A program made the translations under genes and the position numbers. The notes under the pieces were generated by a model. The model was given only the letters and a program-made list of their open reading frames with translations. It made no database searches and was not told the origin of the DNA. This document shows, in pieces, positions 1-64,000 of a stretch of 64,000 nucleotides of DNA (its first letter is position 1; the number at the start of each line of letters is the position of its first letter). The DNA is from Pascua guehoae (Eukaryota > Basidiomycota > Tremellomycetes > Trichosporonales > Trichosporonaceae): assembly GCA_001600415.1 (NCBI GenBank), contig BCJX01000006.1, forward strand, positions 336,388 to 400,387, given 5' to 3'.

Positions 1-330
1 TGGCTGGGGACGGCGGCCCTTGGCTGGGGACGGCGGCCCTTGGCTGGGGACGGCGGCCCTTGGCTGGGGACGGCGGCCCTTGGCTGGGGACGGCGCTGCC
101 TGGCTGAGAGCGGTGGGTGGGAGCGGCACTACCTGGGTGGGGACGGCAGGTCCTGGGTGGGAGCGGCAGCACCTGGCTGGGAACTGCGGCGCCTGAGTGG
201 GAGCGGCGCCGCTGGAGTGGGAGCGGCGGCTCCTGGCACGGGACGGCGGCGCCTGGCTGGGAACGGCGGCTCCTGGGCGGGGACGGCGGCCCTTGGCTGG
301 GAGCGGTGGGTGGCAGCAGCAGCTCCCAGC
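1..330. repeat. GC-rich minisatellite, 20-bp unit decaying to degenerate copies
   Basis: The first 80 bases are perfect head-to-tail copies of a 20-bp unit (tggctggggacggcggccct). From about 81 to 330 the array continues as degenerate copies that keep tggctggga and gcggc cores. On the minus strand it lies just beyond the third visible exon of the Rab18-like gene, so it probably sits in the next intron. All three forward frames are open across it, because the repeat contains no stop; the roughly 125-residue ORFs here are repeat artefacts. Confidence 0.9.
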
Positions 331-462
331 TGGGGACTCCGGGGGACCCTGTCGGCCGATACCTACATACCAGTCCCCGTCATCCATCTCACCTTCCTCC
401 CGCTCGCCCTGCCATATGGCGTTCTTCTCTCCACAACCCGCCACACAACTCGTCACACTTAC

Positions 463-1378
463 CCAAAATGACGCCCTGGGCGCCGCGATAGTAACTCGAC
501 GTGAGCGTCCGGAACCGCTCCTGGCCCGCGGTATCCTGCGATTGTTAGTTTCCGTTGTTAGGCTCGGAGCGCAGCGCCAGTGACGTTCGGCGAGGTCGTC
601 TTCGACTACCGGCCCTTCCCTACAGCAGCGTCGATGAGGAGGATGAGGCCGAGGATGATACCCCTACGGCGTCTGCACTGTCACTGCACACGACTCACCC
701 ATATCGACAGCTTGTACTTGCGCCCATCGAGCTCGACACTCTTAATCTTAAAGTCTACGCCGATGGTCGCCGCCGTCTCTTCCTCGGAGAGAAAGTCGTC
801 GTCGGTGAATCGGAGCAGGAGCGACGACTTGCCTGCGCGTGTGAGTCGGTGAGTGGGGGAGTGTCATGGTAATGAAGGTGAGGGATAGCATGTGAACGGG
901 GAGGAAGGGGGGAAGGAAGGAAGGCAGGGAGGGAGGAAGGCAGGGAGAAGGGAGGAAAGGAAGGACGAAAGGAGGAAGGCAGATGGGGGTTGTTCTGCGG
1001 AATGAGATGGGAGATGGGACACAATACAGTCGCCACCAAGCACAGTCGTACGAGCTCTCCATGACATGCAAGCATGCCGTCGCTGCATGACACGGAGGCA
1101 CAACCCACTCGCAGCGCCAGCCCAAACTCTGTTCCCAGCTACGACCGTGCGACCGCGATCGTCAACAGTCACCAGCAGCGGTCACTGCGTTCACCAGCGA
1201 CAAGTGGCAAGGACCCTCGCAATCGACACCTGCACGCCTCTCGCCACCCGTGCTTTCCCAACTCGAGACTCTTTGCCAGCGCGCCGTTTGCGTGTGACTC
1301 ACCGACACTCGAGTTGCCGATGAGGAGGAGCTTGAGGTTGGACGGCGCGGGTGCAGGCGCGTCGGTGGCTGGCGGCAT
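463..1378 (-). CDS. Rab18-like small GTPase, 5' part only (three exons)
   Basis: A Rab-family GTPase is expected to act in vesicle or ER/lipid-droplet traffic. Exon 1 is 1378-1303, exon 2 is 832-699 and exon 3 is 535-463, all with GTGAGT/GTAAGT donors and CAG acceptors, and the phases join without a stop. The joined product opens [20 protein letters not shown] and carries the P-loop GNSSVGKS (split by intron 1), the switch-I region ending in [15 protein letters not shown] (G3) and the [10 protein letters not shown] stretch. The run from [13 protein letters not shown] to GAQGVIL resembles Rab18 more than Rab1, Rab8 or Sec4, which is established family knowledge. The NKxD and SAK motifs and the C-terminal prenylation cysteines must lie beyond position 1. 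Intron 1 (833-1302) contains a purine-rich tract at about 895-985. Assignment to Rab is firm; the Rab18 subfamily is likely. Confidence 0.85.
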
Positions 1379-3638
1379 CGTGGGGTAAGATGATATGTGG
1401 TGCGGGGTAAGGAGTGTGCAGTGCTGTGCTGTAACTGGTAGAGAGAGTCGAGACGCGTCCACAGCAAGTGCGGTGGTTTGGACGTGGATTGCTCCACTCT
1501 GCCGCCGCTCGGCACGCTCGGTCGTCCCCGCGGCGTGGGTGCGGGCCCGCGGGTGCCAATCACCCGACACGCGACCGACAACACGAGGGCATTTGCTTCC
1601 GTCTAGCTGGAGTGTGGCGACAGCTTCGAATATTGACAGACTGATCTTTGTTGATAACGGAGGTGGCTTTTGGCAGCACTCATCTCTCGGCTCGACGCCA
1701 GCATATCAAAGCGTTCTCAATCTCGAGTGCACGCTTCGCTGCATGACGCGCTCTGTGGTCATGAACGGTGCCCATGACGCCACGCGCCACAACCAGACTC
1801 AATTGACTCGTGCGCTTGTGACTGACGACTCAAAAGGCCAAAAGGGCTGGTTGACCGAGAATGCAACTCGTTAACTCGTGCAACTCGGCCGGGTCAGCCA
1901 CGTGGCTCATGGCCGTCGGTCATGCCCATCTTGCCCAGCTCGAGGCCATATTGTTACATTTCAACCTACAGTATCCACAGTCATGCTAGTCATGCCAGCC
2001 AGGAGGGAGGACGTCGAGAATGTGTGACCGCCAGGGACACGGGCATTCTGGGACGGCCAGGGACCACAGGGCAACAGCCACCCAGCCCAGAACAAGCTTG
2101 AACCAGACCTCACGAGACCGACGGCCTCGGCGCCTCGGCCAGCCCAGCCAACAGGCAACAGGCCCATGCGCTGCTTCTTTGCTGGCCGCAGAATCTACCC
2201 ATTGTCCCCTCAGGTCGTCGCCCCCTGTGCCCCCTACTCGTCTCGATCGGTCCACGCGCCGACTTGGCGCTCTGTACCCGGCGGTTCGCACCGGCATGGG
2301 CCGCTGACCAAGCCGCGCGGCAGGCCCGGGTGATATCGGAACCGTGGGCAGGCTGCAAGGTGTACCTGCGTACCAGCATGTGGGCAGGGGGATCGGGTGG
2401 AATAGGCATGGGGCGGATCCGTCCATGCCAAATGCCAAGAAGTGGGATGCATATGCATGTACAGAGTATCAGATATCACCAAATGCTGTGGGCCGTGCGA
2501 TCCGCGCGACAGGTGCGCGGGCTGGAGGAGCAACAGAAGAACGAGGTGGTTTGGAGAGCAGTGCCATCGGTGGTCTCAAAGAAGCATACAGAGCGTACGT
2601 GTCGGTCCGGCACCGAGTGCCGGGATATGGACGAGGATGTGCACCGAGTCCAAGGAATGTTCAGGCACCAAGCGAGAAGAGAAGAGATGAGTAGAGTGAG
2701 TCGAGTAGATGGATGGATGACCTGGATGGGTGGCTTTGTTTGTCACCCCCTTGAAACGGCAGTCACTCGATACGCTGATTGATTCGACTGGGATGCGGTG
2801 CCTGAAACACAAAATGCCCGCCGGCTGGCTCCCTAGAGGAGGCAGCCGCAGGGCCCTTTTGGCCGTTTGGGGCCTGGAGCCTAACGAGGATAGAAGGGCG
2901 TGGGGCTGCGGGAAGTGGGGCCCGTAGGGCATCGAGGGGAGGGCTGATGGGTGGCTTTACGATCAGGAACATGCTCCGTTTCCGGTACATGCGCGTGGCC
3001 GAGATAGGGGGGGGGGCTGGGTGCTGGTTATTGGACCCCTCCATGATCAGGCTGATCAGGCTGGGGTCTTTTTTCTTTTTTTTTTGGTTTCTCGTCTCGA
3101 ACGCGCTTTGGCCACACATTGCAAAGACTGACTCGCCGACGGTGTTCCGCCAAGAGACGCCGCTTTGGCGCCCCCCCCCACGCATCACCGTTTACATCGG
3201 ATCCGTGTGTCACGAGGCGCCTAGGTACACTACCTGCCCTGCCTGCCTGCATACCGGCCTGCAAGCGTCCCCGACGGGCGACCCTAAGCGTGTTCCAAGA
3301 AAATCATTAGAGCCCATGGCCGTAGGGCGCTCGGTGGCGTGAATGAGGAGGAGGGGGGGGGGGGGGGGGAGGCGCCGCGCCGCCGGAACGACTCGTTTGC
3401 TTCGGCAAAGACGTCGGCGTGCAAAGAGATTTATTAACCACCACCGACATTGCAAGGTGCCGTGCTTGTAACCCCCCCATCAACAACATTCACCCACTAC
3501 TGGACGCTTTGCAATCTCTGGACATCTGTAGCGACAACCTTTCTTCAACCTCTCTCCCAACCAAACCGAACAAAACCCAAACACAAACCTAAACCCACCC
3601 GCGCGCGCGACCCGACAATCCCTGCTGGGCACCCGGCC
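1379..3638. other. Intergenic, Rab18-like / MFS divergent spacer
   Basis: This 2.26 kb spacer lies between two divergently transcribed genes. ORFs of up to 172 codons occur on both strands, but none shows domain-like content or consistent splice signals, so I read them as GC-rich shadows. Homopolymers are present: T-rich at about 3068-3086 and a G run at about 3353-3370. The last roughly 150 bases before 3639 are C/A-rich, as expected of a leader. I found no RNA gene. Confidence 0.6.
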
Positions 3639-5914
3639 ATGTTTAAAAGGGACCGCAACGCAACGCCTGTAAACGACCTATCCACTGCCCCCGGGTCGTC
3701 TTCCAAGACCTCTTTGGCCCCATCATTGTCGTCGCGCAAGATGGCCAACGAGACCACCGAGACGGTCATTGACGACCGCACCATTGCGGGCCTTGACGAA
3801 AAGTCAAAGTCGACGGAAAACCTCGACGCAAACCCTCTCGACAATGCCGTCGTCGCCGAGGCCGCAGCCGACGACAACGGACCACAGGGCGGTGTCCTCG
3901 AGGGCATGCGGCTATGGCTCGTCTTCCTGGCCATGATGGCCTCTGTCTTTGTGAGTTGGCACCAAAAAGCGGATGTTGTGCGGTCCCGAGCGAGTAGCCG
4001 GGACCGGATCGCGTCGCGTCCGAAGACGCAAGGCCTAGGCTGACCACTGTAGATGTTCGCCCTCGACCAGTCAATCGTGGCCACCGCCATCCCCGTCATT
4101 GTCTCAGAGTTCAACTCGTGAGTAGACTGTTCAGACCAGTGTGGCCGCCATGTGGGAACGGCGTCGACGCATGCCCCCGAAGGTTGTTGTTCCCACCCGC
4201 GGCATGTGGCACTTGGGCCATTCCGCGGTCACGGTCATCCCACATGTGCACCGTCGTACCACATGCCGGTGATTATACACTGCACCACGTTACAAGAGTC
4301 ATCCGTGCATTGTGCTTTTGGTGCATCCGACTGGTGCAGCATCGGCCACAGCCAGGCGGATGCGGGTGGGCGTGCCCCGCATTTGCCCCACACCCTGCGT
4401 GGCGCCACATCCAAACTTGAACTAACATTGCAGCTTTGCCATGGTCGGATGGGTCATCACCGCCTACTTTGTGAGTATAACAACGTCGCACACACACTGC
4501 ACACACGCTAACCCACTAGCTCACACAATGCGGCTTCATCCTCCTCGTTGGCCAGCTCTTGACCGCCTTCAAGGCAAAGTGGATCCTCCTCTGGGCCATC
4601 TTCTGGTTCGAAGTGGGCTCTCTCATCTGTGCTCTCGCCAAGAACATGACCACGTTGATCGTCGCACGCGCCATCCAAGGCCTCGGCGCGTCGGGCATGT
4701 TTGTGTCGATTATCGCCGTCATTGCCGTCGTGACAAAGGTCGAGAAGCGCGCTGGCTTCATGGCTGGGTTCGGCTTTGTCTTTGTCATCTCGTCCGTCAT
4801 CGGTCCCCTCCTCGGTGGTGTCTTTACCGAGCACTTGACATGGAGGTGGTGCTTTTGGATCAACCTCCCGTTCGGAGGTGTCGCCGTCGCTGCTGTGCTC
4901 TTCCTGCTGCCCGCACACCCTCCCCAGCAGCAACGCGACGAAAACGGCGAGATTATTGTCAAGCCTGGCGGCTGGCGCGTCCTCCTGACCATGGACTGGC
5001 TCGGCTCTGCCCTGACGATTGCGTACATTACCTGCCTCCTGCTTGCGCTCCAGTGGGGCGGCAACGAGTACCCGTGGCACAACTGGCGCATCATCCTCCT
5101 GTTTGTGCTCGGCGGCCTGCTCGTCATTGCCTTTTTCTCGTGGGAATTCTACCTTGGCGCCAACGCCCTCATCCCGCCGACGCTCATGAAGAACCGCACC
5201 ATTATCGCCGCGTCGTTTACAATCTTCATGCTCATGCTCGCCATGCTTGGCGGCACGTACCAGCTCCCGCTCTACTACCAGGCCGGCCGTAACCGCTCGC
5301 CGCAGCAGTCGGGTATCGACATTATCCCGTTTATGATCCTCGTCTGCGCTGGCATCTTTGTCTCGGGCGGCGCCGTCCAAAAGTGGGGCTACTACTACCC
5401 GTTCCTCCTCATTGGCCCGCCCATTGCGGCCGTCGGCTTTGGTCTCTTCTACACTATCCGCGAGGACACGTCCAAGGCGAGCGTCATTGGTTACCAGGTC
5501 CTCGCCGGCTTTGGCGTCGGCCTCACGTTCCAGAATATCATCCTCTCGGCCCAAGCAGAATTCGCAAAGCGCCCCTCGCTCATCCCCCAGGCGACGGGTA
5601 TCGTCTCCTTTTTCCAGCTCACTGGCGCCGCTATTGGTATTGGAATCGTCAACACGGTCCAGTCCGTCTTCCTCAACCGCTACCTGAAAGAGTATGCGCC
5701 CCAGGCACCCTTCGAGGTCGTCCGCCAGTCGACCCAGGCAATCTACCAGCTGCCCCTCGAGCTCCAGAAGCCCGTCATCCACGCCTACCTCCTCGCCATT
5801 TCAAAGTCGTACATTCCCATCTTTGTCGCCCTCGCCCTGTCCGTTTTCTCGGGCGCATGGATTCGCAACCACAACATGCTCAAGGTCGGCGTCCAGCCGG
5901 GCGTGCACGTGTAG
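3639..5914 (+). CDS. MFS drug:H+ antiporter-2-like transporter (14 TM)
   Basis: This is a major facilitator transporter of the plasma membrane or vacuole; the substrate is unknown. Four exons (3639-3950, 4053-4117, 4434-4470, 4520-5914) give 602 residues. The cytosolic N-tail of about 85 residues is acidic and Ser/Thr-rich. The first helix leads into MFALDQSIVATAIPVI, the typical DHA2/DHA14 TM1, followed by WVITAYFL, the antiporter motif C (FVISSVIGPLLGGVF) and TWRWCFWINLPFGG, all characteristic of 14-helix members. Length fits the family. The cytoplasmic TM2-TM3 loop, which normally carries motif A (G-x-L-x-D-x-x-G-R-K), instead reads GQLLTAFKAKWILL and lacks the Asp and the Arg. Intron 2 is 316 nt, long for this window. 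The start at 3639 is preferred over the in-frame 3450 ATG because the upstream stretch reads like leader sequence. Confidence 0.88.
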
Positions 5915-6429
5915 ACGCGCAGAAAGCCGGGCGTCAGCCCGGCAACGTTTTGCTTGTCCCCCACCCTGCTCCATCGTTGCTGGCATTCCTGCGTGTCGAC
6001 CGCGGCGACGGTCGACATCCACCCACAGACTAGAACATTGAATTTTGCACCATACCACCCGCCACCATACCATCCGCTCGCTCCCAACACACCACACACC
6101 ATTCCACCCGCTCGCTCCCAACCACACCACATGAAACCACTCGACATTGTCTGTTATTTCTGGTCACAGGCGCCATAGATTGTCTATAATATAGAATGAA
6201 CCAGATTGACAGAACAAGTGCAGCCAGAACAAGTGCAGATGAGCAAGAGTGCAACATGGACACTAACGCTTGGTACTGATGCCACGGTAGGCGACAAACG
6301 ATCACTGAACGCTCCCACGAGGGCGGAGCGGGAAAGGCTCACGGCAAGACGAAACCACGACACGGAGAACGGACGAAATACCAATGAGGGCCACAAGGGC
6401 ACAGCGACGACGCCCGCCGAACGGGCAAC

Positions 6430-6575
6430 GTGGATGTCTGATGCAGAAACACTGACAGCTCCGCCAAATGGTAGTTTGATCCAGAAACACACCTACAAAT
6501 GTGGATGCCTGATGAGGACACACTGACCCCGAGGCCACCGAATGGCAGTTTGATCCAGAAACACGCCTACTACTG
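6430..6575. repeat. Two diverged direct repeats of about 70 bp
   Basis: Unit 1 starts gtggatgtctgatgcagaa and contains aatggtagtttgatccagaa. Unit 2, about 70 bp downstream, starts gtggatgcctgatgaggac and contains aatggcagtttgatccagaa. A further truncated relative begins near 6585. The repeats are mid-spacer and no flanking target duplication was seen. Confidence 0.7.
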
Positions 6576-7689
6576 ACCCTTACGAATGTCGATCATGCCA
6601 AATGGACACTCTGACGCGCGACGCCCACCATACCCCTCAGGCCCACGACCCACTGGGGGTAGATAACCCCCGATAACGATAACGATAACACCGATAACCC
6701 GATCGACACACGTATCCCACCCTCCTGCGCCCTGTCGCGGACCCGGAACCGGAACGCATAACATGCTTATTACCACCTGCCGATCCAGGACACGACAAGC
6801 AGCGTCCACGTCGCTGTTCCAGGTACGCATGCATGCAGTCGCGGGTAGTCGCTGGTGGGCGAGGCTTGGCTTGGCTTGGCTTGGCTCTGTCGGATGGCCA
6901 AGGGTTTTGCGACAGAGTTTGGTGCTGAGCCAACGGCGAGTTTGTCAGCAGATTGGTGGGCGGCGGGGGCCATCCGGCGCCCGGAAGCGTCCATTTCACG
7001 TGTTTTTTCTAAACCATGCGTTTGGGATGTTTGGTGCGTTGGGCGTTGGGTTTGGGTGCGTTGGGTGTATGCTGCGGTCGGGGCCGGGCATGGAGGTGGG
7101 AAGACCGCGTCGCTGCTCGCTGCGCGGCTCTCCGGTGCCATGAGCCAAAAGGCCGTGGCACTTGTCCGCCACACGTCGCCGCTGTAGGTCGGACAAAGTG
7201 CCGTCTTTTCACGTGGGCATGAACATACTTGGGTCAGCTCGTGGTCGCCGTCGGAGGTCGGGAATGGGGGTGCAGATTTGGTGCTGCCATAACCGCAGAA
7301 ACCGGGGGGGGGGGGGGGGGGGGGTGCATGGCGATGGTGACGGTGACGGACGGACGCTGGCACTGCCATGGTGTACTGCGGCCACACGTCTACCGGACGG
7401 GGTTACCACTGATGAGAATATGATGGAGACTATTAAACGGGCTGGGTGTCGCAGGCTATTCGCGTGGGATACCAAGTCGGGGCAGTGGAGGGCACACGCA
7501 TGCGCAGTACAGTGGACGTTTGGGCTCGGGTTGGGCATGACTTGTTTCCGCTGGGCTTCTACCCCACCACACCGCCGGCGCGAGAGGCTGAGGTCGCATG
7601 GGTCCATTAGCCATCTGCAGCTGCAGGGTGGGCTGTAAATATGTGGTTTAGTGAGAACACTACTGCACTGCACCTTGTCCATGGCGCCC

Positions 7690-7773
7690 GCCTTCTTGCC
7701 CTTCTTGCCCTTCTTGCCCTTCTTGCCCTTCTTGCCCTTCTTGCCCTTCTTGCCCTTCTTGCCCTTCTTGCCC
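7690..7773. repeat. 9-bp minisatellite (cttcttgcc)n
   Basis: About nine perfect tandem copies of a 9-mer. Because the unit is a multiple of three, every frame stays open. On the minus strand the frames read (GKK)n or (GQE)n. The (GKK)n frame, preceded by acidic and basic residues, would resemble the lysine-rich tail of a nucleolar protein. Confidence 0.9.
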
Positions 7774-8180
7774 GTACCCTTCACCTCGTCCCGGTCCTCG
7801 TCCCCTCCCCTCGTCGTCGGCCTCTTCGCCCTCCGTGTCGTCGCGCTTACGCTTCTTGTCCACCCGCGTCTTGGCACCGTTGTCCTTGCCTGACGTCGCA
7901 GGCGTAATTACGTCTGCGCCAGCTGCCCCGCAGGCGGAGGTGAATGCCCCCAAGAGCCCAACACGCCCAGCGCCCAGGATGATCATAATGTCTCCTTGCC
8001 TTTGTGTGTCCTGGCCCATCGCTAACAGCACCTCGACCATGGCTCTCAGGCATGCATGCACGCAGACGATCTTGTGGCAACTCTTTTCGTTTACGATGGG
8101 CAGCTTCTTGCCAGATGGATCAGGCACCAACGCCGCTTATAAACCACGGCGGATCTGCTGATAACAACTTTTGGTTGTGC

Positions 8181-8280
8181 GGGCGTGTAGCTCAGTTGGT
8201 AGAGCGCGACATTCGCAAGATGTGGTCTACATCCTGCGCCGCATTTGTCGAGGTCTTTGGTTCGATTCCTAACTCGTCCA
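8181..8280 (+). tRNA. tRNA-Ala (anticodon CGC) with a 27-nt intron
   Basis: The gene folds as acceptor GGGCGTG/CTCGTCC, D-arm GCTC-AGTTGGTA-GAGC, anticodon stem CGACA/TGTCG, variable loop AGGTC and a T-loop TTCGATT, with discriminator A at 8280. The anticodon CGC is at 8214-8216. The intron occupies 8218-8244, directly after the base 3' of the anticodon as in nuclear tRNAs, and contains a GCG able to pair with the anticodon. A G3-U70 wobble, the alanine identity element, is present. A TTTT Pol III terminator follows at 8284. Two U-U oppositions (6-67 in the acceptor and 51-63 in the T-stem) are blemishes that might lower stability. Confidence 0.85.
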
Positions 8281-8287
8281 TCTCTTT

Positions 8288-9306
8288 TGTCACTTGCCGA
8301 CCTCATCACTTGACAGCTCCTCGGAACGCCAGTGAATTGTTGACTTGAAACGCATCTGCCGCTTGCGCACGAGTCGGAGTTGAGCAGGACCGGGCAAGGG
8401 GAAAATCAACCCAGGGCTTCAAGCCAGAGCGTCCTACTCGATCCCTATGACAGGATTGGGACTGGGTCTCAGAAGGCCCTGGCCCGGGACGAGGTCCACT
8501 TTGGTGATGTGGTGTAGGCGATATAGTCCGTTTCACGCAAGTAAAACCAGCAGGCAAGTAAAACCAACATACAAGTGTATTGTAGGCACTGCTTTTTGTT
8601 TGGGGTGTTATTCATGACACTGGGGACAGTGAATCGTGAGAAAATGGCAAGTGGAAGACGTTGCAACACGATTGGAACACGGTGGGCGCCACATGTGAGC
8701 TGGTGCCAGTTGCAGGTGCGTGACCCTGAATTCACTATCAAGTTCCTGCCTTGAAGTCTGGTCTTTTGATGCATTCGTTGCTTTGTGCCATCGTCGACTT
8801 TGCCAGTGCTATTAATGCAGTGGCTATTGAGCCGTCTCCACGCGGAAATCGCAATGGGTTGACACTTTTTGGTGTAAACCAACATGACAACTGTGGGCGC
8901 AGACAACGTCTGCCATCTCACCAGAACTAGCGAGCATCGCCACAAACCAACTGCGAGAGCAAACACATGGGCAGGACGCGGTCCACGCTTCCTGCTCTTC
9001 CCTTCAGATCCCCCAGTTCCTCTGCACACATCCCTGAACCCAAACTGCACCCATCATCCATCGCATCTACGGTGCACACAGTGTCTCCTGTGTGCGGGTA
9101 AGATCTGCTACGATAGAGCGACAGTGCCGGCGTTCCCGCGCCGCACATGTCCTGGCGTTCGTTGGTCGTTGTTTTTGCGTTCGGGTCGTGTTGTTGACGA
9201 ACTTTTTCCATCCTCTGCAGTAGGGTACCGGACACCGGGACCCACTCCCATTAGTCCCCTCCAGTGATCCCCGCATGGCTCTCCCCGCTCCCATTCGCTC
9301 GTCTCA
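8288..9306. other. Intergenic between tRNA-Ala and M28 peptidase 3' end
   Basis: About 1 kb with no supported gene. ORFs on both strands lack recognisable content. The right part is the 3' flank of the minus-strand peptidase gene. Confidence 0.55.
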
Positions 9307-12300
9307 TTAGATCTCCACACGGCCACAGACCGAGCCCGACATGAGAATGTCAAAGGCACCATTGTAGCGCTTGTTCGCCCAGTCGTCGATCGCCATGAGC
9401 CACTTGCTCGCGGGCATGTCGGGGCCGAGGCGCGAGGCCGTGCCGGGCACCATCTGGTTGAGGTCTGGATGTTAGCGAGGTATGATTCGGGGTCTGCGCG
9501 GCTCGAATGCACAAAAGCGGTCAAACGAAATCTGCCAACCCCCGTCACTCAAAGGCCACTTCCACTCACCAAACGCAACCCAATCCAGGGCAAGCTTTTC
9601 GTCCTCCTTGAGCTTGACAACCAGCTCGAGCTCCATCTCGTGCTCGTCGACCGACGTCGCCGCCTTGATGTGGTGGCGCTTGAAGCCCTTTGGCGGGGGG
9701 AAGTCAAAGCTCCAGTCGACAATGTCGGCCTCAAACCCGAGCGCGGGCCACACGAGCCCCTTGTGGTCCGTCTTGATGTGGATACGCGTGGTGCCGTCGT
9801 CAAGCAGCTTGCGGTCCGAGGTAATGCTCATTTCGGGCCAGTCAAATGCGACGGGCTCGAGCGGGAACTCGTACGTGTCCAAAAACGTCGAGACCGGGTA
9901 CAGGCTGTCCCACTCGGCCGAGTAGTCACCGAGGACCGTCTGGCGCAGCTCCGAGTCGCCGCCGTGCGCCGCGTGAAACTCGCGCGCGAATTGCTCGTTG
10001 CCGGGCAGGTCGGCAAACGCAAGGTAGGCCGTGTGGGCACCATCCGTGTGGTTGTACTGATACTGCATGGTCATGCGCTTCGGGTGCATGGCGTCGTAGG
10101 GCGACCAGGCCGGCGAGACAAACAGTGCCACAACACCGGCGAGTACCACTACCAGCGCAACGAGAACGCGGCGCTGACCAGGACGCGACGCGCGGGCAAA
10201 CAGTGGCGACAGGAGAGGGAAGAATGTGAGCGTGCAAAGGGATGTAATGGTGGCAATGATAAACTCGACGGGCGCCTCCTTGCCCATGCGGCCAGTGAGC
10301 GGGACAAAGATGTCGAGGGTCTGGGCTGTGAGCTGCGAAAAAGGGCGGGCACTAACCGTGGTGAAAGCCTCCATGGCGAGGGCGTGTAACAGGACCAGAG
10401 GCACAATGTATGAAGCAAAGAAGGGGATTCCCGAGCGTCCAGAAATGACGCGGCGCACCTCGGTGGACAGCGCGCCGACGAGGCAGACACACAACAGCCC
10501 AGCAAACAAGTATGCGCTGCGGATGCGGAGTGCCTGGAGGCCGAGCATGTACGCCGTGAGGACGAGGAGCTGAGAGTAGTACTGCGCATTCTCGAGGTAG
10601 GCATGGTGTGCCGGGTCGACAAGAGACGCAAGTGCGTACTGCGCGCCAAGGTGGCCGAGAATGCCAGTCGTCCCGTACAGGGGGATGGGCAGGCCCTCGT
10701 GGGAGAACCACGCCATGGTCTTGCCAATAGTGACCATGAAAGCGGCAGTGGCGAGCGAGACTGCAAGACCCGCGATCAGCGACACCGGCGCCCCGAGGAC
10801 GGCCACAAGGAACGCGCGCGCGCGGTCGCGGCGGAAGTTCCACACTGCCAGTGTCGCGGCCAGCGTCGCGAGCGCGACATACGCAATGTCGGCAGATGCC
10901 ATTGTCCACGTAGCAAAGAAGCGGTCATAGAGTGACATGTACACCATGTCGGGAGGAGACCACGGCACATCACTGTGCAGTGGCGACTCGGGCGACAGGA
11001 GGAAATCAACAATGGCCATGACATTGGTGGTAAAGTGCTGCGCCGAGCCGACCTGGATGTTGGCCAAAATGTCACTGGGTCGTCAGCATCGACGTATTCA
11101 GACAAAGATCAAGTATACCCACTCGCGCGTGTGGTAAAAGTAGCTGTGTCCGACAATGGCCATCTGCACCTGTCAGCAAGATCCACAATCTCTTGCTAGT
11201 CAGACCCACATCGAGACCAGAGACGCCCAGGTACTGCTCAAACTGCACAAAGTCGGTATCGCTGATCATGATACCCGAGCTAAAGACGTCGGCCGCAATG
11301 ACAGTGCCGCGCGGGTGCGGCGCGTGCCTGAACGCCTCAATCATCTCGCGGCTCGTCGCCTGGAACAGGAGGGCACCGCCCGTCGTTCCCGCGGCTTCGA
11401 GATTGATGACAGCATGGACACTCTCTCGGGTCTCGTGCTGCGTAGAGTACAGGTGCGAGCCGTCCTGCAGCGTCTCCTCGGCACCGTTCCACATGAAAAT
11501 CACGCTGTTGTCGAATGGCTTGTTTCGTTCAATGAGCACGCGTGCAATGTCGAGCATGACGCCGACGCCCATGCCGTCACTGGCGTTAGTGGCGGTTCAA
11601 CGCGGGCGTCGTTTGCCGACGCCTGTAATTCTCTTGCACGTCTGTGCGCTCCCGATCACTCACTCTGCTGCTCCAGGTGACGGCATTGTCGAGTCAATGT
11701 GCGCCCCGAGGAGGATCGAGTCCTTGCGGCCAGTTGGGGGGCCAGAGGGAGGGTTGTGCGCGGAAATCTTGAGAATAATGTTGCTGACGCCAGAGTAGAG
11801 CTTGAGCACATCGTGGCCAGCGAGTCCGAACCTGTGGTGTTAGATGAGTAGACGCAGGCGTAGGGTCTCCGGCGATCCCGTCTCCTGCGTGACGAATGCA
11901 CCCCTGCCATCTCTCCTACTGTGCTGGCATGGATGCCCAGCTCACACACCGTCGCTGGCCCCCAACGCCATCCACTCGTTTACAGTGCCGACCGACTCAC
12001 ATGTGGTATCCCGATCCGCGCTGTACCCAAACCTCGCACTTCAATTCACCGCCCTCGTCGCACTTGCTGACCAGGGCGCGCACCTCCTCTTCGACGTAGC
12101 GCTCGCCTGCCTCGGCCTCCTGTGTCCCGACCGTGCGGTAGCCGATATCTTCGAGTGCCTTGATGTGGCGCAGGACGACCTCTTCGGCCGGTTGCGGTGC
12201 GCCATTCGCATCGCTGATGGAGGGAGCGGAGAAGGATGGATTGTCGATAGGCAGGGACAGTGACACGTCAGACAGAGAGCGGTAAAGGTGTGATCACAGT

Positions 12301-12646
12301 CGGTAACAGCAGAAGCAGAAAAATCGTGTCAGCATAATGGCAGCACACCACCACGACAGACCCACTATGGCGGCTGCGGCGCGGGCAGGTTGTAGTGCAG
12401 CTTGGAGAGAAGGAAGGGCAAGAGGGTGAACACGGGGACGAGCCAGAACCACGGCGTGTGCCGCGAATGCGAGTGCGAGTGGGCAGCGTGCTTGCGGCCC
12501 TTGTCTGCGCCTGCATTCTTCCTCGTGCTCGCGGTGCTCGCCAACGTCGGTGTGGTGTCGACGCCGCCGTTGCGGCCCTTTCGTCCCGCAGGCGACGCGA
12601 TATCGGCACCAGCAGCCTGCTTCCGGCCGCTCCGTTTTGGCGCCAT
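9307..12646 (-). CDS. ERMP1/PFF1-type transmembrane M28 metallopeptidase
   Basis: This is a zinc aminopeptidase-like enzyme of the ER or vacuolar membrane. Seven exons (12646-12366, 12213-12001, 11831-11664, 11579-11210, 11169-11123, 11074-9570, 9464-9307) join in phase to 913 residues, the usual family length. A basic N-tail precedes TM1 (about 64-82). The peptidase domain (about 95-370) shows the zinc and catalytic residues: LLGAHIDS (His209, Asp211), PGAADDG (bridging Asp221), NGAEE (Glu255/Glu256), SDTDF and a final YHTRDD. The rest is a polytopic region of about eight helices and a lumenal C-terminal domain ending CGRVEI. The start follows a leader that is open in frame but not protein-like. 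Three introns are only 40-85 nt. ER versus vacuole cannot be decided from sequence. Confidence 0.9.
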
Positions 12647-13993
12647 GGTCGTCGCGTCCACAAAGAACAAGGTGTGGGCGGCAAAAGGTGGTGACGAGGA
12701 GGGAAGGAGAGGGAATGTGTTGGAGGAGCGTTTGGTTGTTGGCCACCGATGCGATGGATGGATGAGAGGAAGGAAGGTAATACATATTTGGACGTGGTCA
12801 CCGGGTCGGCTTGTCCGGCGCCCGACAAATCCAAAGGCCACCTCCACCCAGGCACGCAAAACCAAACCACCGACGTCACCAAATACCCCGCACCGCCATT
12901 CGCTCCTCACCAGATCCCCCGCACACGACTCGTGCTGCAGTCGTCGTGAATGCGCGGTCGTGTCCAGGTCGCATAATCAGTCTTGCTCTGACTAACATGC
13001 ACGCTCCAACCGACTTGCCACTGGTGCTCACGCTCCTCTTCATCGTCCCATCGCAGACAAAATCCGCGGTATGGTAGTCTTTAACGAGACCGTCTCCACG
13101 CGTCAATACCTCGAAACCTCGAACTTTGGGCGGCGTGGCCGGGCCGCGTGGCCCGATTCGCGTTTCTCGTTCCCATTTTCTCAAGCACCACCGAGATCAC
13201 CTGACAAACGCGTGAGAGGCACTGCTGACACTGTGCTGCTCATAGTGACCACTGCGTTGGTTTGTGGCGCCCACACTAGTATGCGCGTGCCGAGCGCTTG
13301 CCGGTTGCTCGAGAGTACATCATTGTTCCGGGGACGACCGAGTCGAGGGGAGTGGGCGGGGGGGAGATGGTAGACGTAGGCCTTCTAGAAATCTCGCAAT
13401 GGTGGCGTACGACAAGGAATGTGTGCCTTCGAACGTGTTTGGAACGAGAATATAGCGAGAGCGAGGGAACACTCGAGTATGGGTCGTTGTACACCCGCTC
13501 TTCGGTCTCACCGTGTCGAAAGAGGTTTACTCGCCACCCGATGCTGACGAGTCGGCTGGTTGCGTTGCGGCATCAACAAGGTGGGCAATATCTGCCATTG
13601 GGATCGTTGCCGATGCCTCTAGAGCCACTCTGGGACGAGGTCATACTGTAACCCGCACCGCGTGTGGTACGTGAGCCCTCCAAGTGTCCACAGTGACAAT
13701 AGGGGGTGTGTTGCCAACGGCTCCACGCCATACCTCTTTATGACAGTTCCAGCCGTAGGGCATTGCCCAGCTGGTCGCTTCGGCTTCCTCAACACATTAA
13801 CTACAACCGTCCCCAACCAAAGAGAGGCAAGTAGAGTACACGCGACGCGACTGCTTTTCGAGACGCATGCTGGCCCCCAACTGCCATCCACGCCGTCATG
13901 CACAGTCTACTGCACACTGACACCGGGTATCAGTCAGTCGTGTCGTGAGTGCGCACGTACGTCATACATGAGATTAGACATGAATCGACAACA

Positions 13994-14040
13994 GACATGC
14001 AGACATGCAGACATGCAGACATGCAGACATGCAGACAGAC
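13994..14040. repeat. 10-bp tandem repeat (acatgcagac)n
   Basis: About 4.5 near-perfect copies of a 10-mer (acatgcagac), followed by a short acc-rich run at about 14050-14069. Confidence 0.9.
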
Positions 14041-14201
14041 ACGTAAACAACCCCACCACCACCACCACCCCAGACGGGCAATGCTGGGGACGGCGGCTGG
14101 GACGCAGCGTCCTAGGAATCATTGATCGATATGTGAAGCAAGATGAACGCACCGAGTTGAAAGGTTGGGCTGCACTTGGTCAATGGGTCAGTATTTGTTG
14201 G

Positions 14202-14340
14202 TTAGTACCACTGCTGCGCCAAGATGCTGTGCTCGATGCGGAAAATGCCAAGGGAGATTGACGCGATAACCCGTCCCATGGTGAAGCACTTACGACGGAT
14301 GTCATCGTCGTCGAGCAACTTGCCTTTAACCCTGTTCTTG
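14202..14340 (-). CDS. Orphan exon-like ORF, 46 codons
   Basis: Reading the minus strand from about 14340 to the TAA at 14202 gives a stretch with VKGKLLDDDDIRRK followed by CFTMGRVIASISLGIF and ending AQQWY. Codons mostly end in C or G, like the real genes here, and an AACAG acceptor sits at the upstream end, so it could be the last exon of a small or decayed gene. An upstream minus ORF at about 14500-14400 (MEECDCNAILLLETFW) is a possible partner, but no donor joins the two in phase. I recognise no family. Confidence 0.25.
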
Positions 14341-15015
14341 CACTACATTAACTGCATGAGGGGCGTGGGGGGAGCGGAGAGGAGAGCCTTGAGTGTGTCC
14401 GTGCCTGATCTTTCCATCGGAAGGCGACGCGACTCTTTGTCTTTCCAGCCTTCCAGAAAGTCTCCAGTAGTAGTATTGCATTACAGTCGCACTCTTCCAT
14501 GGCGCCCAAGGGGGTGTGGAGTGGCGGGGTATCACTGAGCCGACCATAGCGAGCTAGCCGACGCCCAGGTTTTTGGAACCATCTGCTTTTGTTGTCAACA
14601 GCCGGATGAAACTGTGCAGCACAAAAAAAATCAACAGCCAACAGCTTCGACCATGTGACCGAGGGCATACCGCATGTATTCAGGCCGCATCGCCAAGACG
14701 GACCGATGGACTCGGTGTTAGACGGCTGCAGGAATACTGCGCAGTGCGGGGGATCGAACCGTGTTGGTATTTCGAGTCGCCCTGGTGGGTGGGTGTGTGG
14801 CACTCATGACGTACGTGTTGCCAAAGTCTTGTGTTGGCCGTGTTGGGCGTGTGCGCGTCAAGGCAGTGCAAAAACAACCAAGGCATCCAACGGATAACGG
14901 ATGCAACGTTCGAAAGCGACCGGAAGCGAGCAAAACTGACCTACCTCAACTTCTTAACCTCTTAATCTCTCTTCTCACCACCACCTTCTTTTGCAACTCC
15001 CCCCACCCGCCCACG

Positions 15016-15558
15016 ATGGCCCGAAGCGACCTCGAAGCGCGGCGCGTAGCCGCGCGCATGCTGGCGGCCTTTCTCCTCTCGTTCTTCTTCCTCCTGATCG
15101 CGCTCGCGGCGCTGCCCGAGAGGCCCCGCCTGTGGGCGGCCTTCTTCACGGGTATACTCGGCGGCATCCTCCTCATCACAATCGTGTGCATCTACACGGG
15201 CTGCTGCGGGAGCGTCAATGTGCCGTCGTGGCCACCGTGGTTTTTGCTCGTCGGCGGCGCACCCCTCGCCGTGGCTCTGGCCGCGTGGATCCTCCCGGAC
15301 GCGCTGAGGCCGATCGTGTTTCTGCTCCTCATCGGCGCAGACGGATACCTCCTCGCCGTCACTGTCAAGCGCTGTCACCGGCTCGAGACTGAGTTTGAGG
15401 CCGCACGCCAGGGCGAGCTCCGCGGCCTCACGGCGCAGGATCCAGAGCCCCACGTCGTCGCGGGCGCCGAGCAGTCGGAACACGAGGCGGGCAAGCCCAC
15501 CGACGCACCGCCGCCGTACAAGATCCCCCGCGATGAGGAGGCGCGTCTCGGTCTTTGA
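15016..15558 (+). CDS. Small four-TM membrane protein with C-terminal PPxY motif
   Basis: An uninterrupted 180-codon ORF with no family I recognise. Four hydrophobic segments are visible at roughly residues 13-33, 40-60, 75-95 and 97-116, starting AARMLAAFLLSFFFLLIALA. A soluble, acidic C-tail of about 60 residues ends with APPPYKIPRDEE. PPPY matches the PPxY ligand for WW domains of Rsp5/Nedd4 ubiquitin ligases, which is established motif knowledge, so the protein may be a ubiquitin-ligase adaptor or a sorted membrane cargo (inference). The leader just upstream is C/T-rich and the ATG at 15016 is the first in-frame Met before the hydrophobic block. Confidence 0.7.
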   Translation: MARSDLEARRVAARMLAAFLLSFFFLLIALAALPERPRLWAAFFTGILGGILLITIVCIYTGCCGSVNVPSWPPWFLLVGGAPLAVALAAWILPDALRPIVFLLLIGADGYLLAVTVKRCHRLETEFEAARQGELRGLTAQDPEPHVVAGAEQSEHEAGKPTDAPPPYKIPRDEEARLGL

Positions 15559-16240
15559 TTTCCAGGTCGGCTTGGGTGTGAGTTGGGCATTGTATGCTGT
15601 CGCACTAGATGTATTCCTCTAGCCCGCCGTCGGCATTGGGGCTGTGGCAGAACGCCTTTACATCCCATTGGGACCACCCTCCCACAAGAGAATAGGCCGC
15701 TCACGATCACTTACACCTCATCCGTCCTCTCACAGGGTGCCCGGCCCACCGGACCAGAACGGCCTTGATCGTGCATCATCCTTGATCGTGCAACGCCGCT
15801 GCCACGCCGCTGCCTTCACCATGCATGATTGAGTTTCAGAGTCGGTACCCCCCTTTGCCACCCTTGATTCCACATGGGGGCGCCTTTGAAACGCGTTCTC
15901 GCATTTCCAAGCCCAACTGTAGCGTTCCAAGCGACGCGGCCAGTGGTCCGATTCGGCTTTGACGTAGCCCTGCGCTTGTCTCATTTTCCCACCAAAGGGC
16001 GGCCATGTCATTTGCAGCATCTCTCTTTACCCACAGTCATCACAGAGTCGACGCGAGCTTGGGTAGCGGGATAGAGCAAACATTGGTCGCATTAACCTAA
16101 AAAGTACCTGACACTATGGACCTCATCCTACAATCGCCTCTGAGGTCAGCCCATGAACAACCATTTGACTAACCATTCAGTCTCTTCCGATCCATTCAGT
16201 CTTCTTCCGATCCAATCAACCCGTTACGAACGCTCGGGGC
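15559..16240. other. Convergent intergenic spacer
   Basis: 3' flanks of the four-TM gene (+) and the GPI-like gene (-). A short duplication is visible at about 16181-16220 (ttcagtcttccgatcca-like, twice). No gene is supported. Confidence 0.55.
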
Positions 16241-16756
16241 CTAGACGGCCGCAACGGCCGCGAGAGCGAGGGCCACGACGCCGAAACCCGTGGCGAGACG
16301 CCTGGCACTGCCCGAAGTTTCGTGCCCGTCTCCCTGAGAGGGCGCGGTGACCTTGGACTCGTTGGCAAAAGTGTATCCAGCGGCTGTGATGAGATGCTGG
16401 CGGCCCGCGCCGTCGCGCGTGCTGTTGTTCAGGTCGCTGCAGAGAAACGCCCCGCCGCCGAGGAACTTTACGATGTCGTTACGACCATTGCGGTCGAGGC
16501 AATGCCACCAAGCGTCGTAGGATGCCCCAGACGAAATGTGGCACATGGTCCACTCGCACAGCGAGGCCGCGGTGCCGTTGGCCTTGTCGCAGCATGTGTC
16601 GCTCAGAATGACCGGGTACGCCGCACACACGATTGTGCCGTTTGGAGTGGTGCCGTTCCAGTACGGGTCGGGCGGGAAGGGCGTAATGGGGCCAGCACCG
16701 AGGGACCCAGTATTGGGGTCGGGTCGCACCGGGGGCGCGATCTTGGTGCAGTTCAT
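16241..16756 (-). CDS. Probable GPI-anchored, N-glycosylated Cys-rich surface protein
   Basis: A 171-residue ORF of unrecognised family. The C-terminus is a short basic spacer followed by about 18 hydrophobic small residues (FGVVALALAAVAAV at the end), the layout of a GPI-attachment signal, with SGSA just upstream as a plausible omega region. Several NxS/T sequons (NGT, NGT, NGT, NNST, NES) and about eight cysteines, including a CC pair, suggest an extracellular domain. The oddity is that the ORF opens MNCTKIAPPVRPDP with no signal peptide, and no obvious upstream exon supplies one. Either a first exon has been missed or the entry route is unusual. The stop at 16241 is clear. Confidence 0.6.
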   Translation of the reverse strand: MNCTKIAPPVRPDPNTGSLGAGPITPFPPDPYWNGTTPNGTIVCAAYPVILSDTCCDKANGTAASLCEWTMCHISSGASYDAWWHCLDRNGRNDIVKFLGGGAFLCSDLNNSTRDGAGRQHLITAAGYTFANESKVTAPSQGDGHETSGSARRLATGFGVVALALAAVAAV

Positions 16757-17560
16757 GGTGTATTGGAGTGGTGGGTACGAGACAAGACGAGGAAGGGTTT
16801 GCCGTATTCTTATAGGTAAACATGTGAGCTTCCTGAAACATGCACGGTATGTACAGTACGTCGCGTTTGGACGACGTACTGTGCAGTGGTCAACTGTACT
16901 GTACTATATATACCACTGAGGGCGTAGCACTTGAAGCTCAGTGCAGCTGAAGGATGGTGCTGAGCCTTCCTGCGAGTTTCTTTCCATATGCATGAGCAAC
17001 TGAGGTTGGGCTGCATTTTAAACAGTTGTTGCATGGTTTTGCCGTCCAAATGGCATCAAGAGCAGTAAATTCAGTAAATATCAAATATCAGTGGTCTTCC
17101 ACGGGATTAAATGACGGAATGTTTTGAGGGTTACTGACACTGGTCAAATCGCCTGTTGTGCTGGTGTCACTCAGTCCGGAGCACATCCCGAGCCCCCACA
17201 GGCTTTGATGTTCAGACGTCTTCCACTACCGCTCGCTCGTCCATCCATCTCGCCTGCTGCAAAACCCATCATGGGGAGCCTTTTCTCTCGCGAGTCGTTC
17301 TCGTTCGCAACTCCTCTTCTCTCGCGACTTGCTTTCTGGCGTGCAGTGCATTCGACCGCAACCAACGCGATCCGCGACACCCCAGCGTCTTCAGATGGTG
17401 TTAATGCAGTTCGTGTACTGAAGCTTCCTGCTCTGCTTACACCATCCAGAAAACGACGACTCCTCCACAAGAGGACCAGCCACTTGGCAAGCTCGCGCTC
17501 CCCTTGCCGGCTACTGTGACTCTATCCAGGGCGAGCGAGCTGTCGGGCGAATATGCCAAC
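16757..17560. other. Divergent promoter interval
   Basis: Spacer between the GPI-like gene (-) and the kinase-like gene (+). It contains a perfect 11-bp hairpin (16853-16882) and a short TATA-like run (ctatatatacc, about 16903-16913). The ORF on the plus strand at 17124-17519 has no recognisable content. Confidence 0.5.
16853..16882. promoter_or_regulatory. Perfect inverted repeat, 11-bp arms
   Basis: acagtacgtcg at 16853-16863 is the exact reverse complement of cgacgtactgt at 16872-16882, separated by 8 bases. It lies about 100 bp upstream of the GPI-like ATG (16756, minus strand). It could be a dimeric regulator site or simply a hairpin; nothing else identifies it. Confidence 0.5.
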
Positions 17561-18307
17561 ATGACGTTTACGCTGGTGGCTGAGAGCACATCAGACTCTG
17601 ACGCGGCTGAAGCATCGACCTCATCATTGGCACACCCGGGTACGGTTGTCGAGCTGTGCGGCGAACGTGATGCAATCGGCGCCGTCTTCCAAGCTTACAA
17701 TGCTACAATCCATCGAGATGGAGCGACAGAACCGTGCATAGTCAAGATATTCGATATGGAGTGGCTTCCCACCGACGAGGCCGAGGCGGGCGAGTGTCGA
17801 TCGTATACGGCGGATGCCGCCCGCGAGGCCGCCCTCCACGAAGCATCCGTCTACGAGCGCCTCGCAAGCATCCAGGGATCCATCGTACCGCGGTACTGGG
17901 GCATTGGCGCCGTTGCTCCACAAGGAGCTGCCGTCGAGGACGCCCGAGTGCTCGGTGTTGTCATGGAGGATGCTGGAGACGAGATGCCATGGTCGGAGAG
18001 AAAGGACCCAAAGATACGGTATGTGAAACCTGGTCTAATGCGTCCTGACAGCAGGGAACGGGTCGCAGAGATGTATGCTGCATTGCACGCTGCAGGAGTG
18101 CTCCATGCCGACTCGGAATGGCGCCACATCCGCCGAAAGCAGGACGGCACTCTTTCTCTCATCGACTTTGACAGGTCGGGCATCTGCAACGGCGAGGAGT
18201 GGTGGGATATGGCCTGCGAGACGGAGATAGAGGACCTCTGGACGGGTGTGTTGGGGTCCTGGCGCTATGTCAGGTCCGACAGGCGGGACAGCACTCCGCC
18301 AAAATAA
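17561..18307 (+). CDS. Kinase-fold-like protein (atypical, HAD/DFD motifs)
   Basis: A 248-residue ORF from the ATG at 17561; the same frame stays open to 17504 without an ATG. Kinase-like landmarks appear in order: CIVKIFDMEW (candidate VAIK lysine), EAALHEASVYERL (candidate helix-C Glu), VLGVVMEDAG (hinge), GVLHADSEWRHI (H-x-D catalytic-loop equivalent) and LSLIDFDRSG (DFG equivalent reading DFD). This set resembles the fungal and aminoglycoside-phosphotransferase-like kinases often expanded in basidiomycetes. The N-lobe lacks a clear glycine loop and the usual Asn after the catalytic Asp is replaced, so activity is uncertain. The next gene starts 312 bp downstream on the same strand. No introns are needed. 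Confidence 0.6.
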   Translation: MTFTLVAESTSDSDAAEASTSSLAHPGTVVELCGERDAIGAVFQAYNATIHRDGATEPCIVKIFDMEWLPTDEAEAGECRSYTADAAREAALHEASVYERLASIQGSIVPRYWGIGAVAPQGAAVEDARVLGVVMEDAGDEMPWSERKDPKIRYVKPGLMRPDSRERVAEMYAALHAAGVLHADSEWRHIRRKQDGTLSLIDFDRSGICNGEEWWDMACETEIEDLWTGVLGSWRYVRSDRRDSTPPK

Positions 18308-18619
18308 CGGCATGAGGGGCTGGATCACTGCTCCCTCACCTGATGCACGGCGTTTTTCTGTAACCTACTGCCGTACATACACAGGATAAAGGGAGTTCGG
18401 GACGACAACTCGGGAGGCGATGCGTTTCACCGCCACCACGTAGCACAGTACAACCCTAGAACCGCAGTGCACGCCGCAGCAAAGCAGCGCGGCGCAACCA
18501 CGAGGGGGTCGGGGTGTGACGGGTGTTTTAAGCAGTCACGTATGTATACATAAATGCGATGTGAAGCAGCATGTTTGGCATCCTTCTTACCACCATTTTT
18601 TTACCACCGCACTGCAAGT
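18308..18619. other. Short spacer
   Basis: 312 bp between two co-oriented accessory genes. No gene is seen, and there is a pyrimidine-rich, CACCATTT-containing stretch just before the 18620 ATG. Confidence 0.5.
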
Positions 18620-19662
18620 ATGGGACAGTCAGCATCGAAGAAGAAGAAGGATGCTTCGTTATCACAGACCAACCACTCATCATCGACGCAGAACAATGTG
18701 TCTGGTCTCGACCTACTCGTCGACCTATTTAACGCGCTCGCTTTACCCACGGCCCCCCCCGTAGAGAGTCGTTCGTCCTCCACATATTGCCCCTCGTCAA
18801 CGATGGTTCAATCCCACGTGAGGAAGGCTACGCTCCGCCCCTCGAATGCTTTCCGCGAAGATATCGACCGCGATTTAATCCAGATGGCGGACATTATCGC
18901 TCCATCACCGTGGCCGGGCGCTGTATTCAACATCGAGCCCATTAAAACCCACTTTCTTTTTCAGAGCGCGAACGCCCATGCAGCCGGTTCGGTGTCTGGG
19001 GAAGTGGGCCTTACCTCATTCTTCCTCATATTCTTTTGTGCACCAATCAACTCGTACATCCGGGCAATCCTCGGCAACACCGGACACAGACTGGAGTGGC
19101 AGATGGTCGGTGCGTCTGCCCCTGGACAAAACACGAACCATCCTGTCAAGGCAGATATTCGTCTGCGATGGGACTTCAACGCCGTCTTCCAGGGGATTCT
19201 TGCCACCGTCGAGTACAAGGCGCCGAAGGCGTTGGATGATCCGCTAATGATAAAGATGCATGGGCAGCTCCTCAGGAAGGAACTTTTTGCAACTCGAGAT
19301 GGGACGATTGCGGAGAAGGGCAAATCGACAACGCCGCGACGTTACCGAGCCAAGACCTGCAAGATACTGGATCAAGTGAGTGGAGACAAAAACCAGGTAG
19401 CTGACTCCAGGCTTTGATCCAAATGTTCAGCACCAATTCCGCTTATTGCTTCATTTCAAACTACAACTACATCCTACCCACCTACTGGGACCAATCGTCG
19501 AGGGCCCGTAGGCTCGACATTTCAACTGGCGACCTCATTCACATCACAACCCCGTCGTCCAACCAGGAGCCAGCTGCATCGGCAGTTGGGCTTTTTGTTG
19601 GCATCAGCCTCAAAATGCTGTCCCAACGAGACGCGGCACTTCGTGTCAGCCTAGGTCTGTAG
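18620..19662 (+). CDS. Putatively N-myristoylated PD-(D/E)XK nuclease-like protein
   Basis: Two exons (18620-19375 and 19411-19662, intron 35 nt) encode 335 residues. The N-terminus MGQSASKKKK fits the myristoylation rule (Gly2, Ser6) with a following polybasic patch, as in Src-type membrane anchors. After a Ser/Thr-rich linker, residues 175-200 show a PD-(D/E)XK-like layout: VKADIRL (Asp179), then ATVEYKAP (Glu198, Lys200). This is followed by KILDQALIQMF..YCFISN, like the Q-helix-strand end of restriction-endonuclease-like folds. This architecture recalls REase-like effector or self-defence proteins of fungi that are sometimes fused to kinases (established knowledge); here a kinase-like gene lies directly upstream. 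The 18554 ATG in the same frame is less likely because it would bury the glycine. Fold assignment is inference; the splice and phase are firm. Confidence 0.6.
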
Positions 19663-21387
19663 GCACATCGACCCCCCGGTGCTGGCGTTACCGACTATGC
19701 GCTATCGACGCCGGTGCGAGCTCACTGCTCGATCTCTCCCTGGGCCACTACCAACGGTCGTCTGATGGTGAGTTCCCTCAACCATGTCCTCATTAACAAC
19801 ATAGGTCTCAAATTCCTTAACGCGTGACGCTTGCCTGCGCTTCGAAGCAGGCAGACCATGTAGCGCGATCATCTGCTTGATGCACTTTGATGAATCCAAC
19901 TCACTGCGTCTAGACCGCGAAGTTTCGGACATGAGGTTATTCCGTCAAAGGGGTGATGCGCTTAACGACTCAAGAGTGGTGTCAGCACGGCCCGTTCGAG
20001 AAGGCTTCAGTACCAACGCCTTTGTCATGTCAATCACTGTACTGGATAAACAGTCAGGCTGGTTACCGATGGCGACCGATGGCCACATGGGCTTGGTCGT
20101 GTGTTGGTGTCAAGACATGACACAAACGCCACCACCCTTGCACCACCCGACTCGCACGTGAACGCGCCACTCGTGTTGGGATGTGCAAGCCACTAATAGC
20201 TATCGATTACCCTTTTGCGACGCGGTTCGATTCTCAACAACGCGACCTCTCGCCGCAACGACTCTTGCAGACGACATTACGACGTCTACAGTTCCCTAGT
20301 TGATTCCATCGCCTGTGAAACAAACTATCAGATACTGAAGCTATGACGTCTCAGCCGACGGCCGTGGCGTTGCTCTGCTTCTTGCCAAGATGTGTCCCAT
20401 GATGGTGGGTGGGTGATGCATGATACAGCACCCTGCTCGGTACCCTTCCCTTGTCGCTCGCTACCCGCCAGGGTCTGCAGAACCGCGCTGTTCTGTAGGC
20501 CAAGCATCGTCGAATACCATGTGCTGTGCTGTGCACCAAGAGCGCTTGTCGAGATGACCCACAGTGTAAACATCTTCTACGCCACGTCTGTGCATATGCC
20601 AAGCATGCCAAGACTGCCGTGTTGCCGATACTGCCAAGCAGAGGTGCATACTGCTTTGAACCTCCTGAGAGCAAATTGTCACGACTTTGACCAATCTTGA
20701 CAGCCATTCGTGCTGTATTGTCTAGTTCTGGGATCACACCCTAAAAGGCACTCCGATTTCCACCCTCAATTTCTCTTCCCTTAATGCATGCCTTCAGCCG
20801 CTCTGTTGTTGCAGGTGCCGTACCGAATGGGTGATGCTTGCAGATTTTACAACGATCGTAACAACTCAAGATGGAGTGCAGTTTCTGAGAAGTACAACAA
20901 GTTCACATGTGGCTGGCTAACGCTGCGATTGAGAAGCGTGTGGTAGGTAATAATCCTTCCCCATTGAAACTCGGGGAGCCATTCCATCACTGTAGCCCAC
21001 GGCTGTACAGCGCGCGCCAACCCAACCAGTTCATCTGTGAATATTCACCGCGGTGAGTTGCGAAAACAACAGCTGAAGGATCATTACCGGCTTCCTGAGT
21101 CATTTTTGGCGTCATCTGAGAATCTCCCTCACGGCAACATGCTGTCACTCCTGTCCCCCAACACTGCCACTGCTCTGCTCTGTCATTCTTCCAATGATCC
21201 ACTAGTTCTGCCCGAAACATGCATGCAAGCACTACAGATATCTATGGACAGTATATAAAACTATGGAAACTATGGAAACCAATGCGCGTCGTCACTATGC
21301 TAATTCTCCCTCGTCTGCGTCCCCTCCCGTTGCGTATCACGATCACACGATGTCACTACGTCACTCTGCCGCTCGCCGCTCTGCGGA
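19663..21387. other. Intergenic, no gene seen
   Basis: 1.7 kb of comparatively AT-richer sequence. ORFs are short and not protein-like. A lone B-box-like ggttcgattc at about 20225 has no matching tRNA arms. Confidence 0.55.
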
Positions 21388-24300
21388 CTACGCAGCAGTG
21401 AGCGCCTGCAGACTCTTCTCAAACGATTCAGTCGCGGCGCCCTGGAGAAGGTGCAGCCTGTCCTTGTTGACGAGCAGGTCGGACACGGGTGGGCGGTCGA
21501 CATAGCCCGCAGCGTGGAGCGGCGCAGCGAGTGCCTGGAGCGACGACAGCATGTCGCTGAGACCTGCAACTTGCTGGACATTGTGCGCGTCCGGGAAGAG
21601 CGCGGGCAAGAGCTGCAGTGCGCGCGGGAGGCGCTGCGCAAGCTCGGCCAGGGTGCGCGCTTCGTGCGGGTCGGGGTGGGCGCCGGCGCGCAGCACGCCT
21701 TGGAGCAACGGGCGCACGTCGGTTGTAAGGTCGAGGTAGTCGACGAGGAGCTGGCCACCGAATTCCCACCCTGTTGGGCGGAGGGGCTCGAGTGCCTCGC
21801 ACAGCCGGCGCAGGAGCGCTGCATCGTCGCGCAGGACTGCCTCAGGCGCGAGCTTGCGCAGCAGGACGTCCTGGGCCCGGTCGGCGAGCCCCGCGGCAAT
21901 GAGCGCAAAGTACTCGCGGTAGGCGTCGCCGCTCGATGCGAGAGACGCCGCACGGGCCTCGTGCAGCCACGCCTCCGGGATACGTAGCTTGTCGGTGAGG
22001 AATGCCTGTTCCGCAGCGGACGGGTCGGGGTGGCGGAAGAGCAGGTCGCGCAGCGCAGCGCGTCGGCTCTCTTCGCGCTCGAGGTGAAGCAGCACAAATA
22101 CCGCCCACGTCCACTGGCCCTCCTCTTCGAGCTGCGCCGCGTACGACGCCGTCATGGCATTGGCAGTCGCGCTAAACTTGACGCCTTCGGCGTCGGCTTC
22201 TTCGCGGTCGGCAAAGTCGCGCTTGGCGAGTGCGTACGACAAGAGGAGGTACAGATGCCACGGAAGGCGCACGTCGGTCGGGCTGGGCGACATGTCACGC
22301 GCCGGAAGCACGTCGTCGAGAGAGACAGTGAGGTCGGCGTACATTTCAATGAGGTTGAAGAGAATGTCGGTCGGTTCAGTTGGGAGCTTCCATGTTTTGC
22401 GTCCGTCGGGGCTCTCGAGGTATGGTGGCAGTGGGCGGGCCGGTGGGTGGGCCGACTTGAGCGCAGCATTGTAGCTCTCGAGCACGTCGGCAATTGGCTG
22501 CTCAAAGTGACACCCATGCCACAGTTGCAGGCCAAACGCGCGCTTCCAGTCGAGACCCTCGGCGACCAGCACGTCCGAGGCGTGGTCGGGCCCGCGGCTC
22601 GAGTCACCAGGCGAAATGTCCGTCACACCCGCAAGCAGGGCGTACAGTTTGCGATAGTCGTACCCAATGTGTGCGTTGGCCTTGAACTTTGTCCAGTCCT
22701 CGAGCTGGCGTGCGACCTCGGCGCGGAAGACATCGGGTCCGCCAACCTGCGACACGAGCGTCGCGAGTCGCATGTCTTTGCCATCAAGCGCAGACTGCAT
22801 GGCACGGTCCGTCTGGTTGCCGGTGAGGAGCGTAAACACCTTGGCTGGGCGGTTGTCGCCGGCGGCAGCGAGGTCCGAGTCGACGACAGGTGCGACCGCG
22901 TCCTCGAGCCATTTGGAGAGCGCGAGCTTGCGGCGGACTTCGGCGATGCGCTGCCGGACTTCGTCGGGGGTGTCGTCTGGCAGGCCGAGGTCGATTTCGT
23001 CAAAGAGGGCCTGGCCGAGGCGCCAGATGCTGGCCTCGTGAGAGCGGTCGCCAGCGTCAAACAGGTCGGCAAACTGGCGGAAGCGAATGCTCGTGTCGGT
23101 GAATGCAGTAGGTACGCCGTCGACCTGCTCGACCTCGGTGTTTTCAAGCACAAGCGACAAGAGGCGCTCGGCACGAGGCTGCTCGACCTCCTTTGGCTCG
23201 GCGAGGAGCTCGACCGGCTGAATGTAGACGACGGCGTCGGGGGATGAAGTGCTGATGGTTAGCTTTCAGAAGGATATATACTCTGGGTGTACTCACAAGC
23301 TCGCGCCCGGGGCGCAAATTTTGCCAAAGTGGACAAGCTCGCCATTCGGTCCCCACGAGCAGCGGAACGAACGACCAAGCGCAAAGCCTGCGTCGGCGCG
23401 CAGACCCTCGTTGCCGTTCACACTGCTGTCCGCCAGGGGCACCTTGGCGTACTTGCGCGCCTGGCGGAGCTTGGGCGGGCTAGCGGTTTGGCCGAAGGAG
23501 GCGCGCTTGACGGCCCTGTCGTCAAGCCTCGTCACACCCTCCTCGGCATCACCAAAACCCGTCAGGTCGCGCTTGCGCTCCAGAGCACGCGCGGCTTCCA
23601 TGGTCGCAGCACGCTTGGCCTGCGCCGCCGTCAGACGCGGCGCCTTGACCTCCTGCGCGCCGAAAAACGAAGACTGCATTTCGCGCAGCTTGCGCACACC
23701 CTCGGCACCGAGCTTGGCCTTGATTGGCTGGTCCCACTCTGGCTGAATGTCGGTCACCGTGGCGTCGGAATAGTCGCCGTCCATGTCCTCGTCAAGCGAA
23801 TACTCGTCCTCCTCGTCCAGCCCACTGTCATGCTCGGGGTCGAGCATGTAGGCGTCGTGCATGCTCTTGGTCGGTGGAAGAAAGTCGTCGTCGTCGTCGT
23901 CATCGTCTTCCATGTCCTCTTCCTCCTCGGACGGCGAACGCGAGAGCGACTTTGGGGGTGGCGTGGGAGATGTCATACCCTCGTCCGACTCGTCGTCGCT
24001 GTCCACCAGGCCATACTTGGAAAAGTGCTCAACCTTAAAGGTCCAAATACCGTCGCTGCTAAAGCTGATAAACTCGGTTTCGGGGACCATCTTCATGCGC
24101 TTCAGCTGGCGCTGGTAGCGAGGGTCAGACGGGTCGGTGACAGGCTTGCGCGTGGCCTTGTCACGAGTAAAGCAGTTTTCAAGCGAGATTTCAGCGGGAA
24201 CATTGAGGCCCTTGCCGCGCTCAGGCTTGTTCTGCTCGTTCTCATAGACGGTGAGCTCCAAGTCTTCGACCGTAATCGTCTTGCCGAGCAGATCATGAAG

Positions 24301-27265
24301 CGACGGCAGAGTGGTCAGGTCCACGGGCTGAAGGAATGAGACCTCGCCGTAGCCCTTGCGACCGGCACTAAAGTTCTCCAGGTGGCTCAACTCGTCGTGC
24401 GACATTTGGCGCAGCTTTTCGAGCTTGGGGCGGCACCAGTAGTCGCCGTGCTTCAGTGGGCGGTCGGACACGGCGCGGATGGACGAGTCGATCGCCGACG
24501 AGGTGGTGGTCTGCGCACGGCGCGTGGGCGTGTCCTCAGAAGCAATGCGGCCGTTGGACGTGGCAAGGGCGAGCGCGGGGCTCCTGGCGGCGACGTCCGG
24601 GGTGGTGGGAGCAGGCGAGGCGCCGTTGGCAGACCTGCGGAGTGCCGACTTGCCCAGAACCGACTCTAACGGGTCGTCGCCAGAGATGCCGTTGGAGCGT
24701 GGTGCGACGGTAATCTTCTTGACGCTGGGTCGAGGGATAAAGGCGTTGGGCGACAGAGCCTCTTCGGTAAGGCCCTTGTAGCGATCAGAAGGCGCGGGCG
24801 ACCCGATGAGCGACTGGCGGGGCGACGCCCCAATCGACGGGCTCGAGGCGCGGGGCGAGCTCTGCGAAGCGTTGAGGGAGGAAGAAAAGCCACGGAGCTT
24901 GGTAACGCGGCCCTTGGTCGGCGTGACGCGGAAGGTGGATGCGGTGAGAGGCGGCATTGCGGGACGCTTGGCCGTGGTGGAGAGGTCGAGCTTTTGGCCA
25001 TTGTACTGGAACAACTCGCTGCGGCCATAGGGGTTCTGGTCGACCGAGGCGCCGAGGTTTGGCTGTTGCTGCTGCTGAGCAGTCGAGGCGCCAAGCATGC
25101 TGCCACCAAAGAGACTCGACTGGCCAAGGGCGTTGTTGGCTTGAGGCTGCGCGCCGCTGCCAAACAAGCTGCTAGTGCCGCCGGCGGTCGACTGGCCCAT
25201 CGTGTTGAACAGACCGCCGCCGGTGTTTTGCTGTGCAGGCTGCTGGCCCGCCTGGGTTCCAAACAGCGACGACGTACCGCCACCAAAGAGTGAACTACCA
25301 GCGGGCTTTGCACCAAACTGGTTCGTAGCCGTGTTGGTAGCCGTGTTGCCAAACAAGCCAGTGCCCGTACCGGCAGCGGCTTGACCAGTCTGTCCAAAGC
25401 CACCAAAGCCAGTCGTTCCAGTCGCGGCTGGGGCGGCCGGCGTCGTCCCAAACAAGCCGGTGCCGGTGGTTGCAGGCTTGGCGCCAAAGAGCGACGAGCC
25501 AGTGTTGGCGGTATTCTGAGCGCCGAACAGGCCGGTGCCAGTGTTGGTAGCAGTGTTGTTCTGGGTACCAAAGAGGCCAGTGGTGGCAGGTTGGGCGGCG
25601 TTGGCAGCGGGCTGTCCGAACAGACCGGTCGTGGGCTGCGCCGCCGCGGTCTGACCAAAGCCGGTACCAAAGCCACCGGTCGTCGTCGTGTTTGCAGCTG
25701 GCGCGCCAAACAGACCCGTCCCGGCGGGCTTGGCCGCAGTGTTGCCAAACAGACCACCCGAGGCAGTGTTCTGCTGCTGGTTGTTCTGGCCAAAGAGTGA
25801 CGAGCCCGTGTTGGCCGTGTTCTGGCCAAACGTACTGGCACCGCCACCAAACAGCGAGCTCGTCTGCTGTTGGGGTTGCTGCTGCTGGGCATTCTGGCCA
25901 AACCCACCAAAGCCAGTGGACGTTGCGCCACTAGGCTGGCCAAACGCGTTGGTGGTGCCCGTCTGGCCAAAGCCGGTCGCGCTAGTCGTCGCACCAAACG
26001 CCGGCTTGGCCGCCGTTGAACCAAAGCCGCCGAACCCAGACGACTGCTGCTGTTGATTGGCCGCGCCGAACGGGCTGGGGTTGGTCGTGGCAGTGTTACC
26101 GAAAAGACCGCCGCCGGTCGTGCTGGCCTGCTGAGGTTGACCAAACAGTCCGCCCGTGGTGTTGGTGTTGGTCTGACCAAATCCACCAGTCGACGCAGTG
26201 TTCGACTGGCCAAACAGGCCAGTTCCAGTGTTGGTGGTCGCAGTCTGGCCAAACCCGGTCGTGCCAGCGGAGCCAAAGCCGCCAGTCGTGCCAGTGCTGC
26301 TACCGAAAAGACCTGTGCCCGCAGGCTTGGCGCCGAAAGCCGTGGAGCCAGTCTGGCCAAATGTCGAGGTAGTCGCTGCAGCAGGCTGACCGAAACCGCC
26401 GGTGGCGGGCTGACCAAACCCTGTCGCCGCAGGCTGCTGCTGTCCCGGTGTAGGCTCCTTGCGCCCCTGCTGGTAGTCGAGCATGCGAAGCTCTTCAAAG
26501 CTGGCACCGCGGTACGGCTCCATCGCGTTGATCACATGGAACAGGTGCGGAGGCATCTCCTTGCCGGGAACGGGCGGCTCGCGTTGCCATGTCGGCATGT
26601 AGGGCGGGGCAAGAGTGCCGGATTGCGGGACGGGGGGCGGTGGGTCGGTCCTGTAGTCGAAAACCTGGTTTGGGTTCATCTGCGTGTTGCCACCAAACGT
26701 CGATGTAGTGCCGCCGCCGCCAAACACACCCGTACCCGACGACGCGCCAAAGCCCGTGGTGGCGGGCTTGCCGAAGAGGCCGCCAGAGGTAGACGCATTG
26801 TTGGCGCCAAACGAGGACGAGGGCGCCGACGAGCCAAAGAGACCACCGCCGGTGTTGGCCGCGGGCTGGCCAAAGGTGCTCGAGCCAGTCGCGCCAAAGC
26901 CCGGGCGGCCAAACGTGTTGGTCTGCTGCTGCTGTGCAGCGGCACCGAAACCGCCACCTGATCCTGTTAGCTGAGTTCTCGGGTAACAAGAGTTGTTGAC
27001 AAACCTCCGAATGTGCTGGTGGTGGCAGTGTTCGTGTTGGTCGAGCCAAAGAGACCGCCGCCCGTGTTCTGGGTCTGGCCGAATCCGGTGTTCTGTTGCT
27101 GGGGTTGCTGTCCGAAGCCAGCTGAGAGTCAGATTGCGGTGCTCGAAGATTCATTTGTGATGGGCCGACTCGGTCCGCTTGGCGTCCCATTCCGCGTCAA
27201 AACGTACTGGATGTCCCAAAGCCACTAGGGCGCTGCGTGTTCTGGCCCCACGACGAGCCAAACAT
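21388..27265 (-). CDS. NUP145: Nup98-Nup96 nucleoporin precursor
   Basis: Precursor of a GLFG nucleoporin and a Y-complex scaffold nucleoporin. Four exons (27265-27208, 27121-27005, 26963-23297, 23251-21388) give 1901 residues. Residues 1-650 or so are FG/GLFG repeats (GGLFG, GFGQT, TGLFG) with a GLEBS-like segment between two repeat blocks. The autoproteolytic domain ends GIWTFKVEHFSKYGLVD. Cleavage is expected between Phe1039 and Ser1040 (HF|S), freeing a Nup98-like half and an 862-residue Nup96-like half. An acidic linker (EEEEDMEDDDDDDDD) follows the site, then the alpha-solenoid Nup96 domain, ending LQALTAA. Yeast Nup145 and metazoan Nup98-96 share this design. It is divergent to YTH1 across 634 bp. 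Lengths and motifs are all intact. Confidence 0.95.
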
Positions 27266-27899
27266 GGTGTGTCGAGGGTGGTGGCGACTCGAAAGGAGAA
27301 TGAGAGAATGGGGGTATCACGTCGAGGGGTGTATGGTTGTCCTCGCTGGTCCTAGCTTTTAGAGGTCTGGCTGCCCCGCCGTTCTTCCCCGACGCCTGTT
27401 GGTTTCCGGTTTAGCACGCCGTGCGATACGGGGGGGTCAAGCTTGGAATAAAGGGCGGTGAAAGCGGCGCGCAGTGGCGAAGAGCAGAGGTGTGCGATGG
27501 GAGAGTAGTAGTAGGTGGTGAGCTGCCTCGAGAGACCCAACAATCCGACTAAGTTGTGGCCACACTCTGCCCCTGCTCCCTGGAGTCTGCAGCCTGCAGC
27601 TACCTCAGTACGGTGGCGGCGTTTGCGGCGTCTTGGTAAGAGGCACCAGTCCAGCAGCTCAGGCACGTGTTTCCACGTGGGATCCCTGCGATTAGTAAGC
27701 ACTTGTAATCCAGTGCCTGGAAATGGACATCTTGAAATGGTATAAATTCAAAATACTGGGTCCACAAACTCGATTGCCACCAGCTGCTTCTGTCCCTGCC
27801 AGTTTGTCACATCGCTCCAGCTGTTGATGTCACTTTCCACTCGGCATCTCTTCTGAAACCACTTTCATTGTCCTACATCTGAACACTTGCCAGCCTGTG
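27266..27899. promoter_or_regulatory. Bidirectional NUP145 / YTH1 promoter region
   Basis: 634 bp between two ATGs read in opposite directions, both for nuclear RNA-export or processing factors. A TATA-like ggtataaattc lies at about 27739-27749, about 155 bp before the YTH1 ATG. ORFs here are shadows. Confidence 0.5.
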
Positions 27900-29016
27900 A
27901 TGGCAGCCGCACAGGCCGCGATGGCCACTCAGTCCACATCTTCAAACCTGGGACGAGCCGCAGACTTTGTTCGTCCCGACTTTCACCAGGTCAACCTGGA
28001 CATTGAGAGTTATTTGAAGCAGGAGCGCAACCTCAAGCTTGATTCCGGTAGGTATAATTGAGAAGCTCGTTTGAAGCCTGCTAACAACTCTACAGATGAC
28101 CAGGTGTGCCGGATGAACCTGACCCCTCTGGGGTGTCCGCTCGGCCCGGCGGCGTGCCCGTTGCGGCACACGACTCCGGCGCCGATCAACTTCAAGCCGC
28201 CACCACCTCTGCCGACACACCCTCGCGAGCGCGAAAAGAAGACGACTGTGTGCAAGCACTACCTGCGCAACCTGTGCAAAGTCGGCGATAATTGCGAGTA
28301 CACACACGACTGGAACCTGCGCACCATGCCCGTGTGCGTCTGGTTTGTCAAGCTCGGCAAGTGCGAGCTCGGCGGCGAGTGTCTCTACTACCACCCGCGC
28401 GACCGGCGCGTCGAGTGCCCAGACTACAACCGTGGCTTTTGCCGCCTGGGACCCGAATGCCCCCGTCGCCATGTGAGGCGGACGCTGTGCCAGGCGTACC
28501 TTGCGGGATTCTGCCCCGACGGCCCAGACTGCAAGAATGCGCACCCTTCACCCAAGCTTCCTCCGCCTGAATCCTACATCAACCCCACTCCTCCGGATCC
28601 GACAAAGTCTGGTCCACCACCCCAGCTCCCCGCCGGGTACGGCCGCTGGCGCGAGTACAAGTACGACCCCAACGCTGTTGTCGTCCCGGCCGCAGCGTGG
28701 ATGGAGGGCGGCAGTCTCCAGGGCTGGCGCGCAGGCGGATACCTCTCTGGCCACAACCGGCGTGGCGGAGGCGGCGACGGTGGCGATGATGGCGGCGGCG
28801 GCGGACGCGGTGGTGGCGGTGGTGGCGGCCGTGGTGGATGGGTCAAGGATCTCTCGACCGTTTTGTGCTTTGTGAGTACGAGTACAGTAGGAATCATCAT
28901 AGAGTTGAGCTGACACTCCTCAGAGGTGCAACCAATACGGACACTTTGCCAATGCCTGCCCCAACAGTGCTGTGCCCGGAGACCGCGGTGGACTGCGTGG
29001 AAGGCACAGGGATTAG
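27900..29016 (+). CDS. YTH1: CPSF30/Yth1 mRNA 3'-end processing factor with zinc knuckle
   Basis: RNA-binding subunit of the cleavage and polyadenylation factor, nuclear. Three exons (27900-28047, 28096-28871, 28924-29016; introns 48 and 52 nt) encode 338 residues. Five CCCH fingers are visible in order: C-x8-C-x6-C-x3-H beginning CRMNLTPLGC, then VCKHYLRNLC, VCVWFVKLGKC, ECPDYNRGFC and LCQAYLAGFC, each closing with C-x3-H. A glycine/arginine-rich linker (about 260-300) follows. The last exon supplies a CCHC zinc knuckle, CFRCNQYGHFANAC, split by intron 2 right after CF. Yeast Yth1 lacks the knuckle; metazoan CPSF30 and many basidiomycete forms have it. The gene converges with HAS1, leaving 234 bp between stops. 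Confidence 0.95.
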
Positions 29017-29250
29017 TGTAGAACGTGTAGAGAGTAGATCATTCATAGCAATGTACATTTATCGCAATATTTATGGGTGCACGGTGCAGTAGAACGGAAT
29101 AGAAGACTCTCAGCGTGGTTGCGCGGTGCTTCAGTTAAACAAGTCAGAAGGGCCGCACGGCGTGTACATTGTGTCCAGTTCCCCAGTGGTGCAACACTAG
29201 ACCAGTCTTGAGAATAAGAAATCCGTAGCATGCCCAGTACAAACAAAAAT

Positions 29251-31008
29251 CTATGCCAGCTTCTTACCGCGGTTGCGGTAGTAGGCCTTCTTCACGCCGT
29301 CGTCGCCCGCCTTTGCCGCCTTCCTTGGGACCGGCTCGTCGTCGCTGTCCGAGTCGTCCCCGCTCCTCTTGGGCTTGATGGACCCGACAGAAATGTTGAC
29401 CTTTGGCGGGATGGAGAAGCCAAACGCCTTGCCAACCTTTGCGAGGTCGAGCTTGTTGACGTCAAAGATCTTCTTGAGCGAGTAGGAAGCGTATGCCTGG
29501 AGGTACGAGCGGTAGCCGTCGCGTGCCGAAACGTTCAAGTAGTGGTTCTTGGAGATGAGCGACTCGAGCTGCTTTTGCACGTCGGCCACCTTCTTCTGCG
29601 GGAACTGGTACTCGTTGAGCGGGACCTTGGCCACCTTGAGGAAGCGCAGGAAACCGAGTTCAGATGGGAGCAGGAACAGCAGCGACTTTCCAGCCTTGCC
29701 GGCACGGGCGGTACGGCCGACACGGTGAATGTAGTCGCGCGGGTCATCGGGAGGGTCAAACTGAATGATCCAGTCGACCTTGGGAATGTCGAGGCCACGC
29801 GCGGCAACGTCGGTGCACAAGAGAATACCAGCGGGGGCGTTGCAAAACTCGAAAAAGGTGTTGGTACGCTTCTGCTGCTTCTGCTTGCCCTGAAGAGTTA
29901 GACCAGTGGTTCAGCATGAGCACGCAACAACTCACATGGAGGTCCAGCACTGGCACGTCAATGTAGTTGAGTAGCTCGGCGTGGTACTTGACCGAGTTAC
30001 AGCTCGAGAAGAAGACAATGACCTTCTTCTTGAGGTTGCGCTTGAGGAAGGTGAACAGGAGCATGAAGCGCTGGTCCGAGTCGCACACGACGTATCCCTG
30101 CTCGAGGAACTCGGCCGTGGACGTGTCCTTTGCGTGGTCAACGTTGATGTAGAGCGGGCCGGGGCGCAGAGACATGCGCGCAAGGTCGGTGACCTTGGTG
30201 GTCTGGGTGGCAGAGAAGAGCATCGACTGGCGGTTCTCTGACGGGTCAGCAAACGTCCACAGTAGCCAAACCCACCGTTGGGGAGAATCTTGATAATCTG
30301 CTTCATTTCCTCCTCGAAGCCGACCTCGAGAATACGGTCCGCCTCGTCAATAACAAGAGCCTTGAGGTTCTTGTAGACAAAGCCCTTTGTGTTCTGGAGG
30401 TGGTCGAGGAGACGACCGGGAGTAGCAACGAGCAGGTTGACACCCTTGACGAGCTTGTCCGCCTCGGCCTTGCGGTTGGCGCCGCCCATGACAATACCAA
30501 ACGTCTGCGAGTGGCCCTGCATGAGGTCCTTGACAACACCGAGAATCTGGAGCGCGAGCTCACGCGTCGGCGAGATGATAATCACACCAGTGCCGTTTGC
30601 GGGCTTGAATCGCAGCTGGCTGAGCATCTCAACGGACGGAACGAGGAAGGCCATGGTCTTTCCGCTTCCTGTCCGCGCCGCACCGAGCACGTCCTTGCCG
30701 GCAAGGAGGGGGGGGATGGTACGCGCCTGCACCTCGGTCATGGTCTCAAAGCCCATGCGCTCGACCGACCGGAGGGTCGCGGGCGACAAGGGAAGGGTCG
30801 AGAACGGAACGCGCTCGTAGCTGTTGGCTGGAGCCGATGCCGAGGGACCGTCGAGCGTCACCTTGGACGAGCTCGGCTCGGGGGCAGCCTCCTCCATCTC
30901 GACGTCGGGCTGGGCATCGGGGGCAGCCGGGGCAGCATCGGCGGCGGCCTTGGAGTTGCGCTTGCGCTTCTTGGAAGCCTTTTCGGGGCGAGGTGGCTGG
31001 GCGGACAT
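29251..31008 (-). CDS. HAS1: DEAD-box RNA helicase Has1 (DDX18-like)
   Basis: Nucleolar ATP-dependent RNA helicase for 40S and 60S subunit assembly. Three exons (31008-30276, 30237-29936, 29889-29251; introns 38 and 46 nt) give 557 residues. A Lys/Arg-rich and acidic N-tail (KKRKRNSK) is followed by the Q-motif region ([19 protein letters not shown]), motif [25 protein letters not shown], the DEAD box in [28 protein letters not shown] and HRVGRTAR. The [12 protein letters not shown] context and the [10 protein letters not shown] segment after motif VI are typical of Has1. The C-tail is basic ([10 protein letters not shown]). It starts 1.16 kb from, and divergent to, UTP5, another ribosome-biogenesis gene. 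Confidence 0.95.
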
Positions 31009-32171
31009 TGTGGTGGTCGTGGTGGTAACACGGGTAACAGCCAGTGACAACAGATTTGCATACACTTTGGCCCTGCAGGCAGGCAGCAGGCAGGCAGTGG
31101 CAAGGCAACGATGAGGTGCATGGCGGGGCTGGCCTGCCGTCAACTTTGTGGGATAAAAATGAAAGAAATACTGGCAGAATAATAAAAAGTGAATGGCTGG
31201 GAAATTTGTTTCCGTTGCATGCAGCTTCTCGCCCTCGCCCCCCCCGTCTCGGTGTGGGCTGCCTGTGAGAATTTCGCGCGACTACAAGAACCAACTTTCC
31301 GTCTCCCATCTTAGTTATTCCATTCTCCTACTCTCCCACCCATCTCCATCTCTCTTCTCCAAAAAGAGCTCTCTTTGACGCTCGGCTCCCAGAGGTGAGT
31401 AACCATCTTCTCCACTCCTTCTCCCCCCTTCCTCGCCCCCCTTGCCTGCGCTACGCAACGATGCCTCGTCGTCGTTGCCGCAAGCGAGCGCATCATCTCC
31501 ACCCGCCTGGATGACTCTGTGTATCATTTCAAACTAGAGTCTGTTATGGCCAAGCGCCGAAGACACTTAAACGCACGATTCTGAGCTCTCCTATCATCCT
31601 ACTCTTCATTCCATCGAGTAGCGTGCTGACGATTCAAGCCACTCTGCCATTTTTGCCCCGGTCGACAGGTCGACTGTTGGGATCGCTCTCCGGTTTCTCT
31701 TTGTAAGTGTCGCTTCCCGTCTCCACTCCCCTCCTCGTTGTTGGCTTCAATGATGTCCCATATGGGAATTACCGCCTGAGTCCGCTACCTTGGCTGTCTT
31801 AATTGCCGGTTGAGGTAGTTGGGCAGTGTAGACGAAACATGGCTGTTTTATTCTACTGATTCTTCGAAACTTTCTTGCATATTTTGGATTCATCAGTTTT
31901 TGGCCATGACTGACAGGCGTAGGTATCCCCCTAGAATAAAACATTGTGGTATAATTTTTCATCCACTCGTCCGGATCAGGTTAGTCACCGTTTCTCTCCT
32001 CTCCCCGCTCTCTCCCCATTCTCCTCCCCCACTATAAATGATGATCACATCACGACGGTCTACTTACAAAACCCATGGTGAAAAGGCCCGAAACCCATTT
32101 TTCCGGGCAACCCATCTGAATCCTACCATTCCTTCACCCATTTCTACATCCATTTTGAAGTTTGGGCTGAC
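31009..32171 (+). promoter_or_regulatory. HAS1/UTP5 divergent control region with spliced-leader signals
   Basis: 1.16 kb between two ribosome-biogenesis genes. On the plus strand, pyrimidine-rich stretches end in GT..AG pairs: a donor at about 31395 (gtgagt) with an acceptor at about 31670 (cgacag); a donor at about 31703 (gtaagt) with an acceptor at about 31917 (ctgacag); and a donor at about 31980 (gttagt) with an acceptor at about 32160 (ttgaag). This looks like a leader with several 5'-UTR introns. Two of these introns contain ATGATG(A/T) and CTGA boxes. No protein-coding ORF is convincing. Confidence 0.4.
32036..32120 (+). ncRNA. Candidate box C/D snoRNA in a UTP5 leader intron
   Basis: Inside the third putative leader intron, a perfect box C core (ATGATGA, 32038-32044) is followed about 70 nt later by a box D (CTGA, 32116-32119), with a C'-like ggtgaaa between them. 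Size and intronic position fit a C/D snoRNA, but the terminal stem is weak and I could not confirm an rRNA target for the about 12 nt before box D (ccgggcaaccca). A second, weaker pair (ATGATGT at 31750, CTGA at 31856) lies in the previous intron. Confidence 0.28.
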
Positions 32172-34277
32172 ATGGTAGCTATGGCGCCCAAGCAACCTGT
32201 TGCTGGGCCATCGAGGCAAAGGGGAGCCGCCCAGGCTCCTCCCCCACCACCAGCCGTCTCGGGATTCAACCCCTCGCGCACCCACTTTGCTCTTGCTCTC
32301 CCTGTTCTGGGTTCGGCAGACAAGGTGCAGGTCTGGGACGTCGCGGCTGACGCCGTCGTCTCAGAGTGGGAGGTTGCTGGCGCTGCCAAGGCCACTGCAT
32401 TATGCTGGTCGTCGGTAGCGTCATCAAGCGCCGCCAAGAAGCGGAGGAAGAGGAAATCTCTCCCCGCCGACGGTGGTGAGGAGGACGTCCTCTTGATCGC
32501 GACGAACAAGGGCGAGACTTCAACTCTCGCATGTTACTCGCCGATCAAGGGTGAAGTCCTTCGCACCATCCCTCTGCCTTCCAAGGCGACGGCCGCATGG
32601 TCAGACGACAACGGCGTCATTATTGCCACATCCTCGGAGCTGCTGGTTCTCGGTCACGACGCCACTACCGTTGCGCAGTCATTTGCCCTTCCATCCACAG
32701 CATCATCACCATCAGCAGTTGCTACCCTCCCCACATCCACCGCCGAGGTCCTCCACGTTCTCGTCGGCACCCTCTCCATCCTCTCCCTCCACCTCTCCCT
32801 TGCATCCGCATCCATCACCCACACATCCTCCCCATTACCAGTCTCCACAACATCGGTCACATCGATCCAGCCCTTGCCATTGACACAACAAGGGGCTTCG
32901 TTCCTTGTCGTGTCCGAGGATGACAGGACGGTGTCGCAGTACACTATTGCGACACCAACGGCCGCTGCCAAGCCGTCGTACCGGTACGCAGCGCCTACCC
33001 TCTCTCCAGCACACTCTGTGGCTCTTTCATCAGAGCTTCTTGCAGTGTTGCACTTTACAGGCGAAATTTCGCTCTTCCCCATTCCGTCCGAACTCGACTT
33101 TAGCCGACCCAAGTCGGACTCGAAGCCAAAGACGCTCAAGCTCGTCGAGGGCAAGGACGAGCGTCTTGCACGTCTGTGCCGTGTCGAGTTTGCACCGGTC
33201 GACGATGGCGCTCCCGGAACCCTCTGGTGCGGTCGCATGGCGGGTGCCAACCGCGTCAAGTGGTACCGCGCCGTGTACGAGCTTCCCGACGGAGGCGTGA
33301 AGGCGTCGACGGTCGTCAAGTGCGATGCTCAGGACCTCATTGCGGCCGCTGCTACCGCCAACGGCTCCACTCTCCAGCGCTACGCTGCCCCGGCCAACGC
33401 TGTTCAGGCTGCGCCTAAGGACGACGACGATGAGCCCGCGGCGTCTCTGCCAACCGACGTCGACATGGCCGACCTCTCGCTTGGTGAGCGCCTGTTGGCT
33501 GCTCCCACTGGTGCCCAGCCCAACGGCGACGCCAAGGTTTCGGTAGACGGCCCCGTCAACGCGGCGTCTCTTACCCGCCTTCTCGTGCAGGCGCTCCACA
33601 CGTCGGACCCTGCGCTCCTCACCCTCTGCCTGTCACACCGTGACCCCGTGCTCATTCGTAACACGGTCCGCAAGCTCCCATCCCAGATGGCGCTCCCTCT
33701 CTTGAAAGCCTGCGTCGAGCGCCTCGGCCAGGGCAAGGGTGCGAACCGCCGTGGTGGTGGCCGCGGCAATGTCCAGAACGAGCAGCAGGGTCGCGGCACC
33801 GTCGAATGGGTCAAGGGTGTCCTCGTTGAACGTGGCAACATTCTCATGACGATGCCCTCGCTCCCTACCCAACTGGCGGCGCTGTCCAACCTGCTCGCCA
33901 CGCGCATGGAGCTGTACCAGCCTCTCCTTGCGCTCTCTGGTCGTCTTGACCTCGCGCTTGCTCAGATCAACCTGCGCCGCGTCGCCGCCGAGCAAACCAT
34001 CACTTCCGACGACCGCGAGGGCGAGCACTACATTGAGGGCGAGAGCGATGACGAGGTTGCCGTCGAGTATGGCGACGAGGACGAGGATGCCATCGAGGAC
34101 ATCAACATGATGGCCGGGTCGAGCGACGATGACGAGGAGAGCGACGAGGACGACGACGAGAGTGACGATGAGGACGACGACGAGGATGCGCTCGAGTCGG
34201 GTTCCGAGGGCGGCCTCATGGATGTCGAGGCTGAGGAGAGCGATGACGACGACGAGGGCAGCGATGACGACGAGTAG
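32172..34277 (+). CDS. UTP5: U3 snoRNP / SSU processome protein Utp5 (WDR43-like)
   Basis: A t-UTP subcomplex subunit linking rDNA transcription to pre-rRNA processing. The single ORF has 701 codons. The N-terminal half reads as a degenerate WD beta-propeller (HFALALPVLGSADKVQVWDV, SPIKGEVLRTIPLP). A Dip2/Utp12-type helical domain occupies about residues 457-600 (ASLTRLLVQALHTSDPALL, RNTVRKLPSQMALPLLKACVERL, LLATRMELYQPLLALSGRLD). The tail from about 620 is almost purely Asp/Glu/Ser, like many processome subunits. A second in-frame Met at 32181 is an equally good start. A Lys/Arg cluster (KKRRKRK) interrupts the propeller near residue 90. No coding intron is seen. Confidence 0.9.
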   Translation: MVAMAPKQPVAGPSRQRGAAQAPPPPPAVSGFNPSRTHFALALPVLGSADKVQVWDVAADAVVSEWEVAGAAKATALCWSSVASSSAAKKRRKRKSLPADGGEEDVLLIATNKGETSTLACYSPIKGEVLRTIPLPSKATAAWSDDNGVIIATSSELLVLGHDATTVAQSFALPSTASSPSAVATLPTSTAEVLHVLVGTLSILSLHLSLASASITHTSSPLPVSTTSVTSIQPLPLTQQGASFLVVSEDDRTVSQYTIATPTAAAKPSYRYAAPTLSPAHSVALSSELLAVLHFTGEISLFPIPSELDFSRPKSDSKPKTLKLVEGKDERLARLCRVEFAPVDDGAPGTLWCGRMAGANRVKWYRAVYELPDGGVKASTVVKCDAQDLIAAAATANGSTLQRYAAPANAVQAAPKDDDDEPAASLPTDVDMADLSLGERLLAAPTGAQPNGDAKVSVDGPVNAASLTRLLVQALHTSDPALLTLCLSHRDPVLIRNTVRKLPSQMALPLLKACVERLGQGKGANRRGGGRGNVQNEQQGRGTVEWVKGVLVERGNILMTMPSLPTQLAALSNLLATRMELYQPLLALSGRLDLALAQINLRRVAAEQTITSDDREGEHYIEGESDDEVAVEYGDEDEDAIEDINMMAGSSDDDEESDEDDDESDDEDDDEDALESGSEGGLMDVEAEESDDDDEGSDDDE

Positions 34278-34670
34278 ACCATGTACAGCACACTTGCATA
34301 TGTTATCATTACACCAGTACACCAGTGCAGAACGGCAGACCGGTTGCAAGAGTGTGCATGTTTGGGCTCTGTCTGCCACATGCCACCTGGGTTCTTCTGT
34401 GAGCATACCGGAGCTCGGCAAACTGTGTCATGGTGTGTGTGCGGAGCAACAATGGTCCGCTTCGCCTAGCCCTAACATTTCGGTCCAATCGGCGGCAATG
34501 GCCAAGAGCCGAGTTCCCACCCAACACGAACCGGGGTAGTGCCCACATGCGCCTCTTGACACTAGCCCGTCGTCATCCCTCGTCGTACCCGTCAATCTGA
34601 ATCTCGATCCTCATCCTCTCCACCCCGCTCCAACGATCCTTTGTTGAATAAAACACGACCCCTGCCCAAA
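34278..34670. other. Intergenic UTP5 / dehydrogenase
   Basis: 393 bp between co-oriented genes. No ORF is supported. A CTCATCCTCTCCACCCCGCTCC pyrimidine-rich stretch precedes the 34671 ATG. Confidence 0.55.
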
Positions 34671-36987
34671 ATGTTCGCCGCCCGCTCCGCACTCTCCATC
34701 TCCTCGGCCATTCGGCGTACCGCCACCACGACCACCTACACGCAGACTCGGGCAATGAGCGTCTTCAACACTTCTCGGTGAGGAGGATGAGCGCGGGCAC
34801 GGAGCTGACGGCAGTCTTGTTGGAAAGAACGGTTCGTGTGCTGGTCTGGGGGCGGGCTTGACGGAGAAGTGGAGCTGGAGCTGGAGCTGGGGGTGGTGTT
34901 GGCCTTGAGGTTGGCGTCGAGGCCGCGCTTTGCAACCAGTTGCCAAGCCACCCGCTTTGCGCGCCGTTGAATTAGCCCCCCTCTCGTCCTGGCATTCGGG
35001 TGTGCTGCTGGTCATGCAGCTCAGGCGGCGGGACTGGACTTGGGGCATCACCACGCCGGGACTGAAGGAGGTTGAGCTGGGACGGGAGCTGCCTCGAGGC
35101 CGAGTTGCGGAACCAAGTCTGAGACTCGACATGGGGTTGCGCTGGACGACCGTAAACCACTAAACCAACCGGCTGCCGGGGCAACGCGCTCCAAACTAAC
35201 ACGCAGTCCTCATCACCGGCGCCTCGAGCGGCATCGTGAGTCCCCCCCGGACCTAATCACTTATCCTGCGGGACACTAACACCCAGGGCGCCGCGACGGC
35301 CGCGCTCTTCTCGCGCGCGGGCGCGTCGGTTGCGCTACTCGCGCGCCGCCAGAAGAACCTCTCCGAGGTGGCGGAAAAGTGCGCGACGCTGCACAAGGAG
35401 AACGGCTTCCAGCACGCAAAGGTCGTGACGATCGAGGCGGACATGCGGGACCGCGAGGCGTTGGGGGATGTGCTCAGCAAGGCGGGCAAGGTTGACATGT
35501 GAGTGGAGCGGTGGGTTGGGAGTAGGGGGGGGGGNNNNNNNNNNNNNNNNNNNNNNNNNNNNNNNNNNNNNNNNNNNNGGGTCTAGGGACAGTGTTGGGA
35601 GGGGAAGGCGCGGGGGGGAGTAGGGGCCAGTGTGGGGATGGGTGCGGAGAGGGTGGGGGAGTGGGTATCGATGGTGGGCACAGCAGTGGGGCCGGCAGTG
35701 AGAAGGCAATGTTGGAAGAGGCGTTGATGAGGGATGGCGACTGTGTCCAGACGGCAATGCCGAAGGATGTGGTCGGTGGTGGTCAAGGCAGCTGAGAAGA
35801 GGGCCGAGCCGTCTCCTTGACGAGATCAACCGCCGAGATCAATCGCCGAAATCAATCGCCGTGATCAATCGCCGTGCCCTGCACCACCTGTTGTCCAGCT
35901 GCGGGACCATAAACTACGGGAAACTAACGTCAGCCTCGTCAACAACGCCGGTCTCGTCAAGGGCCGCGAGCACGTTGGAGGTACGTCTGCGTTGGGTTCA
36001 GCCCACTCCCCCCAGTATCGCCCCGCTGACAGCAGAAATCTGTACGTCCGGATGACCAGCGCCTACTGACCACAGCCAACGAGGACATTGACGTCATGTT
36101 CCAGACCAACGGTGAGCGCACGGTCGCGGCGTCTAGCCATGAAGCAGGCTTGACCAAGGTTGAACGCCAGCTCACACCCCAGTCCTCGGCCTCTTCCACC
36201 TCACGCAGCTCGCCGTCAACGACTTTAAGAAGCGTAACGAGGGCGTGCGTGTTTTGTCTGCGGCGCCGCGGCTGACGCGCAGATGATTATCAACCTCGGC
36301 TCGGTGGCTGGCATTGAGCCTTACGCTGGTGGTACGTGTCTGAGGTTCTGGTTGTGAGGGGGCAGGATAGGCAGAAACGGAGGGCGGCCGCGGAGCATGG
36401 TGCGGTTGAGGCGGTTGCGTGGCAGAACCTTTCCTGACAGAACTCGGGCTTGCTGTCAGAGCGCGGCTGCCTGAGCATGGGCTAGTACCAACCGTGGCGC
36501 GTCAGACAACGGTTGCACTTTCACCCTACCCGTCTACCCTCTCACTCGCCACCCCACCCCTCTACCCTCTCACTCGCGTCCTAGCCTCCGTGCCCTTTAC
36601 GCACCCGCACACTACTAACCCCAGGCTCGATCTACTGCGCAACCAAGTTCGCCGTCAACGCCATCTCGGGCGCGCTCATCCGCGAGCTCGTCAACACCAA
36701 CATCCGCGTCGCCGAGATCCTCCCGGGCATGGTTGAGACCGAGTTCTCGGTCGTGCGGTACCGCGGTGACAAGGACCGGGCCACGAACGAGTACAAGGGT
36801 ATCGACCCTCGTGAGTGTGCCAGTGTGTGCGGAGAAAACACGCTGCTGACCCACAGTCACTGGCGAGGACGTCGCCGAGCAGATTGTCTGGGTCGCATCG
36901 CGCCCCCCGCACGTCCAGATTGCCGAGATTCTCATGTTCCCCACCAACCAGGCTAGCGCGACCGTCAACTACCGCCGTCCTGAATAG
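34671..36987 (+). CDS. Short-chain dehydrogenase (Ymr226c/YdfG-like) with micro-exons
   Basis: NADP-dependent SDR acting on 3-hydroxy acids such as serine or 3-hydroxyisobutyrate (family inference). Eleven exons join in phase to 293 residues: 34671-34777, 34815-34831, 35207-35235, 35287-35498, 35934-35980, 36036-36041, 36076-36111, 36183-36244, 36283-36331, 36625-36810, 36857-36987. The cofactor motif TGASSGIG is assembled from exons 2-4. NNAG, the catalytic Ser in INLGSVAG and Y-C-A-T-K are all present, and the C-terminal [16 protein letters not shown] and FPTNQAS stretches match yeast Ymr226c closely. Residues 1-28 are Arg/Ser/Thr-rich with no acids (mitochondrial-presequence-like), and Met29 begins a second possible, cytosolic form. 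Intron 4 contains a 44-N assembly gap. Confidence 0.88.
35535..35578. other. Assembly gap (44 N)
   Basis: Run of N inside intron 4 of the dehydrogenase gene, directly after a G homopolymer, so probably a sequencing drop-out. Flanking exons splice in phase across it. Confidence 0.95.
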
Positions 36988-37656
36988 GTGATTGTTATGG
37001 CTGGGGGAATAGCTGTCGAACGTATTTGGCTGTGAAGAAATGAAAGAAATGAACAGTGCTAGGCGGGAAGGTTGTTGTGCGAGACGTAGTAACTCAAACG
37101 GAATGAGGGAACAGGTAGTAGCAGTTCTGTCGGTGTCAGCGTCGTCATCGTGTTGTGTCGCGGTTGTGGTTGTAGTGACAACTGTGGCGGGCATATTTGG
37201 CAATGCCTGCCGCTCATCTTCTCCAGCCTACTCCCCACACAGCAGTCACCTTGCCGCCGGTAGAAGCCTCCCACCGTTGTAGCGAACCCATCCAAATGCT
37301 GGGGTCATGGACCACAGGGAACCGCCCGCCCCCGGCACATGTAAAGCCCACTGACCCACGGTATGGCAGTTGCCACCCTGCGAGATGGACAACCGAGGAT
37401 CTCGTCAGGCATCCATATTAGGAGCCGTCCATCACCTTGAATGAGAGTGATAGCGACGAGGGTAGACACGCAAAGTGATCGTAGTGTGTACAAGCATGAT
37501 TCTGTGCAAAGAACGGAACAGAGAAGCCATAAGATAAATGGAACATGCGCTGCATGTGAAGAAAGTAACGTTATGAAAATCGAGGCGGAGCTAGGTGCCA
37601 ATACGGTCACTCGCCCCCAGGCTGTCAAAGGTCGCCAGGACCCTGTGCGAAGCCCC
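36988..37656. other. Convergent intergenic spacer
   Basis: 3' flanks of the dehydrogenase (+) and the CAP protein (-). ORFs overlap both strands without coding character. Confidence 0.55.
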
Positions 37657-38640
37657 TTACTTGGGGTCCTCAGACTCCTCCACGCCGATGAGTTCGCCGC
37701 CGAGCTGGGGGACATTCTCCGCCTGCTTCGTAACCAGGTTGACGGGAACGGTGCCGTTATAGATACAGCTCATCATGTAGGCGTCGTTACCGGCGTCCAC
37801 GTTTTGCGGGAGCTTGCCGGTCGAGTCGTTGGGGCATCGCGCGGCCCAGCCGCAGCCGACCTTGGTGTTGGCCTTCCAGACCATGGCGGTGAAGTGACCC
37901 GTGCCCAACTTGAACCCCGGGTTGTTGTAGTCGTAATGCTGGTACTCATTGGCCCATAACCTGATGAGACCCACAAAGTTGGCACCCTCGCTACTAGAGG
38001 TCCATATCATCGAGAGGACGTCCGAGCCAAAGTGCTCCCACTGGCATGCCTTCATGTGGTCGGCGGCCTGCTGGGCGAGCTCGGGGTCCCACTCCATCGC
38101 GGGCGAGTCAAACTGGGCACGGTACTGGTTGTGGTAGTCGAGGGCCAGCTTGGAAAGCTTGGTCGTGCCAGCAATATCTTCCGGGGTCGAGCTCTCGGTC
38201 ATCATAGTCTCGTCGCCCTCAAAGGGGAACACAGGGCCGTTCGCCGGGGTGCCGGACCCAGCGGGGATCTGGGCGGAGGTGGTCGTCTCGAAGATCTCGG
38301 TATTAACGATCTCGGTGCCGCCGACGGACGCCTCGGCGGCGAGCCCGGCCAAACCGGTCGGGCCTTCCGTGTCGCTCTGGGCAGGGGTACCGGTCTGGCC
38401 ACCATCGCCCTCGGCGGTAGCGGAGACGGTAGCCGTGCCGGCCGAGGCGCCGCCCTTGCACGACTTGCGGCCCCCAGAGCCCGAGCCCTGCTGCTCGTCG
38501 ACGTGAAAGTTGCCCCAGCCAATTTCGTTGGGCAGCATGTGGCCAAAGCGCTGGGGAGCGGGCTTGCGGGCCTCGAGCGGACCCGCGGTGGCCGGCACCG
38601 CGATGGAGGCGAGCGTCGCGAAGAGGAGAGCGCACTTCAT
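37657..38640 (-). CDS. Secreted CAP/PR-1 (SCP/TAPS) domain protein, Pry-like
   Basis: Extracellular CAP-superfamily protein; yeast Pry relatives bind sterols and fatty acids. The single ORF has 327 residues. A cleavable signal peptide (MKCALLFATLASIAVPATAG) is followed by a basic proregion and a long Gly/Thr/Ser-rich linker (about 50-160) that is likely O-glycosylated. The CAP domain runs from about 165 to 310, with ALDYHNQYRAQF, MEWDPELAQQAADH, the CAP1 motif GHFTAMVWKANTKVGCGWA and MMSCIYNG. The central motif usually written (Y)GEN(L/I) reads EHFGSDVLSMIW here, so the conserved Glu of the CAP cavity tetrad is not obvious. The upstream region carries a minisatellite array. Confidence 0.85.
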   Translation of the reverse strand: MKCALLFATLASIAVPATAGPLEARKPAPQRFGHMLPNEIGWGNFHVDEQQGSGSGGRKSCKGGASAGTATVSATAEGDGGQTGTPAQSDTEGPTGLAGLAAEASVGGTEIVNTEIFETTTSAQIPAGSGTPANGPVFPFEGDETMMTESSTPEDIAGTTKLSKLALDYHNQYRAQFDSPAMEWDPELAQQAADHMKACQWEHFGSDVLSMIWTSSSEGANFVGLIRLWANEYQHYDYNNPGFKLGTGHFTAMVWKANTKVGCGWAARCPNDSTGKLPQNVDAGNDAYMMSCIYNGTVPVNLVTKQAENVPQLGGELIGVEESEDPK

Positions 38641-38859
38641 TGTTGTTGTAAAGTCGAAATACGGGTGGGCGAAGAAGATTAAAGCAAAGAGCGTGGGTGG
38701 TGGGAGAGAGCGGTGGGCAAGCGGTCAACGCTGCTAAGATATCAAGAGGTCGGAATAGATGGAGACTTGAGAGATGGCAAAAGCGTACTCGCCAGGCTGG
38801 CTTTTTATACGCCAGAGGGCTTCACTGCTGGCCCGTTGTTAGCACGACACAGAGACCGG
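38641..38859 (-). promoter_or_regulatory. CAP gene upstream region
   Basis: About 220 bp between the CAP ATG and the minisatellite. On the minus strand a TATA-like tataaaa occurs in cgtataaaaagccag (about 38801-38815), about 160 bp upstream of the ATG. No ORF is supported. Confidence 0.4.
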
Positions 38860-39430
38860 CGACTGAGTTGCCACTTTGGGGTTTTTGCAGCCCAGGCGCA
38901 CCAGACTGTTGCAACTGATGCGGTATCCATCGTGTGCGTGTCCATGACAGACAGACGGGGACTGAGATGGCACTTCAGTTTGCAGCCCAGGCCGATCGCA
39001 AGACGGTTGCAACTGTTACGGTATCCATAGTGTGCGTTTCCACGACACACAGATGGGGACCGAGATGCACTTCGAGGGTTTTGCAGCCCCCCGGATGTCC
39101 AGACGGTTGCAACTACTGCTGTGGTATCCATAATGTGCGTTTCCACGACAGACAGACGGGGACTGAGATGGCACTTCGATTGTCAGACGGTTGCAACTGC
39201 TCCGGTATCCATCGTGTGCGTTTCCACGACACACAGACGGGGACTGAGATGCATTTCGAGGGTTTTGCGGCCCAGGCGGATCTCCAGACGGTTGCAACTT
39301 CTGTGGTATCCATAGTGTGCGTTTCCACGGCAGACAGACGGGGACTTATATGGCACTTCGGGGGTTTTGCAGCCCAGGCGGATCGCCAGACTGCTGTAAC
39401 TGTTGCAGTAGTATCCAAAGTGTGCATTTC
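38860..39430. repeat. Minisatellite of 80-110 bp units, 6-7 copies
   Basis: A core reading ggtatccat(a/c)gtgtgcgttt, then ccacgac-acagacgggga and ctgagatggcacttcg, recurs at about 38922, 39022, 39124, 39203, 39304 and (decayed) 39411. Between cores, tttgcagcccaggcggat and cagacggttgcaact alternate and account for the length variation. The array starts about 220 bp upstream of the CAP gene. All six frames are mostly open, generating false ORFs. Confidence 0.92.
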
Positions 39431-40064
39431 CCCTGCATGGGCCCCTGTTGCTTCAGAATTGAGCCCGGTCAGTCGAGGTGCCAAGTACGCGACGTGGCGC
39501 TGTGAGTTGGGAGGTGAACTGGGAAGGCAGCAAAATCGTGCCGTAAGACCCCAAAGTAGGCGTTCCTGCATCCCTCGACCAGCGCGTCTTGTCTACGGAC
39601 GCGAGACCCCACATCACCTCGTTTCAGCCTATCTCTCAATCAAGCATGTTTCGGCATCTCGTTGCTTTGCATTAAGCTCCGTCCACCACCCCGAAATACA
39701 CCCCTGCAGAATTCGCGAACTCGATCAGATGGTGTGAAGGGGATGGGTCTGGCCCTGCTCGCCACCATCACACCCTTCTGGTGCATCTGAATTTTCTCAA
39801 TCAGCGAGCCTTTGCGGCGCGTTACATCACCATATGACTGCATCAACATGTGGCTGTAACAGGAACATGGTGCGCTTGTACCTGCATCCAACGGTGTGTG
39901 ATCCCGGTAAATCTCGTTCAGGTTTCATGAAACCGAATCGTGCAAAAGAAGAAACCTAACGTGCAAGAGAAGCTAAAGAAGAAGACAAAGAACTTGCACG
40001 GTGCTAGAGAAATTCACACATGCTGTACCCCAAACCTACACCGGCCCTCTCTTCTCAGGTATCC

Positions 40065-40141
<77 letters not shown>

Positions 40142-41374
40142 CCCCCCCCCCCAACACACACACACTACACACACACACAATATTGCTGCATGGTTTGCCA
40201 CATGGGTTTCACATGGTTTGTCTCGAGCAAGACCGCTGTACATAATAGATAATGGATGTCTTATCATTATCATTGTTGATTGATGGCCATGCCGACGCCG
40301 ATCAGCGATGAGTGTCGCGTATAGTTTTCTGGTTCTCTTGGCGTTCAGGATCGATCTCTTGAGGCCATTCCCTCTTATCCGTCTGGCAGAAAGAGTGGTT
40401 GCATTTTTGTGCCAGAGTACAGCTCAAGAACCGATGATGGCACGGCCATTTGACCGAACCGTGCTCCAACAGAACCACGTCAGAGCCACAAAATGAGCAG
40501 CTTGCACCTATGCGTGGGTCCACTCTTACAGGCAGTCAACATTACAGGCGTGAAGAAAACATGTATGCATGGCCCAAGAAAACAAAAAATATATATACCA
40601 AGGGGGCCAGGCCCCCCCTCTCATGTCCCGGGCAATTTTCTATCTCCTCCGTACACACAAATGGCCAGTGCTAGGAATCGAACGCGCGGGCGGGAACGGG
40701 TAGGCGTCAGGGGCCCCTACCATTAAAGGATCAAGGAGGCCGAAGCGTAGCCCCAACACTATCCGTTCCCATTGAAAATATTGAAAGGTAGGATTCCTTT
40801 GACAATCAGAGTAGTGCGGTTTTTGACACCTCCATCTGGCTTTGGGGCGAGGGATGGTCGTCGGCTGGGCGGAGTTAGGCGGTTCTAAGCCAATTGACAC
40901 TAGCGGTTAGCGCCAGGGGATTCACGTGGCGTAGTGATGATTTCGTCGTCCAGAGATTCCAACAGAGGTGACCGATGCGATGGTGAGGGCAGTTGTATGT
41001 GTTGATCAAGCTGGTGCTGAATACAGGCCGATGCAACCGCACATGCATCCCAGAGGTCAGATGTTTACAGAGCCAAACCTCATCTCATCGCTCTCACTAT
41101 CCCCACAACCACAGAAGCAGCCGGACCTAAGTAACCCCGCACGGGGCCAACAGTGCAGGTGCAGAAACCCATCTGCGGACTTGGACTGACCCCTGTTGTG
41201 CGGAGCAATGTTGCTCCGGCAGAAGGGGTCAGCCACGCGTGACGCCACGGCGTCCGCCCATGCCGCCCACCGCCGTCCACCAATATGTACTGACCGGCCG
41301 ACATCTCACACATCTCTCGTCGCTCCCATCCCCACACTCTACTTCGCCCCTCTAACATCTGAAGAATCAACACG
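39431..41374. other. Intergenic, no gene seen
   Basis: 1.9 kb between the minisatellite and the coronin-kinase gene. It contains a long interrupted poly-C tract (40066-40152) and, on the minus strand near 40664-40685, a tRNA-3'-end-like gttcgattcctag that lacks matching arms. ORFs over the poly-C are artefacts. Confidence 0.55.
40066..40152. repeat. Interrupted poly-C tract
   Basis: About 87 bases of cytosine broken only by one A (40100) and one G (40141), followed by an (ac)n-like stretch. The length is probably unreliable in the assembly. Confidence 0.95.
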
Positions 41375-44300
41375 ATGGCGCCCCGCTTTGGCGCAACCAA
41401 ATTCCGGAATGCGGTGCCCGCGATCCCGCCGCGGGACCAGTGGTACCGCACGCACCTGCCGTCGGCGTCGGATGCGCCGGCCAACACGTCGAGCTTTAGC
41501 TCGGTGGTCAAGACGAACCGCGAGTGGGTGGTGACGCTGACGCCGAGCGGGGACGCGAGTGTGCGCGCGTACGCGAGCGTGGGCGAGCGCGAGGGCGAGG
41601 TGTGGAACGGACGGCTGGGGACGGTGCTGGACTGGGATCTGAGCCGGCTCGAGGACGGGGGTATGGTTGTCGCTGGCGGCGATGGGAGTGTGAGTATCCT
41701 GCGGGTGTGCGGTGTCGGGAGTCGGCCGTATCTGAGGTCGGAGCTAGAAACCTCGTGTATCAGCAAGTTCTAGGCTAGAATGACTTGCATGTCACGGCAT
41801 GGGTCCGAGACACACGGGCACAAGACTGAACCGTGCTGATGCCAGATTGCATACTACACGGTATCCGGCGCGGCCGACGAGGTGCACCGCTTCAGCACGC
41901 CGGGCAAGATTACGAGCATTGCGCTGCACCCCACGACGGCGGGCATTGCGGCATCGTCGTCGCCCGAGACGCTCGCCGTGTGGGACGTGGCCGCGTCGAC
42001 GGCGGCGCTCAAGCTGAGCTCGCCGGGCAACCAGGCGCTGTGGTCCGTGTCGTGGAGTGCGGACGGGCGCCTGCTGGGCGGCGTGAGCAAGAAGGGCGTG
42101 TGTGGGATCTGGGACCCGCGTGCAGGTGCGGACCCGGTGCAGAAGCGCGACCTCTCGACGATGCTGCAGGCACTCAAGCCGGTACGCGCGGCGTTTGTCG
42201 ACTCTGACCTGTTTGTGACGTCCTTTTCCCGCTCGCGGGCACGGCAGTACTCGCTCCTTGCCGGCGACGGCCTGGGGACTCTGTTTACGGCGCAGGTGGA
42301 CAACTCGCAGGGCCCGCTCATGCCCCTCGTCGACGCCGAGCGTCGCATCGTCTACGCCGCCGGAAGGGGCGACATGACTCTCCGCCAGATCGAGCTCCAG
42401 GGCCCCCAGGGGTATCAGGAAATGACGCACCCCCTCCCTTCCCCGCTCACGAGCGGCTCGCTCGCGGCCGCACACTGGTCGACACTCCCCGTCATGCAGG
42501 CCCAGATTGCCTCCATCATCGTGCCCACCACAGACAAGGACGGCGAGACCCTCCTCCCCGTCGCAGTCAAGGTGCCCCGTCGCTTCCTCATCGACTACCA
42601 CGCCGATCTCTACCCCGACGTCACTGGCTCAGTGCCCGAGCAGGATGCCGCGGATTGGCTCCAGGGCGAAGATCGGCGACCACTCCTGGCCAGTATTGAC
42701 CCGGGGCGCAGGGGTGAGTGGGAGCGCGCGGTCGCGGGCGGCAAGGAAAAGTGGGCCGGCAAGGTCGGTGGTGGTTCCAAGGCTCCGCCGAGCGAAACGC
42801 CCGCCGAGGCGACGCCGCCCCCTGCCGTAGAGCGTTCAGCGTCTGCACCTGCATCGGCGCCGGCAGACCTCAAATCGCTGGCGTCTGCTGCCCCACCCCC
42901 AGAGCGCACCGCCACGCCCATGGCCGCACCACAGCAGCCTCCGCCACCTACCATTCCCCCTGCCGCCGCCTCTGTCACCGAACCCAAGCCCGGTCTCCCA
43001 CCCCTCGAGGACGGAGAAGACTACACGAGCACATCCTACAAGGTCCGCCAGATTGGCAAGCACATTCTCGCCTGTCGCGAGGAGCAAAAGCAAGTGGACA
43101 AGGGTCCTCTCATGGTCGGTCTCCAGGGCCCGCAGGGGTGTGGAAAGACGACTCTATGTGATGCGCTTCTCGCCTATCTCCGTGACAAGGGGCAGCGTGT
43201 CGGTGTGCTCTCGCTTGATGGTGAGTTGGATCGGGGCGAGCTGTCGCCAAAAAGGATGGTGTCTACCCGCTTCGATTGTTGGCGCTATCAACAATATAGT
43301 CAAGTGGCGAGAACCGCAGATAACAACAACGCAGAGAGTAACTGACACCAGACCTGTACCGCACACACGACGGCCTCGTCCAAGTCGCCAAGGACCACCC
43401 GTCCAACGGCATGCTCTCCGGGCGCGGTCTCCCGGGCACGCACGACGTTGAGCTCGCGACCTCGGTCCTCTCGGCGGTCTCTGACATCAACGTCAGCGGC
43501 GGCTCTGTCGAGCTACCCGTGTTCGACAAGAGCCTGTGCGGTGGTGCCGGCGACCGGAGCACCGAAACCGTCACCGTGACCGGCCCACTCGACGTCTTTG
43601 TCCTTGAGGGCTGGTCGATGGGCTTTGGCGCACTCTCGCCTGCCGAGCTCGAGCGGCGCTATGCTGCAAAGGACGGCAAATACTTCCCACGCCACAGCCT
43701 CGAATCTCTGTCCGAAGTCAACGACTATCTCGCCGCATTCGCACGCGACGTCTACCCTCCCTTCAGCGCAATGGTCCAGGTCGAGCCGACAAGCAATGAG
43801 CACGTGTTTGCATGGCGCCTCGAGCAGGAGCACTCGATGAAGGCCAAGAATGGCGGCAAGGGCATGACGGACGACCAGGTGCATGCGTTCATCGAGCGGT
43901 ACATGCCCGCATACGAGCTGTGGGCCGCGGGCGTCGACGACCCCAAGGCCCCATGGAGCGGAAATGTCCTGCGGCTCAAGTATGGTGAGCACCGTGAGGT
44001 GCTGGGCATTGAGACGCCGAGTGGGGGTGCAAATGTTCCGACGAGTAACGGCAAGGCGGAGGGTCGGGACGCACCAGCCCCGAAGACGTCAACTCCAGAG
44101 GCGAAGCCTGTGGCCGCGGCTGCCTCGTCTCCTTCTCGCTCTTCCCCTGCGCGTACTGCCTCACCTCCTTCCCGTTCGTCCCCAGCTCGTGCCGTCTCAG
44201 CTACTGCCACCCGCACTCCCGCAGCTTCGACTCCACCCTCGGCGACCGCTACACCCTCTGCGCCAGCTGCAACTGCTGCCACTCCCTCGTCTCCCTTCCA

Positions 44301-45873
44301 CCCCACCTGGTCGCGCAAGTACATTTCCGGCAAGTCGCCGCTCAACCCGACCTACTTTGAGATCCCGCCCGTCGAGACTCTGCACCAGGACAGCCTGATC
44401 CTGCACGTGACGCCGCACCACCTGCTGTTCCCGATCCAGGGCCCCGGCGGCCGGGTGTGCGTCCACCCCCGCGAGCGCAAGGGGCGCATGCCCGGCGGCG
44501 GGGTGGGATACCTCAGTGCCGGCGTCGGTGTGGCCGACTTTGCGGCAGACCCGTTCAGCGACGCGGTCGTGCTCGCGGGCGACGACGGTGTGCTGCGTCT
44601 CTGGCACGTGGCTGCGGCGGGGATCGAGGGACCCGGGCCCGAGCCAGAGGTGGTGATGCGTGGCGAGCGCGTGGATAAGATTGTGCAGATTGCGTTCCAC
44701 CCGACAGCCGAGGGGCTGCTGGTGGCTGTGTCAAACGAGTACGGGAGCGCGAGTCTGCGGTTCTTTGATACCCACAAGGGCGAGGAGGTCAAGCGTATCG
44801 AGCTCGGTGCTCGTAGTGTGAGTTAAACTGAAAATGGGGACAAGGTGTAGACACTGACTGGACCCAGGTGCACAACTTTGCCATCTCGCCCGCTGGCGAC
44901 CGCATTGCGGTGACTGCCAAGGACGGGCGCGTGCTCGTCGTCGACCCGCGCACGGGCACGACGGTCGAGGGCAAGGTGAACACGTCCCCGCGCGCCCTCC
45001 AGCTGGCATGGGTGGACGGCTCGCACGTCGTCTCGCTCGGCTTTGGCCGCGGCTCGGTGCGCAAGGTAGCCCTGTACGCCGTCGACGACACGGTCCACAC
45101 GATCGCCGACGCGACCCTCGACGTGTCCCCCGCCGTCCTCTTCCCTGTCTTCGACCCCGACACGGCCATCCTCTACGTCTGGGGTAAGGGTGAGCGCGCC
45201 ATCCACGCTTACCACGTGTCGCCCACCCCACCAGCCAACGAAGAGGCCCTCGCCAAGCTGCCCAGCTTTTCGCACCCGAGCGGCGCACCCCAGCTCGCCG
45301 TCGCGTTTGACCCCAAGACATCGCTCAACGTCAAGAACGTAGAGGTCGCGCGCGCCCTGCGGCTCACCGCCCGCACTGTCGAAGAGGTGACGTTTACGAT
45401 CCCCCGCAACCGCAAAGAGTTTTTCCAGGACGACATTTATGTGCCCACGCGCGAGGGTGCGGCGACAACCGCGGCCCGCTGGCTCGACGGCGACGACGGC
45501 GTGACCAAGACGAGGGACCTGAGGCCAGAGGGCATGATGCCGCGTGAGTAGGTTGTGATTTCAGGGGACAAGGCAGAAACTGGCCACTACGCACTGTGTC
45601 CACTGCCAACCGTGGTACGACTCCCCCTCGCCCCTCCCCCCCCCGCCCCCCCCTTTCCCTTCACTACCCCACGACTAACGCACAGTCTCCCAAGCGCCCG
45701 CCATTGTCTCGACGCGCAAAAAGTTTGTGCCCGCCGCCAAGGTCATGTCGGAAGAGGAACAAAAGCAGGCCGCCATGGACCGCCTGTTTGCAAAGGCCCA
45801 GCTGGACGACAGCAGCAGCGACGAGGAAGAGGTCGTCAGGGGCGTGGCGCCTCCAGATGATGATTGGGACTAG
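41375..45873 (+). CDS. Coronin-7-like protein with embedded Tda10/glycerate-kinase-like domain
   Basis: Five exons (41375-41689, 41846-43220, 43352-44817, 44868-45543, 45686-45873) join in phase to 1339 residues. Propeller 1 (about 1-400) begins with a coronin-type N-terminus (KFRNAVPAIPPRDQWYR) and contains ETLAVWDVAAST and KGVCGIWDPRAG. A Pro/Ala linker leads to a P-loop kinase (about 500-790): Walker A GPQGCGKTT (about 533), LPGTHDVELA, FVLEGWSMGF, YPPFSAMVQVEP and the helix GMTDDQVHAFIERYMPAYELW, which closely resemble yeast Tda10 (Ygr205w) and plant glycerate 3-kinase. A Ser/Pro/Ala linker precedes propeller 2 (about 875-1285). The tail SSSDEEEVVRGVAPPDDDWD resembles the acidic Arp2/3-binding end of Coronin-7/POD1. 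Roles in actin or Golgi traffic are inferred; the kinase substrate is unknown. Intron 2 splits the kinase just after LSLDG. Confidence 0.9.
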
Positions 45874-46495
45874 GGGGTAGTCAAATGGGAGTGGGTAGGG
45901 GTGGGTGTGGAGACCCCGTCGGGGACTGGGAAGGGGCAGTTGGTCATGGAGCGTGAGCAGCGTGTGGCCTGGGCGTCACGGTTGAATAATGGTGGAAAAG
46001 CACTGCCACAGAAGGTAAACTACATTAGAAACGGCTCTCATCTAGTTGACCATGCCACAAGCTCGGAACATGAATGCAAGTACTCGTACATCCCTGCAGT
46101 CTACGTGGTCTTACGCTGTCTATGGTACATCCAAGAGGGCGGGGTTGGTCCGCCAGGGGTCGGGTCAATGGTTGGGCAAGTGGAGATGGAGCTGGGTCGA
46201 TTGAAGGGAGAGAGGGCGACGGTGGAGGTCAGTCGGGGGCGGGATTGGTGGGACCTGTGGTGCAGTGCGTGCGAGAGTGTTGTGGGACTGGGACGGAATA
46301 GGATGGAAATGGTAGCGAATCGTAGAGTGGGAGCGATAGGGAATGGGATGGGTGGAGAGGTTGAGAGTGGATCGAATGGGATGGGGAGGGAATGGGTTGG
46401 GCATGTCGGTAGGTGGAGCGATGCGCAGAGGGACGGTGTTGGCGCGCCATGTTGGCATGCACCCACCCCACATCGGCGATGACTACACAGCCACA
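45874..46495. other. Convergent intergenic spacer
   Basis: 3' flanks of the coronin-kinase gene (+) and PAG1 (-). Purine-rich on the plus strand (gggatggg-type stretches at about 46340-46400). No gene is supported. Confidence 0.55.
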
Positions 46496-49400
46496 CTACA
46501 CTGCATGACTCGGCGAGGGAGAACGGGCACGCTCGTCGTCGAGGTTGAACGCCTCTGCCTGTCCGTCGTACTCGCTCTCGCTCGAGATGGACGGCATGTG
46601 CGCCACGTGTCCGGATCCGGTCGCGGGCCCAGTGCCCGGTACACCCGATGGCGACGGGACGGGATACCTGTTGCCTGGGAGGACGTAGAGGTTGCCTGTG
46701 CGCGGGGGGTTGGGGTTGCCGTATGCCACTTGGGGCAGGGGGAAGTTGGTGAACGTGTTGCCGGTGGGCGTGTTTGACGTGGTAGACGCGGCGTTGCCAC
46801 CCGGGCCGGTGGCGGTGGCGCCGGGAGTCGTGTCCCCGGGGGTACCCACACTCGACGACGACGAGCTCCCATAGGCGAGGTTGGCCGTGCTGAGGCTCAG
46901 TGCGGTGAGGTTTGGGTGCGATGTGGCGTGCTTGCTCGGCACGGGGTACGGCGGGTTCTGGCCGAGGGTATGCGCCTCGCGATTGTTGGGGACAGAGTAC
47001 GGGCTCGAATTCGTGCTGGCAGTCGTGTTGCGTCCCAGGCTCGTGCTCGAAAGTCCCGCGGCGGCGTTGCTCGAAATGTTGTACATGTCGGCGCGGTCGC
47101 GGTACGCCTGTGCGCTGCCGGGGCGTAAAGCCGGGAGGGCCGTGGCGCTCGCACTGTCGGCGAGGCTGAGCGAGCTAAAGCTATCCGTGCTCCGCGCATA
47201 CCGCTGTGGGTACCGGCCAACACTGCCAAACTGATTGGGATAGTTGGCACCATTGCCAAAGTATTCGTGCTCTACGGGAACACTCGGTGACCGCACCATC
47301 CCGCGGGCCATGACGGCGCGCAGACGCGAGTGAGCTTCGCTTCCCATTAACGCGCCGCCAAACGCAAGCGAGTCAGCGCTGCTCCCGCGCGTATAGTGCG
47401 ATGCACCCGGCATTGCGCGGCGGGCAGCAAGAGGAGACGCCGAGGTACCGTTGGCAGGCGGGTCGAGGCCGTCATCGAAGAACTGGTTGAGCGAATGCAG
47501 AGCGCCTACGAGGTCACCCATGGATGCATTGTCTGGGACACTCATGGGCGGCGACGGCATGTCGAGGGACACCTGACTTGTACTCCAGCCATCGCCCTTT
47601 TGCTTGAGGTCTGAGAACTGGAGCACTGAAAAGTGCGCCGATGCTGCGCGCGACTCGATGGCACAAGTGTTGAATACAGCGTGCACATTGCTGCGCGTGA
47701 CTTCGGAGCGCTCACTCGCGTTCGGTACGCTCCAGCCGGTCGCGTCGATGGGCCCAAACAGCTGGTCATTTGATTCTCCAGACGGGTCGCCAGCTGCAAA
47801 CGACGGGAGATCGAGGACTTCGAGCGCCTGAGCCGAGTGTTTGGTGGAGACGAGACGGAGAAGCGGGCGGGCCAGCTCACGCCTGTACGGTGCGAGTGAC
47901 GCGCGTGTTTCGGGAAACGAGAGCACAAGCTTGAGCATCTGGAGTGCCTTGTCGCGCATCCAGTCGTTGCGGTTGAGCACAAAGCCGAGCAGCAGCGTGA
48001 CAATCTGCAATGCCTTGGTGCCCATGTGATCGCGGAGCAGCGACGCCGCTTGGCGAATAAAGTCGTCCTTTGCGCGGAAGCGGGCGCGAGCAAAAGACGT
48101 CAGGAGACGCGCAAAGCTTGGGTCCTCCTGTCGCTCGGCAATATCTGCGAGGTCGGTAGCCATGAGCGCCAGGTCGTCGTTGGGCTCGCCCAGGTCGGTA
48201 GAGTGCAGCATCCACGGCAACGCGGCAACGAACCCGTGCAAAAGGCGGTCCTGCGGATCGTCAATCAGCTCCGAGTCGGGTACGCTAGTCAGGCGGCGGA
48301 TGACGTCAAACGTGAGCATGTCCGTCTTGGCCGAGCGGAGACCAATGAGGAGCAGGGCCTGGAGATGGGGTGGGGGGCCGACAAGGTCTGCAGGGCGGTA
48401 GGAAACGAGGTGCTTGACGACGGCGGGATCGGCGAGGTTGGTCTTGTCGAGGACGTGTGACAAGAGCTCGATCACCTCGTTGAATTCAATTTCGTATGGC
48501 GTCGTGAGACACATGACCGAGCACCAAAAGATTTGCGGATAGTTGCGGATATCGGTCTCCGAGAGGGACTGGACAATGGACGCAAATGTGCGCATGACCT
48601 CGTTGTTGAATACCTGAATCTCTGCGGACGGACTGGCAATGGTGCTGGACAAGCGCGCGAGCACGTCGGATACCATGCGGGGGTTGATATCTGGCGAGAG
48701 GATGCGGAAGACCTGGAACGAGCGGCATGCGAGGTGTCGAATGGTGCACGACGTGGCCCAGTCGAGCGCCAGTGTACCCCATTGCTGATGCACCTTTGGC
48801 TGCAGGGGTTGAAGAATACCGAGAATCTTGGGGACGAGGGCCGACATTTGAACGGGCGCATGGAGATAGGTCTCCGGACTGCCCGCATCGTCTGCCTTCC
48901 AAAACATGGTTGCGCGCTCGCTGGTCAGGGTCGTCATCTTGGCCTCGGCGGCAGCCCACACTGCGACGCGGTCTGCGGGCTCGGTCACTTGAAGGTTTGA
49001 CAGGTCGCCCAACCACGTGCGCAGGACCTGGAAGAGCACGCGTTGCGCCTGTTCACGCATGGGCGGGCTGGGGTCGTCGCAGTGGATAAAGGCGACGTGA
49101 AGCAGTGTGGGCAGGCGGCTGGGCAAAGTCGTATGGTTGAGACGGTGTGGGAGGAGCTCGCCTGCAAACAAGAGGGCCATCTGGCCCTGTGACAGAGGCT
49201 TGGTGCGCATGGTCGAGCTAAAGAGCGCGTCGAGGTTGGCGAGCGATGTCTCGGGCGTCTTGGGCACGTCTGCCTGTGCAGCAGTTGCCATGTCGCTCGG
49301 GTCGACAAAGTCGCAAATCTCGTCAAAGATGACGTCGCCAGCGGATGACTCTGCGAGGCAGGCAATAATCTGCTGTGTGTGCGTGACAAAGTCTGGGCTG

Positions 49401-52400
49401 CCGCGCTTGGCACCCTGCTCGAACAAAAACTTTACGAGTGCCGTCGTGTTGCGCGATCGTCCAGAGCCCGCAAAGCTGACGAGGATTTCGCGAATGTCCT
49501 CGAGATGATCGTCGCTGAAACGCACGACGAGGTACATGAGATTGGAAAGCGCTTGATGCTCAAGTGCGAGGGCTTCAGTCGAGAGCTGCGAAGTGTTGGC
49601 CGGAAGCTCGAGCACCTTCATAAACGCCGGGATGCTGGTGAGGGTCGCACGGCGGCGCGGGGCTTCCAGTTGGGATAGGCGTGTGGTGCACTCGGCCAAG
49701 AATGGGAGCGCCAGGTTGGGATACAGTGCTGCGAGGTTTGTGGCCATCTCTTGCTGAGCGTGAAGATAGACGATGGGTGCCGAGCTTCCAACGGCAGAGA
49801 GGAGTGGTGCGACGCGGAGGCGGTCTGACGGGTCGTCAAAGAGCCACACTGCAAGTTGGAATGCACGTTGGCGCACGTCGGCCACAGGATGACCGAGCTT
49901 GGACAGCGAGAGGCATGCGAGTTGCGCCGGTGGCAACTCGATGGTCCCATCGCTGATCAAGTCGGCTACCACGCCAAAGAAGGACGACTCGAGGGAAAAG
50001 TGTTCACCCTCGCCGAAAGACTGGTGGAGCACCTCATCGGCCAAGCGTTCCACGTCCCAGTTGTACTTTATGAGCGCACTCAGGGCCTTGCGTCCGGTCT
50101 CGTGATGTGATGTCTGGGCCGTTTGGAACATGCCACGAACCCATCGGAGAACAGTCAGAGGCTCAACAATGTGGTCGGACGCCTGCTGTGCTGGTGTAGA
50201 CTCGGACGCTGAAATAAGTTTGCCGAGCTGAATGGTGAGCACACTCTAGGGTAGAACAACTTACACAAAGGCTCGCCATGGCCTCGGCGGCAGCCTGGGA
50301 GAGCAGCTTTGTCTTTGACTGCAGATCGTCGAGGTACTGTGCACGGTCTCTATCTCCGCGGTACGAGTCGGCGGCGGCCTGGAGAGTATGCGACTCGCGT
50401 GCCTTGGCGACATCGGGCCGACGGCCGACGTGACACCAGTCGTAGCAGAGCTTGAAGATGGCACCGCGCACTTCCTCGCCAAAGAACCGGTCACTACTAT
50501 CGAGCTGACCGAGGGCCGTGCATAGGTAGTCGACGACGATGCAGAACCAGCGTCGGAGGCTCTGGAGATCATAGTCTTCACGGACGGGGCGGTCGGAAAG
50601 GAGGGTGAGAGTAAGCTTGACAAACCCAATGAGAGACGAGAGGTTGTCGAGTTGAGACGGCGACCGGCCGTCGAGAATGAGCGGCGCGACGAGACGGAAG
50701 ACATGCGCGGCAGCTGTCCACATGACGCCCTGGGACGACGGGCGACGCTGGATGTTTGACGCCTTGTACGTGTCTGCCAGTCGGCGTACAGAGGCCAGGA
50801 GGGTCTCGAAAAGAGGCTGGAGGGATGATTGCCGGATGGAACCGAGTGCAAAGACGGCGGCATCCTGGAAACGCCGATCGTCCAGCGTAATCGTCTGAAC
50901 AAGGTACGAGAACAGTGCGGGTGTCATCATGACTTCGGTCGAGAGTGTTGTTTCCTTGCGTTGAGCTGCCTTTTCCGGTCCTGCATCCATTGTCGCGCAT
51001 AGAACCGAGCAGTAGAGGCGCCACTGGTCTGCGAGCAGGGTTGCGTCGGAAATGGTACGGTTTGGACTCTGTCGATGTGGCTGAGGCTTTGCCGATGCGG
51101 TCGAGTGGACGTGAGGCTGTAAACGCACGACCGTTGTCGCAACTAACATGCGCAAAGCCTGGACTGGCTTGGGTAGCTGATCGTTGACCTTGGCGATAAA
51201 CCATGGCAAGATGGCCGTCCACAGTGCCGCGTCCTTGGCGCTATCACTCTCTGCAATCTTTTGGAACAGTTTGGTGCCCTTGAATGTTTCGAGGCGATGA
51301 CCGTCGTTGGGCAACAGAGTCGATATCTTGCGGAGCGTTGCAATAGTGGTCTCGTCGACATTTTCCTCGTACAGCTGCAGGAGCGACGTCGAGGTCAGCT
51401 TGTCGGGCAGCAGCATCCGGCTATACCGGAACGGCGCCGACGGCCCACGTGCCTGACCGACAAGATCACGCGCGGCCTCAAAGACGGGGTGTGCGAGCTT
51501 GCGAAGACTGGCGCTACACGAGCATAGCAAGAACAGACCGCAGCACTCGATCCTGCGGACGAATGCCGCGTCGGCAGTCTGGACATTATCCGACGAGCGG
51601 TACTGCTCGGCGAGCGTCTGAAGAACGTCGACCCAGAGTTTGACGACACGAACGAGCTGCGACTCGAGCAAGCGTGTGCCGACAAAGTGATCGCGAAAGA
51701 CGTGGCGCGTCGTAAAGACAAACTGTTGGTAGTTGTCGACGAGGATGCGGCAAATAGTCGGGTCTTCGGCAACACGGCGCATTGTCTGCGACGCAATCTC
51801 GCACGTGTTTGGATCGGCCGAAAATGTAGCACGGCAGAGAAGGTTGACCAGCTTGGTCGTGTCGGATGTCGTGGTGGACGGGCCTGTGAGGAGTTGCGGG
51901 AGACATTCCAAAATGGCGGTGAGGAGACGGAACGTGGGCTCAAAGCGGGACGGGTACCCAACGTGAATATCGCCATGCTTGCGCGTCACCTGCTCGCCCG
52001 AGCTTTCCCATGACGCACTCGACGCATGGGCCGATAGTGTGACAGTATCACTCGAGAGGAGAATGGGACCGACCGTGCGATCGCAGCTGAACAGCACGTT
52101 GATGGTTAATTGTCCGTTGAGGTTTAAGAATTCTGCCACCTCGGGGGTAGACGAATCAACCATCGTTGTCGACGTCGCCTCGCACTCTTTAAACTCCAGG
52201 CGGTTAAAGTCGGCGCTCTTTGGAAAGGTGACAATCTGGTCATCCGACAGACTTCGCAGGGTGAATGTCGAAGCACGAACAGCGACATAGGCGCGTTCTG
52301 GATGCAAAACGTCACCCGGGGAGCCATCGGCGCTGCGGTTGGGAACGCAGTCACGCAAAAACTCGCCGACGAGTTCCTGGCCATACTCGAATTGTCTTGT

Positions 52401-54748
52401 CATGACATAGTGCAGGATGGCCACAAATGGCTCGAGTGGGAGGTCGGGTGGGAGTAGCTGACTCGAGTGTGCAGGGAAATGGTGACGAATGAGGACTTCC
52501 AGTCGTTTACGTGTTGATGTCGAGCTCTCTGGGCAGCGGTTGAGGTAGACCCAGAGAAGCCGCACAAAGGCGTTCATGCCGACGACACGCATGGTTCGGT
52601 CCTGCGGGTTAGTTAAGTTTGGAGGGTCTAACCCACCTTGGTCTTGGTCGAAATGACATCAATGCAGCTCTGCCAGTGCTCCATGAACACTTCACGAGGC
52701 GACACGGCAAGCGCTACGACGACTAGGGGGAACGCAATGGTCCAGTACCGTGGCTTTGCAGCCATTGCCATGGCCCTTTGCAACACGACGGCAATCGCCT
52801 TGGACCAAATGGGGTGGTTGACCTCTGCGGTGGCCGCCTCAATGACGGGATGGAGGAGGTGCGTAAAGGTTTCCGCCCATGCACACTTGAGCGAGTTGCC
52901 GTGTGCATTGGCAAAATAGGTCGATAGTGTCTGGATAAACTCGGCGGCCATCTCGAGCTCGGTCTCGGGGTAGACCTGGTGGGTTAGCAGGAGATGGGCT
53001 GGGCAGCACCCACCCTCAATTTGAGCTGCCTGATGCCCTTCAAAATATGCTCAATCTTGGCCTCTGGGTCCTTGATTGCACCAGAACTGAGCCCGCTCAA
53101 CTCGCGGACAAACCTGTCGCTGACAGTCAGGAAACGCGTGTTAGACAGCTCGCCCAAAAAGTCGACGAGGAGACCCGAAACTGCTCTGCGATGTGACAAG
53201 TCGTCTGGGCGTTCCGAGCGGAACAGACTAAACGCCGTGTGCTCGAGGTTGAGTGCGACCTCTTCGCCGAGCGAGTCGGGAGGTACGATGCGCACAATCT
53301 CAATCAGTGCGCGGTGGTAAATGTACCGCGACGCCGACGCCTTGCGGCTACCCAGCACGGCGGCAGCTTCCTCGGGCCGGATCTGCAACCCCATCGACTG
53401 GGACAGATGCGCGCGGACCTCGGCCGGTTGGATGCTGTCGCACTGAAGGCGGCACCACGCGCTCAAGAGGTCAATGACTCTGCGGGCATGGCGTCGTGCA
53501 CAGTTTGCAAGCGACACGATGAGCTCGTCGAATGCTGGGTCGACCCCAGACTCGAGTGCGGATGAGAGCGATACCTGCGAGTTCTGGGGAAGGGTCAGCA
53601 AAGTACACACGCCGTGCTCACCAAAGGCTTTGCCAAGAGCTTTTTCAGTTTTTGCTCGGCAGCGTCTCTAAACTCGTGGAACACGACACGCAGCGCCTCT
53701 TCTGCTGGTGTCTTGCCAAACGCCTCGAGCGTCTCGTCTCCTGATATGCTTGTCTTGCGTCCAAAGCTCCCAAACATGCTAGTATCGCTTCCTGGTCGCC
53801 CCGCACGCGACGGGATGGACCTGTTGGGAATCTTTGGCACCGCAGGCACAATGTGGTGGTATTCGTCTGGTCGAAAGTTGGACGAGCTCTGGGACGTGAT
53901 GGAGCGCCCGCCAAACGACCGCTGCGACGAGTGCACAGTCGCGACGGAGCGGTTGCGGTCAGCATAGTTGTAGTTGTAATTGTAGCTGTAGAGCCCCGGC
54001 GGCGGCGCGACGGAATTCATCGACGTCTTTGTATTGTTCCGGGTGCGCCCGGTGTTGCCCGCTGCAGCGGTCGATGGTCCTGATGGCGGGGAAGGTGGAG
54101 TATCGAAGCGCGAGAAGGGGTTTTTCAGTGTGGGGTAACCGGGTGCGCCATACTGTTTGGGCTCAAACGACGGCACTGGCGGTACTGCTGGTGGTGGCGG
54201 CATGGTGCCGCCCGCCTTGAAGACGTTTTTCAGTGACGCAAACGAGCCCTTGCGCGTGCCCAGCAGCCCGCTGCCGAGCCCGCTGCCGAGTCCGCTGCCA
54301 AGGCCGCCGCCCAGTCCGCCGCCGCCTCCGTGCTGGTGCACGAGCGACGATGACGACCCGTTGGACAGCTTGCCCAGGCGGTTCATACTTGGCGGCTCGG
54401 CCATGAGGTCCTGCGTCGACGACGAGTACAGGCCACCCGCGCTGCTGCCTCCACCCATGCCACCAGGTTTGGTCGCGCGCGATACCGAGCCGTACCCCGC
54501 GGTCGAGCCATAGCCGGCGTTTGAGCCGTACCCCGCAGCAGACCGGCTCGACGACGGCTCGGACGAGAACGACGACTCCATACGGTGCGAGTAGAGTGAG
54601 TCGGGCTCGGGCGTGCCTGCCGCCGGAGACGCGCCGAACGCGGTCCGCCCAAACGAGGGAAGGGCGAGGTCGTCGTCATCGTCGAGGTCTGGTGGTTAGT
54701 AGAGGGCGACGCGGTGCAGGTCCTACCGGGGATGACGATTTCCTCCAT
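46496..54748 (-). CDS. TAO3: Cell morphogenesis scaffold PAG1/TAO3/Mor2 (Furry family)
   Basis: A large HEAT/armadillo scaffold of the RAM/MOR polarity pathway that binds NDR kinase (Cbk1-Mob2). Six exons (54748-54727, 54688-53622, 53583-53014, 52975-52637, 52601-50265, 50227-46496), all in phase, give 2688 residues, typical for Furry proteins. The N-terminus is an acidic stub (MEEIVIPGDLDDDDDLALP) followed by about 300 disordered residues with GYGS and GLGSG repeats. The conserved N-terminal block begins near EALRVVFHEFRDAAEQKLKKLL. The central (about 667-1445) and C-terminal (about 1446-2300) solenoid blocks follow, including HLACRSFQVFRILSP. The last roughly 350 residues are Ser/Asn/Pro-rich and disordered. 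The 22-nt first coding exon and four introns of 35-40 nt are notable. Confidence 0.92.
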
Positions 54749-55058
54749 GGCGGGCGGTTGTTCGTGGGGTATCGGGAATGTGGTGGGAAAGAGGGTGTCG
54801 AGTGGGTCTGCACACCCGTTGCAGCCATGCAGCAAGAGTTGGGGTCGTGACAATCGTGTGTTCCCGTCGTCGGTGGTGGCACACAAGAGATTGCAGGTGG
54901 TCCAAGTGAGACACCAGTCGTCGCGGACAATGCGGGGCCCATCGGCCAGGCCCTATTTGAAGAGTGCCACAAGCACGTGGCAAATGACGCCGGCCTAGTC
55001 CCGACACGAGTGTGAACGATGAGTGAGCTATGAGTTGTGTACATACTGTAGTCGTGTA

Positions 55059-55302
55059 CTGTAAAACAACTGTAAATACGAATTTTATCTGTAAACCCCA
55101 CTTAATGGGGTACAGGATTCTGCGTCTGTGACGTGTGACAGGACCGGACAGAAGCTGATTTCGGCCAATACAAACTCAGATTTGGTGGACAGGATTGGAA
55201 TAATGGCCAAAACAATAGGACTGGGCCTCTTGTGACACTGTGACAGGACAGGATTTTTGTTGTGTGACCTGTGACCGCTTCCTATTTACAGTTGTTTTAC
55301 AG
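55059..55302. mobile_element. Tc1/mariner-type MITE, 244 bp with perfect 20-bp TIRs
   Basis: The left end ctgtaaaacaactgtaaata (55059-55078) is the exact reverse complement of tatttacagttgttttacag (55283-55302). Each end is flanked directly by TA (55057-55058 and 55303-55304), the expected Tc1/mariner target duplication. The 204-bp interior has no ORF, so it is non-autonomous. It carries a small cccca-cttaa-tgggg hairpin at about 55096. Confidence 0.85.
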
Positions 55303-55625
55303 TATGCTGTAGACCCGGAATGAACAAGAATTCTTTCTGTAAACCCTCCTTGGTGGGGGGCGTATTCTGCGTATTTGACATGTGACAGAATCGAACGAGG
55401 GGTAGATTTCGGCCTAAATTTGAACAGATTAAGCCTGCATTCTTTCTGTTAACCCTACTTAGTGGGGGATGTATTCTGCGTCTTTGACCTGTGACTGAAC
55501 AGGAACTGGGGATAGATTTTGGCCAAACTTTAAGCAGACTGAAAATGAATTATTTCTGTAAACCTTACTTGGTGTGGTGCGGCATTCTGCGTCTGTGACA
55601 AGACTGGAATGCGAATTAAGATAGT
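55089..55625. repeat. Four diverged copies of a hairpin-containing repeat
   Basis: The motif ctgtaaaccc-acttagtgggg, then tattctgcgtctgtgac, recurs at about 55089 (inside the MITE), 55337, 55446 and 55557. Copies 2-4 are spaced about 108 bp apart and are followed by a gggtagatttcggccaaa-like segment. A diverged copy of the MITE right half (gtgccttgtggcactgtggc, then ggaccggatttttg) appears at about 55650-55690. Confidence 0.8.
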
Positions 55626-56616
55626 AATAACGGCCCGAACAGTAGAACAGGGTGCCTTGTGGCACTGTGGCTGGACCGGATTTTTGCCTTGTGCCGTGTG
55701 ACAGCAGTCCTGTTTCGGTTTTACCGCGTCCACGAGCCAGCGCGGCCCAGCGCCCAGGGCCCAGCTGCGCAGCAGGAAGAGTGCAGGGGGGCGAGAGTGA
55801 GGCAAAAGATCCAAGGCATGATATCCCAGGTCGACTGCAGGTCCCCATTTTGGGATGGATGCCACGGGTCCCTGAGCAGAGACCTTTGTGAATGTGGCTA
55901 GTCGTACTGTAGGTTGACGCGGTGACGTTGCATGGCGCGCGTCGTGACCTTGATCCGAACGGGCTTGGTTGGTCACTGCTGGCGTCCGGGCGTCGAGGCG
56001 CAACGGGCCTAGCTGCGTAGCTCTGGTGCAGTGCACATCCCTGCTCCTTTGTGCACAACAATGAACGCATTGGCGGTCGACCTGTCCTTTGGTGCGACCT
56101 ATGAGCAGCCTATGCAGCCTATAGCCTCCACCGCACCAACCTTGTGCCCCCCAGCCGCCCACAGCACCCAGAGTACCCACAGTTGCACCCGCTCATGCTG
56201 ACCTGGGTGGCTTGACACGGCCCCCCCCTGTTCGCCCTTTGGATCCCACCCACCACGGTCCACACGATCCACACCTTGACCCGTCCCCGCCGGCCCGTCC
56301 GCGCCCTCCGCTCAGCCCCTCCACGCCATACGCTACGCCCACCCTCACCCACTCTCCCACCTTCCACGCCCTTCCTCTTTTTATTTCTCTTTCTCGTCTT
56401 GTTCATCTTCCAACTCTCTCTCACCACCTTTCCCACCACCCACTCCAACAAAACAATGTAAGCCCACCATCCAGCGTCCCCTATAAGCTTATGCTTACCA
56501 GCCTCTCCTTTTTGCACACCCACGCCTCCACTTGACCCACGAAATCGTCCCTCCCTCCACCACTCATGTCTTTCCTTCGCCGTTTCGTCTCCACCTCTTC
56601 CAACACAGCCAGCAAA

Positions 56617-58035
56617 ATGTCGTAAGTACCTACAGAACACCACAGAGTAGCCTATGCTTACGCCCTCATAGGCAGGTCTTTTTTGATGTGGAGATCAACA
56701 GTGCGTATTTCTATGTTAAAGAAGACGTTCAAGGGGGTTGGAGACTGCAAGAAGTGGTTGGATGGGCGTGAGCAACAATGAGGAGGTTGGTGGGTCATAT
56801 TGACCACCAAAAACGACCTCTATCTCTCCTCACGCATTCATTCTCGCCGCTTCTTCTCCTGGTCCCTTCTCCTCTCTCTTCTCAATGCCTTCACTCTCAG
56901 CTAGCGTTGCTCGATGGCGATCCATGGGCTCCAGCGTGTCCCCTTGCCAACGGGCAAGATTCTCCCCACACCTCCACCTGCCACAAATCCCCACACCTCC
57001 ACCCAATCCCACACCGCCGCCACTTTCACTCTCCCACCTGGGTCTCTCCCAACCCTCCGCACCTCGTCTACTCTCTACCCCTCTCTTGATCGTCTCTATG
57101 GACCCCTGCTGGTCGCTGGCTACCGCTCAAATTCCGCATGCCACGAATTTCAGGGCCTCCACCTCCACCTCCACCCATCCACTGCCACATTCATCGCCAC
57201 ATCCACCAACCCACCCCAACTTCACATCTCTTCTTCATCCAACCCCTCCCCCGTTCCTCCTCTCTTCCTCTGCATTGCTAAACCTCGAAGAGCAGCCCGC
57301 TGGCCGCATTGTTTTCAAGCTTTATGGTGCGTACGGGCAGCTTTCCAGCGTCGTGAACGGCTTGCCAGGTGTCGTGGAGGGCTTCCGAGTGATTACAGTG
57401 CTTTTTAAGCGACCTGGAGCGATTTTCCAGTGGTTTAAAGTCGTTTTCCAGTCACATCGGGTAGCTTTCCATGGGCCTGTGGAAGCCTTTCGGGCCTGGA
57501 AGGTTTTCCAGCGTTTTGGTGCAATTCTCCTAACACGCAGACGATGTCGTCCCCAAGACCGCCGCCAACTTCCGCGCTCTCTGCACCGGCGAGAAGGGCT
57601 TCGGCTACGCCGGCTCTGGCTTCCACCGCGTGATCCCCGACTTCATGCTCCAGGGTGGTGACGTGCGTACCCACATGCTGCTTCACAGCAATTAATTTTC
57701 CTACTTGTGTTGGACCCCGAGTACTAACCCCCCGCCAGTTCACCCGCCACAACGGCACCGGCGGCAAGTCGATCTACGGCGAGAAGTTCGCCGACGAGAA
57801 CTTCAAGCTCCGCCACGACCGCCCCTTCCTCCTCTCGATGGCCAACGCCGGCCCCAACACCAACGGCTCGCAGTTCTTCATCACCACCGTCGTCACCTCG
57901 TGGCTCGACGGCAAGCACGTCGTCTTCGGTGAGGTCACCCAGGGCCAGGACCTCGTCAAGAAGATCGAGTCGCTCGGCTCGCAGTCGGGCAAGCCCCGCG
58001 CCGAGGTCAAGATCGCCGCCTCGGGCGCCCTCTAA
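56617..58035 (+). CDS. CPR1: Cyclophilin A (peptidyl-prolyl cis-trans isomerase)
   Basis: Cytosolic PPIase and cyclosporin A receptor, calcineurin inhibitor in the drug complex. Five exons (56617-56621, 56672-56700, 57291-57326, 57541-57662, 57739-58035) join in phase to 162 residues, the canonical CypA length. The product reads [20 protein letters not shown] at the start, with [16 protein letters not shown] (catalytic Arg), [11 protein letters not shown], a binding-pocket [11 protein letters not shown] (Trp) and a KIAASGAL end. The first coding exon contributes only ATGTC. Intron 2 is 590 nt and intron 3 is 214 nt, long for this window. The gene body is C-ending-codon biased, as for a highly expressed gene. 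Confidence 0.93.
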
Positions 58036-59025
58036 GCGCGAAACTTGCCTTGAGCATTTCCGCTTCTGCAGAGTGAAATATGGAGAGAGTAACTTGTGGT
58101 GTAGCGCCGGGTAAACCGGGTGCCGCAACATGAAGCGCTGTCCATACAGAAGAATGAAAGAGTAAATGAGGTGCTACGTGGGCTGCAGCATAGGTGTCCT
58201 CCCAGTTGCGTGCGTTTATTGACGTCCGCTCCTTCCACACCTTCCACGCCATCTGCAATGGCTCGCATAAAGGTAGCAACATGGCGCCAGGGGGAAACAG
58301 GGATATTTGACAAAAACCTCAGCTGTAATGCCTTCGTCTTGCGTGGCGTCGTGCACGGTACGGTGCTACGTTTATGAGGGCCATTGTACACCTTCCGCTG
58401 CCATGCTGCCCGTGTGACCCTACTGGAAGCCAACCCTCCCTGCTGAGCTGCTGATTAGCTCGACGACCCACAGCGCTCGAATCAGCAAGCACCAAGCATC
58501 AACGACGGTGTACGCTGCTGAGGCACTGTCTTCGCGGGAGGTGACCGTTGGCACATGTTGTGGCCAGCCAGCTCAAAATGCCAGCTGCCAACAGCTGTCA
58601 GCTGGTCATGCTCGTAGGCCATGGCTGGCGGGGGCTGCACAGGTACAGCCAAATCTCTGGTGATGACGCGGCGACGCGTCCACATCCTACAGCACGCGTC
58701 CACACATCCTACAGCACGCCCACGCGTCCTGCAGCACATTCTGCCCTGTCATCATCTGTGCACCCTCTGCATCCTCTGCATCCTCTGCATCCTCTGCATC
58801 CTCTAGCCTCCCACTGACCAGGATATGTACTCTGGGTAGCATGAGGGGGTGGGCGTATATAATCAATAGAGCGAGTGCTGTACACTTGTGCATCTGGGGC
58901 TGTCGACCCCAACATGAGTTCTGTCAGCCGTCCGGACCTCGTTCCCTGTATGGCGGAGCACACTGCGCCAGCAGAAGCCTGCCTGAGAAACAGGATGCGT
59001 GCCATGATCACCATGTGCATGCGCC
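58036..59025. other. Intergenic with short tandem repeats
   Basis: About 1 kb between the cyclophilin 3' end and the zinc-finger-like gene 3' end. No gene is supported. It holds tandem repeats at 58668-58803. Confidence 0.55.
58668..58803. repeat. Two adjacent microsatellite-like arrays
   Basis: About three diverged copies of a 22-25-bp unit (acgcgtccacacatcctaca-like, 58672-58740) are followed by about five copies of the 9-mer tgcatcctc (58757-58803). Confidence 0.85.
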
Positions 59026-60797
59026 CTATGAACCCGACCATGTTCTCGCTGCTAATGTGCACCTGGCCTTCGGAGCCATAGCACACTCTTCTGTGAGGAA
59101 TCGTGCTGGCTCCCGGCAGCCACACTTCGGCCGGACACGGCGCGTCGTGGCTTTGGTGGGTGTCACATTGGGCGACGAGTCCTCGCAAGCACGCTTGGAC
59201 GCGGCCGTGTTGCTCTCGGCCAAGGGCTCCATCGCCTCGTAGACGTCACTGTCGTTTACGTCGCGGTCGTTGACCTCGTTCTCTTGGTCTCCGCTACGGT
59301 TTTTCTTGTCCATGTTCTTGCCTGGGCGCTTGGAGGTGGCCATGCTGCTCTTGGCCGTCGGCCGCGTGGCCTCGTCGACCTCGCTATTGTCGCCTTCGCT
59401 CTCTTGGCATCCGCCACGTGTTTTCTGGGCCGTGCCCTTGCCTCCCTTTATCTTGCGTCTCTTTGTCACCTGGTTGACGTTGCTGTGGTTGCCGTCCTCG
59501 GCGTCGTTGAGATGGCCGTCGGATTCGCTCGCTTGGCGTCCACCACGTTTCTTCTGTGCCTCGCTTCTTGCCTCGCTTCTTGCCCCCTTCTTCGGCATCG
59601 ACGGAAGCGGGTAAACTTCCGCGATGCGCCCGTTGTACGGCTTGAGGTTCTCGAACAGCTGGTCGGTCGAGCTGCACGTAAACTTGGCGACGGGCTGAGG
59701 AGTCGTGTACGGCCTGCCCCAGGCCATGACGTGGTGGATGAGGAAGAGGTGGTGGTAGAGGTAGACGTCGTGGGGGTCGTGACGCCCTGTCGCCAGGTGG
59801 CATAACGTCCCCTATCAGCCAGGCAACAAAATCTCCTCCGTCTCCCAAGGAGTGCCCAACAACCTGTCCAAACTCACATTCCACGAGCATCAGGCCTGGA
59901 AGCGCGCCAAATACCGCGAGGCCAAGGAGTCCTGGGAGCAGCACCTCACGAGTGGGCGTCGTGGCGCAGGGCGTCCCCCTTGTCGTGCCATTTTAACGAT
60001 CCAGAGGTCCTTGAACGTCGACGCGACGCACTTGTGCACTGGTTGTTGTAGACCTTGTGCGTCTTGTTGTGCGTCTTCATGCGCACGTTGATGGGCTCGT
60101 TGGGGTTGTGCACACAGATGGCGCAGAGTGGGTCGACCACCATGAAGCTGCCCCTGCCGCGCTTGCTCTGGTACTTCGAGTCGGGAGGCCGGTCATGGCG
60201 CTCGAGGGGGAAGGCGCCCGGGGGGATGATGACATCGCGGCGGACACCGTAGCCACCCTCGGCGCGGGCAACCCCGCTGGGACCCAGAACCCGCTCACGC
60301 ATGTAGGTGGTGAGGCGGTTGATCTGGTCGATCTGGTCGACGTAGTAGGCGGCGTCCTCGCTGAGGTAGATGGGAGGAAAGGAGCTGCCAACGCCGGCCG
60401 TGGCCACGGTCCAGGGGATCTTCAGGCGTTCGAGGACCGGTGTCTGCTCACGGAGTCCGTGCTGCTCGTAGAGCGTGAACTCTGCGAGGAAGAAGCGGTG
60501 AGCGACGAGGCCGTGCTCGCGCCACAGTGGAATGCCAGTGAACGACGGCTGGTCGGGACAGATGAGGCAGCGGTACTGGCCATTTTTGACGCCGTACCGG
60601 ATCTCCCGAGAGCGCTCAAACATGAAGTTTGAGTCGTCGGGGACGACGTCGTTGGGCATCACTCCCGTGATGGGGTTGAGACGGAAGTTGGGGGCGTACC
60701 GCTCCACGAACGTCGTGACGAACCCGTGGTCCGCATGCTTTGCGGCGCAGTCGTTGACGTGGCGTTCGACGTAGTCACGACGGGTACGAGCCATCAT
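59026..60797 (-). CDS. Zinc-finger-like nuclear protein, apparent frameshift
   Basis: No family recognised. The ATG-proximal part (60797 to about 60040) encodes about 252 residues with two C2H2-like groupings: YRCLICPDQPSFTGIPLW with H-x4-H after it, and LCAICVHNPNEPINVRMKTH with NKTH following. Near 60040 the coding pattern moves to another frame (VHKCVASTFKDLWIVKMARQ). That frame ends at a GTGAGG donor (59949) whose phase matches a CTGATAG acceptor at 59812. Exon 2 (59811-59026) reads GTLCHLATGRHDPHDVYLYH, later MAWGRPYTTPQPVAKF, then a Lys/Asp/Ser-rich, disordered tail with KKRGG and TKRRKIKGGKG nuclear-type basic clusters. It is either a one-base sequencing error or a broken gene. The true 5' end may lie in the gap upstream. 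Confidence 0.5.
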
Positions 60798-60951
60798 GCG
60801 TTGACCCTCGTTCTTGGGGTCTGGACCACGTTGCGGTAAAGCTGGCCTTGGCGCTCGACGGCCTGGGGGGGGGCATCGGGCACTACCGTGTGGGTAGCCG
60901 CGGGGGGGGGGGCAGGAGAGACGGTGGCCCGGGGGAGAAGTTGGGGGGGGG

Positions 60952-61516
60952 NNNNNNNNNNNNNNNNNNNNNNNNNNNNNNNNNNNNNNNNNNNNNNNNN
61001 NNNNNNNNNNNNNNNNNNNNNNNNNNNNNNNNNNNNNNNNNNNNNNNNNNNNNNNNNNNNNNNNNNNNNNNNNNNNNNNNNNNNNNNNNNNNNNNNNNNN
61101 NNNNNNNNNNNNNNNNNNNNNNNNNNNNNNNNNNNNNNNNNNNNNNNNNNNNNNNNNNNNNNNNNNNNNNNNNNNNNNNNNNNNNNNNNNNNNNNNNNNN
61201 NNNNNNNNNNNNNNNNNNNNNNNNNNNNNNNNNNNNNNNNNNNNNNNNNNNNNNNNNNNNNNNNNNNNNNNNNNNNNNNNNNNNNNNNNNNNNNNNNNNN
61301 NNNNNNNNNNNNNNNNNNNNNNNNNNNNNNNNNNNNNNNNNNNNNNNNNNNNNNNNNNNNNNNNNNNNNNNNNNNNNNNNNNNNNNNNNNNNNNNNNNNN
61401 NNNNNNNNNNNNNNNNNNNNNNNNNNNNNNNNNNNNNNNNNNNNNNNNNNNNNNNNNNNNNNNNNNNNNNNNNNNNNNNNNNNNNNNNNNNNNNNNNNNN
61501 NNNNNNNNNNNNNNNN
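60952..61516. other. Assembly gap (565 N)
   Basis: Run of N following poly-G stretches and abutting the (AAGG)n tract. Confidence 0.95.
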
Positions 61517-61612
61517 AAGGAAGGAAGGAAGGAAGGAAGGAAGGAAGGAAGGAAGGAAGGAAGGAAGGAAGGAAGGAAGGAAGGAAGGAAGGAAGGAAGG
61601 AAGGAAGGAAGG
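61517..61612. repeat. (AAGG)n microsatellite, 24 copies
   Basis: Perfect tetranucleotide array from the edge of the gap; its true length is unknown. It is followed by gtgatgtgatgtgaggtgaa-like degenerate sequence. Confidence 0.95.
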
Positions 61613-61767
61613 TAAGGTGATGTGATGTGAGGTGAAGTGAGGGAAAGTGAGGAAAGTGTAAGAAACGAGCACGAGGAAGGAAGCAAGGCGGCTCAGAACA
61701 CGTCCAAGGATCGTCTTCGTTGGGCTCGCCCTCGTCTAGTATTTCTATCGCTGCAAACTGAGATCGT

Positions 61768-62950
61768 GTGGCCGGATTCTTACCAAGTATCGGGAATCGT
61801 GTACTCTACCCAAGTCATGTCAAGACCTTCTCTAACACGGAGACAGAGTTCGACGGAGCCGTCGTGTCGTCGGCGAGTGGCACGTGGGCGTCATACACGG
61901 CTACGGGCCTGTCGGGAGAGTCGGGAGACGGCGTGATCGTCATACAGGGCAGATTCGACTTGGCAGAGAGGTCGGGTGTACAGGTTGTGAGAGGATCCAA
62001 CTCATGTGGCCAGGTTGAGATCAAACGATGTTCAGGCGGAAGAGACGGCCAGAAAGGTGAGCGAGGGGTAAGTGAGGGCACAAGTGGGTGAGGAAGGAAG
62101 GGCTCCGGAGAAGGTGAGGAAGGAAGGGCCCCGGAGAGGGTGAGGAAAGGGACATGCTGGAAACCGTCACGGCGCCAACAGAGCACACGAGATGCCTCGT
62201 GTTCCGCCGTGGTGTCAGTGGTCGGGTTCCCCGTATGAGTGGCTTCAGCATGCATGATGTGGTGAGTGCGAGTATGAGGCCTCAGTTGTTCAGTCGGGAG
62301 GATATGTGTTGTCCGAAAAGTACACACACCAGAAACCCTGCCTCTCGCAGATAACACGTGCCCCAGGGAGAGAGAGGCGCGCGGGGGGAGGTGGGAATCG
62401 GGACGCAGGAGGCCGGGACGGAAGAACGCCAGTTCGGATGGGTCGGTCAGTTCACCGTGAACAAAAGAACGGGACGGAGGAAGCTGCACTTGCTGGCTGG
62501 CAGCCACGAGCTCGAGGAACGTGGTGCCCGTGGTGCCATCTCATACGAGGATGAAACGTACCCAGGCTCTGGCGAGTGGGTCGTCAAGATCTTCCCCCTC
62601 ACCAAGCTCTCGAATACCAAGCACATGACCTCTTCGACGACGAACCGGCCTGGCTCCTCCACAAGACATGAAACGCATGCACTAAACTCGGGCCCATTAC
62701 GGTCTTCCCTCTCGCAGAGCCAGTAGATGGCGTGCACTACCTTGGCGCGCTCGAGCCGTGGATATCGACGTGAGTACACGAGTCAACATACAGGCAGCGA
62801 GGCGACGGGCACAGTGCTAGTCAATGTCGACGGCGGTGTAGTCATTTTGGACGACAGTCAGCAGGTTAGGATGGCAATACAGACCTTCTCCGCACACAAG
62901 GCGATGGCACCGTCGATGTGATGCGGAGGAGCTCGGCCATGGCAACGGGA
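61768..62950 (+). CDS. Unrecognised plus-strand gene, tentative exons
   Basis: Coding-like codons (C/G-ending) appear in three plus-strand blocks. Block 1 (about 61768-62056) reads NRVLYPSHVKTFSNTETEF and later GDGVIVIQGRFDLAERSG, ending at a GTGAGC donor. Block 2 (about 62425-62640) joins in phase from a GGAAG acceptor and reads RQFGWVGQFTVNKRTGRRK and WVVKIFPLTKLSN. Block 3 (about 62685-62869) reads ITVFPLAEPVDGVHYLGALE, then GTVLVNVDGGVVILDDSQQ before a GTTAGG donor. Junctions after block 2 are not resolved and no start ATG is obvious, so boundaries are approximate. I know of no matching family. The beta-rich texture could be a small soluble domain. Antisense ORFs (for example 62779-62447) mirror these codons. 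Confidence 0.35.
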
Positions 62951-63598
62951 TTCTCGAAACTGTACTGGACAGAAACTACGGAAGCTTGTCAGCGGCCCTG
63001 CCAGAGTGACAGTAGCTACTCACACTGATTGCATGAAGTGCGAAGTATGCGGACTGGTTGGTCGCGAGCGAGGGAACAGTCAAAAGCCTCGTCATGGGTT
63101 ACTCCATTAGGCGTGTGCTGGGTATGGAGTTCCTTCCCCCGTGGTTCTGGGCCAGAGTACCCGGCAGAGGTGCTTGATCTTGTCCGGCTGATGCTTGCGT
63201 ATTTCCTCCGCAGCAGCATTATGGCCTGGCCCCAAAGGCTCCCGCGCCGGTGAGTGATCCGCTGTTTCCGTTAGAAAGAATGCAGTTGTAGGGAGGACTG
63301 TGGTAGATGTATTATGCCCAACAAGAAAGAACACAGCCGTCGTGATGCGAACAGTGGGTGATGAACAGTGGGAATTGCCACCTGGTCCGCACACACAGAC
63401 GGGCGGATGCGAAAACAGACCCAGACTCAACATCCAGGCGGTGACGTCGGAGGATTCGAATTGAGCAATGCGGGGTCCCCCTCGGTACGACGTGTCGTCG
63501 TCAATATCTCTCAGCACCTCACCTCTGCATCTCACTTCCAACCAACCACCCGTCTCACGCCCCCATCTTCCCACAGGCCACAGGTCGCGCTCGGCACC
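62951..63598. other. Spacer and VPS45 leader
   Basis: No supported gene. A 259-codon minus ORF over 63107-63886 overlaps the VPS45 exons and is a shadow. The last roughly 60 bases are a CT-rich leader ending in cacag just before the VPS45 ATG, so a 5'-UTR intron is possible. Confidence 0.5.
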
Positions 63599-64000
63599 AT
63601 GGACGTCCTCAAGGCAGTGCAGACCTATGTGCTCAAGATGATCTCTGAAGTCCCCGGGATGAAGGTGTTGCTCCTGGATGCGCATACCGTGAGTCCCGAC
63701 TAGCGCTCCCAGTCTGCCTTCGCCCCGCATGGATTGACTGCACGAGAGCTGGGATTGATTCTGACATTCCAGACACCAATCGTGTCGCTGGTCACGACGC
63801 AGTCGGAGCTGCTCGCGCACGAGGTTTATCTTACTGATCGGATAGACAAGTGAGTCGGTCTGATGCGGTGGTGTGCCGTGGTCCAATCGTCAACAAATCG
63901 TCATCGTCTTCCAAGTGCTATGCTTGGATGCGATTACGGTGCGGGACCTTGGTGGTCTCTTTCGTGCAGTTGCTGGTCTGGGATAGTGGCCCCCGCTTCG
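63599..64000 (+). CDS. VPS45: Vps45-like Sec1/Munc18 protein, first two exons only
   Basis: SM protein that binds the syntaxin-like Tlg2 or Pep12 SNAREs for traffic into endosomes. Exon 1 is 63599-63688 (MDVLKAVQTYVLKMISEVPG, then MKVLLLDAHT) and exon 2 is 63773-63849 (TPIVSLVTTQSELLAHEVYL, then TDRID). The phases join across an 84-nt intron, and a GTGAGT donor at 63850 ends exon 2. The KVLLLD..T-TPIVSL..TQSELL..EVYL..RI pattern is the family's N-terminal signature, shared with yeast and mammalian Vps45. No further exon is evident in 63850-64000, so the rest lies beyond the window. Confidence 0.85.

Follow-up and report, generated by a model that had tools for sequence, protein, structure and literature searches.

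The gene at 41375-45873 on the forward strand of the window, the 64,000-nucleotide stretch of DNA analysed here, encodes a class-3 (tandem) coronin with a complete class III D-glycerate 3-kinase (GLYK/Tda10) between its two propellers, as confirmed by comparison of the predicted product with known sequences. Class-3 coronins (coronin-7/POD1) likewise combine two coronin propellers with an acidic C-terminal tail. Five exons, all on the forward strand, are spliced into a product of 1339 residues with a single stop, and all four introns start with GTGAGT and end with CAG. Exon 1 (41375..41689; residues 1-105) begins propeller 1; it follows the spliced frame to a GT donor, and its N-terminus is similar in full-length relatives. 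Exon 2 (41846..43220; residues 106-563) encodes the remaining propeller 1, linker 1 and the Walker A part of the kinase, and exon 3 (43352..44817; residues 564-1052) the remaining kinase, linker 2 and the first part of propeller 2; both are assigned by the spliced frame and PDB sequence matches. Exon 4 (44868..45543; residues 1053-1277) completes propeller 2, with a WD40_4 match at residues 1223-1263, and is supported by the frame, Pfam and PDB matches. Exon 5 (45686..45873), placed by the frame and tail identity, encodes the C-terminal tail with an acidic segment ending in APPDDDWD, followed by the stop codon. This gene structure is the one proposed by the sequence-only reading, and it was borne out.

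The kinase domain is divided by the second intron. Its first part (42998..43220, approximately residues 490-563) contains the Walker A motif GPQGCGKTT, and its second part (43352..44031, to approximately residue 790) contains the motifs GRGLPGTHD, FDKS, GDRS, EGW, WRLEQEH, GMTDDQV and RYMP; both parts, on the forward strand, were located by PDB matches and conserved positions, and the N-terminal edge follows the start of the stand-alone relatives, which is of STSYK type. The intron between them (43221..43351, forward strand) is in phase 1 and lies inside the S-L-D^D-L-Y motif. A stand-alone kinase gene (L003) in the same genome has its intron at the same place and in the same phase.

PDB sequence searches identified each domain separately. 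Residues 507-784 best match the D-glycerate 3-kinase 6ckg from Cryptococcus neoformans (E 2.3e-59), followed by yeast YGR205w/Tda10 (1odf, 1e-37) and plant GLYK (7xpc, 7.6e-36). These three have the kinase fold and conserved motifs in common with the domain described here but are stand-alone chains. Residues 887-1290 resemble coronin-1B (E 1e-38), and residues 1-383, queried alone, retrieve coronins at the top (9qey_H, E 5.4e-23), with coronin-1B, -6, -1C and -1A at 5e-23 to 4e-22. Pfam WD40_4 matches the product twice. The PDB and Pfam matches thus place two propellers in one polypeptide, as in tandem coronins, and the kinase has the family sequence and fold and the conserved motifs, including Walker A, of class III D-glycerate 3-kinases. 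No Pfam family reached the cut-off in the kinase region among the best 25 of 43 families, so Pfam alone could miss this domain; NPHP3_N, the commonest P-loop family on related rows, was found on only 6 of 30. A search of the genome with PF00485 hit one place, on contig C9, which is neither the window nor the stand-alone kinase. The acidic tail has a mean pairwise identity of 0.70 over 28 full-length rows, which end in DDDW (26), DDNW (one) or, for the window product, DDDWD. The extra aspartate (45868-45870) follows the tryptophan that closes all 27 other full-length rows. The domain search of the product therefore upheld the proposed order of propeller, Tda10/GLYK-like kinase, propeller and DDDW-type tail.

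The same order recurs in many relatives. Scoring in the whole-product search was confined to the 7995 candidates with the most words in common, so it carries no information on kinase-free coronins elsewhere; it gave 19 proteins at E<=0.001 (17 strong and two distant WD40 proteins). When the kinase part was compared with proteins of about the same overall length, 37 matched, and the kinase as the sole query matched 654, the best 120 of which were listed. The window product and 162 proteins were then classified according to which of propeller 1, kinase and propeller 2 they match. All three matches, with the kinase in the middle, occur in 34 (the window and 33 relatives, some truncated at one or both ends); kinase and propeller 2 are matched in 29, the kinase only in 95, propellers without kinase in four (including the distant P0019), and propeller 1 only in one, the distant P0018. 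Twenty-six of the fused relatives are source-labelled and belong to two orders, Tremellales and Trichosporonales, and seven are others. P0025 of C. neoformans has the same domain order, and the fusion is present in Cutaneotrichosporon oleaginosum (P0001), a yeast outside Cryptococcus. A chance arrangement is excluded because 33 further proteins carry a kinase match between propeller matches. Some of these seven look like frames from unannotated DNA: an insertion in P0015 falls precisely on the kinase intron site, and P0016 starts near that site. P0004, P0005 and P0006, which appear to be genomic frames, cross it uninterrupted on their way from within propeller 1 to PPDDDW.

The shared order and the uninterrupted passage of P0004-P0006 across the intron site indicate one gene. 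Homologues split consistently into two genes, the pattern that the sequence-only reading had named as counting against it, were not what was found. That a wrong gene model has merged two or three adjacent genes would be conceivable for a model drawn from sequence alone, but it is extremely improbable: exon 2 by itself bridges propeller 1 and kinase in one open frame, exon 3 does the same for kinase and propeller 2, the relatives include three that lack any insertion in genomic-looking frames, and a published case likewise depends on long bridging exons (PMC3203266, in the part of that paper used here). An artefact was rejected on the two bridging exons and the 33 same-order relatives. Downstream, a convergent neighbour (46499-52658, reverse strand) matches the N, middle and C domains of MOR2/PAG1 cell morphogenesis proteins over two long frames overlapping in the raw ORF list, and CAP, Utp12 and DEAD-box matches lie farther away. 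Nothing among the 6 of 22 long frames scanned around the fusion points to a gene cluster.

The sequence-only reading knew of no earlier description of this architecture, but there is one. Class-3 coronins with a D-glycerate 3-kinase were reported for Filobasidiella (Cryptococcus) in 2011 (Eckert, Hammesfahr, Kollmar 2011, BMC Evol Biol 11:268; PMC3203266). As far as the part of that paper used here goes, the kinase likewise stands between two coronin domains, the genome has a separate stand-alone kinase gene, and a CA-type tail is present; for the window product, the comparison of the tail covers its acidic end. The Filobasidiella gene model has EST/cDNA support for the termini only and contains long bridging exons. 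In the open-licence literature searched, PMC3203266 was the only paper found for coronin with glycerate 3-kinase, and none was found for coronin-7 with glycerate kinase, coronin with Tda10, or coronin-7 with Cryptococcus. The 2011 study, in the same part, held tandem kinase-coronins to be species-specific to Filobasidiella, whereas the present gene appears to come from another order, Trichosporonales, where the fusion also occurs. New here are the extent of the fusion, across Tremellales and Trichosporonales, and its degree of conservation.

The kinase is well preserved. All 52 family-conserved positions are kept, in agreement with the intact signature, including Walker A, claimed from the letters; those beyond nucleotide binding lie in GRGxPGTHD, FDKS, GDR, EGW, WRxxxE and GM.D. 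Conservation of the kinase is approximately equal to that of the propellers, and the linkers are unconserved. In a structure model of the relative P0011, whose kinase is 40-41% identical to 6ckg in structural alignments, disordered linkers join the kinase and the domains have no fixed packing (pTM 0.41). Propeller 1 of P0011 is truncated; no coronin match of its own was discernible among the structural matches listed, and this was not counted against the propeller.

Several orthologues have both propellers without the kinase. In the Vanrija albida orthologue (P0013) and in P0017, which is 84% identical to it, the absence is probably a real loss; in P0014 (Cutaneotrichosporon sp. HIS471) it may be due either to loss or to annotation. 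Vanrija humicola has a kinase in a separate gene (P0065), one of the nearest group of stand-alone kinases. The intron of the fused kinase matches that of the stand-alone paralogue, which argues for a gain at the DNA level, and the fusion probably arose once. A stand-alone kinase gene would have inserted into a coronin gene before the split of Tremellales and Trichosporonales, with later loss of the domain in the Vanrija albida lineage.

The kinase trees bear on this single gain. A quick tree covering 141 rows requires four changes of the fused label and leaves fused P0041 outside, beside the other long branch P0042. With P0042 left out and 6ckg as outgroup, a careful tree places P0041 inside; 6ckg lies outside the fused-kinase clade in both trees. 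Clade support is moderate (91/86). Against a single gain, the careful tree has three changes of the fused label, at least two of them forced by well-supported branches, and none (0%) of 200 bootstrap trees unites the fused rows in a single group, since P0046 and P0069, both lacking a propeller match, fall among them. One clade of the 34 fused kinases without P0046 and P0069 is neither rejected (p 0.209) nor demonstrated, and one that adds P0046, P0069, P0048 and P0065 gives p 0.106. Nesting of the Vanrija kinases P0048/P0065 with 11 Trichosporonales-type fused kinases gives an AU p of 0.085, which is no clear rejection, so these stand-alone kinases may derive from the fused gene by fission in Vanrija. 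The control, which groups those 11 kinases with the stand-alone lineage of this genome, is rejected (p 5.6e-5). P0042 (912 aa) carries a precomputed PF06824 domain, presumably of a glycosyl hydrolase family, and a GLYK-like kinase end, which would make it a further fusion unless two genes have been read through as one.

For function, an active kinase tethered to actin is most likely. Like other class-3 coronins, the protein would bind actin and Arp2/3 through its propellers and acidic tail, and by homology its kinase would use ATP to phosphorylate D-glycerate or one of its close analogues; plant enzymes convert D-glycerate and ATP to 3-phosphoglycerate (PMC10970406, in the part used here). The two linkers may tether the enzyme, concentrating it where the coronin is. 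A tethered, independently folding enzyme is favoured over a rigid allosteric switch because the linkers are unconserved and modelled as disordered. Glycerate as substrate is, however, drawn from homology, and several fungal relatives carry only the name ATP-dependent kinase TDA10. A use of the kinase fold as an ATP-dependent conformational switch or scaffold, making no phosphorylated metabolite, would suit the intact P-loop and a separate enzyme for metabolism, but it is improbable, given the kept positions beyond nucleotide binding, the flexible-looking linkers and a model without fixed packing.

The long conservation of the fusion suggests that tethering matters; the kinase-free coronin of Vanrija albida and the existence of a stand-alone paralogue speak against it. 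The kinase may instead be an ordinary active metabolic enzyme whose attachment to the coronin is without consequence, with selection on the enzyme and not on coupling. The separate kinase of Vanrija humicola, the kinase-free coronins P0013 and P0017, the loose linkers and the other kinase gene in this genome all fit such a passenger, a reading that is plausible but falls short of probable and overlaps with that of a tethered enzyme, so that the two are not exclusive. Against it, the fusion has lasted in 26 relatives of two orders and seven others despite other kinase genes in the lineage, and in this genome the short coronin, too, is followed by an enzyme domain. Overall, a semi-independent tethered glycerate kinase on a class-3 coronin, gained once by DNA-level insertion and lost in Vanrija albida, is a fairly probable account; counting against it are the stand-alone kinase of this genome and the kinase-free products of Vanrija albida and, by loss or annotation, P0014.

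The short coronin of Tremellomycetes carries a dUTPase (PMC3203266, in the part used here); like the tandem kinase-coronin, it is a coronin of this lineage with a small-molecule enzyme, but it differs in coronin class, enzyme and the C-terminal position of that enzyme. In this genome, the short coronin on contig C3 (L015, G000:C3:2509200-2512900) continues in frame into a dUTPase domain through a likely 56-base intron (L015 2370-2425), whose acceptor is one of four possible in that frame; the junction alone was modelled. Further dUTPase matches lie on contig C12. Both Tremellomycete coronins might have become enzyme carriers, with actin structures as the scaffold on which small-molecule enzymes are concentrated or controlled and with the output of the kinase dependent on actin binding, although this is rather unlikely. 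No experimental test of coupling between the kinase and actin or Golgi was found in the open-licence literature. PMC3203266, in the part used here, asked what reason there is for combining actin binding with a glycerate kinase in one protein; this question, in print since 2011, is now easier to test because the fusion is long-lived, the conserved positions are kept, C. oleaginosum carries the fusion, and Vanrija albida offers a natural kinase-free case.
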